From: Oscillospiraceae bacterium | GTDB taxonomy: Bacteria > Bacillota > Clostridia > Oscillospirales > Oscillospiraceae | Assembly: GCA_902765025.1 (NCBI GenBank) | Contig: CACWYC010000003.1 | Coordinates: 62,001-126,000 of the forward strand | DNA length: 64,000 nt | Direction of reading: 5' to 3' | Shown: in pieces, positions 1 to 64,000 of the stretch | How the letters are laid out: every line of letters begins with the position of its first letter | Position numbering within the stretch: the first letter of the stretch is position 1 | Translations under genes and position numbers: made by a program | Notes under the pieces: model-generated | Databases searched by the model: none | The model's input: only the letters and a program-made list of their open reading frames with translations | Told to the model about the DNA's origin: nothing

Positions 1-2
1 AG

Positions 3-206
3 AGGAACGGTGTTGTGACGGCGGATGTCAGTACATTACCTCGCTCCGGCGCCTCCAATACCCGCATTATCAAGTTGGAAAAAAATGTTCCCCAGCGCAT
101 CCGGATGTTTATTTGGATGGAGGGGCAGGATATCGACTGTACAGGGAGCACCGGCATCTGCCAGCTGGCCATGAATATTGAGTTGGCCGGTGCGACAGTC
201 AATTAA
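3..206 (+). CDS. C-terminal end of a SipW-type surface subunit (5' truncated)
   Basis: The reading frame is open from the window edge to TAA at 204-206, so this is the tail of a larger gene; the GTG at 15 is probably an internal codon. The last ~40 residues carry the pattern IRMFIWMEGQDIDC followed by a short beta strand ending MNIELAG. From memory this I-W-x-E-G-x-D-x-D-C ending is common at the C-terminus of Clostridia proteins that carry SipW-type signal peptides. It lies 6 nt upstream of the signal peptidase gene, which fits a peptidase-substrate operon. Without the N-terminus the signal peptide cannot be seen, so the assignment rests on the C-terminal motif and context. Confidence 0.6.
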   Translation, partial: RNGVVTADVSTLPRSGASNTRIIKLEKNVPQRIRMFIWMEGQDIDCTGSTGICQLAMNIELAGATVN

Positions 207-212
207 TGGAGC

Positions 213-935
213 ATGGAACAGGAAAAAGAACTTGCAATCGAACAAGAAGATACGTTGTTTCGCCCGGCCAACGTGATCAGCACCTGCCTTCTCTGCCTGG
301 CGGTGAGCCTATGCCTGGTAATCAGCGCTCAGGTGGTGACCCGCGGCTATGCCGGCATCGCCGGATACAGCGTATTTCGCGTGGTGACCGGCAGCATGGA
401 GCCAACGCTGCCGGTCAACTCCCTGGTGATCAGCCATCAAACGCCCATTGACAGTATTGCGCAGGGCGATATTGTGGTGTTTTATTCTCCCACAGGCATT
501 GTGGGCCGCGACAGAATCGTTACCCACCGTGTGGTGTCTATACTGCATCAGGACGGTGTTACTGCTTTGGAGACCCGGGGCGATGCCAACCCGGTGGCGG
601 ACAGCTACCTGATTGGCGAGCAGCGGCTGATTGGCAAAGTGGTGTGGTATACCGGTAGAGAAAGTGAGGGAGCCAGCGTGGTTGGGTTTATTGGAAGCGG
701 GTTCGGCTTCATCGCGTGCATTGTGTTTCCCCTGCTGCTGCTTAGCGGCTTAATTTTGCGCGGCAGCATTACCTCTATTCGCCGCCAGCTGGCCGATGCC
801 AGAGCGCTGGCCGACGCAGAGGAGGCATTCCAGGCTGAGAATGGTACCACCCTCAGCCAAGGCGAATATGAGGAGCTATATGAACGTGTCAAGGCAGAAG
901 TTTTGGCAGAGTTAAAGGCGAAAGACCATGAATAA
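213..935 (+). CDS. sipW: SipW/ER-type signal peptidase I
   Basis: A 240 aa membrane peptidase. Residues ~20-45 form an N-terminal membrane anchor, then comes the serine motif GSMEPTLP (~62-69) and the second catalytic motif IVTHRVV, with His in place of the bacterial Lys. That Ser/His pair marks the archaeal/ER (S26B) branch to which Bacillus SipW belongs. A second membrane segment (~161-182) and a charged cytoplasmic tail follow. The family cleaves secreted subunits with atypical SipW-type signal peptides, as with TasA in Bacillus, and at least four such proteins follow here. The stop overlaps the next ATG by 8 nt, suggesting translational coupling. Substrate choice is inferred from context. 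Confidence 0.9.
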   Translation: MEQEKELAIEQEDTLFRPANVISTCLLCLAVSLCLVISAQVVTRGYAGIAGYSVFRVVTGSMEPTLPVNSLVISHQTPIDSIAQGDIVVFYSPTGIVGRDRIVTHRVVSILHQDGVTALETRGDANPVADSYLIGEQRLIGKVVWYTGRESEGASVVGFIGSGFGFIACIVFPLLLLSGLILRGSITSIRRQLADARALADAEEAFQAENGTTLSQGEYEELYERVKAEVLAELKAKDHE

Positions 936-2886
936 TAAAGAAAAAACCTTACCCGCCTTTTTTCGCAAGGGCTTATATAAAAAGGCGCTGGCAGCTGTCG
1001 CAGTACTTGCCTTACTGGGGGTGCTGCTGTACTCCGCCTCAGTGGCCTGGTTCACAAATGTTGCGGAGATTGAGGGCATGGCCTTCGAGACAGAGAGCTG
1101 GAACTTTGACGGCACTGTCACGGTTCCCGATCAGGCGATTCGTGTGTCCCCCGGCAAAAACGGCTGCGCACAGCTGTCGGTGACCAATGAGAGCGACGTT
1201 ATTTGTGAGTTGGAAGTGGGCGTAGACAAATCCTCTATGTCACCTCAGCTGCAAAAGCGTATCTATTTTTACGTACCCACCCAGATTACCACCAATGAGG
1301 AGACGGTGGACCGTGTGTATTTGAGCCCGTATCAAGGCTATACCTATACCGTCATGCCCAAGACTACGCTGCTGCTTGACGAGGAATCGGCCGGTGATGT
1401 GCCGGTGTACTATGAGTGGACGTATGATGTGCTGGGCTATTATGTGTACGGTGCGCTGGCCCGGGAGAACGAGGAATACGTTCTTTTGGAGAACGACCTT
1501 ACCGACCCGCCCGTCTATCTCCGTCCGTTGGTCTACGATTACCGCAAGGCTACCTTTGACGATGATACCGGAGAGTTGTTGACAGTGGACGGCACAAAAA
1601 CAGCCCGTGAGTTTCTGAATGAAACTGCGTCTAAAGATGGCTATGCCGGCCTTGTGTCCACTGATGGCTTTTTTGGACGATACCACCCAATCAATGTCAA
1701 CAGTGAGGCGAACGGCAGGATAGTGGGCTTGTGGATGTATCTCTGTACGCGACAGGAGATCGAGGAGGCTACGGCCTTTGATACTCGCATCGGTACCTAT
1801 ATGTATCTTGCCGCCAATGAGGAAGCTGAGCGTATCGAGGCGGATGAGACCCAATTTGCAGACGTGCGCCAGCTGAATTATGGCGTGAAAATGTTGATTT
1901 CAGGCCGCAATACCAACTTGGATGCAGTGGAGGTGCCTGGAGCAGAGGCCCTGCAGGACAAGATCACCGCATTGTCAGCCGGCGATAGCGTTGCGCTAAA
2001 GCTGACAGGCGACGCCACACTGTCGGAGCCTCTGACCATTCCTGCCGATACCGAGGTAGTGCTGCATTTGAACGGAAACCATATTTCGCTGCTGGACATG
2101 CGTGCCAAGCCTGTGATTGAAGCTGCCCCGGGCAGCAAACTGACGGTCATGGGTGGCGTTATTGATGGCGTTGAGCATAATTCTGCCGTCTATGTGGCAG
2201 GCGGGAGCGCCGCCTTCAGCGATGTGAGCATCAACGGAAGACTTCTGGTGAATGACACCGACGGTAGAAATGAAGACGACCTGACATCTGTGGTGCGGCT
2301 CGCTAACTGTACACTGACCGGCAGCACCAACCAGGTGGGCATCCAGGTTTTCGGCAATGGTGATAAAAATAGCCGTGCCACCACCGTGATTGTGGAAAAC
2401 AGCACGATCTCCAGCGGCTATTTTGGCATCTGCGGTAACGGCAGCTCCGCCTATTACGGCACCAATTTGCAAATCATCAACAGCACTGTAGAGGGCGGGT
2501 GGGCCGCCATCTACCAGCCGCAGCAAAAGAGTTCCTTGGTGGTGAAGGACAGCACCCTCACCGGGTTTACCGGCCTTGTCATCAAGGGCGGCACCGCTAC
2601 GGTAAAGAACAGCATCATCCGCGGCACTGCCGCTGCAGACGATCCCTATGTCAACGTCCTGCCTAATGCGGAGCAACTGGCCAAAAGCAACAGCGGCTTC
2701 ATCGACACTGGTGCTGGCATCTACGTGGAAGCCAACTACGGATGGGCTGATCAGATTAGCCTAATAGTCCGCGACAGCGAGGTCACCAGCGAAGCCAATG
2801 ACCGAAGAATCCTCGTACTTGGCCCGTATGCAGAGCAGGTAAGCCAAGAGTTTGAAAACGTATCCTATCAGAGAAGCGCGCAGTAG
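928..2886 (+). CDS. SipW-type secreted protein with parallel beta-helix-like region
   Basis: 652 aa. A basic N-terminus and hydrophobic stretch (~18-35) end in the SipW-like motif YSASVAWFTN. Residues ~40-330 contain beta-rich sequence with a Ser/Pro/Gly-Lys stretch typical of Ig-like SipW substrates. Residues ~340-620 contain repeated short strands with N-S-T-[IV] and G-x-x-A-x-V-x-[DN]-S turns, as in right-handed parallel beta-helices (pectate-lyase fold, often glycan binding or cleaving). No sortase motif or second membrane segment is visible, so it is probably released or held by other subunits. It overlaps the peptidase gene by 8 nt. No precise family was recognised. Confidence 0.7.
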   Translation: MNNKEKTLPAFFRKGLYKKALAAVAVLALLGVLLYSASVAWFTNVAEIEGMAFETESWNFDGTVTVPDQAIRVSPGKNGCAQLSVTNESDVICELEVGVDKSSMSPQLQKRIYFYVPTQITTNEETVDRVYLSPYQGYTYTVMPKTTLLLDEESAGDVPVYYEWTYDVLGYYVYGALARENEEYVLLENDLTDPPVYLRPLVYDYRKATFDDDTGELLTVDGTKTAREFLNETASKDGYAGLVSTDGFFGRYHPINVNSEANGRIVGLWMYLCTRQEIEEATAFDTRIGTYMYLAANEEAERIEADETQFADVRQLNYGVKMLISGRNTNLDAVEVPGAEALQDKITALSAGDSVALKLTGDATLSEPLTIPADTEVVLHLNGNHISLLDMRAKPVIEAAPGSKLTVMGGVIDGVEHNSAVYVAGGSAAFSDVSINGRLLVNDTDGRNEDDLTSVVRLANCTLTGSTNQVGIQVFGNGDKNSRATTVIVENSTISSGYFGICGNGSSAYYGTNLQIINSTVEGGWAAIYQPQQKSSLVVKDSTLTGFTGLVIKGGTATVKNSIIRGTAAADDPYVNVLPNAEQLAKSNSGFIDTGAGIYVEANYGWADQISLIVRDSEVTSEANDRRILVLGPYAEQVSQEFENVSYQRSAQ

Positions 2887-2906
2887 AGCGCATACAGGAG
2901 AGCAAA

Positions 2907-3830
2907 ATGACCCAGAGGAGCAAAATAATTGCATATCTTTCCGCCTGCGCGGTGGTTGTGTGCGCATTGCTGCTTCTGGGCGTGACCAGCGGTCACTTCG
3001 AAAGCATGACGGAACGTGACGTGAATCTGCGTGCTGCCCCCCTGTACCGCCTGTATTTGATGCCGGTAGAGGAAAACGGCAACTGGTACGAGAGGGAGTT
3101 TTTACTCACCAACATCGATATGTCTCCCACGCATGAGGAAGCCTCCAATGTGCCCGAAGGTGAAACTGAAACGTATGATGACAATTCCCCTGACACAGCG
3201 CAGGATCCCGCCCAATCGCAGGAGGAAAACCAGACTGCGGAGACCGTAGAAGAGGGCGATGAATCCGGCGGAGATGAGGAAAACCAGTCACCCGATGAAG
3301 AAACGACCGGGGATGAGGAAAACCAGTCACCCGATGAAGAAACGACCGGGGAACAAAACGGTGAAGACCCTGCGGAGGAGGATAATGAAGAGAATCCTAT
3401 CACCGACGCACCCGCCCAGGAAGACGCCACCCCGCAAAGCGGCAACCAGAGCGAGGGCGTACCATTCCTCACCCAGCAGGAGCTTGAAGCTGCGCAGCAG
3501 CGCAGAATAGCGCGGCTTCCGGAGATGAGCGCCCGTGTCACACTGCTGGCCAGTATCGGCGTGGGCGATATCCGCAATATTTCAGTAACTCTCCGCACTG
3601 ACGACCGGGAATATACCGGCGTGGCCCATGAAATTGCGCCCGGCAGCGAGCTATACCGCCGCTTCGGACCGGGCTGGCAACTCTTCTTCCTTGACGAAGA
3701 GGGACAGGAACTGACGTGGACATTTACGGCGGGACAGGCAAAGGAGTATCGGTTTACCGTGTCGGTGCGCTCCGATCACCAGATTCTCCATCCCAGTCTA
3801 TTTCAGCTAAACGCGGTAACGCTTTATTGA
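2907..3830 (+). CDS. Membrane-anchored acidic low-complexity protein
   Basis: 307 aa. An N-terminal hydrophobic segment (~8-28) serves as signal or anchor and lacks the A-W/Y-F SipW motif of its neighbours. Residues ~85-185 are a very acidic Glu/Asp/Asn/Gln/Thr linker, including two identical 13-residue copies of GDEENQSPDEETT encoded by a 39-nt tandem repeat. The C-terminal ~110 residues are a compact beta-rich domain. It sits 20 nt after the beta-helix protein and 16 nt before the next gene, so it is probably co-transcribed. A spacer-plus-domain design suggests an accessory or wall-spanning subunit. Function is unknown. Confidence 0.65.
   Translation: MTQRSKIIAYLSACAVVVCALLLLGVTSGHFESMTERDVNLRAAPLYRLYLMPVEENGNWYEREFLLTNIDMSPTHEEASNVPEGETETYDDNSPDTAQDPAQSQEENQTAETVEEGDESGGDEENQSPDEETTGDEENQSPDEETTGEQNGEDPAEEDNEENPITDAPAQEDATPQSGNQSEGVPFLTQQELEAAQQRRIARLPEMSARVTLLASIGVGDIRNISVTLRTDDREYTGVAHEIAPGSELYRRFGPGWQLFFLDEEGQELTWTFTAGQAKEYRFTVSVRSDHQILHPSLFQLNAVTLY
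3273..3350 (+). repeat. 39-bp perfect tandem duplication
   Basis: Two adjacent identical 39-nt copies (3273-3311 and 3312-3350) inside the acidic linker of the 307-aa protein. Each encodes 13 residues, so copy-number change would keep the frame. Confidence 0.9.
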
Positions 3831-3846
3831 TGTAAGGAGCTCGGCA

Positions 3847-5157
3847 ATGAACAAACGCATTCAAATATCAATATGGTTCATTGCCGTATGCGCTGTGGTA
3901 ATGCTGGCGCTATATGCCATGCCTGCCCAGGCCCATTACACCACGGAGGCGCAATGGCAGGAAACCTTTGCACCTGCATTTTCCAGTGATTTGCTGACAC
4001 AGGAGGGCGCTACATATCTGATGAACCGTGTGTCCGTATCGGACGAGCAGGGTACTGGTCTTAGCCCGCTGTGCTTGCCCCTTCAATTTTGTGCCGGCGG
4101 CGACAATGACACCGCGGAGCATCAGGTTACGGTGACTGCTACCAGTTCCCTTAGCAGCGCTGTTGCGGTGAGTGAGCTGCCTCGGTATTATCTGGCCGGC
4201 AGCCAGGCAGCTAACGTCTATATTCCCCTCACGGCCTACCCCGTGTCCCGAGATACTGTGGTTACGCTGCATGTTTCCGCCACCTGTGAGGGACAGACGC
4301 TGCATGCCACATTTGTAATTCCCATGTTCCAAGAGGAGAGCGCCATTTCTGACCAGGCAGATGGGTTGCTGCAGATTCCTGCCAATCAAACCTATGTAGC
4401 CGGCGAACCTGTACTGGTACGCTTTGCGTCGATGCCCGCGTCCGGCGGATGGCTGACGATGGACGGTGCCGGATTCCCCGCCGGAACACGATTTACCGCC
4501 GACGGAACCACGTTCACAACACTCTATGAAAGCGCCCCCATACCTTTGCTTTCGGGTCAGAGCAGTATAGTGATAGAGATTCCCAATGAAGAGGTGACAA
4601 ATCTACCGTTGCGCCTGGATACGAAAGATCAATGGGATGCGACCACACTTGTCTCTGCCAGTACGCCTGATGCGATTGACCGCAGTGAGTCGATTCTTCC
4701 CACCGGCGAGCAGTGGCGGTATATTCCGGCGCTTCGCATATTGGACAATAATATGATCTCCGTGGAACCGGAGATAAGCCTCTTGCGGTATGAAGAGGAA
4801 GCCGCCGAGGCGCCGAATGACGACCCGACAGAGGATGCCGGGCCCACCGTTTCTTTGCAGTATGTTCCTCTGGAAACGCCACCCTTCGCCTTTGAATGGA
4901 GTGAGCCGAATGCTGTCTTTGGGCAGCGGCTGCATATCATTCCCGCGCCACCCGTGGAGGCCGGGGAAAACCCGGCACAGGACGTGCCTCAAGTGGACAG
5001 TGCGCAGGAGCAAAACGAAAGTGATCCCGCGCCGAACCAGGAGGATTCCTTGCAGCCCTACGCCGCCCCTTCCGGTACCTACCGCCTCACCATCCGCTGG
5101 CTGCTGGGCGAAACGGTGCTCTATACCAGATCCGTTGATTTTTTCGTGCAGCAGTAG
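3847..5157 (+). CDS. Secreted beta-rich protein of the SipW locus
   Basis: 436 aa. The N-terminus is a clear signal peptide: basic start, hydrophobic core ~8-22, and an AQA motif near residue 29 suggesting ordinary signal peptidase cleavage. The body is beta-rich with alternating hydrophobic strands, a Glu/Asp/Pro/Gln-rich linker (~370-405), and a final strand pair of the type T-Y-R-L-T-I-R-W that resembles an Ig-like fold. No catalytic motif was seen. It follows the acidic protein by 16 nt and ends 63 nt before the first giant paralogue. It may be a pilin-like or matrix subunit; no family was recognised. Confidence 0.65.
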   Translation: MNKRIQISIWFIAVCAVVMLALYAMPAQAHYTTEAQWQETFAPAFSSDLLTQEGATYLMNRVSVSDEQGTGLSPLCLPLQFCAGGDNDTAEHQVTVTATSSLSSAVAVSELPRYYLAGSQAANVYIPLTAYPVSRDTVVTLHVSATCEGQTLHATFVIPMFQEESAISDQADGLLQIPANQTYVAGEPVLVRFASMPASGGWLTMDGAGFPAGTRFTADGTTFTTLYESAPIPLLSGQSSIVIEIPNEEVTNLPLRLDTKDQWDATTLVSASTPDAIDRSESILPTGEQWRYIPALRILDNNMISVEPEISLLRYEEEAAEAPNDDPTEDAGPTVSLQYVPLETPPFAFEWSEPNAVFGQRLHIIPAPPVEAGENPAQDVPQVDSAQEQNESDPAPNQEDSLQPYAAPSGTYRLTIRWLLGETVLYTRSVDFFVQQ

Positions 5158-5187
5158 GCTGCTTTCCACCGATCCCCGCAAATCCGC

Positions 5188-5208
5188 AAGGAAAGGACGA
5201 TCACTACG
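5188..5208 (+). promoter_or_regulatory. Ribosome binding site and possible ACG start of first giant paralogue
   Basis: A strong purine-rich site, AAGGAAAGGA (5188-5197), sits 8 nt before an in-frame ACG (5206-5208). The codons after ACG read N-K-K-D-L-K-K-R, a natural N-terminus for a membrane-targeted protein. The nearest standard start, TTG at 5221, has AAGGA directly against it with almost no spacer. Either ACG is used or an ancestral ATG was lost. Confidence 0.5.
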
Positions 5209-5220
5209 AATAAAAAGGAC

Positions 5221-8200
5221 TTGAAAAAGCGAATCATTGCGATTGTAGCGATGCTGCTGGTATGCCTCACTGTGTTAGGCACGGCCACATACGCATGGCT
5301 CGTGATTTCCGTGCGCCCCGAGGTAAGTGGCATGGCGCTGAACATCGGTGCCAACGGCGGCCTGGAGATAGCCCTCCTGTCCGCAGATACGTATGTGAAT
5401 ACTGATCTTATCAAGTCCAACGTGGGCGATTCACTGGAAGTCCGCTCGGCAGAGGAGGCCAATCAGACGTGGGGTAATGTCATTGACCTCAGCAGCGAAA
5501 CCTATGGCCTTGACCGAATCCAACTGCTTCCTGCCATGCTTTCTGTCAGCGGCGTGGGGAATACCGCCAAGGTAGATGACGGCCTGCTGCGTGTGCCCGC
5601 CTTCGGAAGTGACGGGCGTATTATCAATTTGGACACCGGCGCCGTCACCGGCGCTTACACCGGCAGCGAGTTCCTCTGCGACACCACACATATAGGCTAC
5701 GGTGTCCGCGGCGTGGGCTCCACCTCTGCCATTCCCGCCCAGCAGAAAGCGGTGATGGCGGCACGCTCGGCGCTGCCCACCTACTCCACTATGGCCCGCC
5801 AGGCTGCCACGGCTGTGCTTCAGTCCAACGGCCAGATTCTGCTGAATGTACATATTCGTCACAACGCCTCTGCCTCCGCCGTGTTTTCTGATGCCGACGT
5901 GCAGCAGCTGCTTGCCCTGGCCCGCGGCGCACAGACGGCGCTGACCTACATCGACACCGGCGTGCGCTACGGTGTGGCCGCCATGGCTGCCGCACAGGTG
6001 GATGACCAGTCTCAGTTCGATATGATCTATCGCCTGGTGATGGATCGCACCGTGCCCTTGGCTGCGCTGCTGCAGCGCCTGCCCATGAACCTGCCGGAGG
6101 ATGTGACCCAGTGGATCACGGAACTTGCGGCGGAGATGGTGAAGGCGGATACCATCGTCAGCGGTTGCGAGCAGCTCACCGGCGGCGTGTATCCTTGGGC
6201 CGTTATCGGCCCCGTCGCGGAGAATCTGGCTGACGTCAGCAAGGTTTACGTGGGCTCATCTGCCTATACTGCCGGCACAATCCTGGCCGACGGTGCCATC
6301 ATCACTTTGATGCCCGGTTCCGGCCTGTTCACCTTCATTGCGGACTATACCGATGATTACCAGGCTCTGGCGTCCGGCTTCGACGGCGCCCCTGCCTCTG
6401 CCACGCTGACCCTCAAGGCCCGCACCGACAAGGAGATGGGCCGCATGACCCGGTTCAGCGGCATGGTCAACGCATTGGGCACGATTACCGACGCCGAACT
6501 CAACGCACCTATCGATGATCTGTATGGCTACGCGGTGGATCTGGCCTTCCGCACCAACGCGGCTGACTCCTTCCTCCAGCTCCAGACGTCTCCCACCCAG
6601 CGTATCTATCAGGATGCCACCGTTGCGGAAACCATGGGCGGCGGCAGCTATATGGTGTTCTATTCCTCCCTCCCGGATGAGGAGCGCCTTGTCGAGTTGC
6701 TGGACGCCGTCCGTGTCACATTCATAGATGGCGCCGGCAATCTGCTGGCCCAGGCCAAGCTGAACACCAGCAATTATGACCTGCTGGATGACGGCGTCCG
6801 CGCCCCGCTGTATCTCTACGATTTCACCTGCGAGGGCTCAGCCCTGACCATCGGCCAGCGGCAGGATGACCCCGGCACCATCATCGCCCTTCCCCAGAAT
6901 ATTCCCACCATCGTCACCGCTGTCGTTTGGCTGGATGGCGACCGAGTGGACAACTCCCTGGCGGCCATCTTCGGCCGCAGTGTCACCGGCACACTGAACC
7001 TGCAGTTCTCCAGCAGTGCCGACCTGTTGCCTGCGGGCTACAGCAAGCTGGAGGACGCCACCGGCCTGCCGGTGGAGCAGGGCGGACACATCCTGTCCAG
7101 AGGCCCCGCCGCCCAGATTCTGCCCTCTCCCCAGTCCGTCACCTCCATCAGCCTCTATCCCAATCTGAATGCGCTGGTGTCCGAGCGTGGCCAGATGCCG
7201 GAGAACTACTATGTCCTTACCCAGAACGGCCAGCCCTGGGCCCGGGCCTATACCTTTATGGATCCCCTGACCTACTCCGATGGCGAGCCTTATGAGATTT
7301 TCCTGGTAGGCTATGAGTATAACGCCATTCTGGCCCCTGCCGACTGTAGCGGCCTCTTTGCGGATCTGCCCGGTGTGACCGCCATCACCGGTCTGGACAA
7401 GCTGAACGTCAGCAACACCACCGACATGACCGACATGTTCTCCGGCTGCGCCGGTTTGACGGAGCTGGATATCACTGCCTGGGATATGCGTCGCGTCAAG
7501 GCTACCGACGGCATGTTCTCCGGCTGCCAGTCCCTCGCCACGTTGTCTCTGCCCGGTTCACTCACCGTCATCGGCGACAATGCTACCGACGGTTGTGCCT
7601 CTCTCCAGGATGTGTATTATCTGGGTGACGAAAGCCAGTGGGATAAAGTCACCATCGGCCCGGGCAATACCCCTCTGGACTCCGCTACTGTCCATTTTGG
7701 CCCTCGTCCCGCCCAGCAGCCCCAGAACCCCACCCTTGACCCGGGTGAGCTGGTGGACAGCGGCACAGCGGGCGACCTGACCTGGGAATTCTACGACAGT
7801 GGTCTTCTGAAGATTTCCGGCCAGGGGAGTATGTCGAATTACACAGGCGGTAATTCACCGTGGTATGGGCACCGTAAGGAAATCACCCGCGTAGAGATAG
7901 AAAGCGGCGTGACCAGCATCGGCGACTATGCGTTCTACGGCTGCAACAGCCTGACGTCTGTGACGATACCGGATAGCGTGACCGGCATCGGCCAATATGC
8001 GTTCAGCTACTGCAGCAGCCTGACGTCTGTGACGATACCGGATAGCGTGACCAGCATCGGCAACCAGGCGTTCCTTGACTGCAACAGCCTGACATCTGTG
8101 ACGATACCGGATAGCGTGACCAGCATCGGCCAAAGTGCGTTCTCTGGCTGCGGAAGCTTGACGTCTGTGACGATACCGGATAGCGTGACCAGCATCGGCA

Positions 8201-8673
8201 ACCAGGCGTTCTGGAACTGCACCAGCCTGACGTCTGTGACGATACCGGATAGCGTGACCAGCATCGGCCAAAGTGCGTTCTCTGGCTGCGACAGCCTGAC
8301 GTCTGTGACGATACCGGATAGCGTGACCAGCATCGGCCAATATGCGTTCTACGGCTGCGGCCTGACGTCTGTGACGATACCGGATAGTGTGACCAGCATC
8401 GGCAAATATGCGTTCTATGACTGCGACAGCCTGACGTCTGTGACGATATCGTATGGCGTGACCAGAATTGGCGACGATGCGTTCCGCAACTGCGACAGCC
8501 TGACGTCTGTGACGATACCGGATAGCGTGACCAGCATTGGCTACTGGGCGTTCTATGAATGCAGCAGCCTGACTGACGTATACTACAGCGGTAGCCAGGC
8601 CCAGTGGAATACAGTTAGCATTAGCTCCGGCAACTATCCCCTTACCTCCGCCGCCATCCACTGCAACAGTTAA
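5221..8673 (+). CDS. Giant SipW-type surface protein with BspA leucine-rich repeats
   Basis: About 1150 aa; the start is uncertain (TTG 5221, or ACG 5206 which has better RBS spacing). Residues ~5-28 form a SipW-type signal ending TATYAWLV. Residues ~30-610 are the core shared with the genes at 8760 and 13140: ANGxLEIAL, SNxGDS, TWGNxxDLS, VTAVVWLDG and GTLNLQF motifs. Next come a DUF285/BspA-like segment (~690-800, repeated MFSGC), a Gly-x-L-x-W cap domain (~845-890), and ten LTSVT units of ~23 aa (~880-1120). LRR_5 proteins of this kind often bind host or microbial surfaces. No wall anchor is visible, so assembly through the core is inferred. Confidence 0.85.
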   Translation: MKKRIIAIVAMLLVCLTVLGTATYAWLVISVRPEVSGMALNIGANGGLEIALLSADTYVNTDLIKSNVGDSLEVRSAEEANQTWGNVIDLSSETYGLDRIQLLPAMLSVSGVGNTAKVDDGLLRVPAFGSDGRIINLDTGAVTGAYTGSEFLCDTTHIGYGVRGVGSTSAIPAQQKAVMAARSALPTYSTMARQAATAVLQSNGQILLNVHIRHNASASAVFSDADVQQLLALARGAQTALTYIDTGVRYGVAAMAAAQVDDQSQFDMIYRLVMDRTVPLAALLQRLPMNLPEDVTQWITELAAEMVKADTIVSGCEQLTGGVYPWAVIGPVAENLADVSKVYVGSSAYTAGTILADGAIITLMPGSGLFTFIADYTDDYQALASGFDGAPASATLTLKARTDKEMGRMTRFSGMVNALGTITDAELNAPIDDLYGYAVDLAFRTNAADSFLQLQTSPTQRIYQDATVAETMGGGSYMVFYSSLPDEERLVELLDAVRVTFIDGAGNLLAQAKLNTSNYDLLDDGVRAPLYLYDFTCEGSALTIGQRQDDPGTIIALPQNIPTIVTAVVWLDGDRVDNSLAAIFGRSVTGTLNLQFSSSADLLPAGYSKLEDATGLPVEQGGHILSRGPAAQILPSPQSVTSISLYPNLNALVSERGQMPENYYVLTQNGQPWARAYTFMDPLTYSDGEPYEIFLVGYEYNAILAPADCSGLFADLPGVTAITGLDKLNVSNTTDMTDMFSGCAGLTELDITAWDMRRVKATDGMFSGCQSLATLSLPGSLTVIGDNATDGCASLQDVYYLGDESQWDKVTIGPGNTPLDSATVHFGPRPAQQPQNPTLDPGELVDSGTAGDLTWEFYDSGLLKISGQGSMSNYTGGNSPWYGHRKEITRVEIESGVTSIGDYAFYGCNSLTSVTIPDSVTGIGQYAFSYCSSLTSVTIPDSVTSIGNQAFLDCNSLTSVTIPDSVTSIGQSAFSGCGSLTSVTIPDSVTSIGNQAFWNCTSLTSVTIPDSVTSIGQSAFSGCDSLTSVTIPDSVTSIGQYAFYGCGLTSVTIPDSVTSIGKYAFYDCDSLTSVTISYGVTRIGDDAFRNCDSLTSVTIPDSVTSIGYWAFYECSSLTDVYYSGSQAQWNTVSISSGNYPLTSAAIHCNS
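7948..8574 (+). repeat. 69-bp near-identical LRR coding repeats
   Basis: Ten successive copies of a ~69-nt unit encode LTSVTIPDSVTSIG-type LRR_5 repeats. The core encoding these residues is almost identical at DNA level, while the positions after AF (e.g. YGC, SGC, LDC, WNC) vary. One unit is one codon shorter. High DNA identity allows recombination that adds or removes whole units in frame. Confidence 0.9.
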
Positions 8674-8759
8674 CCCCACCCCATGCTTTCCAGCCGCCGG
8701 AGTTCCGCGTGCTGTTGCCGTCTAACGGCGCATAACATCCTACATAGGAGGAAAAAACA

Positions 8760-11700
8760 ATGAACCTACCCATCGCGAAGAAAAAGGGCGGGCGTGAGCG
8801 CCGCCGCAGGTTGCTGTCTGCCGCCCTGATGGTGCTGCTCTCCGGCATCATGCTGGCCACGTCGTCCTATGCCTGGCTGGTGCTGTCCACAGCTCCCGAG
8901 GTCACCGGCATTTCCACCAGTGTCGGCGCCAACGGCAGCCTGGAGATCGCCCTCCTTACGGCTGAAACCCGCTCCGACCCGGATTCCATCCGCTCCAACA
9001 TCGGAGATTCCTCCGAGGTGCAGGGTGCTCTCATGGCCAATGTCACCTGGGGTAATCTGGTGGACCTCAGCGACGCCGGCTACGGTCTGGGCAACATCAC
9101 CCTGCAGCCCTCTCAGTTGATGGTCAGCGGCACATCCCAGTCCGGCTACACCGTGTCCAGCAATCTGCTGGCTCTGCCCAAGTACGGTTTTGACGGCCGC
9201 ATTACCGAGCTGGACGAGAACACCATGAGCGCCGTATACAGCGGCGGCAAGTTCCCCGTCACCGTGGAGCAGACCTTCGGCGTCCGCGGCATTGGTATTG
9301 TGGATGCCGCCTCCGCCGAGGCAAACGCCGTCGGCATGGCCAAGACCAATATCACCGCCTATGCCGGCAGCGCCCGCAACGCCGCTGTCAGCACCATCAA
9401 CAACTACGGCGCTGACCTGATTAACATCGTCTTCAAGCAGTACGCCCTCACCGGCTCTACCTTCGGCGACACCGACGTTAATGCGCTGAAGTCTACCATC
9501 AGCGGCCTGCAGAACTCCCTCACCTATGTGGAGACAGCCATGCGCTACGGCATCCTGGCCCATGTTGCCCAGGCCCAGCCCGGCGACTTTGACGCCGCCA
9601 GAAACATGGTGATGAACCGCAACAACGGCATCGCCGCCGTGTATGAAGCTTACGGCTCCTATTGCCCCGCCGAGATGGGCGAATGGATCCAGGCTCTCCA
9701 GGAGGACCAGAACAGCCTGAACTCCGTCTACAATGAATGCGGCCTGCTGTTCGGCGGCGTGTATACCTGGGATCAGATCCAGCCTCTGCTGACGCCCCTG
9801 ATGAGCACCAACGGCGTGTATATTGACAATCAGGCCCTGTCCGCACTGGATGCCGCCGATCTGATGAGCAAGAGCCAGATGACGCTGACGCTGCTGCCCG
9901 GCTCCGGCGTCATGGCCAATATTGCCAGCTTTGCCGGCAACTACAGCACCTGGATCAACTACGGCGCCTATCAGGTCAACTTCACTGTCCGCACAGACTT
10001 GGAGACCACCCGCCTGGCAGCGCTGGCTGCCTCTCTGGGCACCGTGGAGACGCCCTCCACTGCCAGCTCCGAGCTGTCCGGTGTGGGTGGCTACGCCGTC
10101 GACCTGGCGTTCCGCTGCAACGCCGCCCAGTCCGACCTGCTGCTGCAGATCGCTCCTGAGCAGCGCGTGTATACCGACTCTATCTCCGGCGATCTGCAGG
10201 GCGGCGGAAGCTACATGCAGTTCACCACGCCCGACAGCGCTTTCTCCGCCGGCCGCATGATTGAGCTGATGGACGCCATCCGCGTTACCTTCTTGGACGT
10301 AGAGGGCAACATCCTTGCCATGGCCAAGCTGAACACCAGCAATCGCACCCTGGAGGATGACGGCAGCATCAAGGCCAATCTCTACCTCTATGAATATGCA
10401 CTGGACAGCGACAGAAATGTGGTGCTGGGTCAGCGCCGCACCGGCGACGTCACCATCACTGCCCTGGAGCAGAATGTGGCCAAGGCCGTCACCGCTGTGG
10501 TGTGGCTGGACGGCAATCTGGTGGACAACACCATGGTGGCCGCCGAGACAAATGCCTCCCTCAACGGTACGCTGAACCTGCAGTTTGCCAGCAGCGCCGA
10601 TCTGATTCCCGCCGGCAACAATAATCTGTACAACAGCAATGCCTCCCGCACCCAGCTCACCACGCTGCTCAACGGTGAGAACGAGAGCTACGCCGATGTG
10701 ATCGATATCTATGATGCCGGCCAGGGCACTGCCTATACCGACGTCAGTTGGAACGCTTTCGCCTCCGCCTATGAGTACGCCATCCGCGTCAACGCCGACA
10801 CCGACTCCTCCAGCGGTCAGATTCGTGCCGCTTACAATGATCTGCGCAAGGCATATGATGGCCTCCAGGCCGTCACCCACACTGCCCTGCAGGAGAAGAT
10901 CACCCTGGTACGCAATCTGATGGGCGAGGTCAATGAGACTGGCGCTTACGTCAAGGACGGCGTGGCCTACACCAGCGAGTTCACCCAGGATCAGATCAGC
11001 GGTGCCACCACTGTCAACAAGGTGGACTATAACAATAACCTCCACGATGAGGGCAACGGCATCCAGACGCCTGTCTATACCCGGGAGAGCTGGGAAACCC
11101 TGGCCCTGGCCCTTTATAATGCCGAGGCTGTGGATAGCTACACCGGTGCCACCGATGCGCAGCTTAATGCCCAGATCACTGCCTTGGACGTGGCCTACAG
11201 TATGCTGGAGCGTGCAGTGTTCTATGAGGCTTACGACTATAATGGTGCCATCTATTACCGCGCTATCACCGATGTGGCCGATACGTACGGAAAATGGTAT
11301 GACGAGGACTTCCACCGTGTGATTTCCGACCTGACTATTCTGGATCTGGATACCGGGGCCTCCCGTGCCACCGTGGCCAAGATTTCCGCTTCCGAGTTTG
11401 TGCGCCGCGGCACCGTGACCACGCTGTCCCCCACGCTGGATATCGAAACCACTGCCTACAGCAGCTTCAAGAATGATGAGGTCATTGGTGTTCGCTGGGG
11501 CGTCAGCGGGCTGACGTTGCCTGATGTGAACCGTGACCATAACGCCAGCCTCACGGCCCTGATTGGTGCCGCGGAAGCCGCTGCGGCGGATGCCACCGCT
11601 TTGGACGAGACACTGGAGAATGCTGAGGAACTGGCCGGCCTGAAGGCGGAGGCTGCCGCCGTGCTGAACGGCACCTCCGATAAGACCTACGCCCAGGTGG

Positions 11701-12569
11701 AGGAGCTGATCGCCTCCTTCTCCGACGCTGTTGCCGATGCTCGGTCTCAGTTGTCTGCCGCAGCGGAGGAGGCTGCTGCCGCCAAGGAGGATGCCCGTAC
11801 CACCGCCAGCGCATCCGAGCAGCAGGTGCTGAGCGCTGCCGTGTTGGAGGGCCAGCGGCTGCTGAACCTGGAAGGCTCCCTGGCACTGAGCGATACCGCC
11901 AGAGCCGCCATGACCGAGAAGGTCACTACTGCCCAGGTACTGCTGGATCAGGGCGAAACTGCCGGCAAAGAGCAGACGGCACAGACGCTGAATGAGCTCA
12001 ACGAGCTGATTACCGCCAACGGCGGCACCGCAAAGACCGCAGGTAACACTCTGCAGTACTCCATACTCAATCCCGGCGGCTACTATGAGTATGTCAACCG
12101 TGTGGTTACGCCTTCTGCGGTGCTGGATCTCACCGGACTGAGCTATAATGACGTTGCCACCATGACTGTCAGCGCCCGTATTCTCACCCGTAACGGCGTT
12201 GTCTATACTGCGGACAAGGCCATCAAGCTGTATAATCCCGCCGCCGGTGTGGAGATTTGCAAGGCGGATTCTTCCGCCATTGCTGACAGTTACGATGTCG
12301 TCGGCAGCAGCCGCTTCACCTACTCTGTCACCCAACTGCAGGGCACTGAGGGCGGCGAAAATGTCACTTATGTCTGCAATGAGACCGGCAAGACCTACCG
12401 CTGGTCGGTGTCCGATACTGCCGTAGCTTACGTGGAGGGCAGCGGTTCCAGCATCACATTGAAGGTGCGTGATAACGGCACAGTTACGCTGTCCGTCACC
12501 GTCACCATGGATACCGGGTCTGAGTATACCGACACCGTAACGATCAACGCCACTAAAGTGGCCGAATAA
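8760..12569 (+). CDS. Giant SipW-type surface protein with helical and Ig-like C-terminus
   Basis: 1269 aa. ATG at 8760 is preceded by a perfect AGGAGG (8746-8751). A twin-basic N-terminus and hydrophobic stretch end in the SipW motif TSSYAWLV. The core (~35-615) is closely related to the two other giant paralogues: ANGSLEIALL, SNIGDSSEV, TWGNLVDLS, DAIRVTFLD, KLNTSNR, VTAVVWLDG. Two FIVAR-like helical segments (~627-820) follow, then an Ala/Glu-rich coiled-coil region (~940-1090) and a beta-rich Ig-like ending (~1165-1269). No anchor motif is visible. It is 86 nt downstream of the LRR paralogue and is followed by a terminator-like hairpin. Confidence 0.85.
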   Translation: MNLPIAKKKGGRERRRRLLSAALMVLLSGIMLATSSYAWLVLSTAPEVTGISTSVGANGSLEIALLTAETRSDPDSIRSNIGDSSEVQGALMANVTWGNLVDLSDAGYGLGNITLQPSQLMVSGTSQSGYTVSSNLLALPKYGFDGRITELDENTMSAVYSGGKFPVTVEQTFGVRGIGIVDAASAEANAVGMAKTNITAYAGSARNAAVSTINNYGADLINIVFKQYALTGSTFGDTDVNALKSTISGLQNSLTYVETAMRYGILAHVAQAQPGDFDAARNMVMNRNNGIAAVYEAYGSYCPAEMGEWIQALQEDQNSLNSVYNECGLLFGGVYTWDQIQPLLTPLMSTNGVYIDNQALSALDAADLMSKSQMTLTLLPGSGVMANIASFAGNYSTWINYGAYQVNFTVRTDLETTRLAALAASLGTVETPSTASSELSGVGGYAVDLAFRCNAAQSDLLLQIAPEQRVYTDSISGDLQGGGSYMQFTTPDSAFSAGRMIELMDAIRVTFLDVEGNILAMAKLNTSNRTLEDDGSIKANLYLYEYALDSDRNVVLGQRRTGDVTITALEQNVAKAVTAVVWLDGNLVDNTMVAAETNASLNGTLNLQFASSADLIPAGNNNLYNSNASRTQLTTLLNGENESYADVIDIYDAGQGTAYTDVSWNAFASAYEYAIRVNADTDSSSGQIRAAYNDLRKAYDGLQAVTHTALQEKITLVRNLMGEVNETGAYVKDGVAYTSEFTQDQISGATTVNKVDYNNNLHDEGNGIQTPVYTRESWETLALALYNAEAVDSYTGATDAQLNAQITALDVAYSMLERAVFYEAYDYNGAIYYRAITDVADTYGKWYDEDFHRVISDLTILDLDTGASRATVAKISASEFVRRGTVTTLSPTLDIETTAYSSFKNDEVIGVRWGVSGLTLPDVNRDHNASLTALIGAAEAAAADATALDETLENAEELAGLKAEAAAVLNGTSDKTYAQVEELIASFSDAVADARSQLSAAAEEAAAAKEDARTTASASEQQVLSAAVLEGQRLLNLEGSLALSDTARAAMTEKVTTAQVLLDQGETAGKEQTAQTLNELNELITANGGTAKTAGNTLQYSILNPGGYYEYVNRVVTPSAVLDLTGLSYNDVATMTVSARILTRNGVVYTADKAIKLYNPAAGVEICKADSSAIADSYDVVGSSRFTYSVTQLQGTEGGENVTYVCNETGKTYRWSVSDTAVAYVEGSGSSITLKVRDNGTVTLSVTVTMDTGSEYTDTVTINATKVAE

Positions 12570-12601
12570 CATCATCCCACAAGACCAATACACGCGATAC
12601 A

Positions 12602-12634
12602 GACACCCCCGCGGCATCCCGCCGCGGGGGTGTC
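12602..12634 (+). terminator. Strong GC hairpin ending the first surface operon
   Basis: Perfect 14-bp stem (12602-12615 with 12621-12634) around a 5-nt loop, 33 nt after the stop of the 1269-aa gene. No good T-run follows, so it may act with Rho or as an mRNA 3' stabiliser. Confidence 0.6.
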
Positions 12635-12654
12635 CTACATGGCGCTTTTAGCTT

Positions 12655-12945
12655 GATTAATCCCCTGGTTCTACCAGGGGTGGGTAAAAAATCCTTGGCA
12701 AATAATAAAGCCTCCAAGTTTTTGAGCGCTGATGGTATGCCGACACAGCAACAGATTACAAGAAGGCTTTATATGGAGCAAATATAGCACCACAGTCCTG
12801 CACTATGCAAGATAGAAGAATATGACCTGTTTACAGGTTGCAGCGCTATCGATGCAATGATAATGTTCAGCGCCCCCTTGGGGGTTGGCATGTAATGACC
12901 CTTATAAGGTCTGAGCAAACCACCAGTTCACTGGTGGTTATGATT
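12655..12945. mobile_element. Palindrome-bounded region, possible IS200/IS605-like remnant
   Basis: The 570-nt gap 12570-13139 has no convincing gene. This part starts with a hairpin of arms CCCCTGGT/ACCAGGGG (12662-12680) and ends with a 9-bp hairpin AACCACCAG/CTGGTGGTT (12918-12939), with smaller palindromes between (12873-12884, 12899-12908). Subterminal hairpins and absence of terminal inverted repeats are features of IS200/IS605 elements. A frame around 12810-12896 reads KIEEYDLFTG before a stop, loosely like the end of a TnpA transposase. No intact TnpA or TnpB is present, so this would be a decayed or non-autonomous copy. The assignment is by resemblance only. Confidence 0.4.
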
Positions 12946-12973
12946 GGCCACATGAGGATGGTTAGGGACGGCA

Positions 12974-13002
12974 CTCCGAAAAAACCTATTGCTTTTTCGG
13001 AG
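12974..13002. terminator. Hairpin upstream of the third giant gene
   Basis: 10-bp stem CTCCGAAAAA/TTTTTCGGAG with a 9-nt loop. A/T-rich arms give a terminator-like shape on either strand. Two more palindromes follow, at 13038-13055 and 13056-13078, just upstream of the gene. Confidence 0.4.
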
Positions 13003-13017
13003 AATATCCTGTATTAT
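12989..13017 (+). promoter_or_regulatory. Putative promoter of the third giant surface gene
   Basis: -35 TTGCTT (12989-12994), 17-nt spacer, -10 TATTAT (13012-13017). It lies 123 nt before the GTG start and is the only promoter-like pair seen between the upstream hairpin and the gene. It overlaps the hairpin at 12974-13002. Confidence 0.4.
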
Positions 13018-13139
13018 ACCCTTGTATCGTAATGCGCAAATGGCTATAGCCATTTAATCTTTTGCTTCGCAAAAGATTATGACCTGTTGAACGCGCAGTT
13101 TTTTGTTGTTCGACGAGACCACGGAGGAGGAAAAAGACT

Positions 13140-16100
13140 GTGAGAGCGGATACTGAGAAAAGGATTTCAATTTACAAGCTGCGGCTGCCCCGCGTACGGG
13201 AGCGTATGGCCCTTACGGCCACCATGCTGGTTATGGCGCTGATTATGACGGTGACATCCACGTTTGCGTGGGTGACGCTGTCTGTTGCCCCGGAGGTGTC
13301 AAATATCAGCACCACTGTGGCGGCCAACGGCAGCTTGGAGATTGCACTGGAGGACGGAGATAATGAAACTGAGCCTCAAAGCAACATTGGCGACTCCTCC
13401 TCTGTGGACGGCGATGTGGTTCGTGCCAACATCACCTGGGGTAACTTGGTGAACTTGTCGGATGAAAGCTATGGTTTGAATCAAATTGTGCTGCGCCCCG
13501 CCCGGCTGAATGAGGCAAGCCTTGCCAAGAACCCCCTGTGGGGCGCTGTGTATGGCTCCGATGGCCGCATCAGTACCCTGAATACGGACTATACCTTTGC
13601 CACCTTCAACGAGGGGGAAGAAAAATTCCTTGTCAGCAGCAGCAAGGGCGTCAGGGCCATTTCCTCCTATGGCTATACCGCCACATCTGCGGAGGTCGCT
13701 GAGGCTTTGGAGAAGATTAACCGCGTCAGGCAGCCTGTGCTCAATGCTATTAGTGCCGTCAGCTCCCAGTACTCCGGAAATGTGATGACCGTGGAAAACA
13801 TAGAGGGCCTTCGCGGCCTGCTCAGCGCCTATGTCAGTGGTGCCGCGGTGGATGGCATCAAGAAAATACAGGATGATAGCTATAACGGCAACGCGGCAGG
13901 CAAAACGGACATCACCCCCTATCTGGCCCAGATCTACAGTCTTTATAATGAGCTTTACCGAGCCATGGAGCTGGAGCAGGAAGCGCTGACGGCGCTGGCG
14001 AATCTCCAGCGGTATGTGGACTCGCTTCAGACTGGCGGTGAGGCGTACTCTGAACTGACCTGGCGTGATCTTGCTGCTGCGCCTTCAACCTATGATGCGG
14101 CAACGTCTACTGGCAACGTAAAGCTGACGGGCCTTTCAACCTTTGTCACAGAGACCAATCAGGCATCCAAGGATTTGGCGACCCTGCGCAATTATTATCA
14201 GAACAGCCAGGCCGGCAGCACCTATACATACAGCCAGATTGAGGCCATTGTCAATCGTCTGGCTGGGCCCCGTGCTGCCACCATCAATGGTAAGCCTGTC
14301 ACCAATATGGACATTTCCACCATTGGTGCGCTGTTCAGCAATCCCCGCATTACCCTCAACAGCGGTTACCTCAAGGATTTTGAGGAACTGGCGGTGCAGG
14401 CAAGCTCCCGCATGAATGTTACCATGAGCATCAGTGTGGAGATTACGGGCATTGAAGAGGGAGACAGCTACTACGCCATTGCCCGCCAGGTATCCCAGAT
14501 GGGCATTGAGAATGCCAATGTTGTCACCTCTGCCAACGGTACCTGCTCCACGGAGCAAGACGCTGCCGCAGCCGCTGACAGCGACAATCTGAATATTGCC
14601 GGCGCCACATTAGCCGCTGAAGACACCTACGGCCTCGCGCTGGACATCTGGGTGCGCACCAACAATATGAATAGCTATCTTATCCTCCAGGGTGCCCCGG
14701 AGCTGGATGACCAGCGCGTGCGTGTCATGGGCGCCGATGGTTCAGGAAATAGTGTAGAGCTGTATACTGCCACCATCTCCGTGGATGATAACCAGGTAAG
14801 CAATGTAGACGTCTATACCGCAAATGATACCTGGTACTATAATAAAACCAATAATCCTGTCACTGTTGTCGGTACACCCGCGGAAAAATATGAGACTCTC
14901 GTCACCGTCACTGGCTACTCCGGTGTTAACCGTGTTTGGAATGAGGAGGATGCACTCCTGACCGAAGACAGCACCACGCAGGGTGCCGGTAGCTGCTATG
15001 TGTTCTATGCCGACACTCCCGAGGATCAGGCTCGCTTTACCCGCGTGCTGAATGCCATGAGTGTTGTTTTCACGGACCAGCAGGGCAATCTGCTGAACAC
15101 CGCCTATATGGACACCGACCACGCCTTTGCCGAGGCCGGTAAAGTCACTGTGCCCGTTGTGATCCAAAATTCCACTAAGATTGCCACCACAGAGGAGGTG
15201 GAGGGCGAGACCGTCACCACATATCAGGATATGCTTGATGCCGATGGCAACGTCATCTATGGTATCATGCCCCTGCAGAAGAACGTGGCCACCCTTGTCA
15301 CGGCCATCCTCTACCTGGACGGTGATAAGCTGACGAATGCGGACGTGCAGACGGCCAACGAGATGCAGGGAACTTTGAACCTTCAGCTTGGCTCCACGCC
15401 CGCCATTCACGCGGCGGAGGACTCGGCGCTGATGAATGCCACCCGCAGCATCTCCGCCTCTGCCACTGGTGAAACCGATATCACCTATGACGGAAATGCC
15501 CACACTGTTTCCATTCAGGTCACTGTAGACGGTGATGCGCCTGCCAAGGTCACCGCAGCCTTCCAGCGCCGTGTCAATGAGACCCAGGGCAAGCGTATGG
15601 AAGCGGTTACGTTCACCGCCGATGGCGAAGACCGTACCACCTGGGATGGCAGCTTCTCCTTTACCGCCCCCGGCACCTATGTGCTTCGTGATGTGCAGTT
15701 GGACGGCGTGGACTACACGCTGCCCCAGCCTGTTGAGGTCACTGTTTCAGGCTTTAGCATCAGCAGCGCTGCGCTGACAAGTGATCCCTCCGTCTTTACG
15801 GTAGAGAGCAGCTATTCCGCCCCGGTTGCCATTGGCTTCTCCGGCGCATATACCCCCAACAATGTCCGTCTGGTCTTTGAAAATGAGTCCGGTGGAACCC
15901 CTGTGGGTGTGGCCCTGCAGAAAGATGGCGAGCAGTATAGGGGCGTCGCTGCCTTCACCACCTCCGGCACATATACTATGGCCTATGCGGAGGTGGACGG
16001 TGAGTACTACGATCTGGGCAGCTTCAAGAAATCCATCTCCCTGTCTCTGGGCCTTTCCGCCAAGGTGAACACATCCAGCCCCACCCGTGAGTATTATGCC

Positions 16101-19058
16101 GAAAACACCTCTTACGGCAAACTCATGTCCGTGCAGGTGCTGGATAACGGCGGCAACGCCATGGAGAATCTCTCCGATGTGAATTTGGTGTACTCCCGCG
16201 GCGGCTCCGTGTCCGACACCCTCACCGCCCAGCTCACCTGGAACAGCGCCTCCGGCCGCTATACCGGTACGCTGCCCCTCGTGCAGCCCGGCACCTACAC
16301 CTTCCTGCGCCTGACCGTTGGCAGCAGCAGCATCGCCCGCACAGTGGGCGACTCTCCGGTGTTCTATCTCCGCAACTCCGATCCGGTGAGCTATGTGACC
16401 ACCTCCGCCAGCACCTACCACGGTGATGGTGTGGTGCAGTATGTCCCCCTGTCCAATAATGCCTACATCGGGCCCATCCGCATCAATAATTCCGGCACGG
16501 CCTATGCCTCTGCGGTGGTGCATAACAGCGTCACCAATGAGGATTACGAGGTGCTGCAGTCTTCTGCCAATGCCGCTGCCGGGAAGCTGTATTACGATGC
16601 AGGCGCCTGGTATATCAACCTGCCTACCTATCAGGACAATCAGGACGACACCTCCCAGGACGGCACCTGGACGGTGAAGAGCATCACGCTTTGGGATGTG
16701 GTGGATGTGAACGGCGTCACCCATAATGCGGACAATAAGCTGACCTGGACTGACGGCGAAGGCTATGACTTCTCCGCCCTGTCCACCACCGTGTCCTCCA
16801 CGCTGTCTGTGACCATGACTCCCGGTGTTACCGCGTTGGGCAGCAGCACCACCCCCTTCATGACCAACCACAGCTACCAGAGCGACGTGGGCGCCTCCGT
16901 CACCGTGCAGGACAACACTGGCTTTGTGATTCCTGCCAGCCGTCTGCGCTCCATCCAGCTCCATCTCCGCTATGAGGACAATAAGGACGTATCCTACGGC
17001 TATACGGTGACCGGCTATACCTGCAGCCCCACTGTCACCTTCGGTACATTCTCTGAAGAGACCTGGCGGCCCAGCAACGATATCAGCCTCCAGTATGTGG
17101 GCGAATATACCGTCACCGACCTGACCGTCACCATGGTGGACGGCACTTCCCTGGTGCTCAAGCCCGGCGAGAGCGGCGTGCCTGCCAAGTATACCGTCAC
17201 CTCCAAGGCCCCCTCTGCGGATGATGTGGCCCTCACCGTTACCCAGTCCGCCACCACCTTCGGCAAATCCGGCGATACGGTCACCGGCGCCTTCTTGGCT
17301 GCCTATAACCCCGGTGTTACCGTCAGGGGCCAGGTCAAGTATACCGATACCAATGGCAACACCCAGATTGCCCGCTATGCTGACTTCTCCGGTATTGAGA
17401 GCGCCGCCGTCACCCTGACCTACCGTGCCTCCCAGGGCAAGCAGGCCCCCAACGGCGGCTACTCCTGGACCGGCACCAGCGCCTATGAGACCGTCACCCT
17501 GGATACCGCCGTCAACAACAGCGGCGCGTACACCACCAGTAACGCCGCCAACGACGCCGGCGCAAGCCCCCTGCTGGCCGGCACCTATGACATCTCCGCC
17601 GTGGACGTCACCGTCAATGGCGAGCCTTCCACCCTCACCGGCGAAGACCTCTCCGGCGTGGAGCCCATCGAGGTGTACTCCAAGCTGCCCACGGCTAAGA
17701 TCACCAAGGCGGAGTCATATTTGGGCACCAATCATTATGACCTCTTTGAGACAAATCGCAATGCCGGTACGGAGAACAATACCGCCGCAAAGTATTCTCT
17801 CCACATGACGGAAAACGAGATTTCAGAGGATGGCTATACCGCCACCCTGCGCTTCGCCACGCAGAAAATGAGCAACTCCGGTTGGCGTGTCGGCGTTACG
17901 AATGTGACAATGGCCCTCAGCGACATGGGCATCGCTTTCACCTCCGCACAGCTCACCGTCCCCAATAATGATGGTGTTACCCCTCTGGCGTTTACCCCCT
18001 CGGATCTTTCTTCCAGTACAAAGGTGGGCAGACTTGATGGTGTTAATACTGGTTCAACTGCGGATGCGATTACCATCCACTACGTGGGGGACCAGACCGT
18101 CCATTCTCTGGCGGTCACCGGGCCGACCGGTGACAATGCCGTGTACACGGTGTCCCTCGCCCACGACCTGACCATCCACCAGAATCCCGAACCGGACGCT
18201 GCCTTGAAAGACGTGACCGTTGAGCTGGTGAACGGCGATAACGGCGATCATGTCTCCCTGACTGTTGTGGAGACCCGGCAGGACAACACAGTGGTGAACC
18301 ACGCTGTGGCGGCAGGTGACAAATCCTTCACCGTGCAGGAGGGCGCCTCTCTGACCATCACGGCCAACGCCGATGATGGCTTCCAGAATGCCGTATGGAT
18401 ACTCACGTCTGAAATAGTGAACGATTCCACCTATAAACCCGTGTATGAAGACACGGGTGCCAACAGCATCACCACGCTGAAGCGTGACGTGACCATCACC
18501 AAGTCCTGCAAGGAACAGGGAGTGGCGCAGACGTATCACCTTAGTATTGCGACGGGAACAAGCGCGACCTCGAAAAAGTATTCGAGCGGAACGATGATTG
18601 TCAGTACTGGAGATATTAGTAAAGTGATAGATTTAGGAGTAACTTGCGTAAAACACAGCAGTCCCAACGCATGGGAAAATGGTATTGATGTTCCGGAAGG
18701 CGCGACTGTTAAGGTTGAATTTGTAAACACGGTATACACTTCGAATGGGAAAAAGCCCACATTGAATGTGTACGAATATGATTCTGCTAAAACTAGCAAT
18801 GGTGTCCACAGCAGTGGATATTACTACAATAACAGTAGTCATGATACACTTAAGATTAATCCATCGGCCAAAACTTACTCAATTTTTACAGACAAAAAAA
18901 CAACATCGAGTAACACTTCTTATTCGGACACGTATTACTTCAAAATGCCGAGCGAGGACTGCATTATTGCTACGCATGAAATAAGTGGATCAAGTGAACC
19001 TACCGGTAACTTGATAGGCACGACAGTTGACACGCCGTTGGTATTCAACCTGCAGTGA
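13140..19058 (+). CDS. 1972-aa SipW-type surface protein with Ig-like array
   Basis: GTG start at 13140 with GGAGGAGG at 13122-13130. The SipW-type signal ends TSTFAWVTL. Residues ~45-750 are a diverged, longer form of the core shared with the two upstream paralogues (ANGSLEIAL, SNIGDSSSV, TWGNLVNLS, GTLNLQLGS). Residues ~775-1680 hold a string of beta-rich Ig-like or invasin-type domains recognisable by repeated 'G-T-Y-x-[FLV]' and 'Y-[TV]-V-T' strand ends. The last ~170 residues (from 18540) are Ser/Thr/Lys-rich and encoded by much more AT-rich DNA. No anchor motif is seen. The length suggests a long stalk or fibre; this is inference. Confidence 0.8.
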   Translation: MRADTEKRISIYKLRLPRVRERMALTATMLVMALIMTVTSTFAWVTLSVAPEVSNISTTVAANGSLEIALEDGDNETEPQSNIGDSSSVDGDVVRANITWGNLVNLSDESYGLNQIVLRPARLNEASLAKNPLWGAVYGSDGRISTLNTDYTFATFNEGEEKFLVSSSKGVRAISSYGYTATSAEVAEALEKINRVRQPVLNAISAVSSQYSGNVMTVENIEGLRGLLSAYVSGAAVDGIKKIQDDSYNGNAAGKTDITPYLAQIYSLYNELYRAMELEQEALTALANLQRYVDSLQTGGEAYSELTWRDLAAAPSTYDAATSTGNVKLTGLSTFVTETNQASKDLATLRNYYQNSQAGSTYTYSQIEAIVNRLAGPRAATINGKPVTNMDISTIGALFSNPRITLNSGYLKDFEELAVQASSRMNVTMSISVEITGIEEGDSYYAIARQVSQMGIENANVVTSANGTCSTEQDAAAAADSDNLNIAGATLAAEDTYGLALDIWVRTNNMNSYLILQGAPELDDQRVRVMGADGSGNSVELYTATISVDDNQVSNVDVYTANDTWYYNKTNNPVTVVGTPAEKYETLVTVTGYSGVNRVWNEEDALLTEDSTTQGAGSCYVFYADTPEDQARFTRVLNAMSVVFTDQQGNLLNTAYMDTDHAFAEAGKVTVPVVIQNSTKIATTEEVEGETVTTYQDMLDADGNVIYGIMPLQKNVATLVTAILYLDGDKLTNADVQTANEMQGTLNLQLGSTPAIHAAEDSALMNATRSISASATGETDITYDGNAHTVSIQVTVDGDAPAKVTAAFQRRVNETQGKRMEAVTFTADGEDRTTWDGSFSFTAPGTYVLRDVQLDGVDYTLPQPVEVTVSGFSISSAALTSDPSVFTVESSYSAPVAIGFSGAYTPNNVRLVFENESGGTPVGVALQKDGEQYRGVAAFTTSGTYTMAYAEVDGEYYDLGSFKKSISLSLGLSAKVNTSSPTREYYAENTSYGKLMSVQVLDNGGNAMENLSDVNLVYSRGGSVSDTLTAQLTWNSASGRYTGTLPLVQPGTYTFLRLTVGSSSIARTVGDSPVFYLRNSDPVSYVTTSASTYHGDGVVQYVPLSNNAYIGPIRINNSGTAYASAVVHNSVTNEDYEVLQSSANAAAGKLYYDAGAWYINLPTYQDNQDDTSQDGTWTVKSITLWDVVDVNGVTHNADNKLTWTDGEGYDFSALSTTVSSTLSVTMTPGVTALGSSTTPFMTNHSYQSDVGASVTVQDNTGFVIPASRLRSIQLHLRYEDNKDVSYGYTVTGYTCSPTVTFGTFSEETWRPSNDISLQYVGEYTVTDLTVTMVDGTSLVLKPGESGVPAKYTVTSKAPSADDVALTVTQSATTFGKSGDTVTGAFLAAYNPGVTVRGQVKYTDTNGNTQIARYADFSGIESAAVTLTYRASQGKQAPNGGYSWTGTSAYETVTLDTAVNNSGAYTTSNAANDAGASPLLAGTYDISAVDVTVNGEPSTLTGEDLSGVEPIEVYSKLPTAKITKAESYLGTNHYDLFETNRNAGTENNTAAKYSLHMTENEISEDGYTATLRFATQKMSNSGWRVGVTNVTMALSDMGIAFTSAQLTVPNNDGVTPLAFTPSDLSSSTKVGRLDGVNTGSTADAITIHYVGDQTVHSLAVTGPTGDNAVYTVSLAHDLTIHQNPEPDAALKDVTVELVNGDNGDHVSLTVVETRQDNTVVNHAVAAGDKSFTVQEGASLTITANADDGFQNAVWILTSEIVNDSTYKPVYEDTGANSITTLKRDVTITKSCKEQGVAQTYHLSIATGTSATSKKYSSGTMIVSTGDISKVIDLGVTCVKHSSPNAWENGIDVPEGATVKVEFVNTVYTSNGKKPTLNVYEYDSAKTSNGVHSSGYYYNNSSHDTLKINPSAKTYSIFTDKKTTSSNTSYSDTYYFKMPSEDCIIATHEISGSSEPTGNLIGTTVDTPLVFNLQ

Positions 19059-19067
19059 ATTCATCTT

Positions 19068-20858
19068 ATGACCTATACTTCAAACATCAAACCCATATCG
19101 TTCTTCTTTCTGGCGCTGTTGCTGATCTCCCTCCTCACCGTCCCTGCCCTGGGGGCGGTGGGGGGGAGCTGCGGCAGCGGTCTCACCTGGACACTGGACG
19201 GGGCGGCCCTTACCGTATCCGGTCAGGGTGCCATGACCGACTTCACCGATGCGGAGATGCCCCCTTGGTATCCCTATGCCGGCAGCATCACCTCCGTCAC
19301 CGTGGAGGAGGGGGTCACCTCTCTGGGCAGTCTTTCCTTCTTTGGCTGCTCTGCCCTCATGGACCTGTCCCTTCCCGCCTCCCTCACCGCCATCGGTGAC
19401 CGTGCCTGCCGGGACTGCACCTCACTTGCCTATGTGTCCGTGCCGCAGGGTGTCAGCGCCATCGGCCGTTCCGCCTTCGAGGGCTGTACCGCCCTTGCCG
19501 CGGTGGATCTGCCCGAGGGCCTGCTCTCCTTGGGCGACATGGCCTTCTACCGTTGTGCTGCCCTGCGCAGCGTTACCGTCCCCTCCACCGTGCAGGACAT
19601 GGGCATGGTGGTGTTCGGCCACTGCGCCTCTCTCCTCCGTGCCGACATCCGCTGCCCCATCTCCCGCCTGCCGGACATGACCTTCTTCGGCTGCACCTCC
19701 CTGGCGGAGGTGGCGCTGCCCCGGGAGCTGACCCAGGTGGGGAACGACGCCTTTGAGGCTTGCCGCAGCCTGTCCGGCGTGTATTATTCAGGACAGGAGG
19801 CCGACGCCATAGCCCGGGATATCGAGGCCGATACGGCCCTCTCTGCCCGGGGCGGGCTGATAGAGGAGCCGATGGAGTCCAATCTTGCCCACACCGTGGA
19901 GGAGAGCACATCTCTCCGCACCGTCACTGACACCGCCGCCGCCCTCATCACCGTGGAGCGGCCCGTGGAGAACGGCGTCCCCGCCGCCATTGGCACGGTC
20001 ACTGCCGTGCTGAAAAACGGCGCGGGCTGGCGTGAGGTGGCCTCCGCCGTCAGCCAGATGATCCTGGACCGCACCCAACGGGGCGGCAGCGGCGCCATCA
20101 CCGTCACCGTTGAGGCGCCGGGCATCCCGCTGGATGGCGGCGTCATGGCGGATTTTATCGGCGAGTCCGTGTCGCTGCACATCCATGCCGGCGGCGGCGT
20201 GCGCTGGCACATTGATATGAGCGCCCTCCGCCATGGGGACATGGCCCCGCAGCAGTATCATCTGACAGCATCCCTTTCCCAGCAGCAGGATAAGCCGGAG
20301 CAGGTGGTCTGCGCCCGGCTGTACCGTCTGGACACGTTGCCCGATGTGGACTTCCCCGCCACGGTGGGCCTGCCTCTGGGCGAGGACACTGCCCGCCGCT
20401 ACGCCTCTCTGTTCACGGCGGATGGCAAGAAGTATGCGCTGCAAAGCTCTGTGGTGGTGGATGCCGACGGCGTGGCATGGTTCCCTGTTTCCGGCGGTTG
20501 GGACGCCTTCGCCTGCTACGTGGCGCTGGACGCTGAGGGTGTCTGGTTGGAGAACGCCTCTGTTCCTGCAACATTGCACGATGAGTATGGCGCCTCCGAG
20601 GGCATGCTCACAGACGCCCAGGGCAACCGCTATAAGATTACGGGCCGTTCCTCCCGCTGGGGTATCACCGGCGGCCGCTTCGCGCTGTATGTAGGCGCGG
20701 CCATGCTGGGCGTGGTACTGGTGGTTACCATCATTATGGTGAGCCGCAATCAGATCATCAAGGGCCGAGAGGCGGGCCGCGCTGCCGCAGAGCGGGCTGC
20801 CATTGCCCGCACACGAAAGGAAGGGGAGACAGACTCCCATTCCCGGGAAGAATCATAA
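19068..20858 (+). CDS. BspA-like leucine-rich repeat membrane protein
   Basis: 596 aa, 9 nt after the 1972-aa gene, so probably co-transcribed. A signal peptide (~8-30) is followed by the G-x-C-G-x-x-L-x-W-T-L cap domain and about seven LRR_5 units (~75-245, pattern F-x-G-C-x-x-L). A beta-rich region (~260-530) follows. A single C-terminal membrane segment (~543-563) precedes a basic tail ending in charged residues. This topology places the LRRs outside the cell. Its cap and LRRs match the C-terminus of the 5221-8673 protein, so it may be a membrane receptor or anchor for that system. Function is inferred from family and context. Confidence 0.8.
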   Translation: MTYTSNIKPISFFFLALLLISLLTVPALGAVGGSCGSGLTWTLDGAALTVSGQGAMTDFTDAEMPPWYPYAGSITSVTVEEGVTSLGSLSFFGCSALMDLSLPASLTAIGDRACRDCTSLAYVSVPQGVSAIGRSAFEGCTALAAVDLPEGLLSLGDMAFYRCAALRSVTVPSTVQDMGMVVFGHCASLLRADIRCPISRLPDMTFFGCTSLAEVALPRELTQVGNDAFEACRSLSGVYYSGQEADAIARDIEADTALSARGGLIEEPMESNLAHTVEESTSLRTVTDTAAALITVERPVENGVPAAIGTVTAVLKNGAGWREVASAVSQMILDRTQRGGSGAITVTVEAPGIPLDGGVMADFIGESVSLHIHAGGGVRWHIDMSALRHGDMAPQQYHLTASLSQQQDKPEQVVCARLYRLDTLPDVDFPATVGLPLGEDTARRYASLFTADGKKYALQSSVVVDADGVAWFPVSGGWDAFACYVALDAEGVWLENASVPATLHDEYGASEGMLTDAQGNRYKITGRSSRWGITGGRFALYVGAAMLGVVLVVTIIMVSRNQIIKGREAGRAAAERAAIARTRKEGETDSHSREES

Positions 20859-20873
20859 GTACATGACCGATGA

Positions 20874-20922
20874 CCGGAGAGGGTGCATACCGCAAATCGC
20901 GGCGCAGCCTCTCCGGCTTTTT
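20874..20922 (+). terminator. Rho-independent terminator closing the surface locus
   Basis: 9-bp stem CCGGAGAGG/CCTCTCCGG (20874-20882, 20908-20916) followed by CTTTTTT, directly after the 596-aa gene. Confidence 0.85.
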
Positions 20923-20954
20923 TGCTTATTAGCGGGGAAAGCCACCATTTACCA

Positions 20955-20982
20955 TTGATTTTTGCGCCGTTTCTTGTATAAT
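20955..20982 (+). promoter_or_regulatory. Promoter of the first dockerin protein gene
   Basis: -35 TTGATT (20955-20960), 16-nt spacer, -10 TATAAT (20977-20982). It lies 53 nt before the ATG and just after the preceding terminator, so this is an independent unit. Confidence 0.7.
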
Positions 20983-21035
20983 TACATTGATAGCGTGTTT
21001 CCAAAAATACAAGGCGTAACCATAAGGAGAAGACC

Positions 21036-24000
21036 ATGAAGAGAAAGAACGCAATGGGCAAGCGCATCGTTTCTGTGGTGCTGTCTTTTGTGATGATGTT
21101 TTCCACGGTGCAGTTGACCGCGGCCAATGCCCAACAGTCCGTCACCCTGGGGCAGCTTCTGGCGCAGAATTACGGCGCACAGCTTTCTGACCGGGCCAAA
21201 GCGCTGCTGACCTCTGGCTACCTGGCGGATGATGCGACCTATTCCTTCACTGCCCCCGACCCGGAGAACGCCGATGGGCTGATCACCGTTGACCCGGAGA
21301 ACAAAACAGTTGCCGCGAAACCGTACAGCGATGGAGAATACCGCTGGACGCCGGTATCTGCCTGCGTAATCGTTGATGGCGTAAGCAGGGAAGACATCGC
21401 CCTGACAGAGTCCGATAACGAATATATCGGCGCCTTTGCCTATTCCGGTGCATCCTTTGGCGTGGCGGTTTCCTATGCCCTTTACACAACCGTAGACATT
21501 GCTGTGCAGAACAAAATCCTTTCAGTTCCCTCTGCCCTGTGGGAACTGAAGGGCGACCTGTCTGATGCGGCGGGCAGCACGTCGACATTCGCCGGACTGC
21601 TGAATACGACAATCAAGTTTAGCCTCACCTCAATACAGGACGTGATGCAGAATAAGAATTTGAAGGATGTCAAGGTTTATAAAGCGCTGGCAAAGCTGAA
21701 TGCAGGTGATAAAACCGCGAACCCCGGCTCTGTGAAAGGCATCCCGCTGACAACCGGAAACACTTTGGCTGTCACGCTTGACCTGTCTGAGGAGGAACAG
21801 GCTCTGCTCAAAGGCTTGACCGACGACATGAGTGACACCAAGTTATCATTTGCCGCAACGATCGCTGGTTACCGTGATGGCGGGAACCTCAAAAACGTAG
21901 CCGGCCTCACCGGCAACCCCACCGCTATACAAACGGGGAACCAAGCGATTCTTAACCAGTCTGAGCTTGTGTACCGGGCGACGAAGGCTCTCGGCTCCTT
22001 TTCTGGCGGCAACCTCTATGGGACGGTCGTTACCGCCGCGATGCTGGGCATCACAAGCAGCTATGCCGCGCTTGCCAACTATGATTGGACCCGCGTTTCC
22101 GGCGCATTCCGAAACGATCTCACCTCCGCTGAAAGCGCGAATCTGGACAGCCTGGTGAATGCCTTGACGGCAGCAGATGCTGCGTATCCCGCCGCGCAAA
22201 CAGATCGCCTGCTGCTCAACTCCACCGTGGTGACTGCCACTGTTGCCCAGGCAACCGTTCGGGTGGAGCTCAAAGCCAGTGTCTATCCGCCAAATACACA
22301 GGTTCCCATCGCCCTTTCTGACACGGCAACCCTGTTTGCAGGCGCCGGCACCGGGCGGCAGCAACTGGAGGAGACACTTTCCCAGCAGGGGATTGAAACT
22401 GCTGCCATCGAACAATGGAACGATGGAACAGTATACAGCTTGGGCGTTGAGAACTACACCCGCACGGTAACGCTGCTGGACTCCGATGGGCAGCCATGCC
22501 AGGGACAGCTGGAGGCTGACCACACTTATATGCTTGCCATCAGCTATACCCCCAAAACACATCAAGTGACTGTCTCCGGCTGTGGCGATGACATCATCGG
22601 CGGCAGCTATGGTTACGGCTATGCTCTGATCCTGCCGGAAAAGCAGAACGATGCAGACCACGTTTATGACTATACGGTCAACGGACAGCCGTACGACCAG
22701 GGTGACACCGTGCGCGTTACGGAAGACACCAACATCACCCGCCGCGTGGGCAAGGCGTGGGAAAAGCTGACCTGGGGCCAGGTAGTGGCTGAGGCATATT
22801 TGCCCGATGATGCCGCTGCCGCCGCTATTTTGGCAAGCCCCGCCTTGGATACCGGCAACACCCGCCTCCGCAGGCCGTCCGCGCAGGAGGAGCTGTTCAG
22901 CCGCACTGTTTCAGGAGACACTGCCGCTTTCTATGCCCAGACGTATGCTGCCGATGAGACCTCCGCCAGACTATGGCAACCGTCCGTTCTCTCCGCCGCA
23001 TCCGCAGAAAATGTGAGCTTTACAAAGGACGGCGGAGTATATCGTGCTGCCCTGAACGGCTCTGATGATGCACGCTATGTGAAGTATTTGCTTCATCTGA
23101 GTTTCGAGGATATCTCCCAAACTGACGCACAGATGCTGGCGTCTTTGCCCTATACTCTTTCTGAGGAGGCAAAGCGTCAGAAGAGCGCCATGGATCAGTT
23201 GGCGGAGCAGGAGAGCAATCTGAAAAAGGTGGGAGAGCGCATCGGTGAAATACTCTCCGTTGTGAAGGGCGATGAGGATATCAGTGCCGAGTCCGTGGAT
23301 CTTATTGACGAAGTATATGACGAGTGTACCGGCATCTATGCATCTGGCGATACATATCTCTTCATCTATGAGTATGTTAAGACATACAACCAGCTCGCCA
23401 CCGCCGCGGAAAAGCTGGCCTATTACTATCGCAATTTTGACGCCATTTACGCCCAGGTGGATTTGCTCTATGAGAATCTGACCGGAGTTTTGGCTGATGA
23501 GGCAGTGCGCAAGCTGCTGCAAACCAACGATTTGACCTCTGAATACTATGACAGGCTTGACGAAGCGGTGGCGGAAGGTTCTGAAAGCAAGGCCGGCATG
23601 ACGGCGCCCCATTGGCGTATCCGGCGGGACAGCGATACGCTGACTGCGCTGGCGAACAGTATTCTCAACCTGAACGCCACACGGCAAATCACCGTGACGG
23701 AACCCCCTGTTCTCACGGCCTTGGTGGATGTGACAGCCGGTAACGTCTTGGCACTGGACTGCTCCGGTATCGCCGCATTCGGACGCTGCGGTGACGAACT
23801 GTACTGGACGCTGGATGAACTGGGCTGCCTGACCATTTTCGGAGAAGGGGATATGGCAGTTTACGCTTCCGCCGGTGGAGATTACGCACCGTGGCACGTC
23901 TTGGCAGACCGCGTACAAAGCGTATTCATCACCTCCGCCGCTGTGCCTGCCGTCAGTCAGGAAGCATTCCTGGGCGTCAATGCGCAGGTATATTATCCTG

Positions 24001-24278
24001 ACATGGCGGCGTGGAAAGAGGCGGACTTGGTTGGCCGGAATCTCGGCGGCAAGCTGACGTGGCAGACCTGCCGCGTTGGTAATCTGGACGCCCCCGGCAG
24101 CGATGTTGACGTGAGAGACATGGCGGCATTGTTTACCTATCTGTCTATGGGAACTATTGAGAGCACAGCGCTTCGCACGGCCCCCGCTCTGTTTGAAGAA
24201 TTGGCGGACGTAAACCGTGATGGCAGCGTGAATATTTTGGACTATCAGGTTCTATACCAGCAGATTCGTGGACAATGA
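21036..24278 (+). CDS. Large secreted protein with C-terminal type I dockerin
   Basis: 1080 aa. Signal peptide ~8-30 ending TAANA, with AAGGAGA upstream of the ATG. The long central part is alpha/beta with no recognised catalytic motif. Residues ~900-940 carry the cap motif C-G-x-x-L-Y-W-T-L seen in the BspA-like proteins of the window. The last ~65 residues are a type I dockerin: a degenerate first loop and a good second calcium loop, DVNRDGSVNILDY. Dockerins bind cohesins on scaffoldins or cell-surface proteins. No cohesin is encoded here, so the partner must lie elsewhere. It stands alone between its own promoter and terminator. Confidence 0.8.
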   Translation: MKRKNAMGKRIVSVVLSFVMMFSTVQLTAANAQQSVTLGQLLAQNYGAQLSDRAKALLTSGYLADDATYSFTAPDPENADGLITVDPENKTVAAKPYSDGEYRWTPVSACVIVDGVSREDIALTESDNEYIGAFAYSGASFGVAVSYALYTTVDIAVQNKILSVPSALWELKGDLSDAAGSTSTFAGLLNTTIKFSLTSIQDVMQNKNLKDVKVYKALAKLNAGDKTANPGSVKGIPLTTGNTLAVTLDLSEEEQALLKGLTDDMSDTKLSFAATIAGYRDGGNLKNVAGLTGNPTAIQTGNQAILNQSELVYRATKALGSFSGGNLYGTVVTAAMLGITSSYAALANYDWTRVSGAFRNDLTSAESANLDSLVNALTAADAAYPAAQTDRLLLNSTVVTATVAQATVRVELKASVYPPNTQVPIALSDTATLFAGAGTGRQQLEETLSQQGIETAAIEQWNDGTVYSLGVENYTRTVTLLDSDGQPCQGQLEADHTYMLAISYTPKTHQVTVSGCGDDIIGGSYGYGYALILPEKQNDADHVYDYTVNGQPYDQGDTVRVTEDTNITRRVGKAWEKLTWGQVVAEAYLPDDAAAAAILASPALDTGNTRLRRPSAQEELFSRTVSGDTAAFYAQTYAADETSARLWQPSVLSAASAENVSFTKDGGVYRAALNGSDDARYVKYLLHLSFEDISQTDAQMLASLPYTLSEEAKRQKSAMDQLAEQESNLKKVGERIGEILSVVKGDEDISAESVDLIDEVYDECTGIYASGDTYLFIYEYVKTYNQLATAAEKLAYYYRNFDAIYAQVDLLYENLTGVLADEAVRKLLQTNDLTSEYYDRLDEAVAEGSESKAGMTAPHWRIRRDSDTLTALANSILNLNATRQITVTEPPVLTALVDVTAGNVLALDCSGIAAFGRCGDELYWTLDELGCLTIFGEGDMAVYASAGGDYAPWHVLADRVQSVFITSAAVPAVSQEAFLGVNAQVYYPDMAAWKEADLVGRNLGGKLTWQTCRVGNLDAPGSDVDVRDMAALFTYLSMGTIESTALRTAPALFEELADVNRDGSVNILDYQVLYQQIRGQ

Positions 24279-24287
24279 CATATCGTA

Positions 24288-24339
24288 AAGAGGAAGCCGG
24301 CGGCCCGCACAAAATGCGGACTGTCGGCTTCCTCTTTTT
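24288..24339 (+). terminator. Rho-independent terminator after first dockerin gene
   Basis: 12-bp perfect stem AAGAGGAAGCCG/CGGCTTCCTCTT (24288-24299, 24325-24336) with an inner GC helix and a short T-tract. Confidence 0.85.
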
Positions 24340-24375
24340 ACCGAAAAAATTCAGGGAGATTATGCAAAAAGTATA

Positions 24376-24404
24376 TCGACACAGCAGGAATGTTGTGCTA
24401 TAAT
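24376..24404 (+). promoter_or_regulatory. Promoter of the second dockerin protein gene
   Basis: -35 TCGACA (24376-24381), 17-nt spacer, -10 TATAAT (24399-24404) with extended TGc just before it. The promoter overlaps the upstream ATG at 24390, showing that the true start is the ATG at 24456. Confidence 0.8.
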
Positions 24405-24455
24405 ATCAACTGTATAAATGTGGAGTGCTATACATCATGGGCAGGTGAGGCAGAA

Positions 24456-27356
24456 ATGAAGAGCAAGGGAATACTGGCGCTGACCTTGGCGTTGGTGTTG
24501 CTGTGTACGCAAATGCTGCCCGCCTTTGCAGAAGATCAGACGGACGAACCGGACGATGTCACGGACGTTTCTCACTTGCAAGAACTGGCGCCTCCCGCAG
24601 AGGAATCCACCCTCATCACCTTGGCGGAGACAGAATCCGAGATGCTTTCGTCAGCCGCTATGATGGCTGCAGCAGAGACCTTTACCCTCACCTTTTATGT
24701 GCCGGAGGGTGTTGCCGGGCTGTCTTATGCCAAGAACAGCAGAAGAGCAGCTAAGACTGTACTTACGATAACGGACGGCACATGCACCATTACCGGCCTC
24801 ACCGGAGCAGATAACCTGTACATTTTTCCCCAACTGGAGGAGGGGATCGCCTTTGGCAGCAATACAGCTGCCGCTGTGGATAGGGACAACGGCAAGGAGT
24901 TTTCGTTTAGCCCGTCCTATGGCTATATTTACATTAGCCATAATGCGCTTCACGCCAATATGCGTGTAGAGCTGGTAGTAGAGAATAACAGCCTGCATAC
25001 CCTGGAGAGTGCGCCTGCTTATACAGGCGTCAGTGCAGTCAAAACGCGGGATCAGTGGCCTTGGCAGGTGAAGGACGGCGCGCTGGTTCCCGGCAACACG
25101 GGAGCCAATAAGAGCCTGTCCATCCTGCTGGTAGATGTGGATACGGATGGCCTTTTCGCCTTTGAGTACCGCACCTCCACCGAGCCAACGGCCGACTGCC
25201 TGCTATATCATGTCAATGGTGAGCTTGCATTGGATTCTGTTACCTCTGCCGATAACTACGCTATGCGCTCCGACTTCAGTGGCCGCAGGAGCTGGTCCAC
25301 GGCCTATGTTCCCGTTTCAGCGGGCGATAGTGTCTGTCTGGCGTATTATAAAGACGTGAACGATACCGGCGCTGATGTGGGGGAGGATACCGTTTGGCTG
25401 CGGAATCTCCGGGTGGTCAGCGGCCCACAGTCTGTTGCCGTGTACGCCGATAGCCCGTCGTACGGCCTCGTATCCCCCGGCGGCAGCATTACCATATCGG
25501 ATAATTGGAAAGATGGCACCGTAAATGTAATGGAAACGGTTACCGTCACTGCCACACCGGCAGAGGGATACCTGTTCATGGGCTGGTCCCGACTGGTGGG
25601 CGACCGCTGGGCGTTGCATGACGCCAACGCTGAGACGTCATTTTACATCACCGGCGCGGATACCTATCGAGCCTTGTTCGCCCAGGAGGATTCCTTCGAG
25701 GCCAAGAATGACGGCGCTTACTATACGCACTTGGCTGATGCGCTTTCCGATGCTCAGCCCGGCGACCTTGTGGTGCTTCTGAAGGACGCCGCACTGTCCG
25801 AAAATGCCGAGGTGAAGTCCGGCGTAACCCTGCTGATCCCCTTTGACAGAGATAAAACGCTTTACACCATGAAACCTGAGGCGATTATGGCCTGGGAGAT
25901 GCCGTATCCCTACTGCACACTGACCCTGGCTGATGGGGTGACCCTTACCGTCAGTGGGGAATTGAGCCTCGGTTCCCGCATCAGTGCCTGCGGTCAGGAG
26001 GACGGCAGCCACAACGGCACACCTACCGGCCCTTATGGCGCCATTGTTACCGGGAATGATAGCCGGGTGCAGGTGGCGGACGGCGGCAGCCTGTATGCCT
26101 GGGGCTTTATCTCCGGTGCAGGCTGCGTTGAGGCATTTTCCGGCGCCAGAGTATTTGAGTGTTTTCAGCTCGGCGATTTCCGCGGCGGCAGCCGCTCCAT
26201 GGACGCCTTTGATGCTGGCAGCGTCCCCTTGATTCAATACTACGTGCAGAACATTGAGACGCCTCTTGTGATGCATGCCGGGGCAGGGGAGACCGTCTGT
26301 GGCGCCATTTCCGTCACCATGGACGGTGACACACAGCCCTCTGCCCAGTCTGCTTCCACGGTGCTGATTGGCCGGGGCGGCCTGTTTATCCCCGGTGAGG
26401 GTGGTACGGTGACCAAACGTTATGACGCTGCCCTTGACCGTATTATCTTTGATGCTGACGGCGATTTGACGTTTTCCTATATGGAACTGCGGCTTGCCGG
26501 CGTGGTGAAGGGAACCCAGGAGTATATTCTCCCGCTAGGCCCCAATTATTCCCTCCGTGTCCATAGCGGCACCACCACTGTGACCCAGAATACCCTGCTG
26601 CTCCCCGGTGCCGAAGTGACGGTGGATGCCGGTGCCACCTTGCTGGTGGCGGAGAATACCGACGTCTATGTGTCCCGCCGCGGTACGGCGCCCATCCCCA
26701 TCCGCCCGGTGAGTTATACCGTTGCCGGTCACGGCGCCCGTACGTGGGAGACCACCGGTGATGCCGTCCTCTCCGTCTCCGGCGTATTGGAGGTGCGGGG
26801 TGGGCTGTACGTCACATCTGACGGTTCCGGCAGCGCGAAATACGCCGTGATAAACGGAACGGACGGCGGCATGCTTCGTTTCACCTCTGTTTCTGTGAAT
26901 AAAACATACGCCAAATACAGCCCCAGCGGCAGCACCTCTGTCACACGGCCGGTGGTCAGCGCCGCCCGGGTGTTGGACACCGCCGCTGCTGCAGGCTGCC
27001 GGTTCTGTTGGTGCCTTGGCGCTTGGCGAAGTGCGGTTGAAAAAGACGACTTCTATGAGTTGGCCATTCCCGGCGAGGGCTATGTGACCCGTTGGGTCAG
27101 TGTGCCGTCCGGTGAAAAGCCTCCCACCCAGGTGGATTTGATTGCCGTAGGCAATGTCAACGGTGATGCCGCCCAGCAGGTGGATATCACCGACCTGGCC
27201 TGCCTCTTTGCCTATCTCTCCGCGGGAGAGAGGCAGGGCAATCTGCAAGCGGACCCTGCTTATTTTGACGCAGTGGCGGATGTGAATTCAGATGGCATGG
27301 TAAATATTTTGGATTACCAGGCCCTGTATCAGAGCTTTCTGCTGACCAGTCAATGA
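24456..27356 (+). CDS. Large secreted protein with C-terminal type I dockerin
   Basis: 966 aa from ATG 24456, preceded by GGTGAGG; an upstream ATG at 24390 falls inside the promoter. Signal peptide ~4-26 ends LPAFAED. The central region contains beta-rich segments, including a C-Y-x-x-P-x-x-G-x-V-x-P-G-G-type domain (~330-400) and beta-solenoid-like sequence (~430-850). The C-terminal ~65 residues are a type I dockerin: first loop NVNGDAAQQVDITD, second loop DVNSDGMVNILDY. The dockerin is closely similar to that of the upstream gene, so both proteins probably dock on the same cohesin. No catalytic site was recognised. Confidence 0.8.
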   Translation: MKSKGILALTLALVLLCTQMLPAFAEDQTDEPDDVTDVSHLQELAPPAEESTLITLAETESEMLSSAAMMAAAETFTLTFYVPEGVAGLSYAKNSRRAAKTVLTITDGTCTITGLTGADNLYIFPQLEEGIAFGSNTAAAVDRDNGKEFSFSPSYGYIYISHNALHANMRVELVVENNSLHTLESAPAYTGVSAVKTRDQWPWQVKDGALVPGNTGANKSLSILLVDVDTDGLFAFEYRTSTEPTADCLLYHVNGELALDSVTSADNYAMRSDFSGRRSWSTAYVPVSAGDSVCLAYYKDVNDTGADVGEDTVWLRNLRVVSGPQSVAVYADSPSYGLVSPGGSITISDNWKDGTVNVMETVTVTATPAEGYLFMGWSRLVGDRWALHDANAETSFYITGADTYRALFAQEDSFEAKNDGAYYTHLADALSDAQPGDLVVLLKDAALSENAEVKSGVTLLIPFDRDKTLYTMKPEAIMAWEMPYPYCTLTLADGVTLTVSGELSLGSRISACGQEDGSHNGTPTGPYGAIVTGNDSRVQVADGGSLYAWGFISGAGCVEAFSGARVFECFQLGDFRGGSRSMDAFDAGSVPLIQYYVQNIETPLVMHAGAGETVCGAISVTMDGDTQPSAQSASTVLIGRGGLFIPGEGGTVTKRYDAALDRIIFDADGDLTFSYMELRLAGVVKGTQEYILPLGPNYSLRVHSGTTTVTQNTLLLPGAEVTVDAGATLLVAENTDVYVSRRGTAPIPIRPVSYTVAGHGARTWETTGDAVLSVSGVLEVRGGLYVTSDGSGSAKYAVINGTDGGMLRFTSVSVNKTYAKYSPSGSTSVTRPVVSAARVLDTAAAAGCRFCWCLGAWRSAVEKDDFYELAIPGEGYVTRWVSVPSGEKPPTQVDLIAVGNVNGDAAQQVDITDLACLFAYLSAGERQGNLQADPAYFDAVADVNSDGMVNILDYQALYQSFLLTSQ

Positions 27357-27645
27357 CCCATTGGTTTCTTCGGCGTCATGACCCGATGAAATAGATCCCC
27401 GCGAGACCCTGCAAATTGAACGGCGCTGCTGCGTTGCGCGGTGCATGGTCATTCCCGTCTCCTTTGGCGGGATGGATGGCCGACGCGTAGCTATCAATCG
27501 TGCCACAGCGAAGACAGGCCCTGTCTCCGCGAATGTTCCGCAGTGCCACTGAGGAGGTATGTTCCCGGCAAGAACGCAGGCTCTCTGCCCTGGCAAGGCG
27601 AGAGGGCAACCAAAGAAAAACCCTATTCTATATGGAGGAAAAAAC
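27357..27645 (+). promoter_or_regulatory. 289-nt non-coding leader with several hairpins
   Basis: No convincing gene in this stretch. It contains several possible stems: a GC stem around 27420-27440, a TCCCG/CGGGA stem near 27451-27472, a 7-bp inverted repeat AGACAGG/CCTGTCT at 27512-27526 and a GAGAG-based stem near 27580-27606, ending in TGGAGGAA before the ATG at 27646. A riboswitch or other structured leader is possible; no known class could be matched by eye. Confidence 0.35.
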
Positions 27646-30378
27646 ATGAAAACCAAGAAATTCCTGGCACTGGTGCTGGCACTGGTGATGGCATTTTCTC
27701 TGGTGGTACCTGCATCGGCCAGTGTGGAAGGGACAATCCCGGAACCGGACACATTGAAGCACGACGACACGAAAATACATGATACCGCTAAGATGACCGT
27801 CTACGTGACTAAAGGCGAAGAGACTCTTGTCGCTGCCGTAGGCGCTATTAATAGCCACATGGATGCCACGCTGGAGCTGAATTATGGCACGTATCCCGTT
27901 GACGGCACCATCACCGCTTATGGTCAGACCGAGGAAAAGGCCAACATGACCGAGTTTACGCTGAATGGTACCAGTAATACCGGCATTGATTTCACTACTA
28001 ATAGTAATGGTGAAGAAAACTATTTCCCTGGCTTGCTGGATCTTGTCGCCAATACGCCCTATTACATCCATTTTGTTGATGCAATGGATGCGACAGCGAC
28101 ACCTACTGATATTGGTATTTATACCTTCAAGAAGGCCACCGACGGTGAAGGCATAACTCTTACTGCGACGAATGATGTGGAGACCGAAGGTGAAGTAAAT
28201 TTGGTTGACCAGAGATGGCAGGCCCTCAAGGATAAAGCCTTTAAGGAGGACAGCAAAAACGACGGTGACAGCTATATCAGCCTGGCCGCCGGCTCCTACA
28301 TCGCCCTCAACACCGAGAAGCTGATTGCCGCCGGCACGTTGAAGCTGGATGACTTTAGAAATAGTGGTCGCGTTCAGGACAACATTGATAATGCCAAAAA
28401 GCAGCTGATGCTGACCACCGGCACCAACCTGGGCTACCAGATTCTGCTGAAGAAGGGTACCCGTTTCAAACTGGGCAATAGCTACGCCGACGTGAGGACG
28501 GATCTGCTGATCACCATGACTGGCAATGAAGCATTTAATGAAAACAACAATTATCTGAGAGACATCTACACTAACCTGACATCCAACGGAAAAGTCAACC
28601 TGGCCAAGAATATGCTGAACCTGTTCAGCTACATTGCCGGCAGTGTTCGGAGTGGGAGTCATGATGAACCCGTAGTCATCACCTTCGGCACGCCCACCTC
28701 TTCCTCTACCACCGTGGAAACCCAAGTTATCGATAATGAGAATGTGGCTGGCACCAAGGACGTGATCACCAAGAAGACTGAGATTACCACAACCACGAGT
28801 ACCGAGAACAATGTTGAGACCAGGACCGTTACCGAGACCGTCACCACCACGTCCTCTACTGTTACGCCGATTGGAGACGACAGTGAGACAAGTGCCTCAT
28901 ATTCCGTCCAGTTCGACAGGCAAATAGTCACGACCACTACAACCACTGTGGGTGACAATGAACCCGTACAGACTGTAGATTCGGGTGAAGCTGAAACCAG
29001 GACGAATACCGTTACGCTCAAGGCAGATCCTGCAGATGATACGCTCAACTTGAGCACGGCTAACACTTCTGCCAAAATTGCTGACGCCAACCTGGGTCAG
29101 CTCAAAGAGGATGCCAAGGCTACTATTGTGACTGAGGCCGTTACCCAGGCGCAGGGGAGTAGCAAAGATGTGACCGTGACCCTGGCCATCGTGGCCACGG
29201 CTTTGAATGCTGATGGTGGAACCACCAAGCGATATGATGTCAAGCCTGTTGTGACCACGCAGGTTGGCACCGGAGATCCCATCACTGCACCAGTCAGCAA
29301 CGCTGACCTGCAGGGCAGTTTCACTATTGAACTCCCGGTGCCTGCTAATATTGCCGGTAACGACGAATTAGTTAAAATAACGCACACGAGTGAAGGCCTC
29401 GATACTGAAGAATATACTGAAACTGTCGAGAATGGAAAGGTATCCGTTACGATTACCCACTTCAGCACCTTTGAACTGGCACCTGTGGAAGTCAGTCCAA
29501 GCATAAGCAAAGCTAAGGTTAACTTAAACCTGACACTGTCCGATGCCATAAGGATTAATTTCATTGTCCATAGTCTTACTGAAGAAGCGAGTAATTATTC
29601 CGTGAAATACTGGTTTAAGGACGACAGTGAAGAGACGGTGACGTACCTTAGTGACTTGGTTCCCAATAATGAAGGTAAGTATAAGATCGTGGCTGCCTCC
29701 TGCGCGGCCAAAGAGATGACCGACACGGTACATTTTGAACTGTGGTGCAGCAATGAGCAACTTTGCTCCTTTGACTATTCCATTCAGAATTACTGCAATA
29801 CGATAATTGGAAGTAGTAGTGACGCTGAATTGGTTAATCTGTGCAAGGCAGTACTGGACTACGGCTCCAGAGCGCAGAAATATTTCAGTTATAAAGAAAA
29901 CTCGTTAGCCAATGGTGGTAGCTATTACTTCACCCCCACCTTTGCTGATGAAGATAATCCGGTTATTACTGAATATAATGCTGCTGGCACTACGGTAAAG
30001 GCCAATTTGACATTGGAGTCTGAAACCGAGTTGAACCTCACGCTGGGCGGAACGGAAGATACACTTAGTATCACATCTGTCAAAGATGTTAATGCGGATA
30101 ATTATCTTAGTAAAGATTCTCTGGCAAACGGTACTGCGTATTACACGGTAGACTATAATAGTGCCAAAGCTACCTGCACTGTGAAGGTGAAGGGCATTCC
30201 CGCCAAATACCTCAATCATGTCTATGAGGTCAATTTCACGTATAATGGTGAACCGGGAACTATTCAATGCTCCCCGATGAACTATGCATACGCTTGCCGG
30301 ACAAGGACAGATGGCCTGGGTTATCTCTGCAAGGCGCTGTATCAGTACTGGAAAATCGCAAATACATATTTCAGTTAA
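27646..30378 (+). CDS. Secreted surface protein, Thr-rich with C-terminal beta domain
   Basis: 910 aa from ATG 27646 (RBS TGGAGGAA); an upstream in-frame ATG at 27559 would put 29 unlikely residues before the signal. Signal peptide ~5-24 ends PASASVEG. The N-terminal half (~30-350) is mixed alpha/beta. A Thr/Val-rich segment (~370-470) has long runs such as TTTTTTVG, likely extended or glycosylated. The C-terminal ~290 residues contain two beta-rich blocks with the motif N-L-x-L-S-D-A-I-x-I-N-F and an Asn/Tyr-rich helical part, a domain pattern I recall from other Clostridia surface proteins but cannot name. No anchor is visible. The 42-codon peptide gene starts 29 nt downstream. Confidence 0.75.
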   Translation: MKTKKFLALVLALVMAFSLVVPASASVEGTIPEPDTLKHDDTKIHDTAKMTVYVTKGEETLVAAVGAINSHMDATLELNYGTYPVDGTITAYGQTEEKANMTEFTLNGTSNTGIDFTTNSNGEENYFPGLLDLVANTPYYIHFVDAMDATATPTDIGIYTFKKATDGEGITLTATNDVETEGEVNLVDQRWQALKDKAFKEDSKNDGDSYISLAAGSYIALNTEKLIAAGTLKLDDFRNSGRVQDNIDNAKKQLMLTTGTNLGYQILLKKGTRFKLGNSYADVRTDLLITMTGNEAFNENNNYLRDIYTNLTSNGKVNLAKNMLNLFSYIAGSVRSGSHDEPVVITFGTPTSSSTTVETQVIDNENVAGTKDVITKKTEITTTTSTENNVETRTVTETVTTTSSTVTPIGDDSETSASYSVQFDRQIVTTTTTTVGDNEPVQTVDSGEAETRTNTVTLKADPADDTLNLSTANTSAKIADANLGQLKEDAKATIVTEAVTQAQGSSKDVTVTLAIVATALNADGGTTKRYDVKPVVTTQVGTGDPITAPVSNADLQGSFTIELPVPANIAGNDELVKITHTSEGLDTEEYTETVENGKVSVTITHFSTFELAPVEVSPSISKAKVNLNLTLSDAIRINFIVHSLTEEASNYSVKYWFKDDSEETVTYLSDLVPNNEGKYKIVAASCAAKEMTDTVHFELWCSNEQLCSFDYSIQNYCNTIIGSSSDAELVNLCKAVLDYGSRAQKYFSYKENSLANGGSYYFTPTFADEDNPVITEYNAAGTTVKANLTLESETELNLTLGGTEDTLSITSVKDVNADNYLSKDSLANGTAYYTVDYNSAKATCTVKVKGIPAKYLNHVYEVNFTYNGEPGTIQCSPMNYAYACRTRTDGLGYLCKALYQYWKIANTYFS

Positions 30379-30407
30379 TTGATGATTTACGGAAGGAAGT
30401 GGATTAA

Positions 30408-30536
30408 ATGAAGAAATTTGAAGAGTCTGTCATTGAGATCGTTCGCCTCAATGCAGATGATATCATCTGCACCAGTGGCTGCGAAGGTAAGGATAATCAG
30501 GCAAGTGACACAGAGAGTATCTGCCTCGTAGAGTAA
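30408..30536 (+). CDS. 42-aa RiPP-precursor-like peptide
   Basis: ATG 30408 to TAA 30536, with a strong RBS (GGAAGGAAGTGG, 30391-30402). The N-terminal half reads MKKFEESVIEIVRLNADDII, a charged amphipathic leader of the kind seen in many small Clostridia peptides (K-K-x-E-x-P/S-x-I-E-[VI]-V). The second half is Cys/Ser/Thr/Gly-rich with Cys at 21, 25 and 39 (C-T-S-G-C, then I-C-L-V-E at the end). A radical SAM/SPASM gene follows after a strong hairpin. Small size, leader/core split and maturase next door support a ribosomally made, modified peptide. The modification and role are unknown; it has no signal peptide or export gene beside it. Confidence 0.65.
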   Translation: MKKFEESVIEIVRLNADDIICTSGCEGKDNQASDTESICLVE

Positions 30537-30562
30537 TAACTGCAAAACGCGGTAAATATGAA

Positions 30563-30602
30563 AAAGCAGGGGCAAGCAGCCTTCGTCGCTTGCCCCTGCT
30601 TT
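30563..30602 (+). terminator. Attenuator-like hairpin between peptide and maturase genes
   Basis: Perfect 15-bp stem AAAGCAGGGGCAAGC/GCTTGCCCCTGCTTT (30563-30577, 30588-30602) with a 10-nt loop, followed by CCCC rather than a T-run. It probably causes partial termination or protects the upstream mRNA, giving more peptide than enzyme. Confidence 0.7.
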
Positions 30603-30622
30603 CCCCAGAGAAGGAAATGAAC

Positions 30623-31963
30623 ATGATTGAGATACTTGCGCCCATCGACTCTGTCGCCAAATTGTGCGGCCCCCAGAAGGATACGTCAATCTTGCCGTAT
30701 CGACTCAGTCACCATTGTGTGAAGGCAGACTGCCCCGACGGCACGCTGCTCTACCATACGCTTACCGGCGCCGTCTATCTCCTTCCGACAGGTGAATCCA
30801 TAGAGATGGCCCGGGACGCCCTCATCGAGAAATGGCTTTTGGTGCCACAGGACTTTGATGAAAACACCTACGCAGATCAGCTGCGCCACGTCGCCTCCCT
30901 GATTAAGCCGACAGCGAAGCACAAGCATCACTTCACCATCCTTACTACCACCGACTGTAACGCCCGTTGCCGTTATTGTTACGAGATGGGCAGGCAGCGT
31001 ATCCCCATGTCTGTGGAGACGGCAAACGCCGCCGCTCAATATATATGTCGGCAAAGCGGGGGCGATCGCCCGCTGAATCTGTTCTGGTTTGGCGGTGAGC
31101 CGCTGTATAACATGCCGGCCATCGACACCATTACCGGTCACCTGCGTAACTGCGGCGTTACCTTCCGCTCCACCATGACCTCCAATGGGTTCTATCTCAC
31201 CCCGGATGTGGTGAAAAAAGCCGTGGAGAATTGGGCCTTGGCCGGGGTACAGATTACCGTTGACGGCACAGAAAAGATATATAACCGGGTCAAGGCATAT
31301 ATTGACGATTGTGATAATCCCTTCGCCCGTGTTATGGACAACATTACGGCGGCTCTTGCCGCCGGCATCCAGGTCACCATTCGCCTGAATATGGATCGAC
31401 AAAACGCCGAGGATATTTCCTTGGTGATTGACCAGATTTGTACCCGTTTTCAGGGACAGAAAAAGTGCAATGTTTACGTCGCGCTTTTAAAGTCCTATAA
31501 GGCTAAAATCAACGAATTCAATACGGAGCAGGAGATGTTGGATTGCTTCTTCCGCCTCCGGGATAAGATAAAGAACTACGGTATGCTCCGCACTGTTCCG
31601 CTGAAGCGGGAAATCGTGTTGAACCGCTGCAAAGCGGATAATGACGCCTGCGAAATCATTCTGCCGGACGGTCAGCTGGAGCGATGCCACCACTATACCG
31701 AGGGGGAACAATATGGCGACATTTTCCACTCGGATCGTGACTGGCAGCGTGTTAATGCTTGGAAGGAGATCCAAAAGGACTATCCCACCTGCGCAACCTG
31801 TGCCATGTACCCTATCTGCTTGAACCTGAAAAAATGCGACTGGAACAAGGACGGCTGTACACAGAGCAGCAGGGTGATTTGGCTGCGGGAATTACAGGAA
31901 CAGATGCGCATTCATTACGAAAGTTGGGCCGAGGGGATCCGGGAAAAGCAAGGGGGGGAATGA
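30623..31963 (+). CDS. Radical SAM/SPASM peptide maturase
   Basis: 446 aa from ATG 30623, 7 nt after GAAGGA; ATGs at 30590 and 30617 have poor spacing. An N-terminal ~105-residue region with L-Y-H-T-L-T-G-A-V resembles the peptide-binding part of other maturases. The radical SAM motif C-N-A-R-C-R-Y-C lies at residues 112-119, followed by FWFGGEPL. The C-terminal SPASM region has Cys-rich motifs (C-E-I-I-L-P-D-G-x-x-x-x-C, then CATCAMYPIC and CDWNKDGC) for two extra Fe-S clusters. Such enzymes install thioether, C-C or other crosslinks in RiPPs. The upstream 42-aa peptide is the obvious substrate; the reaction type cannot be predicted here. Confidence 0.85.
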   Translation: MIEILAPIDSVAKLCGPQKDTSILPYRLSHHCVKADCPDGTLLYHTLTGAVYLLPTGESIEMARDALIEKWLLVPQDFDENTYADQLRHVASLIKPTAKHKHHFTILTTTDCNARCRYCYEMGRQRIPMSVETANAAAQYICRQSGGDRPLNLFWFGGEPLYNMPAIDTITGHLRNCGVTFRSTMTSNGFYLTPDVVKKAVENWALAGVQITVDGTEKIYNRVKAYIDDCDNPFARVMDNITAALAAGIQVTIRLNMDRQNAEDISLVIDQICTRFQGQKKCNVYVALLKSYKAKINEFNTEQEMLDCFFRLRDKIKNYGMLRTVPLKREIVLNRCKADNDACEIILPDGQLERCHHYTEGEQYGDIFHSDRDWQRVNAWKEIQKDYPTCATCAMYPICLNLKKCDWNKDGCTQSSRVIWLRELQEQMRIHYESWAEGIREKQGGE

Positions 31964-31966
31964 AGA

Positions 31967-32551
31967 ATGAAAAAACTGTACTCACTCGTGCTGATACTTG
32001 CACTGCTACTTGTGCTTCCGGCCTGCGGTGCCGGAAAGAGGACGGCATCCGCCACGCCGGACAGTGAGTCGTCTGCCGTTCCCGCCACACAAAAGACGGA
32101 TACTTTTGCGGGCACATCCGAGTCGGAGCCGGCCACTGAGGACTTGTCTGACGGCGAACTGCCCTCCATTGAGTTGACGATGCCTGATAATGGTGATAAT
32201 GCCGGCCAGACGACATCACCTGTGCAGTCAGCGCCATCCATTCCGACTGTACCCATTGATCAACCCAAACCCTATGCACCTTCCTCCGGCAATCAGGGAT
32301 CACAGGGGCCAACTACCACACCGCACACCCATGTAGTGGTGAAAGATGATGCTGTGGAGCCCACCTGCCAGCGAAATGGATTAACTGAGGGCAGCCATTG
32401 CTCTGCCTGCGGCGCAGTGTTGGTGTCCCAGCAGATCATCCCTGCCGTTGACCATAGTTATGCTTCGGGCCAATGCATTTGGTGCGGAGAAAAGGACCCT
32501 GCTGAACAGGACAACGGTGAGATTGAATTACCTGAAATCCCATTGTTCTGA
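31967..32551 (+). CDS. Lipoprotein with Cys-rich C-terminal domain
   Basis: 194 aa. It starts 3 nt after the radical SAM stop, so the two are surely co-transcribed. A lipobox LVLPAC at ~16-21 gives lipid anchoring. Residues ~25-115 are a Ser/Thr/Pro/Glu-rich linker. The C-terminal ~70 residues have H-x-H-V-V-V, C-x-x-x-G-L-T-E-G-x-H-C-S-x-C-G and C-I-W-C-G-E, a pattern common as a small repeat in Clostridia surface proteins (four or five Cys that may bind zinc or form disulfides). It may act in export, display or immunity for the peptide product; this is a guess from position. Confidence 0.75.
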   Translation: MKKLYSLVLILALLLVLPACGAGKRTASATPDSESSAVPATQKTDTFAGTSESEPATEDLSDGELPSIELTMPDNGDNAGQTTSPVQSAPSIPTVPIDQPKPYAPSSGNQGSQGPTTTPHTHVVVKDDAVEPTCQRNGLTEGSHCSACGAVLVSQQIIPAVDHSYASGQCIWCGEKDPAEQDNGEIELPEIPLF

Positions 32552-32660
32552 TTGAAGTTACGATAAACGTAAAGCGATTCTATGCCCCAACCGAATACCG
32601 CAGGGGCAAAACGATTCCTCCCGCGTGCAGCACCGGATAACTGCAAACTGAACAGATGAC

Positions 32661-32693
32661 GAAAGACGGCCCGGATTATCCGGGCCGTCTTTC
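32661..32693. terminator. Bidirectional terminator between convergent genes
   Basis: Perfect 14-bp stem GAAAGACGGCCCGG/CCGGGCCGTCTTTC with a 5-nt loop, between the lipoprotein gene (+) and the AI-2E family gene (-). Confidence 0.8.
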
Positions 32694-32720
32694 AGTTTCC
32701 AGCAGGTTTGAGGATTGCCA

Positions 32721-33857
32721 TTACTCAGCAGTATCCGCCTTCAGCTTCTCCTGCCGTCGCTCCAGCATGGGCAGGAAATAGTCGCTGTAAATGAAATCCA
32801 GAATGGCCGCCAGAGGGATGGACAGCAAAATGCCCACAATGCCGAACATGTTGCCGAACACCACCACCGCCGCCAGGATCAGCAGGCCGGACACGCCCAG
32901 GGAGTTGCCGAACAGCTTGGGCTTGATGACGTAGCCGTCCAAAAATTGCAGAATCACCGTGAATATCACGAAGATCAGCGCGTGGACGGGGTTGACCAGC
33001 AGCAACACGAAGCCGCCGATGACGGCGCCGATGACAGGGCCGAAGGTGGGCACCAGGTTGGTCACCGCCACCGCCATGGACACCAGCCCCACGTACTGCA
33101 TCCCGGCCACGAACATGAACACGGCGTTGGTGCAGCCCACGATGGCCGCGTCCAGCAGGCTGAACACGATGTAGCGTGTCACGATCTTGTCGCACCGGGC
33201 GGTAAAGGTGGAGATGGCGTCCAGCCGCTTCTGACCGACGATGGCGTGGAGCAGCCGCTTCGCGCCGTTTTTCACGCCCTCCTTGGAGGCCAGCAGATAC
33301 ACCGACAAAATGACGGCCAGCACCCAGTTGGCCACGCCCTTGCCCGCCATGGCGGAGGCGTTGATGATGTTGCCGATGTTTTCCTTGATCCAGTTGGTGA
33401 TCCGCTTCACCACCGTGGTGGAGGAATCCAGCACCTGATCCAGGTTCAGCGCCTCGGACACGCCCCACTGATCCGTCAGCCGCCGCAGCGAGACAATGTA
33501 GCCGTCCATGTTGTCCAGCAGGCCGGAAACGCTGTAATACATCTGGGGGATCAGCGTCCCCAGCAGGAAGCCCAGCAGCAACAGCACCGTCACCAGCGTC
33601 AACGTGATGCTCAGCGTCCACCGCAGCGCCGGGTTGCGGATGGCCTTCAGCACCCGGTTATTGTACATCATCGCCAGGGGGTTCATGATGTAGGCCAGCA
33701 CGCCGCCCAATGCGATGGCGGCAAAGTAGCCGGTAAAGGTCTTCAGCCCCGCGCCGATGTTGCCCAGGTTGGTCAGCACCACGTACAGCACCACCGCCGC
33801 GCAGGTCGCCACCGTGTAAGGGAACCACTTCTGCTCCCCCAGCTTAACCTTCTTCAT
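32721..33857 (-). CDS. AI-2E family transporter (PerM/YtvI-like permease)
   Basis: 378 aa from ATG 33857, preceded on the minus strand by AAGGAGTG with a 7-nt spacer; the longer frame to 33896 lacks an RBS. About eight hydrophobic membrane segments, with the family's typical break into an N-terminal pair, a central soluble part (~115-190) and C-terminal helices, including P-T-F-G-P-[VI]-I-G and the late F-x-[DN]-x-x-[VI]-x-P-[KR]-x-x-G motif. Members export small molecules such as AI-2 or act as Na+/H+ exchangers; the substrate here is unknown. It is a single-gene unit facing the peptide cassette. Confidence 0.85.
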   Translation of the reverse strand: MKKVKLGEQKWFPYTVATCAAVVLYVVLTNLGNIGAGLKTFTGYFAAIALGGVLAYIMNPLAMMYNNRVLKAIRNPALRWTLSITLTLVTVLLLLGFLLGTLIPQMYYSVSGLLDNMDGYIVSLRRLTDQWGVSEALNLDQVLDSSTTVVKRITNWIKENIGNIINASAMAGKGVANWVLAVILSVYLLASKEGVKNGAKRLLHAIVGQKRLDAISTFTARCDKIVTRYIVFSLLDAAIVGCTNAVFMFVAGMQYVGLVSMAVAVTNLVPTFGPVIGAVIGGFVLLLVNPVHALIFVIFTVILQFLDGYVIKPKLFGNSLGVSGLLILAAVVVFGNMFGIVGILLSIPLAAILDFIYSDYFLPMLERRQEKLKADTAE

Positions 33858-33976
33858 AGTATCGCACTCCTTGACGCCCTGCACCCTAAAGGCCACAGGG
33901 CCAAATTTTCACATATATAGTATACCACGCCCGAAGGCCCCCGGCAATAAATTCCACCGATTTTTAACGCAAAAAA

Positions 33977-34012
33977 GGCGCTTCGCCATATTGTACCCAT
34001 GTGCGAAGCGCC
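33977..34012 (-). terminator. Terminator of the rRNA methyltransferase gene
   Basis: 10-bp stem GGCGCTTCGC/GCGAAGCGCC with a T-run on the minus strand (A-run at 33971-33976). Confidence 0.8.
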
Positions 34013-34044
34013 GTATGGGGCTGTTTAAGGGAGAGGCGGGGCAA

Positions 34045-35274
34045 TCACACCACCTGGAACAGGAAGAATTTCAGGTAATTGGTCTCTTCCACGCCCCACA
34101 AAATGGGGTGGTCGGCGCACTGCTGCCGTGCCTCAATCTGCCGCAGGGTCACCCCGGCGTCGTGGGCGGCATCGTGCAGCATGCGGATGAACAATTCCTC
34201 CGAGGCGAAGTGGGAGCAGGAGCAGGTGGCCAGATACCCGCCCCGGGGCAGCAGCTTCATGGCCCGGTAATTGATCTCCTTGTAGCCGCCCATGGCGTTG
34301 CGGATGGTCTTGCGGCTCTTGGTAAAGGCCGGGGGATCCAAAATGATGAAGTCGTATTTCTGGGGCTGGGACGCCAGGGCGGGCAGCAGGTCGAACACGT
34401 CGGCGCACAGGAAATCCATCTGCCCGTCCAGGCCGTTGCGCCGGGCGTTATCCGCCGCGCAGTCCACGGCGAACTGGCTCACGTCCACCGCCGTCACGTG
34501 CTTGGCACCGCCCCGGGCGGCGTTGAGGGCAAAGGAGCCGGTGTGGGTGAAGCAGTCCAGCACCGTGTGGCCCTTGGCCAGCCGGGCCACCGCCCGGCGG
34601 TTGTATTTCTGGTCCAGAAAGAACCCGGTTTTCTGGCCGTTGACGAAGTCCACCGTATATTCGATGCCGTTTTCCGTAATGGACACCGTGTCGTAATCCG
34701 GCGCCGCCTCCCCGGGCAGGGGATACCAGCCCTTTCCCTGGGCCAGGCCCTCCTTGTCCCGGAGGGCCACGTCGTTGCGCAGGAACACGCCGTCGATTCG
34801 CTGGCCGTCCTGCCGCAGCACCTGCACCAGCGCCGGGAAAATCACGTCCTGCCGCTGCGCCATCCCCAGGCTCAATACCTGGGCCACCAGCACCGTGCCG
34901 AACCGGTCCACCGTCAGCCCGGGGAAGAAGTCCGCCTCCCCGAAGATGATGCGGCAGCAGGATAGGTCCTCCTCCGCCAGCACCGTCTTGCGGTAGGCCC
35001 AGGCGTAGGCCACCCGGCGCTGCCAGAAGGCGGCGTCAAAGGTGTCGTTGGCATTGCGGCTCACCAGACGGCAGCGGATGGTGGAATGGCTGTTGTAAAA
35101 GGCGGTGCCCAGGTAGCTGCCCTTGCGGCTCACCACGTCCACCAGCCCACCGTCGGTGACGCCGTCCTCCACTTCCGTCACCTCTCCGGCATACACCCAG
35201 GGGTGCCCCTGCACCAGCGCCGCCTCCCCCTTGGGGGTGATATGCACTTTTTTGTAGGGCCGCTCCATCTTCAT
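34045..35274 (-). CDS. RlmI/RlmK-type class I SAM-dependent rRNA methyltransferase
   Basis: 409 aa from ATG 35274 (a GTG at 35283 is an alternative). Residues ~5-75 form a PUA-like RNA-binding domain (H-P-W-V-Y-x-G-E-V). A central EEHEE domain and a Rossmann methyltransferase domain follow, with D-C-F-T-H-T-G-S-F (motif I) at ~235 and the catalytic-type motif DPPAFTKS at ~315. This architecture is that of 23S rRNA m5C methyltransferases RlmI and YwbD. It is transcribed alone and divergently from the amidase gene. Confidence 0.85.
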   Translation of the reverse strand: MKMERPYKKVHITPKGEAALVQGHPWVYAGEVTEVEDGVTDGGLVDVVSRKGSYLGTAFYNSHSTIRCRLVSRNANDTFDAAFWQRRVAYAWAYRKTVLAEEDLSCCRIIFGEADFFPGLTVDRFGTVLVAQVLSLGMAQRQDVIFPALVQVLRQDGQRIDGVFLRNDVALRDKEGLAQGKGWYPLPGEAAPDYDTVSITENGIEYTVDFVNGQKTGFFLDQKYNRRAVARLAKGHTVLDCFTHTGSFALNAARGGAKHVTAVDVSQFAVDCAADNARRNGLDGQMDFLCADVFDLLPALASQPQKYDFIILDPPAFTKSRKTIRNAMGGYKEINYRAMKLLPRGGYLATCSCSHFASEELFIRMLHDAAHDAGVTLRQIEARQQCADHPILWGVEETNYLKFFLFQVV

Positions 35275-35380
35275 GGCCGCCACCGCCTCTCTCGTTTTTA
35301 TCTTCCCCGCATTCTACCACATACCCGCCCGGATTTCCACATATACTGCAAAAGATTGTATCGAAAGGACGGGAATTTCT

Positions 35381-36124
35381 ATGCCCATCATCTTTTTATC
35401 CCCCAGCACCCAGGAGTATAACCCCTACATCACCGGCGGCACCGAGGAGCTGTACATGAACCGCATCGCCGACGCCATGGAGCCCTATCTCCGTTCCAAC
35501 GCCATCCGCTGGAACCGCAACACCCCCGACATGACCGCCGCCTCCTCCATCGCCCTGGCCGCCCAGGGCACCTATGATTTTTACCTGGCCCTCCACTCCA
35601 ACGCCTCCGGCGACGGCACCACCGAGGGGAAAACCCGGGGCATCATCGCCTTTTATTACCCCACCTCCCCCTCGGGGAAACGGGCGGCGGAGCTGTTTGC
35701 CGAGAATCTCCGCCGCATCTACCCCCTGCCCGACCTGGTCACCACCCGGGCCACCACCACCCTGGGGGAGGTGCGCCGCCCCAAAAGCCCGGCGGTGCTC
35801 ATCGAAATCGGCTACCACGACAACACCGCCGACGCCACCTGGGTCAGCACCAACGTGGGCCCCATCGCCCGGAATCTGGTGGAGGCCCTGTGCCAGTATT
35901 TCGGCCTGCCCTTCATCGAGGCCACGGCGGAGCGGCAGGGGGTGGTGGTCACCCAAGTCTCGCCCCTCAACCTCCGGGCCTACCCCGCCGCCACCGGCGC
36001 CGTCATCACCACCATCCCCCGTGGCGCCCAGGTGACGGTCACCGGCAGCTATCAGGGCTGGTACACCGTCTGGTACGGCGACAACGCCGGCTACGCCTCC
36101 GCCGCCTACATCCAATTACAATAG
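35381..36124 (+). CDS. N-acetylmuramoyl-L-alanine amidase with C-terminal SH3 domain, no signal peptide
   Basis: 247 aa from ATG 35381 (RBS GAAAGGACGG). Residues ~1-175 match the Amidase_3 fold: an E-E-L-Y-M-N helix, ALHSNAS with the zinc His, and ALIEIGYHDN-type end (here VLIEIGYHDN) with the catalytic Glu. The usual first zinc motif D-x-G-H-G-G is replaced by LSPSTQEYNPYITGG, a variant seen in Clostridia amidases. Residues ~185-247 are a bacterial SH3 domain for wall binding. No signal peptide, so it may act in the forespore or mother cell, as with CwlC-like spore amidases, or be released by lysis. Catalytic competence is uncertain. Confidence 0.8.
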   Translation: MPIIFLSPSTQEYNPYITGGTEELYMNRIADAMEPYLRSNAIRWNRNTPDMTAASSIALAAQGTYDFYLALHSNASGDGTTEGKTRGIIAFYYPTSPSGKRAAELFAENLRRIYPLPDLVTTRATTTLGEVRRPKSPAVLIEIGYHDNTADATWVSTNVGPIARNLVEALCQYFGLPFIEATAERQGVVVTQVSPLNLRAYPAATGAVITTIPRGAQVTVTGSYQGWYTVWYGDNAGYASAAYIQLQ

Positions 36125-36161
36125 TATCGCAATAAAATATGGTATCCCTCTCGGATTTTCC

Positions 36162-36190
36162 TTGACAGTTTACCATAACAGGTTTAGAAT
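36162..36190 (+). promoter_or_regulatory. Promoter of rny
   Basis: -35 TTGACA (36162-36167), 17-nt spacer, -10 TAGAAT (36185-36190), 98 nt before the RNase Y start; the intervening leader has AGGAGG at the RBS. Confidence 0.8.
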
Positions 36191-36287
36191 GGAAAAGGAT
36201 TAGTATCGGAGAAAAGGGGTTTTCCGATTATTTTTCTGCAATGTCGGTAATTGTGCCGATAGATTTACCAAATACAGGAGGCAGACC

Positions 36288-37844
36288 ATGACGTTTACCA
36301 TCGTCCACCTGCTTATTGCTTTGGTGGCGGGGTGCGCCCTTGGTGTCCTTGCTTGTATTCTCATTCGCAGTCAGAAGGCGAAAGACGCCCAAAAGAAGAT
36401 TGCCAATGCCGAAGATGAAGCTCTTCGCATCGTCAATGAGGCCATCAAGAGCGCAGAGAGCAAGAAGCGCGAGGCCATGCTTGAGGCGAAGGAAGAGATT
36501 TTGAAGAATCGAACCGAATACGAGAGGGAAGTCAAGGAACGCCGCGCCGAGCAGCAGAAGCAGGAGCGCCGTCTGCAGCAGAAGGAAGAGAATCTCGACC
36601 GTAAGCTGGAGACCATTGAAAAGAAAGAGGAGGCCCTTCAGGCAAAGCACGCCCAGATTGACAAGGAGCAGGAAGAGCTCAAGGTCATCAAGCGCAGCCA
36701 GACCGAGATGCTCGAGCGCATCTCCGGTTTTACCGCCGAGGAGGCCAAGAAGTATCTGATTGACCAGGTGGAGTCCGAGGTCACCCACGAGACCGCCTTG
36801 AAGATCAAAGAGCTGGAGCAGCGCGCCAAGGAGGAGGCCGATCAGCGTGCCCGCGAGATCGTGGCCACCGCCATCCAGCGCTGCGCCGCCGACCATGTGG
36901 CCGAGATTACCGTCAGTGTGGTTCCCCTGCCCAATGACGAGATGAAGGGCCGCATCATCGGCCGCGAGGGCCGCAACATCCGCGCCATCGAGACCCTGAC
37001 CGGCGCAGACCTTATCATCGACGATACCCCCGAGGCCATCACCGTCTCCTGCTTCGAGCCCGTCCGCCGCGAGGTGGCCAGGGTGGCGCTGGAGAAGCTG
37101 ATTGCCGACGGCCGCATCCATCCCACCCACATCGAGGAGATGGTGGAGAAGGCCCGCCGTGAGGTGGACTCCGTCATCCGCTCCGAGGGCGAGCGGGCCG
37201 TGCTGGAAACCGGCGTCCGCGGCTTGCACCCCGAGCTGCAAAAGCTGCTGGGCCGCCTGCACTACCGCACCAGCTACGGCCAGAACGTGCTGCAGCACTC
37301 CATCGAGGTGTCCCACATCGCCGGCCTCATGGCCGCCGAGCTGGGTGCCGACATCCACGCCGCCAAGCGGGCAGGTCTGCTGCACGACATCGGCAAGGCC
37401 CTGGACCATGAGTTCGAGGGCACCCACGTTGCCCTGGGCGTGGAGTACTGCCGCAAGTACAAGGAGAAGGAAGACATCATCCACGCCATCCAGGCCCATC
37501 ACGGCGACGTGGAGTGCAAGACCCTGGTGGCCTGCCTTGTCCAGGCAGCCGACGCCATCTCCGCCGCCCGTCCCGGCGCCCGCCGCGAGAACCTGGAGAA
37601 CTACATCAAGCGCCTGGAGAAGCTGGAGGAGATCACCGGCACCTATCCCGGCGTGGAGAAGAGCTACGCCATCCAGGCCGGCCGCGAGGTCCGCGTCATG
37701 GTGAAGCCCGACCAGGTCAGCGAGGATGAAATGACCATCCTGGCCCGTGAGCTGGCCAAGCGCATTGAAAACGAGCTGGAGTACCCCGGCCAGATCAAGG
37801 TTCATGTGCTGCGGGAGACCAAAGTGGTGGAATACGCCAAATAA
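36288..37844 (+). CDS. rny: Ribonuclease Y
   Basis: 518 aa, the usual family length. N-terminal membrane anchor (~5-25), a long charged coiled coil (~30-190), KH domain with G-R-E-G-R-N-I-R (~220-230), and HD domain with [12 protein letters not shown] (~363-375). RNase Y is the main membrane-bound endonuclease starting mRNA turnover in many Bacillota. It has its own consensus promoter and terminator. In Bacillus its partner gene ymdB lies directly downstream; here a ymdB homologue lies 2.4 kb further on (40246). Confidence 0.95.
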
Positions 37845-37859
37845 GCATCATACCCAATG

Positions 37860-37897
37860 CCCGCCGCGAGGAGATTCCCTCGCGGCGGGTTTCTCTG
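37860..37897 (+). terminator. Terminator of rny
   Basis: Perfect 12-bp stem CCCGCCGCGAGG/CCTCGCGGCGGG (37860-37871, 37878-37889) followed by TTTCTCT. Confidence 0.75.
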
Positions 37898-37938
37898 TCT
37901 GCCTTTCCCTGTGCTGTGCGCAAATCTGCGTATAACTG

Positions 37939-37967
37939 TTGCAAATATGCATACAATACGCTATAAT
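37939..37967 (+). promoter_or_regulatory. Promoter of the RelB/zeta module
   Basis: -35 TTGCAA (37939-37944), 17-nt spacer, -10 TATAAT (37962-37967), 33 nt before the antitoxin ATG. Confidence 0.75.
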
Positions 37968-37999
37968 GAGGATGAAACCATCGGAAAGGACGTGGCGAT

Positions 38000-38362
38000 A
38001 TGAAAACAGCCGCTACCACCAAAAGCTGCCGCACCTCCCTGACGCTGGAAAGCGCTGTCAAGGAGCAGGCGGGGGCTTTCTTTGCCGACCTGGGCATGGA
38101 TATGTCCACCGGCGTCAATATCATCCTGAAAAATATGATTCGTACCGGCAAGTTCCCCGTCTCGCTGGACGTCTACACCGCGCCGGAGCGCATTGCCGAC
38201 CTGACGGCGGAGGAAAAGACCCAGCGGGCCGCCTATGCCGTGGCACACCGCAGCACCCTGCCCCAGGCGGCGGCGCAGCAGGGCTACGTCATATCCTTCG
38301 ACCCGGAGACGGGCCACCCGGTTCGCCTGTATAGCGACGGACGGAGGGAGAGTTGTGAGTGA
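38000..38362 (+). CDS. RelB/DinJ-family antitoxin
   Basis: 120 aa. Residues ~10-55 are a ribbon-helix-helix DNA-binding region of RelB/DinJ type (S-L-T-L-E-S-A-V-K-E-Q-A-x-x-x-F-x-x-L-G-M-D-M-S-T-G-V-N-I-I). The C-terminal ~60 residues are an extension with no recognised domain. Its stop overlaps the GTG of the zeta toxin gene by 8 nt, a typical toxin-antitoxin arrangement, and a good promoter lies just upstream. RelB proteins usually pair with RelE/YafQ RNases, so the pairing with a zeta-like kinase is unusual. Neutralising activity is inferred from position. Confidence 0.75.
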   Translation: MKTAATTKSCRTSLTLESAVKEQAGAFFADLGMDMSTGVNIILKNMIRTGKFPVSLDVYTAPERIADLTAEEKTQRAAYAVAHRSTLPQAAAQQGYVISFDPETGHPVRLYSDGRRESCE

Positions 38363-38930
38363 TTTTGCCCGCCGCCCGGAGTTGCAGGTTTTTGCCGGGC
38401 CAAATGGATCCGGCAAGTCCACCATCACCCCCGCTTTTCCCCTCGTGGGGGAGTATGTGAATGCCGACGATATCCAGCGGCAAGGGGGCGTCACCAATCT
38501 GGAGGCCGCGGAGCTGGCCATGCAGCTGAAGCAGTACTATATCGAAAATCATCGCAGCTTCACCTTTGAGTCCGTCATGTCGTCCCCCTATAATCTGGAC
38601 GTTTTGCGCCGGGCCAGGGAGCGGGGCTTTGCGATTACTGTGGTGTATGTCATTACCCGCAGCGCGGAAATCAACGTGGAGCGCGTCCGCAGCCGCGTTC
38701 GCGCCGGGGGCCATGACGTGCCGGAGGACAAGATTCGCGCCCGCTATGCCCGGTCCCTTGCCAATATTGCCCCGGTTTTCGCCCTGGCGGACAACTTTGT
38801 GTTAATTGACAACAGCGGGGAAAAGCCTGTGCTGCTGGCGGATAAAACGCCGGAGCAGCTTCGCCTTTTCCCCGGCGCACACTGGAGCACCAAGCGTATA
38901 GGCGACCTTTTGGCCGGGAACAAGCTGTGA
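38355..38930 (+). CDS. Zeta-toxin-like P-loop kinase
   Basis: 191 aa from GTG 38355 (GGAGGGAG upstream); the frame open from 38235 runs through the antitoxin. A P-loop GPNGSGKST lies at ~14-22, followed by Y-V-N-A-D-D-I-Q and F-E-S-V-M-S (~65), as in the zeta toxin family. The later R-V-R-S-R-V-x-x-G-G-H-D-V-P motif carries conserved Arg residues for ATP and substrate. Zeta toxins phosphorylate UDP-N-acetylglucosamine and block wall synthesis. Close homologues of this size (COG4185-like) are often encoded beside small DNA-binding proteins, and many are of unproven toxicity. Confidence 0.8.
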   Translation: MSDFARRPELQVFAGPNGSGKSTITPAFPLVGEYVNADDIQRQGGVTNLEAAELAMQLKQYYIENHRSFTFESVMSSPYNLDVLRRARERGFAITVVYVITRSAEINVERVRSRVRAGGHDVPEDKIRARYARSLANIAPVFALADNFVLIDNSGEKPVLLADKTPEQLRLFPGAHWSTKRIGDLLAGNKL

Positions 38931-38994
38931 CGCCGGAGCGTCCAACAGGCAGCCCACCATGTTTTGCCGTCCACTTGCCCCAGGGAGGTACCCA

Positions 38995-40179
38995 ATGAAA
39001 ACTGTTTTGAAAATGATATGTCTGCTGCTGGCGCTGGCCCTGCTGTGCGGCTGCGGCGCTGTCCCCGCCGCCCCGGAGAACGCCGAAATGGAGAATACCG
39101 AAGCGGCGGGGGAGGGAAGCGCTCCCATCGAAGACCCCGCCCCCACCAGGGAGACCGCCGTCACCGTTACCCTCTCCGGCGACGGCCTCAACGGCGAGCA
39201 GCAAGAACTGGTGACGACGCTGCTGGCGCGGTGGTATCGCTTTATCGGCACCTTTGAGGAGCAGGATTATGCGCCCCTGTTCTCCGACAGCGACCAGGCC
39301 CGCACCCACGCCGCCGCCTGCCGCACCCTGTCCGCCATCCGCGCCGCCGCCCCGGAGGACTTGCACCTCATGGACTGCGCCGTGTCCCTCCGTGTGGACA
39401 GCGTGACGGCGGACGAAACCGGCCTCACCGCCAACATTACCGAGGACACGCTGATGCACTTTGCCGCCACCGCCGGCGTGGACAGCTATCTCTACGCCAT
39501 GCCCCACATCTTCCGCTTTGAGGAGACGGCGGAGGGCTGGCGCATTGTCCACCACGAGGCGGACGACAATCCCTTTTTCAGCTACACCGACGACCCGGAG
39601 GGTGACGCTGACGCCAATCTGGACACCCTTCTTGCCAACATCGCCGCCCGGCCCGCCCCCGCCGACCCCGCGCCCGCCCCGGAGACCGACCATCCCTATG
39701 ACCGGGCCGCGGCCCTTGCCTATATGACCGAGTACGCCAACCACCGCAACCCCGATTTCTACGCCTACGACGCCGTGGGCGGCAACTGCATGAACTTCGG
39801 CTCCCAGGTGCTGCTCGCCGGCGGCATCCCCATGGACGCTATCGGCTCCGCCACCTGGCGCTGGCTGGCCCCCTTCAACACCACCGGCTCCTTTATCAAC
39901 GTTAACGACTTCGAGGACTACGCCCGCACCAACACGGGCTTCGGTCTGGTAGCCACGGTGGGGCCGGATGACGGCGCCGGGCAGGTGGGCGACCTCCTGC
40001 TGCTGGGGGTGGACGGCCCCCGCCACACCACCCTCATCTCCGGCTTCGTGACGGACGAGGGCGGCAAAACCGTGGACTATCTCCTCTGCTCCAACACCAC
40101 CAATTATCGGGATTTCCCCGCCGCCGCCTACTATTACACCTCCCGCACCCTGGTGAAAATCCACGGCTGGAACGACTGA
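38995..40179 (+). CDS. Lipoprotein with putative amidase_6 domain
   Basis: 394 aa from ATG 38995 (RBS AGGGAGG); the longer frame to 38959 has no RBS. A signal peptide with lipobox ALLCGCG (~12-18) gives lipid anchoring. A Glu/Ala/Pro linker leads to a helical/beta domain (~60-215). The C-terminal ~160 residues match the putative amidase domain: Y-D-R-A-A-A, N-P-D-F, G-G-N-C-M-N-F-G-S-Q with the likely catalytic Cys, H-T-T-L-I-S with the likely His, and N-T-T-N-Y. This domain probably cleaves peptides or wall crosslinks; the exact substrate is unknown. It lies between the toxin pair and ymdB. Confidence 0.8.
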   Translation: MKTVLKMICLLLALALLCGCGAVPAAPENAEMENTEAAGEGSAPIEDPAPTRETAVTVTLSGDGLNGEQQELVTTLLARWYRFIGTFEEQDYAPLFSDSDQARTHAAACRTLSAIRAAAPEDLHLMDCAVSLRVDSVTADETGLTANITEDTLMHFAATAGVDSYLYAMPHIFRFEETAEGWRIVHHEADDNPFFSYTDDPEGDADANLDTLLANIAARPAPADPAPAPETDHPYDRAAALAYMTEYANHRNPDFYAYDAVGGNCMNFGSQVLLAGGIPMDAIGSATWRWLAPFNTTGSFINVNDFEDYARTNTGFGLVATVGPDDGAGQVGDLLLLGVDGPRHTTLISGFVTDEGGKTVDYLLCSNTTNYRDFPAAAYYYTSRTLVKIHGWND

Positions 40180-40203
40180 CCCCTTTCCCCGGCGGCGCAT
40201 CTG

Positions 40204-40212
40204 TGCTATACT
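40204..40212 (+). promoter_or_regulatory. Extended -10 promoter of ymdB
   Basis: TGc-TATACT (40204-40212), 33 nt before the ymdB start. No good -35 is seen, as often with extended -10 promoters. Confidence 0.5.
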
Positions 40213-40245
40213 ACCACCAATCCAACGAAACAGGGAGGGCCGCTT

Positions 40246-41028
40246 ATGCTGGTCAATCTTCTCGCCCTGGGCGACGTCACCTCTGACAGCGCCATCGCCC
40301 ACCTGCGGCGCCATCTGCCCTCGTATAAAAAGCTGAAAAACGTGGCGTTCACCGTCGTCAACGGCGAAAACGCCTCCGGCACCGGTCTGATCCCCGCCCA
40401 GGCGGAGGAGCTGTTTGCCGCCGGGGCCGACGTGATCACCCTGGGCAACCACACCTGGGGCAAAATGAACATCCGGGACTATCTGGAGGAGAGCCGCTAC
40501 CTCCTCCGCCCCGCCAATTTCTCCCCCCGCTGCCCCGGCCGGGGCTGGGGCGTGTACGACGGCGGCAGATTTTCCGTGGCGGTCATCAATCTCATTGGCC
40601 GCTGCGACCTGGACTGGAAGGCCGCCGACCCCTTTGGTACCGCCGACAGGATTTTGGAGGAAATGGCAAAGGACAAGCCCACCTTCACCGTGGTGGACTT
40701 CCACGCCTCCGCCACCAGCGAAAAGCTGGCCCTGGGCTACTATCTGGACGGCCGCGTCAGCGCCCTGTGGGGCACCCATACCCACGTGCCCACCGCCGAC
40801 GCCCGGGTGAATCCCAAGGGCACCGGCTATATCACCGACCTGGGCATGACCGGCCCCATTGAATCGGTGCTGGGGGTGCGCATTGAGCAGTCCATCGAGA
40901 GCTTTTTGGGCGGCCTGCCGGGCCGCTACCAGAGCGCCGACGGCCCCTGCAAGGCCCAGGGCTGCCTCTTTACGCTGGACACCGCCACCGGCCTTTGCAC
41001 CGCCGTGGAGCCGGTGGATATCCGCTAA
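40246..41028 (+). CDS. ymdB: YmdB-type metallophosphoesterase
   Basis: 260 aa, the length of TIGR00282 proteins. Metal-binding motifs visible: G-D-[IV] near residue 9 (LALGDVTSD), N-G-E-N-A-S-G (~40), L-G-N-H-T-W (~68), V-D-F-H-A-S (~150) and W-G-T-H-T-H-V-P-T-A-D (~175). YmdB is a phosphodiesterase, shown in Bacillus to act on 2',3'-cyclic nucleotides and to influence biofilm and motility, apparently through effects on RNase Y. Its presence near rny, and on the same strand, fits that link. Asparaginase starts 30 nt downstream. Confidence 0.9.
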   Translation: MLVNLLALGDVTSDSAIAHLRRHLPSYKKLKNVAFTVVNGENASGTGLIPAQAEELFAAGADVITLGNHTWGKMNIRDYLEESRYLLRPANFSPRCPGRGWGVYDGGRFSVAVINLIGRCDLDWKAADPFGTADRILEEMAKDKPTFTVVDFHASATSEKLALGYYLDGRVSALWGTHTHVPTADARVNPKGTGYITDLGMTGPIESVLGVRIEQSIESFLGGLPGRYQSADGPCKAQGCLFTLDTATGLCTAVEPVDIR

Positions 41029-41058
41029 ACCGCATTTTCCCGCAGGGGAGGGGAGACC

Positions 41059-42054
41059 ATGGAAAAAAAGATTTTACTCATCGGCACCGGCGGCACCATC
41101 GCCAGCGAGATGTCCGGTGACGGCCTGGCCCCGGAGCTGACCGCCAAGGAGCTGCTGCGCTTCGTGCCCCGCATCGCCTCCTTCTGCGCGGTGGACTGCG
41201 TCCAGCCCTTCTCCCTGGACAGCACCAATATGCGCCCGGAGAATTGGCTGGCCATCGCCGCCGCCATCCGCCGGCACTACGACGACTACGACGGCTTCGT
41301 GGTCACCCACGGCACCGACACCATGGCCTACACCGCCGCCGCCCTCAGCTACCTCATCCAGCGCAGCCCCAAGCCCATCGTCCTCACCGGCGCCCAGAAG
41401 CCCATCTGGTTCGACTCCACCGACTCCAAGCGCAACCTCACCGACGCCTTTCTCTACGCCTGCCGTGGCTGCGGCGGCGTGCAGATCGTGTTCAACGGCA
41501 AGGTGATTTTGGGCACCCGGGCCCGCAAGACCTTTTCCAAGAGCTTCAAGGCATTTTCCAGCGTCAACTACCCCGACCTGGCGGTGCTGCAGGACGAGCA
41601 TCTGTTGCAGTTCATCCGCAATGAGGACGTGGACGGCCCCTTGTTTTGGGACACGCTGGACCCCAACGTGGGCCTTTTGAAGCTGATTCCCGGCATGGAC
41701 GGCGCCGTGGCGGACTATATGCTCCGCCGCTATGACGGCCTGGTCATCGAGAGCTTCGGCGTAGGCGGCCTGCCGGAATACGGCGGTTTCTACGACGCCG
41801 TGGCCCAGGCCGCCGGGCAGGGCAAGGTGGTGGTGATGACCACCCAGGTGCCCAACGAGGGCAGCGACCTGACGGTGTACCGTGTGGGCGGACGGCTGAA
41901 GCGGGACTTGCGCCTGCTGGAGGCCTACGACATGACCACCGAGTCCGCCGTGGCCAAGCTGATGTGGATTCTGGGCCAAACCCGGGACTTCCCCGCCGTG
42001 CAGCGATTGTTCTACACCCCCGTGGCCATGGACATCCTCCACCCCCAGGCGTAA
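41059..42054 (+). CDS. ansA: L-asparaginase, type I
   Basis: 331 aa, usual for cytoplasmic type I asparaginases. The two catalytic motifs are plain: GTGGTIAS near the N-terminus (residue ~9) and HGTDTMAYTAAAL at ~83, with D-S-T-N-M and T-G-A-Q-x-P further conserved. It hydrolyses asparagine to aspartate and ammonia. No signal peptide. It follows ymdB by 30 nt and is closed by a terminator. Confidence 0.92.
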   Translation: MEKKILLIGTGGTIASEMSGDGLAPELTAKELLRFVPRIASFCAVDCVQPFSLDSTNMRPENWLAIAAAIRRHYDDYDGFVVTHGTDTMAYTAAALSYLIQRSPKPIVLTGAQKPIWFDSTDSKRNLTDAFLYACRGCGGVQIVFNGKVILGTRARKTFSKSFKAFSSVNYPDLAVLQDEHLLQFIRNEDVDGPLFWDTLDPNVGLLKLIPGMDGAVADYMLRRYDGLVIESFGVGGLPEYGGFYDAVAQAAGQGKVVVMTTQVPNEGSDLTVYRVGGRLKRDLRLLEAYDMTTESAVAKLMWILGQTRDFPAVQRLFYTPVAMDILHPQA

Positions 42055-42064
42055 AAACCGCACT

Positions 42065-42092
42065 AAAGAGGGCTTTTCGGCCCTCTTTTTGC
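42065..42092 (+). terminator. Terminator of ansA
   Basis: 9-bp stem AAAGAGGGC/GCCCTCTTT (42065-42073, 42080-42088) with a 6-nt loop and a T-run. Confidence 0.9.
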
Positions 42093-42146
42093 TTGCATAT
42101 TCGCCGCTCGCTTTTCCCATACTATCCGGGAAAGGGGGCATTTTTT

Positions 42147-43541
42147 ATGGAGCGATTTTCCGTCGCGCTGGCCCGGATGGATGATATTCTGGGCGCGGGC
42201 CGCAATTTCGATATGGTCAGCCGCGACCTCACCATCGCCGGCAGTCGGGCCCGGCTCTACGTGGTGAACGGCTACGCCAAGGAGGACATTTTGGAGCGCA
42301 TCATCGCCGCCTGGCAGGCGCTGCCCCGGCTCCCCGCCTCGGCGGAGGACTTCGTAGCCTCCTGCGTGGCGGCGGCGGACGCCCAGACGGAGCCGGACGC
42401 CCAGAAGGCCGCCGTGGCAGTGTTCTCCGGCAAAACGCTGCTGCTGGTGGAGCGCTACCAGACCTATATCCTCCTGGAGGCCAAGACCTACCCCACCCGC
42501 TCCGTCCAGGAGCCGGACACCAGCCGCGTCCTCCGGGGCAGCCACGACGGCTTCACCGAGAACATCATGGAGAACGCCGCCCTCCTCCGCCGCCGGGTGC
42601 GGGACACCCACCTCACGCTGGAAATCGCCACCGTAGGGGGCCGCTCCCGCCAGGACGTGGCCATGATCTACATGGCGGGGGAGGCGGAGGAGGATATGCT
42701 CTCGGAGCTGCGGCAGAAGCTGGAGGCCATCTCCGTCCGCTCCTTCTCTCTGTCCCAGGAGTCGCTGGCGGAGTGCATCGCGCCCCGGCAGTGGTGGAAT
42801 CCCTTCCCCAAGGTGCGCTACACCGAGCGGCCCGACGTGGCGGTGGCCAGCATCATGGAGGGCAGCATTTTGCTGATGGTGGACAACTCCCCCTGCGTCA
42901 TGATTCTCCCCGCCACCATTTTCAGCTTCACCGAGGAGGTCAACGACTATTATTTCCCGCCCCTCATTGGCTCCTATCTGAAAATCGTCCGCCTGACGGT
43001 GCTGTTCCTCAACCTGTTCATTACGCCCCTGTGGTACCTTCTGGTGAAAAATCCCGCTGCGCTGCCCGCCAGCATGGATTTCCTGCTGGTGCAGGAGGAA
43101 TACTACGTCCCCCTCATCTTGCAGCTGCTGCTGGTGGAGTTCATCGTGGACATTCTGAAGCTGGCCTCCCTCAACACCCCCGACGCCCTCAGCAACTCCT
43201 TCAGTATGCTGGGCGCCCTGATATTGGGCGATTTCGCTGTCCAGGCCCGGTGGCTGGTGCCGGAGGTGCTGGTGTATATGGCCTTCGTGGCGGTGGTGAA
43301 CTATGCCCAGCACAGCTACGAGATGGGCTATGCCACCAAGCTGTGCCGCATGGGGCTGCTGCTGCTCATCTGGGCCGCCAACTGGTGGGGCTTTGGGCTG
43401 GGCGTACTGGGCATCCTGGCCCTCATCGCCAGCACACGCCCCATCCTGGGCCGCAGCTATCTCTATCCCCTCATCCCCTTTGACCGCAAGGCTATGTGGA
43501 ATATGCTCCACCGCCGCCATATCGACCGGAATAACACATGA
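42147..43541 (+). CDS. GerA-family spore germination protein (A subunit type)
   Basis: 464 aa from ATG 42147 (AAAGGGGGC upstream). It has the N-terminal soluble half of GerA proteins, two conserved-looking blocks R-D-L-x-I and G-S-H-D-G-F-T-E-N-I, and the later motif R-P-D-V-A-V-A-x-x-x-E-G-x-I, followed by about six membrane segments in the C-terminal half. GerA-type proteins with B and C subunits form germinant receptors in the spore inner membrane. No B or C subunit gene lies beside it, so it is a lone A subunit here, and it may instead be a SpoVAF-type accessory protein. The terminator follows directly. Confidence 0.85.
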   Translation: MERFSVALARMDDILGAGRNFDMVSRDLTIAGSRARLYVVNGYAKEDILERIIAAWQALPRLPASAEDFVASCVAAADAQTEPDAQKAAVAVFSGKTLLLVERYQTYILLEAKTYPTRSVQEPDTSRVLRGSHDGFTENIMENAALLRRRVRDTHLTLEIATVGGRSRQDVAMIYMAGEAEEDMLSELRQKLEAISVRSFSLSQESLAECIAPRQWWNPFPKVRYTERPDVAVASIMEGSILLMVDNSPCVMILPATIFSFTEEVNDYYFPPLIGSYLKIVRLTVLFLNLFITPLWYLLVKNPAALPASMDFLLVQEEYYVPLILQLLLVEFIVDILKLASLNTPDALSNSFSMLGALILGDFAVQARWLVPEVLVYMAFVAVVNYAQHSYEMGYATKLCRMGLLLLIWAANWWGFGLGVLGILALIASTRPILGRSYLYPLIPFDRKAMWNMLHRRHIDRNNT

Positions 43542-43542
43542 A

Positions 43543-43570
43543 AAAAGGCGCAGCTCCGGCTGCGCCTTTT
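43543..43570. terminator. Bidirectional terminator
   Basis: Perfect 12-bp stem AAAAGGCGCAGC/GCTGCGCCTTTT with a TCCG loop, between convergent gerA-like (+) and ParE-type (-) genes. Confidence 0.9.
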
Positions 43571-43577
43571 GTGAAAA

Positions 43578-43886
43578 TCAATCATCCATAATGCGGCTTC
43601 TGTCCCGCCTGCCGTGAAGGAAACGGCGGATTTCCACCCGATCGTCCATAACGGCGTAATACAGTACGTAGTTCTTCACGGCCACCTTGCGGATTTCATC
43701 CTTCATGGGCCGGTGGGTACGGTAGAGCTCGTGGGCGTAGGGAAACACCGCGATCTGCGCCACCGCCTCGTCCAAGGCCCGCAGCAGCTCCCGCGCCGCC
43801 TGGGGCGCCTCCAGGGTAAAGGCGATGTAGTCCAGTGCTTCCATCAAATCCTGCTCCGCCAAGGGCAAGTAGATGATTTTATGCAC
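43578..43886 (-). CDS. ParE/RelE-family toxin
   Basis: 102 aa. GTG at 43886 lies 7 nt after GGAGGGG, better than the TTG at 43892. The sequence follows the RelE/ParE fold: A-E-x-D-L-x-x-x-x-D-Y-I, a long helix, F-P-x-A-x-E-L, then strands R-x-V-x-V-x-N-Y-V-x-Y-Y and V-x-I-x-R-x-x-H-G-R-R. The terminal R-F-L-H-G-R-R-D motif is typical of ParE. The antitoxin gene lies upstream with 8-nt overlap. Members either cleave mRNA at the ribosome or poison gyrase; the sequence favours the ParE branch but does not prove it. Confidence 0.85.
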   Translation of the reverse strand: MHKIIYLPLAEQDLMEALDYIAFTLEAPQAARELLRALDEAVAQIAVFPYAHELYRTHRPMKDEIRKVAVKNYVLYYAVMDDRVEIRRFLHGRRDRSRIMDD

Positions 43887-44166
43887 GGTCAATCCCCTCC
43901 GCGCTGTCCAGCAGCGCCCGGGCCCGCGCCATCACGTCCTCGTGGGAGCGGCGCTGCGCCGTACCGGCTGCCTGCAGCTCCGCCTCCCGCAGCTTGTCGT
44001 ACACCATGCTGTCGTAGCGGTTTTGCTCATAGCTCTCCATGCTCATCACCACAAGGGAGCCCACGCCGTTTTTGGTCAGGAAAACAGGCTCCCCGCTAAG
44101 CTGGGCTTCCCTCGTAATCTCGGCAAAATGGTTCCGCAAATCGGAAACAGGACGAATGTTGGGCAT
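43879..44166 (-). CDS. Phd/YefM-family antitoxin
   Basis: 95 aa from ATG 44166 after GGAGGTGG; an open frame upstream to 44235 runs over the promoter. The N-terminus has the Phd/YefM pattern I-R-P-V-S-D-L-R-N-H-F, E-P-V-F-L-T-K-N-G and a following A/V-L-V-V-M-S-x-E-x-Y-E. A helical C-terminus would bind the toxin. Expressed from a near-consensus promoter and overlapping the toxin gene, as usual in such modules; it should repress its own promoter. Confidence 0.85.
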   Translation of the reverse strand: MPNIRPVSDLRNHFAEITREAQLSGEPVFLTKNGVGSLVVMSMESYEQNRYDSMVYDKLREAELQAAGTAQRRSHEDVMARARALLDSAEGIDRA

Positions 44167-44191
44167 CTGACCACCTCCAATACTTATCATA

Positions 44192-44220
44192 ATTATATAC
44201 ACGATTGTGCTAATTGTCAA
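44192..44220 (-). promoter_or_regulatory. Consensus promoter of the Phd/ParE module
   Basis: On the minus strand, perfect -35 TTGACA (44220-44215), 17-nt spacer and perfect -10 TATAAT (44197-44192). An AT-rich palindrome ATAATTAT overlaps the -10 and may be the antitoxin operator. Confidence 0.85.
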
Positions 44221-44247
44221 CGCCCGCTGCGGCAACAGTAAAAAGTA

Positions 44248-44269
44248 CGGGACGGCTCACGCCGTCCCG
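44248..44269 (-). terminator. Terminator of spoIVB
   Basis: 9-bp stem CGGGACGGC/GCCGTCCCG with a 4-nt loop; on the minus strand it is followed by TACTTTTTAC. Confidence 0.8.
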
Positions 44270-44282
44270 CTTTTACATACCC

Positions 44283-45278
44283 TTATCCCGCCATCTCCAG
44301 CATGTTGTCGATGAAAATGCCATACCCCTGGGTGGGGTCGTTAAGCAATACGTGGGTCACCGCGCCGATGAGTTGCCCGTTCTGCAAAATGGGGCTGCCG
44401 GACATACCCTGCACGATGCCGCCGGTAGCCGCCAGCAGTTCCGGGTCGGTGACCCGCAGCAGCATGTTCCGGGTGTTCTGCCCGCCGCCGTACAGCCGCA
44501 GTATTTCCACATCGTACTCTCTGGTCTCGTCGCCGCTGACGGTGCAGAGGATGGTGGCGCGGCCTGTGGTCACCTCATCCGGCGAGGCCACGCTGACGCT
44601 GTTGCCATGAATAAACTCGCTGCTCTCCAGCGTGCCGAACACGCCGCCGTCGGTGTTGGCGGTAAGGGTGCCCACGTCCCGCTGCTGGGAAAAGTCACCT
44701 TTCAGCTCCCCCGGGTCCCCCTTTTCGCCTCGCTTCACCGCCTTCACGGAGGTCTCCATAATGGCACCGCCGCTGAGGGTCATCAGGGCCTGGGTGTCCA
44801 CGTCGGTGATGCCGTGGCCCAGTGCGCCGTAGGTGCCGCTTGCCGGGTCGTAGTAGGTCATGGTGCCGATGCCGGCCATGCTGTCCCGAATCCACGCCCC
44901 CAGCCGATAGGTGCCGTCCGAGGCCAGCCGGGGGGTCACGGTGGTCTCCATGGTTTTGCCGCCCCGGCGGTAGGTCAGTTGCACAGGGCTGTCGCCGTTT
45001 TGCGCCAGAAAGGATTGCAGACATTCAATGGAATCAATATGGGTGTCCCCGATTTGGAGCAAAAGGTCTCCCGCCTTAATGCCGCACTCCGCTGCCGGCG
45101 CATCGCTGACGCTGACCACCAGCGCCCCGTCGGAAAACAGTTTGATGCCCACCGCCTTGCCCACCGGGATCAAGGTGCGTTCACCGCCCTCCGCCCAGGC
45201 TGTCGTAAGGCAGCCCACGGAGAGAAAAAGGGATAAAAGCCATGCCAGGGGACGCTGTACGCTGCGTTTTTGCCGCAT
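44283..45278 (-). CDS. spoIVB: SpoIVB serine peptidase
   Basis: 331 aa from ATG 45278; a TTG five codons or so upstream has better RBS spacing, so the start is uncertain. Signal/anchor segment ~10-27 (W-L-L-S-L-F-L). A PDZ domain (~45-115) precedes the S55 peptidase domain: G-A-L-G-H-G-I-T-D with the catalytic His, and Q-G-M-S-G-S-P-I with the catalytic Ser near the C-terminus. SpoIVB is secreted by the forespore into the space between membranes and triggers pro-sigma-K processing. Its presence marks a spore former. It is usually sigma-G controlled; no such promoter was established by eye. Confidence 0.92.
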   Translation of the reverse strand: MRQKRSVQRPLAWLLSLFLSVGCLTTAWAEGGERTLIPVGKAVGIKLFSDGALVVSVSDAPAAECGIKAGDLLLQIGDTHIDSIECLQSFLAQNGDSPVQLTYRRGGKTMETTVTPRLASDGTYRLGAWIRDSMAGIGTMTYYDPASGTYGALGHGITDVDTQALMTLSGGAIMETSVKAVKRGEKGDPGELKGDFSQQRDVGTLTANTDGGVFGTLESSEFIHGNSVSVASPDEVTTGRATILCTVSGDETREYDVEILRLYGGGQNTRNMLLRVTDPELLAATGGIVQGMSGSPILQNGQLIGAVTHVLLNDPTQGYGIFIDNMLEMAG

Positions 45279-45395
45279 TTCATACAAAAAAATCACCCCG
45301 CCGTTGTTGAACTTGTCGCCGACGACAGGGCTAATTTGCGCCAAAAGGGGACAGAATATGACCGTTAAAATTTGCTGTATCAGGAAATGGAAATG

Positions 45396-45677
45396 TTAGT
45401 CATTTGTAGATTTGACCGCCATCACCCGTCCGGCGTCTGCGTCGGCAAAGCCCTTGTCAATTTCCTCCTTCAGTTGCGCCGTGGTCATGGTGCTGATATC
45501 CGGCACAGGGAAATCCGGCAGCTTCATCTCAAAGGGGATGCCCCGCTGTAATATAATTTGCTTGTAAAACATATTGATGGCGCTGGAAACCGGGATACCC
45601 AACGCCTCCAGAATACTCTCGGCCTGGTTTTTCACCTCCGGCTCAATCCGCGCATAGAGGTTTGCAGTTTTTGCCAT
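45396..45677 (-). CDS. RelB/DinJ-family antitoxin, no toxin beside it
   Basis: 93 aa. Begins M-A-K-T-A-N-L-Y-A-R-I-E-P-E-V-K, the ribbon-helix-helix pattern of RelB/DinJ, with S-S-A-I-N-M-F-Y-K-Q-I and G-I-P-F-E-M-K-L-P typical of the family. A promoter with good -10 lies upstream. No RelE/YafQ-like gene lies up- or downstream; the next gene on this strand is spoIVB, 117 nt away. It may be an orphan or repress other modules. Confidence 0.85.
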   Translation of the reverse strand: MAKTANLYARIEPEVKNQAESILEALGIPVSSAINMFYKQIILQRGIPFEMKLPDFPVPDISTMTTAQLKEEIDKGFADADAGRVMAVKSTND

Positions 45678-45709
45678 AGGGCAGAACTCCTTTCACTCTG
45701 TTTTACTCT

Positions 45710-45738
45710 ATTATACACATTTGTCCACACAATAGCAA
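45710..45738 (-). promoter_or_regulatory. Promoter of the orphan RelB gene
   Basis: On the minus strand, -35 TTGCTA (45738-45733), 17-nt spacer, -10 TATAAT (45715-45710) preceded by TGTG. Confidence 0.7.
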
Positions 45739-45755
45739 TACATACGACGCCAAAA

Positions 45756-45793
45756 ATATTCCCCTGCCATCCTCGCGGACAGCAGGGGAATAT
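45756..45793 (-). terminator. Terminator of ftsZ
   Basis: 12-bp stem ATATTCCCCTGC/GCAGGGGAATAT with a 14-nt loop; minus-strand T-run follows. Confidence 0.8.
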
Positions 45794-45806
45794 GTATTAC
45801 CATCAA

Positions 45807-46931
45807 TCAAAACCGATCCTTGTTGTTGAAAATCTTCAAAATCTCGTCAAAGGAACGGTCCAGCTCCTCGTCGTCAGGGCCCTTTTCACCCACGGCCTCG
45901 TTGAGGGGCTGCAGGGTGGGCTTGGCGGCAGGAGCGGCCTCGGGCTGGGCGGCGGGGGACTGGAACTTGCCCTGGCCCTCATCGAAGCCGGTGGCGATGA
46001 CGGTGACCCGGATCTCGTCGTCCAGCGTCTCGTCGAAGGTGGCGCCGAAGATGGTGAGGGCGTCGGGGTGGACGGCCTCCTGCACCAGCGTGGCAGCCTG
46101 CTCCACCTCCTCCAGGCCGATGTCCATGGAGCCGGTGATGTTGATGAGCACGCCCTTGGCGCCGTTGATGGAGGTGTCCAGCAGGGGGCTGGAGATGGCC
46201 ATCCTGGCGGCCTCCTCGGCCTTGCCCTTGCCGGCGGCCCGGCCCACGCCCATGTGGGCATAGCCGGCGTCCTTCATGACGGCGGTCACGTCGGCGAAGT
46301 CCAGATTGATAAAGCCGGTGTCGCGGATCAGATCGGAGATGGACTGCACCGCCTGGCGCAGCACGTCGTCGGCGATCTCAAAGGCGTTGGCAAAGGTGAT
46401 CTTCTGGTCGGTGGCGTATTTCAGCCGCTCGTTGGGGATGATCACCAGGCTATCCACCTTTTCCCGCAGCTGGGTGATGCCGCCCTGGGCGTCCCGCATA
46501 CGCCGTGCGCCCTCCCACTTGAAGGGGGTGGTCACCACGCCCACGGTGAGGATGCCCTGCTCCCGGGCGATCTCCGCCACGATGGGCGCCGCGCCGGTGC
46601 CGGTGCCGCCGCCCATGCCGGCGGTGATGAACACCATGTCGGTGTTCTCCAATGCCTTGGAAAGCTGGTTGCGGCTCTCCTCGGCGGCCTTGCGGCCCAC
46701 GTCGGGGTTGGAGCCTGCGCCCTTGCCGCCGGTGAGCTTCTCGCCGATCTGAATTTTATAATTGGCGCTGGAGGCGTTGAGGGCCTGCTTGTCCGTATTC
46801 ACGGCCACAAAATCCACGCCCTGCATACCGCCGCGTACCATGCGGTTCACCACGTTGTTGCCGCCGCCGCCAACACCTACTACCTTGATGCTGACCACGT
46901 TTTCCGTGCCGGTTTCCAGTCCAAAAGCCAT
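45807..46931 (-). CDS. ftsZ: Cell division protein FtsZ
   Basis: 374 aa from ATG 46931 (AGGGAGGA upstream); the longer frame to 46985 has no RBS. GTP-binding G-V-G-G-G-G-N-N (~17), the tubulin signature GGGTGTGAAP (~105) and the catalytic T7-loop region N-L-D-F-A-D-V are present. A variable linker rich in Ala/Pro/Glu (~318-350) leads to a C-terminal peptide. FtsZ polymerises into the division ring. It lies at the end of the dcw cluster behind its own promoter, separated from ftsQ by a HigBA module. Confidence 0.97.
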   Translation of the reverse strand: MAFGLETGTENVVSIKVVGVGGGGNNVVNRMVRGGMQGVDFVAVNTDKQALNASSANYKIQIGEKLTGGKGAGSNPDVGRKAAEESRNQLSKALENTDMVFITAGMGGGTGTGAAPIVAEIAREQGILTVGVVTTPFKWEGARRMRDAQGGITQLREKVDSLVIIPNERLKYATDQKITFANAFEIADDVLRQAVQSISDLIRDTGFINLDFADVTAVMKDAGYAHMGVGRAAGKGKAEEAARMAISSPLLDTSINGAKGVLINITGSMDIGLEEVEQAATLVQEAVHPDALTIFGATFDETLDDEIRVTVIATGFDEGQGKFQSPAAQPEAAPAAKPTLQPLNEAVGEKGPDDEELDRSFDEILKIFNNKDRF

Positions 46932-46996
46932 AATGGATCCTCCCTGCGAATTCAGTCGAAACGGGGCAAACGCCCCGCAAATCACTATATATTGGT

Positions 46997-47025
46997 ATTG
47001 TATAACGGTTTATCCGTCGGGTCAA
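46997..47025 (-). promoter_or_regulatory. Promoter of ftsZ
   Basis: On the minus strand, -35 TTGACC (47025-47020), 17-nt spacer, -10 TACAAT (47002-46997). A GGGGC/GCCCC palindrome lies in the leader (around 46963-46977). Confidence 0.65.
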
Positions 47026-47056
47026 GGGGTATCATGGGATTTGCCAAAAAAGTTTA

Positions 47057-47080
47057 CAGGCGGGAGAAGCCCCCCGCCTG
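47057..47080 (-). terminator. Terminator of the HigBA module
   Basis: 8-bp stem CAGGCGGG/CCCGCCTG with an 8-nt loop; minus-strand T-run opposite 47046-47051. It isolates the toxin module from ftsZ. Confidence 0.8.
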
Positions 47081-47117
47081 CAAAGCAACGGTTTCCGTTT
47101 TTAGCGGCGCTGTGGGT

Positions 47118-47402
47118 TCATCGCACCATGGGTGAAAAGGACACCTGCAGCTGCATTCCCATTCCCTGGGCCAGCCGTTGCAGTGTTTTCAGCGACGGGT
47201 TGCCATTGCCGTTCTCCAGCTTGCTGATATCCGCCTGTGCGATGCCCGTCCTGTCAGCCAGTTCCTTCTGGGTCAGACCGGAGGCTTTTCTGGCGTCAAT
47301 CATGGCTTGAATCACCGCAAATTCCGGCGCCAGCGCGTCGTATTCCGCCCGCACATCCGGATCATTCATCTGCTGCATCAGGAAATCCTTATATCTGCTC
47401 AT
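47118..47402 (-). CDS. XRE-family antitoxin (HigA type)
   Basis: 94 aa. A helical N-terminus leads to a helix-turn-helix domain (~35-85): A-R-K-A-S-G-L-T-Q-K-E-L-A-D-R-T-G-I-A-Q-A-D-I-S-K-L-E-N-G. Its start overlaps the toxin stop by 4 nt (ATGA), the toxin-first order of HigBA modules. It should bind the palindrome at 47773-47790 and repress the promoter. Confidence 0.88.
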   Translation of the reverse strand: MSRYKDFLMQQMNDPDVRAEYDALAPEFAVIQAMIDARKASGLTQKELADRTGIAQADISKLENGNGNPSLKTLQRLAQGMGMQLQVSFSPMVR

Positions 47403-47755
47403 CTGCTCTCCCTCCTTGCCAGATACGCTGCGCGATATGCTTTTGCCAGCGCAATTTCCCGCGCCGGCGTGCGCTGCGTTTTTTTGATAAAGCCGTTGGT
47501 GAGGATTACTTTTTTGCCCACGAAGAAGAAATACAGCACCCGCGAAATATTGGACCCTACCTTTGCCCGCAGCTCGAAGATGCCATCCTCCAAAGACTCT
47601 GAATATGGCATGCGTAAATCCGTTCCGTTCGTTGCCAGAAGATCAATCGTTCGCAGCATTTTGGCCCGCATTTTCGCGTCCAAGCCCATCAAAAAATCCT
47701 TGGCAGGCTCGGTGCCGTCATCTTTTTCAAAGAATTCGATTTCAAACTCTTCCAT
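47399..47755 (-). CDS. RelE/HigB-type toxin (Gp49-like)
   Basis: 118 aa from ATG 47755. Pattern of the Gp49/HigB group: E-x-F-E-K-D-D-G-x-x-P-x-x-x-F-L, K-M-R-A-K-M-x-R-x-I-D-L-L, L-R-x-P-x-S-x-x-L-x-D-G-I-F-E-L-R-x-K, and R-V-L-Y-F-F-F-V-G-x-x-x-I-L-T-N-G-F-I-K-K-T-x-x-T-P. Members are ribosome-dependent or free mRNA nucleases. It sits between ftsQ and ftsZ, an unusual spot, and is transcribed with its antitoxin from a near-perfect promoter. Confidence 0.88.
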   Translation of the reverse strand: MEEFEIEFFEKDDGTEPAKDFLMGLDAKMRAKMLRTIDLLATNGTDLRMPYSESLEDGIFELRAKVGSNISRVLYFFFVGKKVILTNGFIKKTQRTPAREIALAKAYRAAYLARRESR

Positions 47756-47772
47756 AGGCGCCACACCTCGCA

Positions 47773-47790
47773 TATAGGATAAATCCTATA
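47773..47790 (-). promoter_or_regulatory. Palindromic operator of HigBA
   Basis: Perfect inverted repeat TATAGGAT-AA-ATCCTATA between the -10 and the toxin start. A second half-site copy (ATCCTATA at 47807-47814) lies in the spacer between -35 and -10, a classic place for a repressor. Confidence 0.7.
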
Positions 47791-47793
47791 CAC

Positions 47794-47822
47794 ATTATAT
47801 GGGGAATATCCTATATTGTCAA
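47794..47822 (-). promoter_or_regulatory. Consensus promoter of HigBA
   Basis: On the minus strand, perfect -35 TTGACA (47822-47817), 17-nt spacer, perfect -10 TATAAT (47799-47794). Confidence 0.88.
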
Positions 47823-47851
47823 GGGCTTTACGTATATCATTTGCCGCTTTC

Positions 47852-47933
47852 GTCGCTTTATGCCATCGGCATAAAGCGACCCGCACCGGATTACGGACAT
47901 GGCATCCGAAATCGGCACGGGTCTGTCTTGTTC
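47852..47933. repeat. Perfect hairpin plus larger imperfect palindrome
   Basis: A 13-bp perfect stem GTCGCTTTATGCC/GGCATAAAGCGAC with a 3-nt loop (47852-47880) is followed by an imperfect palindrome, GACCCG...CGGGTC (47878-47933). Both lie just downstream of ftsQ (minus strand). They may terminate the dcw transcript or be the edge of the inserted module. Confidence 0.6.
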
Positions 47934-47941
47934 ATAAAGCT

Positions 47942-48700
47942 TCACCTGGGTATAAAGCTGACCTTGCCCTCCTGGGTCATGTCGATGACGCCGCTTTCAT
48001 TGGCCTCCAGCCGCTGCACCACCGCCAGCAGATAGTCCAGCTTGTAGTCGAAGTCGGCGTTGTAGCGCAGCACCACGTTGAACCGGTCCATATACCGCAT
48101 GGTCAGCAGCGCCGGGTCGTCCAGATACAGGGCCTGCACCTGGGGCAGCATCCCTTTTTTCTCCAGCAGCGGCAGCAGCGACAGCAGGGCGTCCAGGGCG
48201 TATTCCTGCCCCTCCGCCACCGCCAGCGGCGCGCCCACAGCGGGCTCCGCCGGCGTCACGCCGATGATTTGAGGGTAGGCCTCCCAGAAGGAGGGGGCCG
48301 CCTTTTCCACAATCTTGCCCTGGCCGCTGAGGAGCCACACGCTCTCCACGCTCCGCACCGCCACCGGCGCCGTGCATTCCGTGACGTAAATCCGCAGCGT
48401 ATCGGGTATCATCCGCCGGATCCGCACCGTCTCCACGTAGGGCAGCGCGGTGGTGATGTTGGCCACCACCTTGTTTTTGTCCATCAAAAACAGATTGTCG
48501 CCGCGCTCCACGCCGCTGGCCTCCGCCACCTGGGCCTCCGTATACCGCACCTGGCCGGTGACCTCCACCGTGTCCACCTTGAAGAACAGCGTCAGCGCCA
48601 CAGCGCCCGCCGCCGTAATCAGCACGAAGCACAGCAGCCGGTAGAGAAAGGAAAACTGCCCGCTGCGCCGCCGTCTGGCGTATTTGTTCCGTTTGGCCAC
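47942..48700 (-). CDS. ftsQ: Cell division protein FtsQ/DivIB
   Basis: 252 aa. Basic N-terminus (K-R-N-K-Y-A-R-R-R-R), one membrane segment (~20-40), then a POTRA domain (F-K-V-D-T-V-E-V-T-G ... Y-V-E-T-V-R-I-R-R-x-x-P-D-T-L-R-I-Y-V) and a beta domain. DivIB/FtsQ connects FtsL, DivIC and the septal wall enzymes outside the membrane. It follows murA by 53 nt at the end of the contiguous wall operon. Confidence 0.9.
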   Translation of the reverse strand: MAKRNKYARRRRSGQFSFLYRLLCFVLITAAGAVALTLFFKVDTVEVTGQVRYTEAQVAEASGVERGDNLFLMDKNKVVANITTALPYVETVRIRRMIPDTLRIYVTECTAPVAVRSVESVWLLSGQGKIVEKAAPSFWEAYPQIIGVTPAEPAVGAPLAVAEGQEYALDALLSLLPLLEKKGMLPQVQALYLDDPALLTMRYMDRFNVVLRYNADFDYKLDYLLAVVQRLEANESGVIDMTQEGKVSFIPR

Positions 48701-48753
48701 GATGAAATCACCTGCCTTTCCGCTGTAAAATGAATCGTCTTTTTCCTATTGTA

Positions 48754-50013
48754 TCAGCCGTCGGCCACAAAATCAATATACCCGCCCAGGGCCCGAATAT
48801 CCCTGGCGATGTCCTCATAGCCCCGCTGAATGTGGTGGATTTCGTAAATGGCGGAGGGCTCCTCCGCCTGCAAGGCCGCCACCACCAGCGCCGCGCCGCC
48901 CCGCAAATCGGTGGCGCGCATCTCCGCGCCGTGGAGGGTGTCCACGCCGTACACCACCGCCGTACGGCCCTGGCAGCGGATGTGTGCCCCCATACGCCGC
49001 AGCTCCGGCACGTGGCGAAACCGGCTGTCAAACAGGTTTTCCACCATCATGGTGGCCCCGTCCGCCCGGCAAAGCGCCGCCATCAGTATGGCCTGGGCGT
49101 CGGTGGGAAAACCGGGGAAGGGGGCTGTGGCAATGATATTGGCCCCTCGCAGCCGCTCCGGCGCACGCAGGGCCAGAAAGCCATCTTCATGCCGCATGGT
49201 GCAGCCGCATCGCTGCAACACCCGGCACACCGCCCCCAGGTGGCGCTGCTCCACCCCCAGCAGGGCAATCTGCCCGCCGGTGGCTGCCGCGGCGCAGAGA
49301 TATGTAGCCGCCGCAATCCGGTCGCCGATGCACCGGTGCTCACAGCCGTGCATGGGCTGTTTGCCCACCACCGCCACCGTGTGGCCTCCCGCGCCGCTGA
49401 CCAGTGCCCCGCAGCGCACCAAAAAAGATTGTAAATCCTGAATTTCCGGCTCCCGGGCGGCACCGGTGAGGATGGTGGTGCCCGCCGCGCCGCAGCCCGC
49501 CAGCAGAATGTTCTCCGTGGCGCCCACGCTGGGGATCGGCAAGCTGATTTCCGCCCCGTGGAGCCGTCGGGCCCGGCACAGCAGCCGCCCGCCGTCCTCC
49601 CGTATCTCCGCCCCCATGGCCCGCAGCGCTTTCAGATGCAGGTCGATGGGCCTCGGCCCCAACTGGCACCCGCCGGGGTAGCTCAACGACGCCTCCCCGA
49701 AGCGGGCCAGCAGCGGCCCTAAAAAGATGACGCTGGACCGCATTTTCTCCATCAGGTGTTGGGGAATGTGGCAGCCGGTCATCCGGCTGCTGTCCACCAC
49801 CAGGTCGCCGCCCTCCCATCGGACGGCGCAGCCTAAGTACCGCAGTATCTCCGCCGCCGCGTCCACGTCGTCCAGCCGCGGGCAGCAGCGTATGCGGCAG
49901 GCGTCGGCGCATAAAATGGTGGCGCTGAGAATGGGCAGCACGCTGTTTTTCGCGCCCTGCACCGCAATCTCTCCCCGCAGCGGCCTGCCGCCGGTAATCC
50001 GTAAATGGCTCAA
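48754..50013 (-). CDS. murA: UDP-N-acetylglucosamine 1-carboxyvinyltransferase
   Basis: 419 aa, standard MurA length. N-terminal G-A-K-N-S-V-L-P binding loop, catalytic Cys in G-G-C-Q-L-G-P-R-P-I-D (~115) and late F-P-T-D-x-Q-A and G-Y-E-D-I motifs. It makes the first committed step of peptidoglycan precursor synthesis, joining PEP to UDP-GlcNAc. Its place between murG and ftsQ corresponds to that of murB in Bacillus. Bacillota often have a second MurA, so this may be one of two. Confidence 0.93.
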   Translation of the reverse strand: MSHLRITGGRPLRGEIAVQGAKNSVLPILSATILCADACRIRCCPRLDDVDAAAEILRYLGCAVRWEGGDLVVDSSRMTGCHIPQHLMEKMRSSVIFLGPLLARFGEASLSYPGGCQLGPRPIDLHLKALRAMGAEIREDGGRLLCRARRLHGAEISLPIPSVGATENILLAGCGAAGTTILTGAAREPEIQDLQSFLVRCGALVSGAGGHTVAVVGKQPMHGCEHRCIGDRIAAATYLCAAAATGGQIALLGVEQRHLGAVCRVLQRCGCTMRHEDGFLALRAPERLRGANIIATAPFPGFPTDAQAILMAALCRADGATMMVENLFDSRFRHVPELRRMGAHIRCQGRTAVVYGVDTLHGAEMRATDLRGGAALVVAALQAEEPSAIYEIHHIQRGYEDIARDIRALGGYIDFVADG

Positions 50014-50115
50014 ACCTCTCCCGCCTTTCCATCGCTTTACGCCATCCTATGCGCAGCGTGGGGAAAGGGGTGCATGGGAGAGGATTGCTATTCAATACTG
50101 CCTTTATAAAAAGGT

Positions 50116-51225
50116 TTATTTCACCAGCGCCATCACCGTGCGGTAAATCTGCTCCGTGGCGTCGGGAATGCCCAGGGACGCCATGCCCCGGGCCATGGCC
50201 TGGTGCTTCACAGGGTCAGTTACCACCGCCGCGGCGGCCTCATAGAGCCGCTCTCCGGCGGCCTCGCTCTCCAGCAGCACCACGGCGCCGCCGTGCTTTT
50301 CCAGAATCCGGGCGTTTTTCTCCTGGTGGTTGTTGGTGACGTAAGGGGAGGGGACGATCACCGCCGGCATCCCCAGCGCCGTCAGCTCGCTGATGGTGCT
50401 GGCCCCCGCCCGGCAGATCACCAGGTCGGCGGAGCGCATCACCACCGCCATATCGTAGATATACTTCCGCACGTCCAGCTCCGGGCAGTGGAGATTCCGC
50501 TCCGTCATGGCCCGGTCCATCTCGTCCCAGCCCCGGTCGCCCACGGCGTGGATGTGGTGGAAGGGGAAGCCCTCCGCCTTCTCCCGTGCGAAGAAGTCCA
50601 GCATGTTGCGGTTCATGGTGCTGGCCCCCAGGCTGCCCCAGAAGGACACCACCAGAGGCTTATCGTCGGTAAGCCCCAGCTTTTCCCGGGCCTCCGCCTT
50701 GGAAAGGGTAAAGAAATCCCCCCGCACCGGCGTGCCCGTCACAGCCACCTTGTCCGGGTGGCGGTAGTGCTGCCGGCAGTCCTCAAAGCCCACCATAATC
50801 ACGTCGGCGCTGCCCTCCAACAGCTTGGTGGTCAGCCCCGGCACCATGTTGGACTCATGCACCGCCGTGGGGATGTTCCGCCGGGCCGCCGCCTTGATGA
50901 TGGGGTAGCTGGCGTAGCCCCCGGTGCCCACCACCAGGTGGGCGGGGAACCGCCGTAAGATGGCGGCCGCCTCCCGGCGGGAGGTAATCATGGTCCGGGC
51001 CGTGTGCAGGTTGTGTCCGATGGCCTTCAAAGACCGCTGAAAGCTGGCAATCTCAATACCGGCGTAGTCGTACCCGGCTTTTGCCACCAGCTTCCGCTCC
51101 ATGCCGTCGGGGGTGCCCACAAACAGCACCTCCAAGTCGGCAATGCGCTCCTTCATGTAGCCCGCCAGGGCCAGCGCCGGGTTGACGTGGCCCGCGGTGC
51201 CTCCGCAGGTAAAAATCACTTTCAT
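50116..51225 (-). CDS. murG: UDP-GlcNAc:lipid I N-acetylglucosaminyltransferase MurG
   Basis: 369 aa from ATG 51225 (GGATAGGAGAA upstream). N-terminal G-G-T-A-G-H-V-N-P-A-L motif, G-T-G-G-Y-A-S-Y-P (~95) and C-terminal C-R-A-G-A-S-T-I-S-E-L for UDP-GlcNAc binding are all present. MurG converts lipid I to lipid II on the inner face of the membrane. It lies 10 nt after ftsW. Confidence 0.95.
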   Translation of the reverse strand: MKVIFTCGGTAGHVNPALALAGYMKERIADLEVLFVGTPDGMERKLVAKAGYDYAGIEIASFQRSLKAIGHNLHTARTMITSRREAAAILRRFPAHLVVGTGGYASYPIIKAAARRNIPTAVHESNMVPGLTTKLLEGSADVIMVGFEDCRQHYRHPDKVAVTGTPVRGDFFTLSKAEAREKLGLTDDKPLVVSFWGSLGASTMNRNMLDFFAREKAEGFPFHHIHAVGDRGWDEMDRAMTERNLHCPELDVRKYIYDMAVVMRSADLVICRAGASTISELTALGMPAVIVPSPYVTNNHQEKNARILEKHGGAVVLLESEAAGERLYEAAAAVVTDPVKHQAMARGMASLGIPDATEQIYRTVMALVK

Positions 51226-51235
51226 GGCCGTTCTC

Positions 51236-52435
51236 CTATCCGTTTCTCGGCGCGGGAATCTGCCGCGATACGCTGAGTACAATGCCCATTTCCACCAGCT
51301 GCAGCATCAGCGCCGTGCCGCCGTAGCTGAAAAAGGGCAGGGAGATGCCGGTGGCCGGCACCAGCCCCGTCACCACCGCGATGTTCAAAAACGTTTGCAA
51401 TCCCAGATGGGTGATGATGCCCACCACCAGCAGCGCGCCGAACCGGTCCCGGGCGTGGAGGGCAATCCAGAAGCCCCGGATAATCAGCAGCGAGAAAATC
51501 AGCATAATGACGCAGGCGCCGATGAGCCCCAGCTCCTCGCATACCACCGCGAAAATAAAGTCGTTGTGCTCCTCGGGCAGGTACAGGAATTTCTGCCGTC
51601 CCTTGCCCAGCCCCACGCCCAGCAGGCCGCCGGAGCCGATGGCGATCAGGCTCTGCACCATCTGATAGCCGTCGTTGATGGGGTCGATCCACGGGTTTTT
51701 CCACATGGTGATGCGGCTGGCGCCGTAGGAGAGGATGCCCTTTTCCACCAATTTGACGTACAGCACCGCCACCACGCCCACGCCGCCGAAGCCCAGGCCG
51801 ATCATCCATCCCGGCAGACCGCCCACCGACATCATGATGATGCCCGTGCCCACAATGAGGATGGCACCGGAGAGATGGGGCTCCAGCAGCATCAGCGCGG
51901 CAATGGCCGCCAAAATGAAAGCGTAAGGCAGTACGCCCTGCCGGATGGTCAGCATCTTCTCCTTCTTCTTGGAAATGCTGTCGGCAAAGTAGACGATTAC
52001 CGCCAGCTTGGCGATCTCCGAGGGCTGAAAGGTGAATACACCCGGCTTACCCAGCCAGCGGGTGGCGTTGTTCACCGTCACGCCCACGCCGGGAATCACC
52101 ACCAAAATCAATAAGAACGCGGATACCGCCATCAGCGCCATGGCGGCGCCCCGCCAGCGCTGGTAGTTGACCTTCCCCACAAACAGCATGGCCACAAAGC
52201 CCGCCACGGCGAAAATCAGCTGCCGCTTGAAGTAATAGGCGGCGTTGCCGGATTCATAATAGGCCGAGGGGAAGCTGGCGGAGAACAGCATAATGAGGCC
52301 AATGGCCGTCAGTAGCACCGTCAGCAGCAAAAAGGGCAGATCCATAGCGCCCTTGCCGGCCAGCAGATTCTTCCGCTCCGCCTGCCTGCGCCGCTCTATG
52401 GCCTCCTGGGACAGTTTCCTTTTTTCCTGTGCCAT
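51236..52435 (-). CDS. ftsW: SEDS glycosyltransferase FtsW/SpoVE
   Basis: 399 aa from ATG 52435 (AGGAGG upstream); the frame upstream to 52534 reads through a palindromic repeat. About ten membrane helices, with the SEDS motifs K-x-x-x-Y-F-A-D, E-P-H-L-S-G, G-x-G-L-G-x-G-R-Q-K, E-E-H-N-D-F-I-F and the late P-F-F-S-Y-G-G-T-A. SEDS proteins polymerise lipid II with a class B PBP, here likely the 753-aa protein encoded upstream. Position between mraY and murG equals spoVE of Bacillus, so it could be the sporulation or the division form. Confidence 0.92.
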   Translation of the reverse strand: MAQEKRKLSQEAIERRRQAERKNLLAGKGAMDLPFLLLTVLLTAIGLIMLFSASFPSAYYESGNAAYYFKRQLIFAVAGFVAMLFVGKVNYQRWRGAAMALMAVSAFLLILVVIPGVGVTVNNATRWLGKPGVFTFQPSEIAKLAVIVYFADSISKKKEKMLTIRQGVLPYAFILAAIAALMLLEPHLSGAILIVGTGIIMMSVGGLPGWMIGLGFGGVGVVAVLYVKLVEKGILSYGASRITMWKNPWIDPINDGYQMVQSLIAIGSGGLLGVGLGKGRQKFLYLPEEHNDFIFAVVCEELGLIGACVIMLIFSLLIIRGFWIALHARDRFGALLVVGIITHLGLQTFLNIAVVTGLVPATGISLPFFSYGGTALMLQLVEMGIVLSVSRQIPAPRNG

Positions 52436-52475
52436 CTCGCCCGCCTCCTTTCTGCCTTTTTTCAAATCATTCCTG

Positions 52476-52522
52476 CCTTCTCCCTGGGGAGAAGGTGGCC
52501 CGAAGGGCCGGATGAGGGGGCG
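52476..52522. repeat. REP-like palindromic element
   Basis: Two adjacent small palindromes, CCTTCTCC/GGAGAAGG (52476-52495) and GGCCC/GGGCC (52497-52509), followed by GATGAGGGGGCG. Short intergenic elements of this shape occur in many bacterial genomes in multiple copies. It lies in the 105-nt gap between mraY and ftsW. Confidence 0.6.
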
Positions 52523-52540
52523 ACAACCGCCCACGCTGCC

Positions 52541-53530
52541 TCAGAAGCTGAACCGCTCCCAAACCCCCAGATACGCCAGCACGCAGAACGCCGCGCTGAC
52601 GGCGGTGAACACCGTCACCACCTTCACCTCGTTCCAGCCGCTCATCTCGAAATGGTGGTGCAGCGGCGCCATCTTAAAGATGCGCTTGCCGTGGGTCAGC
52701 TTGAAATACCCCACCTGGATGATGTCGCTCAATGTCTCGCAGATGTACACAATGCCCACCAGCAGCAGCACCAGCGGCATATCGTAGGCAAAGGCCAACG
52801 CCGCCACCGCGCCGCCCAAAAACAGGGAGCCCGTGTCGCCCATAAACACCTTGGCGGGGTAGTGGTTGTACAGCAGGAAGCCCAGCAGGCCGCCCACCAG
52901 CGCCCCGGAGAACACGCCCAGGGACGTAAAGCCCGGCCACACCACCGCCATCACGGCGAAGAATACGCCCACCGGCACCGTCACCGACGAGGACAGGCCG
53001 TCCACGCCGTCGGTGATGTTCACGGCGTTCACCGTGCCCACAATCACGAACGCGGCGAACACCAGATATACCACCCAGGGCAGTACGATATGGGTCTGCA
53101 AAAAGGGGATGTACAGGTTGGGCGTCAGCATCCCCTCGTACCGCATCAAGGTCAGAAACGCGATGGCCGCTGCCAGCTGCAGCAGGAATTTCTGCCCCGC
53201 CGTCAGGCCGGTGTTGTTGTGCTTCTTCACCTTTTCATAGTCGTCAAAAAAGCCGATGGCGCCGAACACCAGCGCGAAGCCGTAGACGTACAGATGGGTG
53301 AATACGCCCTGCCCCATCTCCTGCCATCCCGCCGCCACAATGGCCACGGCGATGCCGATGATGAACATGATGCCGCCCATGGTGGGGGTGCCCTGCTTGG
53401 ACATATGCCACGTAGGGCCGATTTCCTTGATGCTCTGCCCGGCCTTCAGTGCCCGCAGCGCGGGAATCAGCAGCCGCCCCGCCACCGCGGTCACGGCGAA
53501 GCTGATGACCAGTGCCAGAATGATTTCCAT
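52541..53530 (-). CDS. mraY: Phospho-N-acetylmuramoyl-pentapeptide-transferase
   Basis: 329 aa from ATG 53530 (AAAGGAGC upstream). Ten membrane segments; key motifs visible: G-T-P-T-M-G-G, F-F-D-D-Y-x-K, N-I-T-D-G-V-D-G-L, F-M-G-D-T-G-S-L and the cytoplasmic P-L-H-H-H-F-E. MraY makes lipid I from UDP-MurNAc-pentapeptide and undecaprenyl phosphate. It lies 46 nt downstream of murE. Confidence 0.96.
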   Translation of the reverse strand: MEIILALVISFAVTAVAGRLLIPALRALKAGQSIKEIGPTWHMSKQGTPTMGGIMFIIGIAVAIVAAGWQEMGQGVFTHLYVYGFALVFGAIGFFDDYEKVKKHNNTGLTAGQKFLLQLAAAIAFLTLMRYEGMLTPNLYIPFLQTHIVLPWVVYLVFAAFVIVGTVNAVNITDGVDGLSSSVTVPVGVFFAVMAVVWPGFTSLGVFSGALVGGLLGFLLYNHYPAKVFMGDTGSLFLGGAVAALAFAYDMPLVLLLVGIVYICETLSDIIQVGYFKLTHGKRIFKMAPLHHHFEMSGWNEVKVVTVFTAVSAAFCVLAYLGVWERFSF

Positions 53531-53576
53531 ATCGTTGCTCCTTTCCGCCCCCATGGGCGGGTGTCATTGGTAACTA

Positions 53577-55016
53577 TCAGCCCTTGAGATGCTCCGCCAC
53601 GATGACCCGTTCATCCATGGGGTAGTGTACGTGGTTGATCTCCTGGTAATCCTCGTGGCCCTTGCCCGCCAGCACGATGACGTCGCCGTCCCTGGCGTTG
53701 TCCATGGCCCAGTGGATGGCCTCCACCCGGTCGGGAATGGTCACGTAGTGGTCGCAGCCGGTCATCCCCGCCAGAATGTCGTCAATGATGGCCTGGGGCT
53801 CCTCGGTGCGGGGGTTGTCGGAGGTGACAATGCAGAAGTCGGCCAGTCGGGCCGCAATGCCGCCCATAATGGGCCGCTTGGTGCGGTCCCGGTCGCCGCC
53901 GCAGCCGAACAGCACCACCGTCCGGCCCTTGGCGAAGCCCTTCACCGCCGTCAGCACATTTTCCAGGGCGTCGGGTGTGTGGGCGTAGTCGTTCAAAATG
54001 GTGTAACCCTTGCCTGGGGTGGGGATGACCTCCATCCGCCCCTTCACGCCGTGGCCCTGCCGGAGGGCGTCGGCGCAATCGGCCAGGGACACCCCCAGGT
54101 TGTAGCAGGCCGCCATGGCGTCCAGCGTATTATATACGGTGAACGGCCCGGGAATGCCTACTTCCACCTGGGCCCACTCCGTGTCCGCCTCGGCGTCGAA
54201 GGCCACGCTGCCGGCGGTGAGGCGAACGTTCTTGGCCCGCAGGTCGGCCTCGCGCTCCACGCCGTAGCTGAAGCGGCGGCAGGCGCTGCCGGCGAGCAGC
54301 CGCTCATGCCAGCCGTCGTCGGCGTTGTACACCGCCACGTCGCACTGGCGGAACAGCAGCGCCTTGGCGTCGCAGTAGTGTTCCATGGTCTTGTGGAAGT
54401 CCAGATGATCCTGGGTGAGATTGGTAAACACGCCCACGGCGAAGGGGATGCCGTACACCCGGTCCAGGGCCAGCGCGTGGGAGGACACCTCCATCACCAC
54501 GTGGGTGCAGCCCGCGTCCGCCATTTGCCGGAACAGGCGCTGCAATTCAAAGGACTCCGGCGTGGTGCGCTCGGTGGGGATCACCTGGTCGCCAATCATG
54601 TTCTGAATGGTGCCGATGAGGCCCACCTTGGCCCCGGCCTTCTTCTCCAAAATGCTCTTGATGAGATAGGTGGACGTGGTCTTGCCGTTGGTGCCGGTGA
54701 CGCCCACCATGGTCATCTCACGGGCCGGGTGGTCAAACCAATTGGCACCGATGATGCCCAGCGCCCGCCGGGTATTCTCCACCACCACGCAGGGGATTTC
54801 CCCCTCCACCTCGCGCTCGCAGATGGCGCACACCGCGCCCTTTTCCGCCGCCATGGGCACGAACTTGTGGCCGTCCACGGCGAAGCCGGACACCGCCACG
54901 AACAAATCTCCCGCCTGGGTTTGGCGGCTGTCGTAGCTGACGCCGGTGATTTCCGTCTCCATGTTCGCGGTGGTGGCGCGCACGGCCACGCCCCGCAGCA
55001 AATCTTTCAGTTTCAT
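53577..55016 (-). CDS. murE: UDP-MurNAc-tripeptide synthetase MurE, meso-DAP type
   Basis: 479 aa. N-terminal Y-D-S-R region, ATP-binding T-G-T-N-G-K-T-T (~109), carbamylated-Lys region and late S-D-N-P-R-T-E-E-P motif. The D-N-P-R motif marks enzymes that add meso-diaminopimelate rather than lysine, so the peptidoglycan is probably of DAP type. A -10-like TATAAT (55074-55069 on this strand) upstream suggests an internal promoter. Confidence 0.95.
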   Translation of the reverse strand: MKLKDLLRGVAVRATTANMETEITGVSYDSRQTQAGDLFVAVSGFAVDGHKFVPMAAEKGAVCAICEREVEGEIPCVVVENTRRALGIIGANWFDHPAREMTMVGVTGTNGKTTSTYLIKSILEKKAGAKVGLIGTIQNMIGDQVIPTERTTPESFELQRLFRQMADAGCTHVVMEVSSHALALDRVYGIPFAVGVFTNLTQDHLDFHKTMEHYCDAKALLFRQCDVAVYNADDGWHERLLAGSACRRFSYGVEREADLRAKNVRLTAGSVAFDAEADTEWAQVEVGIPGPFTVYNTLDAMAACYNLGVSLADCADALRQGHGVKGRMEVIPTPGKGYTILNDYAHTPDALENVLTAVKGFAKGRTVVLFGCGGDRDRTKRPIMGGIAARLADFCIVTSDNPRTEEPQAIIDDILAGMTGCDHYVTIPDRVEAIHWAMDNARDGDVIVLAGKGHEDYQEINHVHYPMDERVIVAEHLKG

Positions 55017-55118
55017 CGTACATACCTCCTGCTGCCCGCCGCTACATAGCCGCGTCCGCAGCCCTCGTATTATACCACCCGCAAGGCACCGCTATCAGCG
55101 CATTTCTTGCCTCATTTC

Positions 55119-55138
55119 GGGAAAAAGATGCTTTTTCC
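55119..55138 (-). terminator. Small hairpin after the PBP gene
   Basis: 8-bp stem GGAAAAAG/CTTTTTCC with a 3-nt loop, 5 nt after the PBP stop on the minus strand. Confidence 0.5.
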
Positions 55139-55142
55139 TGTA

Positions 55143-57404
55143 TTAGTCCAGCACCGACGTGTCGCCCAGCCGCACGGTGATTACCGTGCCGGCCGCCACC
55201 TCTGTGCCCGCCTCCTCCGACTGGCCCAGCACACGGATGCTGCCGCTGCCGGTGGCGGTAGCGCCGGTAAAGCGAATCAGCAGCCCCGCGTTGGTGGCGG
55301 TGGTGTTGGCGTCAGCAGGGGAGCGGCCCAGCAGATTGGGCACAATGCAGGGCGTGTCGGGCTTCTCCGCCCCGGCGTACAGCACCACCGTGGAGTTCCG
55401 GGGGATGATGGCGCCGCCGGCGGGGGTCTGGTCGGTAATGGTGTCGCCCTTGCCCACAATGCGGCAGGTAAAGCCCTTTTCCTGCAAGGCCGCCTTGGCC
55501 TCGTCCACGGCCATGTCCACCGCGTTGGGCACGGTGGTGTCAATGCCCAGCAGCTCTTCGGCACTGTATGTGGGCTCCATGCCCAGGTAGGGCAGGATTT
55601 CGCCCATCACCGTGCTGGCCATGGGGGCCACCATCTGGCCGCCGGACACGTAGGTGCCGGTATTGCGGCTGGGGGTGTCCAGCGTCAGCAGCATGATGAT
55701 TTCCGGGTCGTCCGCCGGGGCAAAGCACAGGAAGGACACCACCACGTCGCCGCTGTTGCCCTTATCCGCCGTGCCGGTCTTGCCGCCGATGCGGTAGCCC
55801 GCCACCTGGCCGTTCTTGCCGGTGCCCTGCGCCACCACGTATTCCAAACAATCCCGCACCTTGGCGGAGGTCTCCTCGGAGATGACCTGCCGCACCGGCG
55901 TGGTGTCGTGCTGAAAGACCACGTTGCCCTGGTCGTCCAAAATCTGCTCCACCAGATAGGGGGAGTGGAGATAGCCGCCGTTGATGCAGGCGGCCTGGGC
56001 GGCAATCAGCGCCACCGGCGTCACGTTAAAGTTCTGACCGAAGGCGTAGCAGGCCAAATCCAGCTGGGTAAAGGAGGGCTCCGGGATAAAGATGCCCGTG
56101 GCCTCGCCGGCCAGGTCGATGTCCGTGCCGGACAGCAGCCCGAAAGAGCGCATGTATTGGTAGAATTTCGCCGTGCCCAGCCGCAGACCGTAGGTGATAA
56201 AGGCCGGATTGCAGGAGTTACCCACCGATTCTTTCAGGCTCTGCAGCCCGTGGCCCGCCTTGTTGGAGCAGTAGATGGTGGAGCCGGACACGCTGATGGA
56301 GCCGCCGCAGTTGACGGTGGTGTTCAGGTCGATAACGCCCTCTTCCAGCGCGGCGGAGAGGGTCAGGATCTTGGATGTGGAGCCGGGCTCATAGGTGTCG
56401 TTGAGACACTTGTTGCGCCACTGCTTTAATTGCATCTCCCCCAAAGTGGCCTCGCCGCTGTCGATCTGCTGCTGCAGCCCCGGGTCGGCGATGTCGGAGA
56501 AATGGTTCAAATCGAAGTTGGGGTAGCTAGCCATGGCCAGCACCGCCCCGGTCTTGGCGTTCAGCACCACGCCGGCGGCGCCGTTTTCCGCCAGAAACTG
56601 GTCCACCAGGCCCTCCAGACCCTTTTCCAGATAGTACTGCACCGTGGCGTCCAGGGTGGTGACAATGTTGTTGCCGTCGTGGGCGTCGAAATACTGCTCG
56701 TACTCATACAGCATGTCGTTGCCGGCGTTGTCCTTGGCGGTGATGACCAATCCCGTCTCGCCCTCCAGCTGGCTCTCATACTCCGCCTCCAGGCCGTAAA
56801 GGCCCGTGTTGTCGTCGCCCACAAAGCCGATGACGTGGGCCGCCAGACTGCCGTAGGGGTAGTACCGCTTGGCGTCGGTCACCAGATACACGCCGTGGAT
56901 TTTATTCTCGTTTACGTATTGCCGCACCCGGTCGGCCACGTCCTCCTCCGCCCGCAGCTTCAGCACCTCATATTGGGAATAGGTGCGGTCCATTTTCTTC
57001 AAAATGGACTCCTCACTGACCTCCAGAATCTCGCTGAGGGCGGCGGCCAGTCCCTCCCGGGTCCAGGCGGCAGGGTTTTCCTTGTCGTTTAACTGCTCTG
57101 CCAGCTCCAACGGGGAGAGAAACACGGTCTCCGCCGTGGCGGAGATGGCCAGCACGTTGCCGTTGCGGTCGTAAATGGTGCCCCGGTTGGCGGATACCAC
57201 CGTGGACCGGGTCTGCTGTGACACAGCCCGGGACTGCAATTCCTCATGGCGGCGGATTTGCAGCGAGTACAGCTTGGCAAACAGCACCGCGAACATCACC
57301 ACGCCCATCACCACCATCAAAATGGCGCTGCGCGTCTGAATCACCCGGTTGGCACGCCGGATATTGCTGTCTTTTCGGTTGTTTTTCGGCGTATTCTCCG
57401 GCAC
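55143..57404 (-). CDS. Class B penicillin-binding protein with PASTA domains (SpoVD/PBP2B-like)
   Basis: 753 aa. Membrane anchor (~27-48), R-G-T-I-Y-D-R-N-G dimerisation motif (~73), transpeptidase domain with S-x-x-K as E-P-G-S-T-S-K (~345), S-C-N (~401) and K-T-G-T-A (~551). Two PASTA domains fill the last ~140 residues. Class B PBPs crosslink peptidoglycan with a SEDS partner; PASTA and gene order match SpoVD (spore cortex) or PBP2B (division) of Bacillus. With only one such gene in this cluster it may serve division. It lies 84 nt from the ftsL-like gene, with a hairpin between. Confidence 0.92.
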   Translation of the reverse strand: MPENTPKNNRKDSNIRRANRVIQTRSAILMVVMGVVMFAVLFAKLYSLQIRRHEELQSRAVSQQTRSTVVSANRGTIYDRNGNVLAISATAETVFLSPLELAEQLNDKENPAAWTREGLAAALSEILEVSEESILKKMDRTYSQYEVLKLRAEEDVADRVRQYVNENKIHGVYLVTDAKRYYPYGSLAAHVIGFVGDDNTGLYGLEAEYESQLEGETGLVITAKDNAGNDMLYEYEQYFDAHDGNNIVTTLDATVQYYLEKGLEGLVDQFLAENGAAGVVLNAKTGAVLAMASYPNFDLNHFSDIADPGLQQQIDSGEATLGEMQLKQWRNKCLNDTYEPGSTSKILTLSAALEEGVIDLNTTVNCGGSISVSGSTIYCSNKAGHGLQSLKESVGNSCNPAFITYGLRLGTAKFYQYMRSFGLLSGTDIDLAGEATGIFIPEPSFTQLDLACYAFGQNFNVTPVALIAAQAACINGGYLHSPYLVEQILDDQGNVVFQHDTTPVRQVISEETSAKVRDCLEYVVAQGTGKNGQVAGYRIGGKTGTADKGNSGDVVVSFLCFAPADDPEIIMLLTLDTPSRNTGTYVSGGQMVAPMASTVMGEILPYLGMEPTYSAEELLGIDTTVPNAVDMAVDEAKAALQEKGFTCRIVGKGDTITDQTPAGGAIIPRNSTVVLYAGAEKPDTPCIVPNLLGRSPADANTTATNAGLLIRFTGATATGSGSIRVLGQSEEAGTEVAAGTVITVRLGDTSVLD

Positions 57405-57431
57405 GGTTATCCCTCCTGTAACACCAAAGCA

Positions 57432-57459
57432 AGGAGTAAGAAAGTGGTTTCTTACTCCT
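57432..57459 (-). terminator. Hairpin between ftsL-like and PBP genes
   Basis: Perfect 12-bp stem AGGAGTAAGAAA/TTTCTTACTCCT with a 4-nt loop, just before the PBP ribosome binding site on the minus strand. It may attenuate or process the operon mRNA. Confidence 0.6.
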
Positions 57460-57488
57460 CACCGTTTCACACTATTTGTATGGGCCCG

Positions 57489-58031
57489 TCATCTAAAGTA
57501 TTCCCACAGCCCTGCCAGACTGGCCTGGGCGGTGGCGTACAGCTCATGGATGGCGTCCTCCGCTTCCGTGCGGTACACCACCGCGCTGTCGTCGCCGCTG
57601 AGGTCGATGTACTCGATCTGCCCGGCGGTGGGCTTGGCCATGCCGGCGGCCTCCGCTACCTCCTTAATGGTGGTCAGGTCGAAGGTGCGCTCATAGGTGG
57701 TCACCAGCTGCACGTGCTCGCCGTTCAAGTCGTTGAGCTGATTTTTCAGGCGGCTGATCTCGGCGCCGGCCTTGGTGAGCTGCACGTAGCCCAGCATCAT
57801 CACCATCACCAGCCCCACCAGCACCGCAAGACACGCCACCGTCACCGGGGAGGCGTGGGGGCGCACCTGGGCGCGGGGCTGGCTGCGGCGGCGGGGGGCC
57901 GCCTGGGGCTGACGCTGCCGCTCCGGCATGACGCCGGCGTCCTCCAGCTGCCGCTGGCGGGCCAGGCTGTCCAGATCGTAGGCCAGATTACCGTATGTGG
58001 TTGTCTGTGGTCTGCGCCGCTGGTCTGCCAT
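57489..58031 (-). CDS. FtsL/DivIC-like division protein
   Basis: 180 aa. Basic, Gln/Arg-rich cytoplasmic N-terminus (~1-60), one membrane segment (~63-85), then a short leucine-zipper coiled coil (I-S-R-L-K-N-Q-L-N-D-L-N) and an A-E-A-A-G-M motif. FtsL proteins are poorly conserved but this topology and the position between rsmH and the PBP gene are typical. It would form the FtsL-DivIC-DivIB complex with FtsQ. Confidence 0.8.
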   Translation of the reverse strand: MADQRRRPQTTTYGNLAYDLDSLARQRQLEDAGVMPERQRQPQAAPRRRSQPRAQVRPHASPVTVACLAVLVGLVMVMMLGYVQLTKAGAEISRLKNQLNDLNGEHVQLVTTYERTFDLTTIKEVAEAAGMAKPTAGQIEYIDLSGDDSAVVYRTEAEDAIHELYATAQASLAGLWEYFR

Positions 58032-58049
58032 GCCGGTGTCTCCTTGTCG

Positions 58050-59015
58050 TCAGATTTTTTCCGCCACACGCAGCTTGGCGCTGCGGGCGCGGGGGTTATA
58101 CAGCAGCTCTCCGCTGCCGGCGATAATGGGCTTTCTGGATACGGCCTTCATCCTTGCCGTCTTGCCGCACACGCACACCGGGAACTCCGGGGGGCAGGTG
58201 CAGCCGGTGCAAAGCTGCCGCAGGGTGTTCTTGATGATTCTGTCCTCCAGCGAGTGGAAGGAGATAACCGCCAGCCGTCCGCCGCTGGCCAGATGGTCGC
58301 AGGCCGCCTCCAGCATGGGGGGCAGGGCGTCCAGCTCGCCGTTCACCGCAATGCGGATGGCCTGGAAGCTGCGCTTGGCCGGGTGCTGCTTCTCCCGCAG
58401 GGCCTGGGGCGGCATGGCGGCGCGAATCAGCTCCACCAGCTCCGCCGTGGTCTCGATGGGGCAGCTCTCCCGGGCCTGGCAGATTTTTTTGGCAATGGCG
58501 GGGGCGTACCGCTCCTCACCGTAGTCGAATAAGATGCGCCGCAGCTCCTCATAGGGCCAGGTGTTCACGATGTCCCGGGCCGTCAGCGCGGCGCTGCGGT
58601 CCATCCGCATGTCCAGCGGCGCGTCGTTCATATAAGAAAAGCCCCGCTGCGCGTCGTCCAGTTGGGGGGAGCTCACGCCCAGGTCGAACAGCATCCCGTC
58701 CACACCCCGGAGCTCCAGCTCGTCTAAAATCTCGCCCAGCCTATCGAAATTGCTGCGCACAAAGGTGACCTTGTCCGCGTATTCCGCCAGCCGTTCCCGG
58801 CCCGCCGCAATGGCGGCGTCGTCCCGGTCGATGGCGATGAGCCGCCCGGTGGTCAAGCGCTTGCATATCTCCAGCGAGTGGCCGCCCCGGCCCAGTGTGC
58901 CGTCCACATAGACGCCCTCCGGCCGGATGGCCAGCGCCTCCATGCACTCTTTCCACAGCACCGGCTTGTGGCCGTAGGCCTCGTCCTGGGCGAAGTCGTG
59001 GGTGCGTTCCGTCAC
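58050..59015 (-). CDS. rsmH: 16S rRNA (cytosine(1402)-N4)-methyltransferase
   Basis: 321 aa. N-terminal H-K-P-V-L motif, S-A-M-binding Y-V-D-G-T-L-G-R-G-G-H-S (~36-47), D-L-G-V-S-S-P-Q-L-D (~110) and F-H-S-L-E-D-R (~230). It methylates C1402 in the ribosomal P-site region. Its ATG overlaps the mraZ stop by 4 nt, the normal mraZ-mraW arrangement. Confidence 0.96.
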   Translation of the reverse strand: MTERTHDFAQDEAYGHKPVLWKECMEALAIRPEGVYVDGTLGRGGHSLEICKRLTTGRLIAIDRDDAAIAAGRERLAEYADKVTFVRSNFDRLGEILDELELRGVDGMLFDLGVSSPQLDDAQRGFSYMNDAPLDMRMDRSAALTARDIVNTWPYEELRRILFDYGEERYAPAIAKKICQARESCPIETTAELVELIRAAMPPQALREKQHPAKRSFQAIRIAVNGELDALPPMLEAACDHLASGGRLAVISFHSLEDRIIKNTLRQLCTGCTCPPEFPVCVCGKTARMKAVSRKPIIAGSGELLYNPRARSAKLRVAEKI

Positions 59016-59428
59016 AGCCCCATCTCCTCCATAGCCTTCTCCAGGTCGCCGCTGTCAAAGGCAGCCTGCTCCACCTGGGCCCAGCGTTCGGCGTTCCAGA
59101 TTTCCACCCGGTCATAGCTGCCGATCACCACCACGTCCTTGTCCAGCTCCGCATACTGCCGCAGCTTGGCGGGTATGAGGATGCGGCCCTGTCCGTCGGG
59201 CTCGCAGTCGGCGGCGTAGGCAAAGAGGCCCCGCAGCTGCTTCACCTCGTTGTAGCTCTTGGTCCGCAGCTTGTCCATAAAGGCGTTCCAGCTCTCGTCG
59301 GAGTAGACGCTGAGGCAGTGGTCCTGCCCCACGGTGACGTGGAAGGTGGCCCCCAGCTCCTGGCGCAGCTTGGCGGGAATGAACAGACGACCCTTGGCGT
59401 CGATGGTATGGGAATACTGCCCGGTCAT
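59012..59428 (-). CDS. mraZ: Transcriptional regulator MraZ
   Basis: 138 aa from ATG 59428 (GAAAGGAC upstream); the frame is open to 59626 but crosses the promoter. Two copies of the AbrB-like SpoVT fold: D-x-K-G-R-L-F-I-P-A-K-L-R and D-G-Q-G-R-I-L-I-P-A-K-L-R. MraZ represses the dcw operon by binding repeats upstream of itself. First gene of the cluster. Confidence 0.95.
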   Translation of the reverse strand: MTGQYSHTIDAKGRLFIPAKLRQELGATFHVTVGQDHCLSVYSDESWNAFMDKLRTKSYNEVKQLRGLFAYAADCEPDGQGRILIPAKLRQYAELDKDVVVIGSYDRVEIWNAERWAQVEQAAFDSGDLEKAMEEMGL

Positions 59429-59481
59429 GCTGTTCACCGTCCTTTCTGCACCGGATTTTGGGGTAAAACCGTGGGACAATG

Positions 59482-59518
59482 CACCACCTAAATGGGCTGC
59501 CCCTCCACAATTCACCAC
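59482..59518 (-). promoter_or_regulatory. Putative MraZ-binding repeats
   Basis: On the minus strand three GTGG(T/A)G copies (59518-59513, 59508-59503, 59487-59482), spaced by 10 and 21 nt, between the promoter and mraZ. MraZ is known to bind short direct repeats with about one helical turn spacing; the match is by shape. Confidence 0.5.
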
Positions 59519-59527
59519 TTTTAGGTC

Positions 59528-59556
59528 AGTATACATAATTCCGTCCCGTTTTGCAA
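59528..59556 (-). promoter_or_regulatory. Promoter of the dcw cluster
   Basis: On the minus strand, -35 TTGCAA (59556-59551), 17-nt spacer, -10 TATACT (59533-59528) preceded by ATG/TG. Confidence 0.75.
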
Positions 59557-59654
59557 GAAAAAATTTGACCGCCCGGCCCTCCCAAAAGGGGGCGCAAGGC
59601 GGCCAAATCTGTCGTATTTGCCACAATTATCCCGAAAACAGGGGCAAAAAGAAA

Positions 59655-59682
59655 CACCGGACACAAAATCTTGTGTCCGGTG
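59655..59682 (-). terminator. Terminator of the coaD operon
   Basis: Perfect 12-bp stem CACCGGACACAA/TTGTGTCCGGTG with a 4-nt loop and a minus-strand T-rich tail. Confidence 0.9.
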
Positions 59683-59771
59683 CATTACGATAAATCAATA
59701 TCTTGTGGGCCGTTGCCGACTGACGAATATGTAAAAAATCAAATCCAAAATCTGGTGATTTTTCACAAAAT

Positions 59772-60296
59772 TTATTGGGCGTCGGTGGTGTCCTCGGCGG
59801 GCTTGTTCTGGGCCTCCCGGGAGGCGCGCATCTGCTCCTGGGACGTGGCGCGGAACTGCTCCCGTGCCTGCCGCGCCTCGTCCAGGGCGGCCTGAATGGC
59901 CTCCTCGGTGCGCTTGAGGGCGTCCTCGGTGTAGGCGTTGGCCACGTGGTACAGCTCCCGGGACCGCTCCTCGGCCCGGCGGATGATTTCCCCGGCCTTC
60001 CGGCGGGACTGCTGGATGATTTCGCTTTCGGAAACGATGGTGCGGGCGTCCAGCTCCGCCTGCTTCAGGATTTTCTCCGCCTCGCTCTTGGCGCCGGCCA
60101 CGTAGTCATTCCGGGCGGCGATGAGCTCCTTGGCCTTCTTCATCTCCAAAGGCAGCTTGCCGCGGATTTCGTCCAGCAGGTCCAGCGCCTCGTCCCGGTT
60201 GATGACGCACTTCTCCGAGCTGAAAGCAGCCCCCTTGGCCTCGTCAATCATACCGTAGAGCATATCCAGCAGCCGCTGCACATCTTTCTCTTCCAT
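59772..60296 (-). CDS. Coiled-coil protein of the DivIVA/ATP synthase b-like type
   Basis: 174 aa. Almost entirely helical: charged heptad-like sequence from ~45 to ~160 (A-K-E-L-I-A-A-R-N-D-Y-V ... R-R-A-E-E-R-S-R-E-L), with no membrane segment. Similar small coiled-coil proteins are encoded beside coaD in other Clostridia, and are often annotated as ATPase or DivIVA-like. It starts 3 nt after the coaD stop, so co-transcribed. Function unknown; a scaffold or division role is possible. Confidence 0.75.
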   Translation of the reverse strand: MEEKDVQRLLDMLYGMIDEAKGAAFSSEKCVINRDEALDLLDEIRGKLPLEMKKAKELIAARNDYVAGAKSEAEKILKQAELDARTIVSESEIIQQSRRKAGEIIRRAEERSRELYHVANAYTEDALKRTEEAIQAALDEARQAREQFRATSQEQMRASREAQNKPAEDTTDAQ

Positions 60297-60299
60297 CGG

Positions 60300-60782
60300 T
60301 CAGTTCTCCTTTCGTCGGTTCAATTCCGCTGCCACCGGGGCAGGGACGTATTGTTCCATCGGTTGCCCGTACCGGGCCATTTCCCGCACCATGGTGGAGC
60401 TGAAATGGGTGTACTGGGGGCTGGCGCTGAGCAGCACCGTCTCCAGCCCCGGCATGATGCCGGCGTTGATGCGGGCCATCTGCACCTCGCTGTCAAAGTC
60501 GGCGGTGTTCCGCACGCCCTTCACGATAATGTGGGCGCCCTTTTGCCGGGCGTAGTCCGCCAGCAGGCCGCTCCACTGCTCTACCTCCACGTTGGGGATG
60601 TCCGCCACGCTCTGGCGTATCAGCGCCAGCCGCTCCTGGGGGGCGAACATGGGGTGGCTCTTTTCGCAGTTCACCATCACGCACACCAGCACCTTGTCAA
60701 AGCAGGCGGCCGCACGGCGGATGATGTCCAGATGCCCCAGGGTGATGGGGTCAAAGCTGCCGGGATACACGGCAATGTTCAT
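60300..60782 (-). CDS. coaD: Phosphopantetheine adenylyltransferase
   Basis: 160 aa from ATG 60782 (GAGGACTG upstream); ATG 60797 overlaps rsmD. The nucleotidyltransferase signature Y-P-G-S-F-D-P-I-T-L-G-H-L-D-I-I is at the N-terminus, with G-V-R-N-T-A-D-F (~88) and S-S-T-M-V-R-E (~127) further on. It makes dephospho-CoA, the fourth step from pantothenate to CoA. The rsmD-coaD pairing is common in bacteria. Confidence 0.96.
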   Translation of the reverse strand: MNIAVYPGSFDPITLGHLDIIRRAAACFDKVLVCVMVNCEKSHPMFAPQERLALIRQSVADIPNVEVEQWSGLLADYARQKGAHIIVKGVRNTADFDSEVQMARINAGIMPGLETVLLSASPQYTHFSSTMVREMARYGQPMEQYVPAPVAAELNRRKEN

Positions 60783-60786
60783 TGGG

Positions 60787-61338
60787 TCAGTCCTCATTTC
60801 CGCTGCGATGGTACACCGTCAGCTTGATCTTGCCGTAGCGGTACTCCCGGTACAGCGCATACGGCGCCTCCACGGCGGGCAGCACCGCGTCGGCAGCGCT
60901 TTCCGCCACAATTATACCATGCCCGCGGCAAATGTCAAACCTTGTAATTTCCTCGATGGATTTCCCCAGCAAATCGCTGGCGTAGGGCGGGTCCAGAAAG
61001 ATGATGTCAAACTTCTCCCCGCTGCGGAGGTAGGCCAGGGCGTCCCCCTGCTTCACGTGGGCGTGGTCGGTGAGCTGGCACAGCGCCAGGTTCTCCCGCA
61101 CCAGGGCCACCGCGTCCTTCCGCGCGTCCACAAACACGCACTCCCCGGCGCCCCGGCTCAACGCCTCGATGCCCAGCTGGCCCGTGCCGGCGAAGAGATC
61201 CAGCACCCGCCGTCCCTCCAGGTCAAATTGGATGATGGAGAAGATGCTCTCCTTCACCTTGTCGGTGGTGGGCCGGGTCTCCCGCCCCTCCAGCTCCTTC
61301 AAGCGGCGGCCTCTGGCCGTACCGGTAATGACGCGCAT
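60787..61338 (-). CDS. rsmD: 16S rRNA (guanine(966)-N2)-methyltransferase
   Basis: 183 aa. Starts M-R-V-I-T-G-T-A-R-G-R-R-L, with R-P-T-T-D-K-V-K-E-S-I-F, SAM-binding D-L-F-A-G-T-G-Q-L-G (~47) and catalytic-type I-F-L-D-P-P-Y (~112). It methylates G966 of 16S rRNA. Its stop is 4 nt before the coaD start. Confidence 0.95.
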   Translation of the reverse strand: MRVITGTARGRRLKELEGRETRPTTDKVKESIFSIIQFDLEGRRVLDLFAGTGQLGIEALSRGAGECVFVDARKDAVALVRENLALCQLTDHAHVKQGDALAYLRSGEKFDIIFLDPPYASDLLGKSIEEITRFDICRGHGIIVAESAADAVLPAVEAPYALYREYRYGKIKLTVYHRSGNED

Positions 61339-61353
61339 ACGTTCGTTCCTTTC

Positions 61354-62199
61354 TTATGCTCTCGGGTCAAATCGTTCAAATATCACCAGATTGCCCCGCT
61401 TCTCTGCCGCCTCCATCTGGCTGCGGTCGGTGATGGTCCAGTTCACCTCCTGCACGTGGTACACGGCGCGGCAGACGGCCACGGCGGCACACTTCCGGTC
61501 GGAGAACCGGTAGGCGATGAAATCCGGCTGTGTCACAATGTTGAAAAAGAGATTGCTCAGCAAAAACTGAACCGCCTTGCCCACGCCGGGGTCGTTGTCC
61601 CGGTGGCGGAAAAACTGCTGGCTTAATTGCCCCCGCACCACGTCGGGCCGGTGCTTTTTCAGCCACATCAGGCACCGGGGGTCAAAGCTCTCCACGCAGT
61701 AGGCCACCCGGAACTTGTCCAGCATGGCCATGGTGGCCGCCGCCAGGGCGTCGTGGTTGCCCCGGTAGCTTTTCAGCTCCACCACCAGAGGCGTCCGGCC
61801 TTCAAACATGGCCAGCACGTCCTCCAGCAGGGGGATGGCCTCGTCGGTGCCCTCCAGCCGGTACTGCCGCAGCTCTTCCAGCGTCAAATCCTCCACCATC
61901 ACGTCCGCCCCGGCGGTCCGCCGCAGACTGGAATCGTGTATCACCGCCAGATGGCCGTCCTTCATCAGATGCACGTCCAGCTCCGCGCCGAAGCCGTTTT
62001 CCACCGCCAGGCGGAAGGCGGCCATGGAGTTTTCCGGGATGGCGGGCCTACAGTGCCAGCCCCGGTGGGCGTAGCGATACTGCCCCAGCGTCTTCCAGTA
62101 GGGATGCGCCCGGCGGCACCGCAGGCAGATGGCCCACAGCTCAAACAGCACCACCGCCAGCAGCACGATAAACAATATGGTATTGATAACTGTGTTCAT
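61354..62199 (-). CDS. Glycerophosphodiester phosphodiesterase
   Basis: 281 aa. N-terminal membrane segment (~6-26), then a GDPD domain: A-H-R-G-W (~45), P-E-N-S-M-A-A-F, G-A-E-L-D-V-H-L-M-K-D-G and V-I-H-D-S-S-L-R-R-T, all expected catalytic or metal residues. It hydrolyses glycerophosphodiesters to glycerol 3-phosphate and an alcohol. It follows the MFS gene by 9 nt, so it probably acts on what that transporter brings in or on membrane lipid breakdown products. Confidence 0.9.
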   Translation of the reverse strand: MNTVINTILFIVLLAVVLFELWAICLRCRRAHPYWKTLGQYRYAHRGWHCRPAIPENSMAAFRLAVENGFGAELDVHLMKDGHLAVIHDSSLRRTAGADVMVEDLTLEELRQYRLEGTDEAIPLLEDVLAMFEGRTPLVVELKSYRGNHDALAAATMAMLDKFRVAYCVESFDPRCLMWLKKHRPDVVRGQLSQQFFRHRDNDPGVGKAVQFLLSNLFFNIVTQPDFIAYRFSDRKCAAVAVCRAVYHVQEVNWTITDRSQMEAAEKRGNLVIFERFDPRA

Positions 62200-62208
62200 G
62201 GTCTATTT

Positions 62209-63762
62209 TCAGTCGGCGTCCATGTCCTCCAGGGCCTCCAGGCCCTTTTTGGCCACGGGCTTGCTGTCGCCGTGGCGGACGAACAGCATGGTCACAAACG
62301 CAATGGCCACAAAAATGGCCGCGTAGGGGAACAGGATGTGCATGCCCAGCTTGTCCATCAGCACGCCGGACACCATGGGCGTAGCCACCTGTGCCGCCAT
62401 GGAGGCGGTGTAGTAGAAGCCGGTGTACTTGCCCACGTCGCCGCCGCTGCACATCTCCACCACCATGGGGAAGGAGTTGACGTTGATGGTGGCCCAGGCG
62501 ATGCCCGCCAGGGCGAACATGGCGTTCATCAGCATGGTGGGGCTGTCGGCATTCATAAAGCCCGCCACGCCGAAGGCCACCGTCAGCATCACCACGCCCG
62601 CCAGAATGGTCTTCTTCCGGCCCACCTTTGAGGCAATCATGCCCACCGGCAGGTAGGAGATAATGGCCGCCGCCTGGGCGATGATGAGGGTCAGATTGTA
62701 GTCCTTGTGGAGAATGTTGGAGGCGTACACGCTGTACTTGGAGGTGACGGCGTTGTAGCCGAAGAACCACAGCACAATGCTGCACAGGATGAAGATGAGG
62801 GAGCGCATCTCGTCTTTGCCCAGCTTCCGCCCGGCGCTCTGGGCCTCGCCCTCCTCCTCGATGCCGTACTGCACGCTCTCCTGGTGCATCTCTTTGGCCC
62901 ACTTGGGCTCCCGCACGGTGAGCATAAAGATGGCCAGAGCCACCAGCATAATGGCGGCAATCACGCCGAAGTACCCGGTGTAGCTCATCAGGCTGTTGCG
63001 CACCGCCGAGGTGGCGAACACCATGCCCAGCGCCAGCACCAGGATGCCGCCGGCGGAGCCCATCAGGTTGATAATGGCGTTGGCCTTGGAGCGCAGGGGC
63101 TTCATGGTCACGTCGGGCATCAGCGCCACGGCGGGGGAGCGGAACGTGGACATGCTCACCAGAATCACCAGCAGAATCACCACGAAGAGGATCAGCGTCC
63201 CCGGGTGGCTTGCCGTCACACGCTGGGCGTAGAGCTGCCGGGCCGGTACCACGTAGTTGGTGTAGTCCGGGTTGGTGACGGCCTTTTCATCGCCCTGAAG
63301 CTGGCTGCGGATGGCGGCAAAGTCCTCCCGGGTATAGGTCTCCGCCAAGGTGAACCTCTCGCCGCCGGGGGTCACCAGCGTCTCGTCCGCCACGGTGTCG
63401 TAAATCTCCACCAGCGCCGCGGGGTCGTCGATGGCGGACACGGCGGAAATGTTCTTCAGCTGGGCGTTGTCCACGAAGCTGAGGGCCACCAGCGCCGCCG
63501 CCGCCACCAGCGTACCCGCCAGAATGAAGGGCGTCCGCCGGCCCATTTTGCTGCGGCACCGGTCGGAGATGGCGCCGAACAGGGGCAGCATAAACAGGGC
63601 CAGCACGTTGTCCAGCGCCATGATCACGCCGGACCAGCCCTGCTTCATGCCGAACTTGTTGGTGAGAATCAGGGGAATGGTGTTGTCGTAGGCCTGCCAG
63701 AAGGCGCAGATCAGGAAAAAGGCGAAGCCCACCAATATGGTGCGTTTGTAGTTGAGTTTCAT
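62209..63762 (-). CDS. MFS transporter with extracytoplasmic insert
   Basis: 517 aa. Twelve hydrophobic segments with the MFS-type loop motif G-A-I-S-D-R-C-R-S-K-M-G-R-R after helix 2. An unusual ~90-residue acidic insert (~105-195) lies between the early helices. The N-terminus resembles the GPH/SLC45-like sugar transporter branch. Substrate not known; position between a HAD-IIA phosphatase and a glycerophosphodiesterase suggests glycerophosphodiesters or a phosphorylated/sugar compound. Start overlaps the upstream stop by 4 nt (ATGA), RBS GGAGGAGAG. Confidence 0.85.
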   Translation of the reverse strand: MKLNYKRTILVGFAFFLICAFWQAYDNTIPLILTNKFGMKQGWSGVIMALDNVLALFMLPLFGAISDRCRSKMGRRTPFILAGTLVAAAALVALSFVDNAQLKNISAVSAIDDPAALVEIYDTVADETLVTPGGERFTLAETYTREDFAAIRSQLQGDEKAVTNPDYTNYVVPARQLYAQRVTASHPGTLILFVVILLVILVSMSTFRSPAVALMPDVTMKPLRSKANAIINLMGSAGGILVLALGMVFATSAVRNSLMSYTGYFGVIAAIMLVALAIFMLTVREPKWAKEMHQESVQYGIEEEGEAQSAGRKLGKDEMRSLIFILCSIVLWFFGYNAVTSKYSVYASNILHKDYNLTLIIAQAAAIISYLPVGMIASKVGRKKTILAGVVMLTVAFGVAGFMNADSPTMLMNAMFALAGIAWATINVNSFPMVVEMCSGGDVGKYTGFYYTASMAAQVATPMVSGVLMDKLGMHILFPYAAIFVAIAFVTMLFVRHGDSKPVAKKGLEALEDMDAD

Positions 63763-64000
63763 ACGTTCTCTCCTCCCAAATCACGATATACAGCCGCAAT
63801 ATCCTTATAAATCCACGTGGGATGCACGTCGTACTTTGCAATGTCCTCCGTCACGCCCTCGCCGGACAGCACGAAAATGGTGTCCACCCCGGCGTTGACG
63901 CCGCAGGCGATGTCGGTGTAAATCCTGTCGCCGATGACCACGGCCTGCTCCGCCGGGAAGCCCGTCTTTTCCAGGGCCAGGCGCACCATCTCCGGCTTGG
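63759..64000 (-). CDS. HAD-IIA family phosphatase (C-terminal part, cut by window edge)
   Basis: About 80 C-terminal residues; the gene continues past 64000. K-P-E-M-V and V-I-G-D-R-I-Y-T-D-I-A-C-G-V-N-A-G are the late HAD motifs with the catalytic Asp pair and Lys. The family (NagD, p-nitrophenyl phosphatase and phosphoglycolate or glycerol-3-phosphate phosphatases) dephosphorylates small sugars. First gene seen of the HAD-MFS-GDPD unit. Confidence 0.88.
   Translation of the reverse strand, partial: KPEMVRLALEKTGFPAEQAVVIGDRIYTDIACGVNAGVDTIFVLSGEGVTEDIAKYDVHPTWIYKDIAAVYRDLGGENV

Follow-up and report, generated by a model that had tools for sequence, protein, structure and literature searches.

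We found that a 42-residue cysteine-bearing peptide and the radical SAM/SPASM enzyme encoded downstream of it are well supported as a substrate-maturase pair making cysteine-based crosslinks, because cysteine in the peptide core tracks radical SAM enzymes and because the two genes co-occur in a conserved manner. The pair is probably of RiPP type with thioether formation as its chemistry, and a sactipeptide or ranthipeptide is a plausible product class, given that the closest solved structure is that of the thioether-forming enzyme CteB. The cassette was read from the forward strand of the window (the whole stretch of 64,000 nucleotides analysed) at 30408-32551 as peptide, strong hairpin, enzyme and lipoprotein (Table 1). 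A sequence-only reading of this DNA had described the 42-codon gene with its ribosome-binding site (AGGAAG, 8 nt upstream) and cysteines (residues 21, 25 and 39), the hairpin after it, the C-x3-C-x2-C motif and SPASM cysteines of the enzyme, and the lipoprotein starting 3 nt past the enzyme's end; all of these were found in place, with seven invariant cysteines in the SPASM region. It had omitted the large leader family, the lasso-type leader and the cassette's first gene, which encodes a giant secreted protein and lies 30 nt 5' of the peptide gene. The spacing, ribosome-binding sites and common strand suggest that giant protein, peptide, enzyme and lipoprotein form one operon.

Table 1 Features of the cassette, in window positions
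Feature	Position	Strand	Basis
Giant secreted protein, about 910 aa, signal peptide MKTKKFLALVLALVMAFSLVVPASA	27646..30378	+	ORF
C-terminal module of giant protein, two beta-sandwich + helix repeats	29503..30375	+	Iterative search, predicted secondary structure (pLDDT 70)
Shine-Dalgarno AGGAAG of peptide gene, 8 nt upstream	30394..30399	+	Sequence
Precursor peptide gene, 42 aa, MKKFEESVIEIVRLNADDIICTSGCEGKDNQASDTESICLVE	30408..30536	+	ORF, relatives
Putative leader, residues 1-23, lasso-type: aromatic at -20, Thr at -2	30408..30476	+	Alignment; predicted cleavage site
Putative core, residues 24-42, with Cys25 and Cys39	30477..30533	+	Cys/enzyme association
Strong hairpin in peptide-enzyme spacer, no clear T-run	30563..30602	+	Folding
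Radical SAM/SPASM maturase, 446 aa, CNARCRYC and C336, C355, C390, C393, C399, C405, C412	30623..31963	+	
Lipoprotein, 194 aa, Pro/Ser/Thr-rich, lipobox LPAC, C-terminal tail ELPEIPLF	31967..32551	+	

The enzyme or a relative was found in eight of 300 genomes of the same family, the window's own included, and in seven of 394 genomes of the order (an overlapping sample scanned at a stricter cut-off), five of them new; a search for related loci returned two named records, each of them an Oscillospiraceae MAG. The relatives' cassette, in other members of the Oscillospiraceae and Oscillospirales, consists of a giant secreted protein, peptide, hairpin and enzyme. Reading the DNA upstream of the enzyme revealed peptides of the same build in four genomes, MKYYEEPKLSVVMFNANDIICTSGCGNLEENGLVEDCLADGCNSDGN (G080), MKKFELPVMTVVAFEADDIICTSGCATFCPEYGTDSILEPIDG (G125), MKKKFFEPEANIVILSENDVIVTSGCPVIPGQTAPDEF (G236) and MKKTFKDPEVKVIRVDENDVICTSGCGYGEHDNELSVDMLP (G339, a different family). 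G174 and G555 have peptides of this build too, and G650, G621 and L004 have looser versions. Leaving aside the looser cases, six or more genomes other than the window's have a peptide immediately 5' of the enzyme. Ahead of the enzyme relatives in G123, G109 and G295 we recognised no such peptide; in G109 and G405 the contig starts just ahead of the enzyme. A PqqD-like protein comes after the enzyme in G236, G123, G174 and G650. Over the first 25 codons of the peptide, pS/pN was 0.79/0.25 against L013 and 0.39/0.26 against L019, which indicates that the leader is under purifying selection. With relatives ahead of the enzyme in four or more other genomes and a higher rate of synonymous than of replacement change, these comparisons indicate that the window peptide is not a chance ORF. 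The lack of conservation that the sequence-only reading had named as counting against its proposal was thus not found, and the co-occurrence it had suggested looking for in other Clostridia was, as other genomes of the Oscillospiraceae and Oscillospirales show the peptide directly ahead of the enzyme.

That reading had proposed a RiPP maturation cassette whose lipoprotein may display, export or protect against the product. The substrate-maturase pair is supported by the conserved co-occurrence and the cysteine-to-enzyme association, and the lipoprotein's role received no specific support: the only homologue seen is in G125 (L013), a close relative. G080 has a different membrane-anchored protein in that place, and no curated family scored above cut-off against the lipoprotein. 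The lipoprotein carries a cysteine-rich module, CxxxGLTEGSHCSxCGxVL...CxWCGE (window 32330-32500), common to the L013 homologue and possibly metal binding.

The peptides linked to the enzyme form only a minor part of a much larger leader family. A peptide HMM was built from five sequences and then a leader-only HMM from 26; the latter matched in 82 of 394 genomes of the order (E 0.002), and 98 distinct family peptides were gathered. Their leader has the 23-residue consensus MKxYExPExEVxxFxxEDVITTS; the core after it is variable and 8-44 residues long. The sequence-only reading had not recognised the peptide's family, and indeed none of the NCBIfam and Pfam models tried recognises it; a literature search for the leader motif strings found no paper. 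The family appears to be large, widespread and unannotated in gut-type Clostridia, and apparently undescribed, and the 23-residue signature offers a clear handle on it. The window genome itself holds a second, cysteine-less member on contig C12 (L050 9582-9737, minus strand) with its own 1544-aa secreted protein.

Cysteine occurs in 16 of the 98 cores. A radical SAM gene was present in the fetched locus for 12 of these 16, as opposed to none of the 82 cysteine-less cores (Fisher: P = 2e-12, counting related species as independent and with fetched loci varying from about 3 to 19 kb). An earlier count per genome, limited to the window-type enzyme, gave cysteine cores for 12 of 15 peptides in enzyme-bearing genomes vs 4 of 83 elsewhere (P = 9e-10), and these four apparent exceptions (one in G271, two in G567 and one in G607) each adjoin a radical SAM/SPASM enzyme of a second kind, only distantly related to that of the window. 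The cysteine cores without a local enzyme were three in G174 and one in G123, and both genomes encode a window-type enzyme elsewhere. It should be noted that the first five seed peptides were mostly cysteine peptides; the leader-only model holds no residue past the first of the core, so the association was not built into the search. The second radical SAM/SPASM family, seen on the minus strand at L066 7795-9291, L161 1841-3253 and L123 3-1043, is partnered in G271, G567 and G607 mostly by cores of the type GGCLTWSNQNGVACHYGL, and the two of its enzymes tested matched no NCBIfam model at cut-off. The association provides a testable pairing rule for unassigned radical SAM maturases and their substrates, in which a core cysteine goes with a radical SAM enzyme.

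The enzyme-tracking cysteine lies in the core, which in the window holds Cys25 (core position 2) and Cys39. Cys21 falls at leader position -3 and is also present in L024, whose core has no cysteine; the leader cleavage site thus probably splits the C-T-S-G-C stretch. The sequence-only reading had taken this stretch, with a third cysteine near the end, as one core: the residues are present as described, and their unity as a core is what is doubtful.

Residues C112, C116 and C119 of the enzyme and its seven C-terminal cysteines are invariant in 13 relatives. By sequence its closest solved structures are CteB (5wgg/5why) and TigE (8vpo), and by fold CteB comes first, followed by SkfB, TigE and SuiB. 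Only the generic Pfam domains Radical_SAM and Fer4_12 scored above cut-off. The best NCBIfam match, the radical SAM/SPASM RiPP maturase model TIGR04463, covers most of the enzyme at 127.5 bits against a cut-off of 525, and the SCIFF and Clo7bot maturase models gave 56 of 425 and 83 of 600 bits; membership of all three was rejected, and by these scores the cassette fits no curated maturase family. The pair resembles CteA/CteB (SCIFF, ranthipeptides) in its radical SAM and SPASM domains, small cysteine precursor and probable N-terminal RRE, and differs in its SCIFF score and in that the window peptide is not a six-cysteine one. The RRE is probable from a model: residues 26-92 are predicted to form three strands and then helices (a weak model, pLDDT 62, from three sequences), and a strand-then-helix order is that of the RRE fold (PMC8326336). 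Profile comparison of the N-terminus with PqqD gave no match, and a search of the region against solved structures found nothing.

The spacer between peptide and enzyme has a folding energy of -36.5 kcal/mol (z -5.4). Hairpins that differ in sequence were observed in the same place in five of the six loci tested (window, L019, L013, L014 and L099; z -3.4 to -6.7), and since the place is kept while the letters have changed, a function for the hairpin is favoured. Its effect would most likely be unequal output of precursor and enzyme. An intrinsic terminator was considered and rejected for the window hairpin, which has no good T-run and was not called by the terminator scan; an Rfam search gave no match.

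Equivalents of the giant protein lie 5' of the peptide in L019, L013 (C-terminal part), L014, L099 and L050, and a giant secreted protein precedes the peptide in G080, G125, G236 and G339, that of G125 being represented by its C-terminal part at a contig end. Across the family, 85 of 98 peptides are preceded, at no more than 700 nt, by a large same-strand ORF (≥ 200 codons); for 60 of these the distance is 0-60 nt, and the median gap is 24 nt. The C-terminal module of the window's giant protein is common to 31 of the family's upstream proteins. No Pfam or NCBIfam family scored above cut-off against the giant protein, and a fold search with the module returned only immunoglobulin-like matches at a TM of about 0.2, which are not informative. 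Two more giant secreted proteins, with C-terminal dockerin type I domains, are encoded ahead of the cassette (window 21036-24278 and 24390-27356).

In several loci the secreted protein after the peptide ends in residues resembling the peptide's core; the core-resembling protein lies before the peptide instead in L102 and, within L050, in the case of the second peptide. Examples of tail and core are EGDNGTGWG in both (L169), FEENMTDKG/LPDNMTEKG (L057), IELPIIPV/IELPIITV (L102) and GDIELPEQP/GDILLPEVP (L064). Among 32 pairs, five of them added by hand and some probably involving spurious ORFs, own pairs scored above permuted pairs (p = 1.5e-4). The window lipoprotein's tail is of the common kind, and it was rejected as a mirror of the window core (rank 14 of 32), so the tail-core link is only a lead for the window. 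A surface-associated role of the product appears more likely to us than that of a classical bacteriocin. In G080 a cassette of HPr-kinase-like, PqqD, S26 and ABC genes (L090 5468-8628, contig C12) lies within an apparent exopolysaccharide gene cluster, which hints at a cell-surface link.

In many loci the peptide is followed by genes for an HPr-kinase-like protein, PqqD (PF05402), an S26-signal-peptidase-like protein, an ABC transporter and an NTP_transf_5 nucleotidyltransferase. In the window genome PqqD was observed alone (G000:C3:7122-7418) and the HPr-kinase-like and S26-like genes together on contig C1, so processing of the window peptide in trans is possible; no transporter was found adjoining the window operon or the C1 genes. 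Under the preferred reading of a cysteine-crosslinked RiPP, the precursor would consist of a 23-residue lasso-type leader and a cysteine-bearing core, and the leader would be bound by the enzyme's own N-terminal RRE-like domain, perhaps helped by the separate PqqD. We infer that the enzyme would form a thioether between a second residue and a core cysteine, Cys25 and/or Cys39 being the likeliest, with the hairpin holding enzyme output below precursor output. The peptide would then be cut after the TS by the S26-like peptidase encoded elsewhere, or by another protease, and the product would be exported and would function at the cell surface alongside the lipoprotein and the giant secreted protein.

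The accessory genes and the leader recall phosphorylated lasso peptides, whose pathways include a kinase, nucleotidyltransferase, PqqD and transporter and whose leaders bear the motif YxxPxL (-17 to -12) and a Thr at -2 (PMC8498205, PMC10368454). In the present family YxxPx(hydrophobic), with Tyr or Phe first, occurs in 77 of 98 leaders, at -20 in 74 of these, and Thr at -2 in 63 of 98; the window leader has the Thr and reads FxxSxI. The paeninodin, pseudomycoidin and bsf pathways thus share with this family the YxxPxL-like motif, Thr at -2, HPr-kinase-like protein, nucleotidyltransferase, PqqD and ABC transporter, whereas here the motif lies three residues further from the cleavage site, an S26-like peptidase takes the place of a B2 protease, no cyclase was seen in the clusters and a radical SAM enzyme is present in a subset. 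That the peptide is a true lasso precursor which the radical SAM enzyme only tailors is accordingly very improbable: the lasso protease B2 (PF13471) was not above cut-off in any of the 14 genomes tested, the fetched clusters showed no cyclase gene of the Asn-synthase type (most of the 14 genomes do contain Asn_synthase genes), and the window core GCEGKDNQASD has Gly1 followed by N, Q and A at positions 7-9, with no Asp or Glu there, the combination of Gly1 and an acid at 7-9 occurring in 27 of 98 members. Lasso peptide membership was rejected on the missing B2 protease and the core pattern. With no lasso protease in 14 genomes and no cyclase in the clusters, these comparisons indicate a leader that works like a lasso leader in a pathway that is not a lasso one, suggesting that lasso-type leader recognition is shared with a non-lasso pathway. 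The SynChlorMet cassette (ScmC to ScmF) likewise combines HPr-kinase-like and radical SAM/SPASM proteins (ScmC, ScmE and ScmF in NCBIfam), and differs in its precursor, peptidase and transporter set; ScmC is the best NCBIfam match of the HPr-kinase-like protein at 30 of 125 bits, far below cut-off.

Radical SAM/SPASM enzymes of this general kind perform several chemistries, SuiB and TigE are among the structural matches and Trp is present in some cores, so the enzyme might make another bond in the peptide (a carbon-carbon or ether cyclophane, or an epimerisation), with cysteine serving only for metal or redox purposes. We consider this unlikely, as it is cysteine that goes together with the enzyme, the window core lacks Trp, Tyr and Phe, and CteB is the closest solved relative. 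Somewhat less unlikely is that the peptide is a small surface tag or ligand of the giant protein, which the enzyme merely strengthens, rather than a small-molecule precursor. The usual position of the peptide gene, about 20 nt after a large ORF, the many members without a modifying enzyme nearby and the tail-core resemblance are consistent with this, but a leader/core split and a cassette of PqqD, peptidase and ABC genes are what exported RiPPs typically have, and the window's tail and core do not match. Slightly more credit, though still tentative, is due to a broader reading in which a lasso-type leader, uncoupled from cyclisation, is a general Oscillospirales tag for small surface-associated peptides, at least two radical SAM families have been recruited for cysteine cores, and modified peptides and matching secreted-protein tails are ligands of the giant proteins. 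If true, this would concern cell-surface architecture rather than an antibiotic.

Two loci carry further leader-like sequences. In L050, the cysteine-less paralogue with its secreted protein is followed by a protein with a membrane anchor and by another leader-like peptide, the second in this locus (8814-8996). At L036 1324-1596 (minus strand) a leader-like start, MKQYTKPTMMVLSLSANDMLCSGC, is fused to a dockerin/EF-hand-like calcium-binding stretch, DANDDGRLTWGDF.
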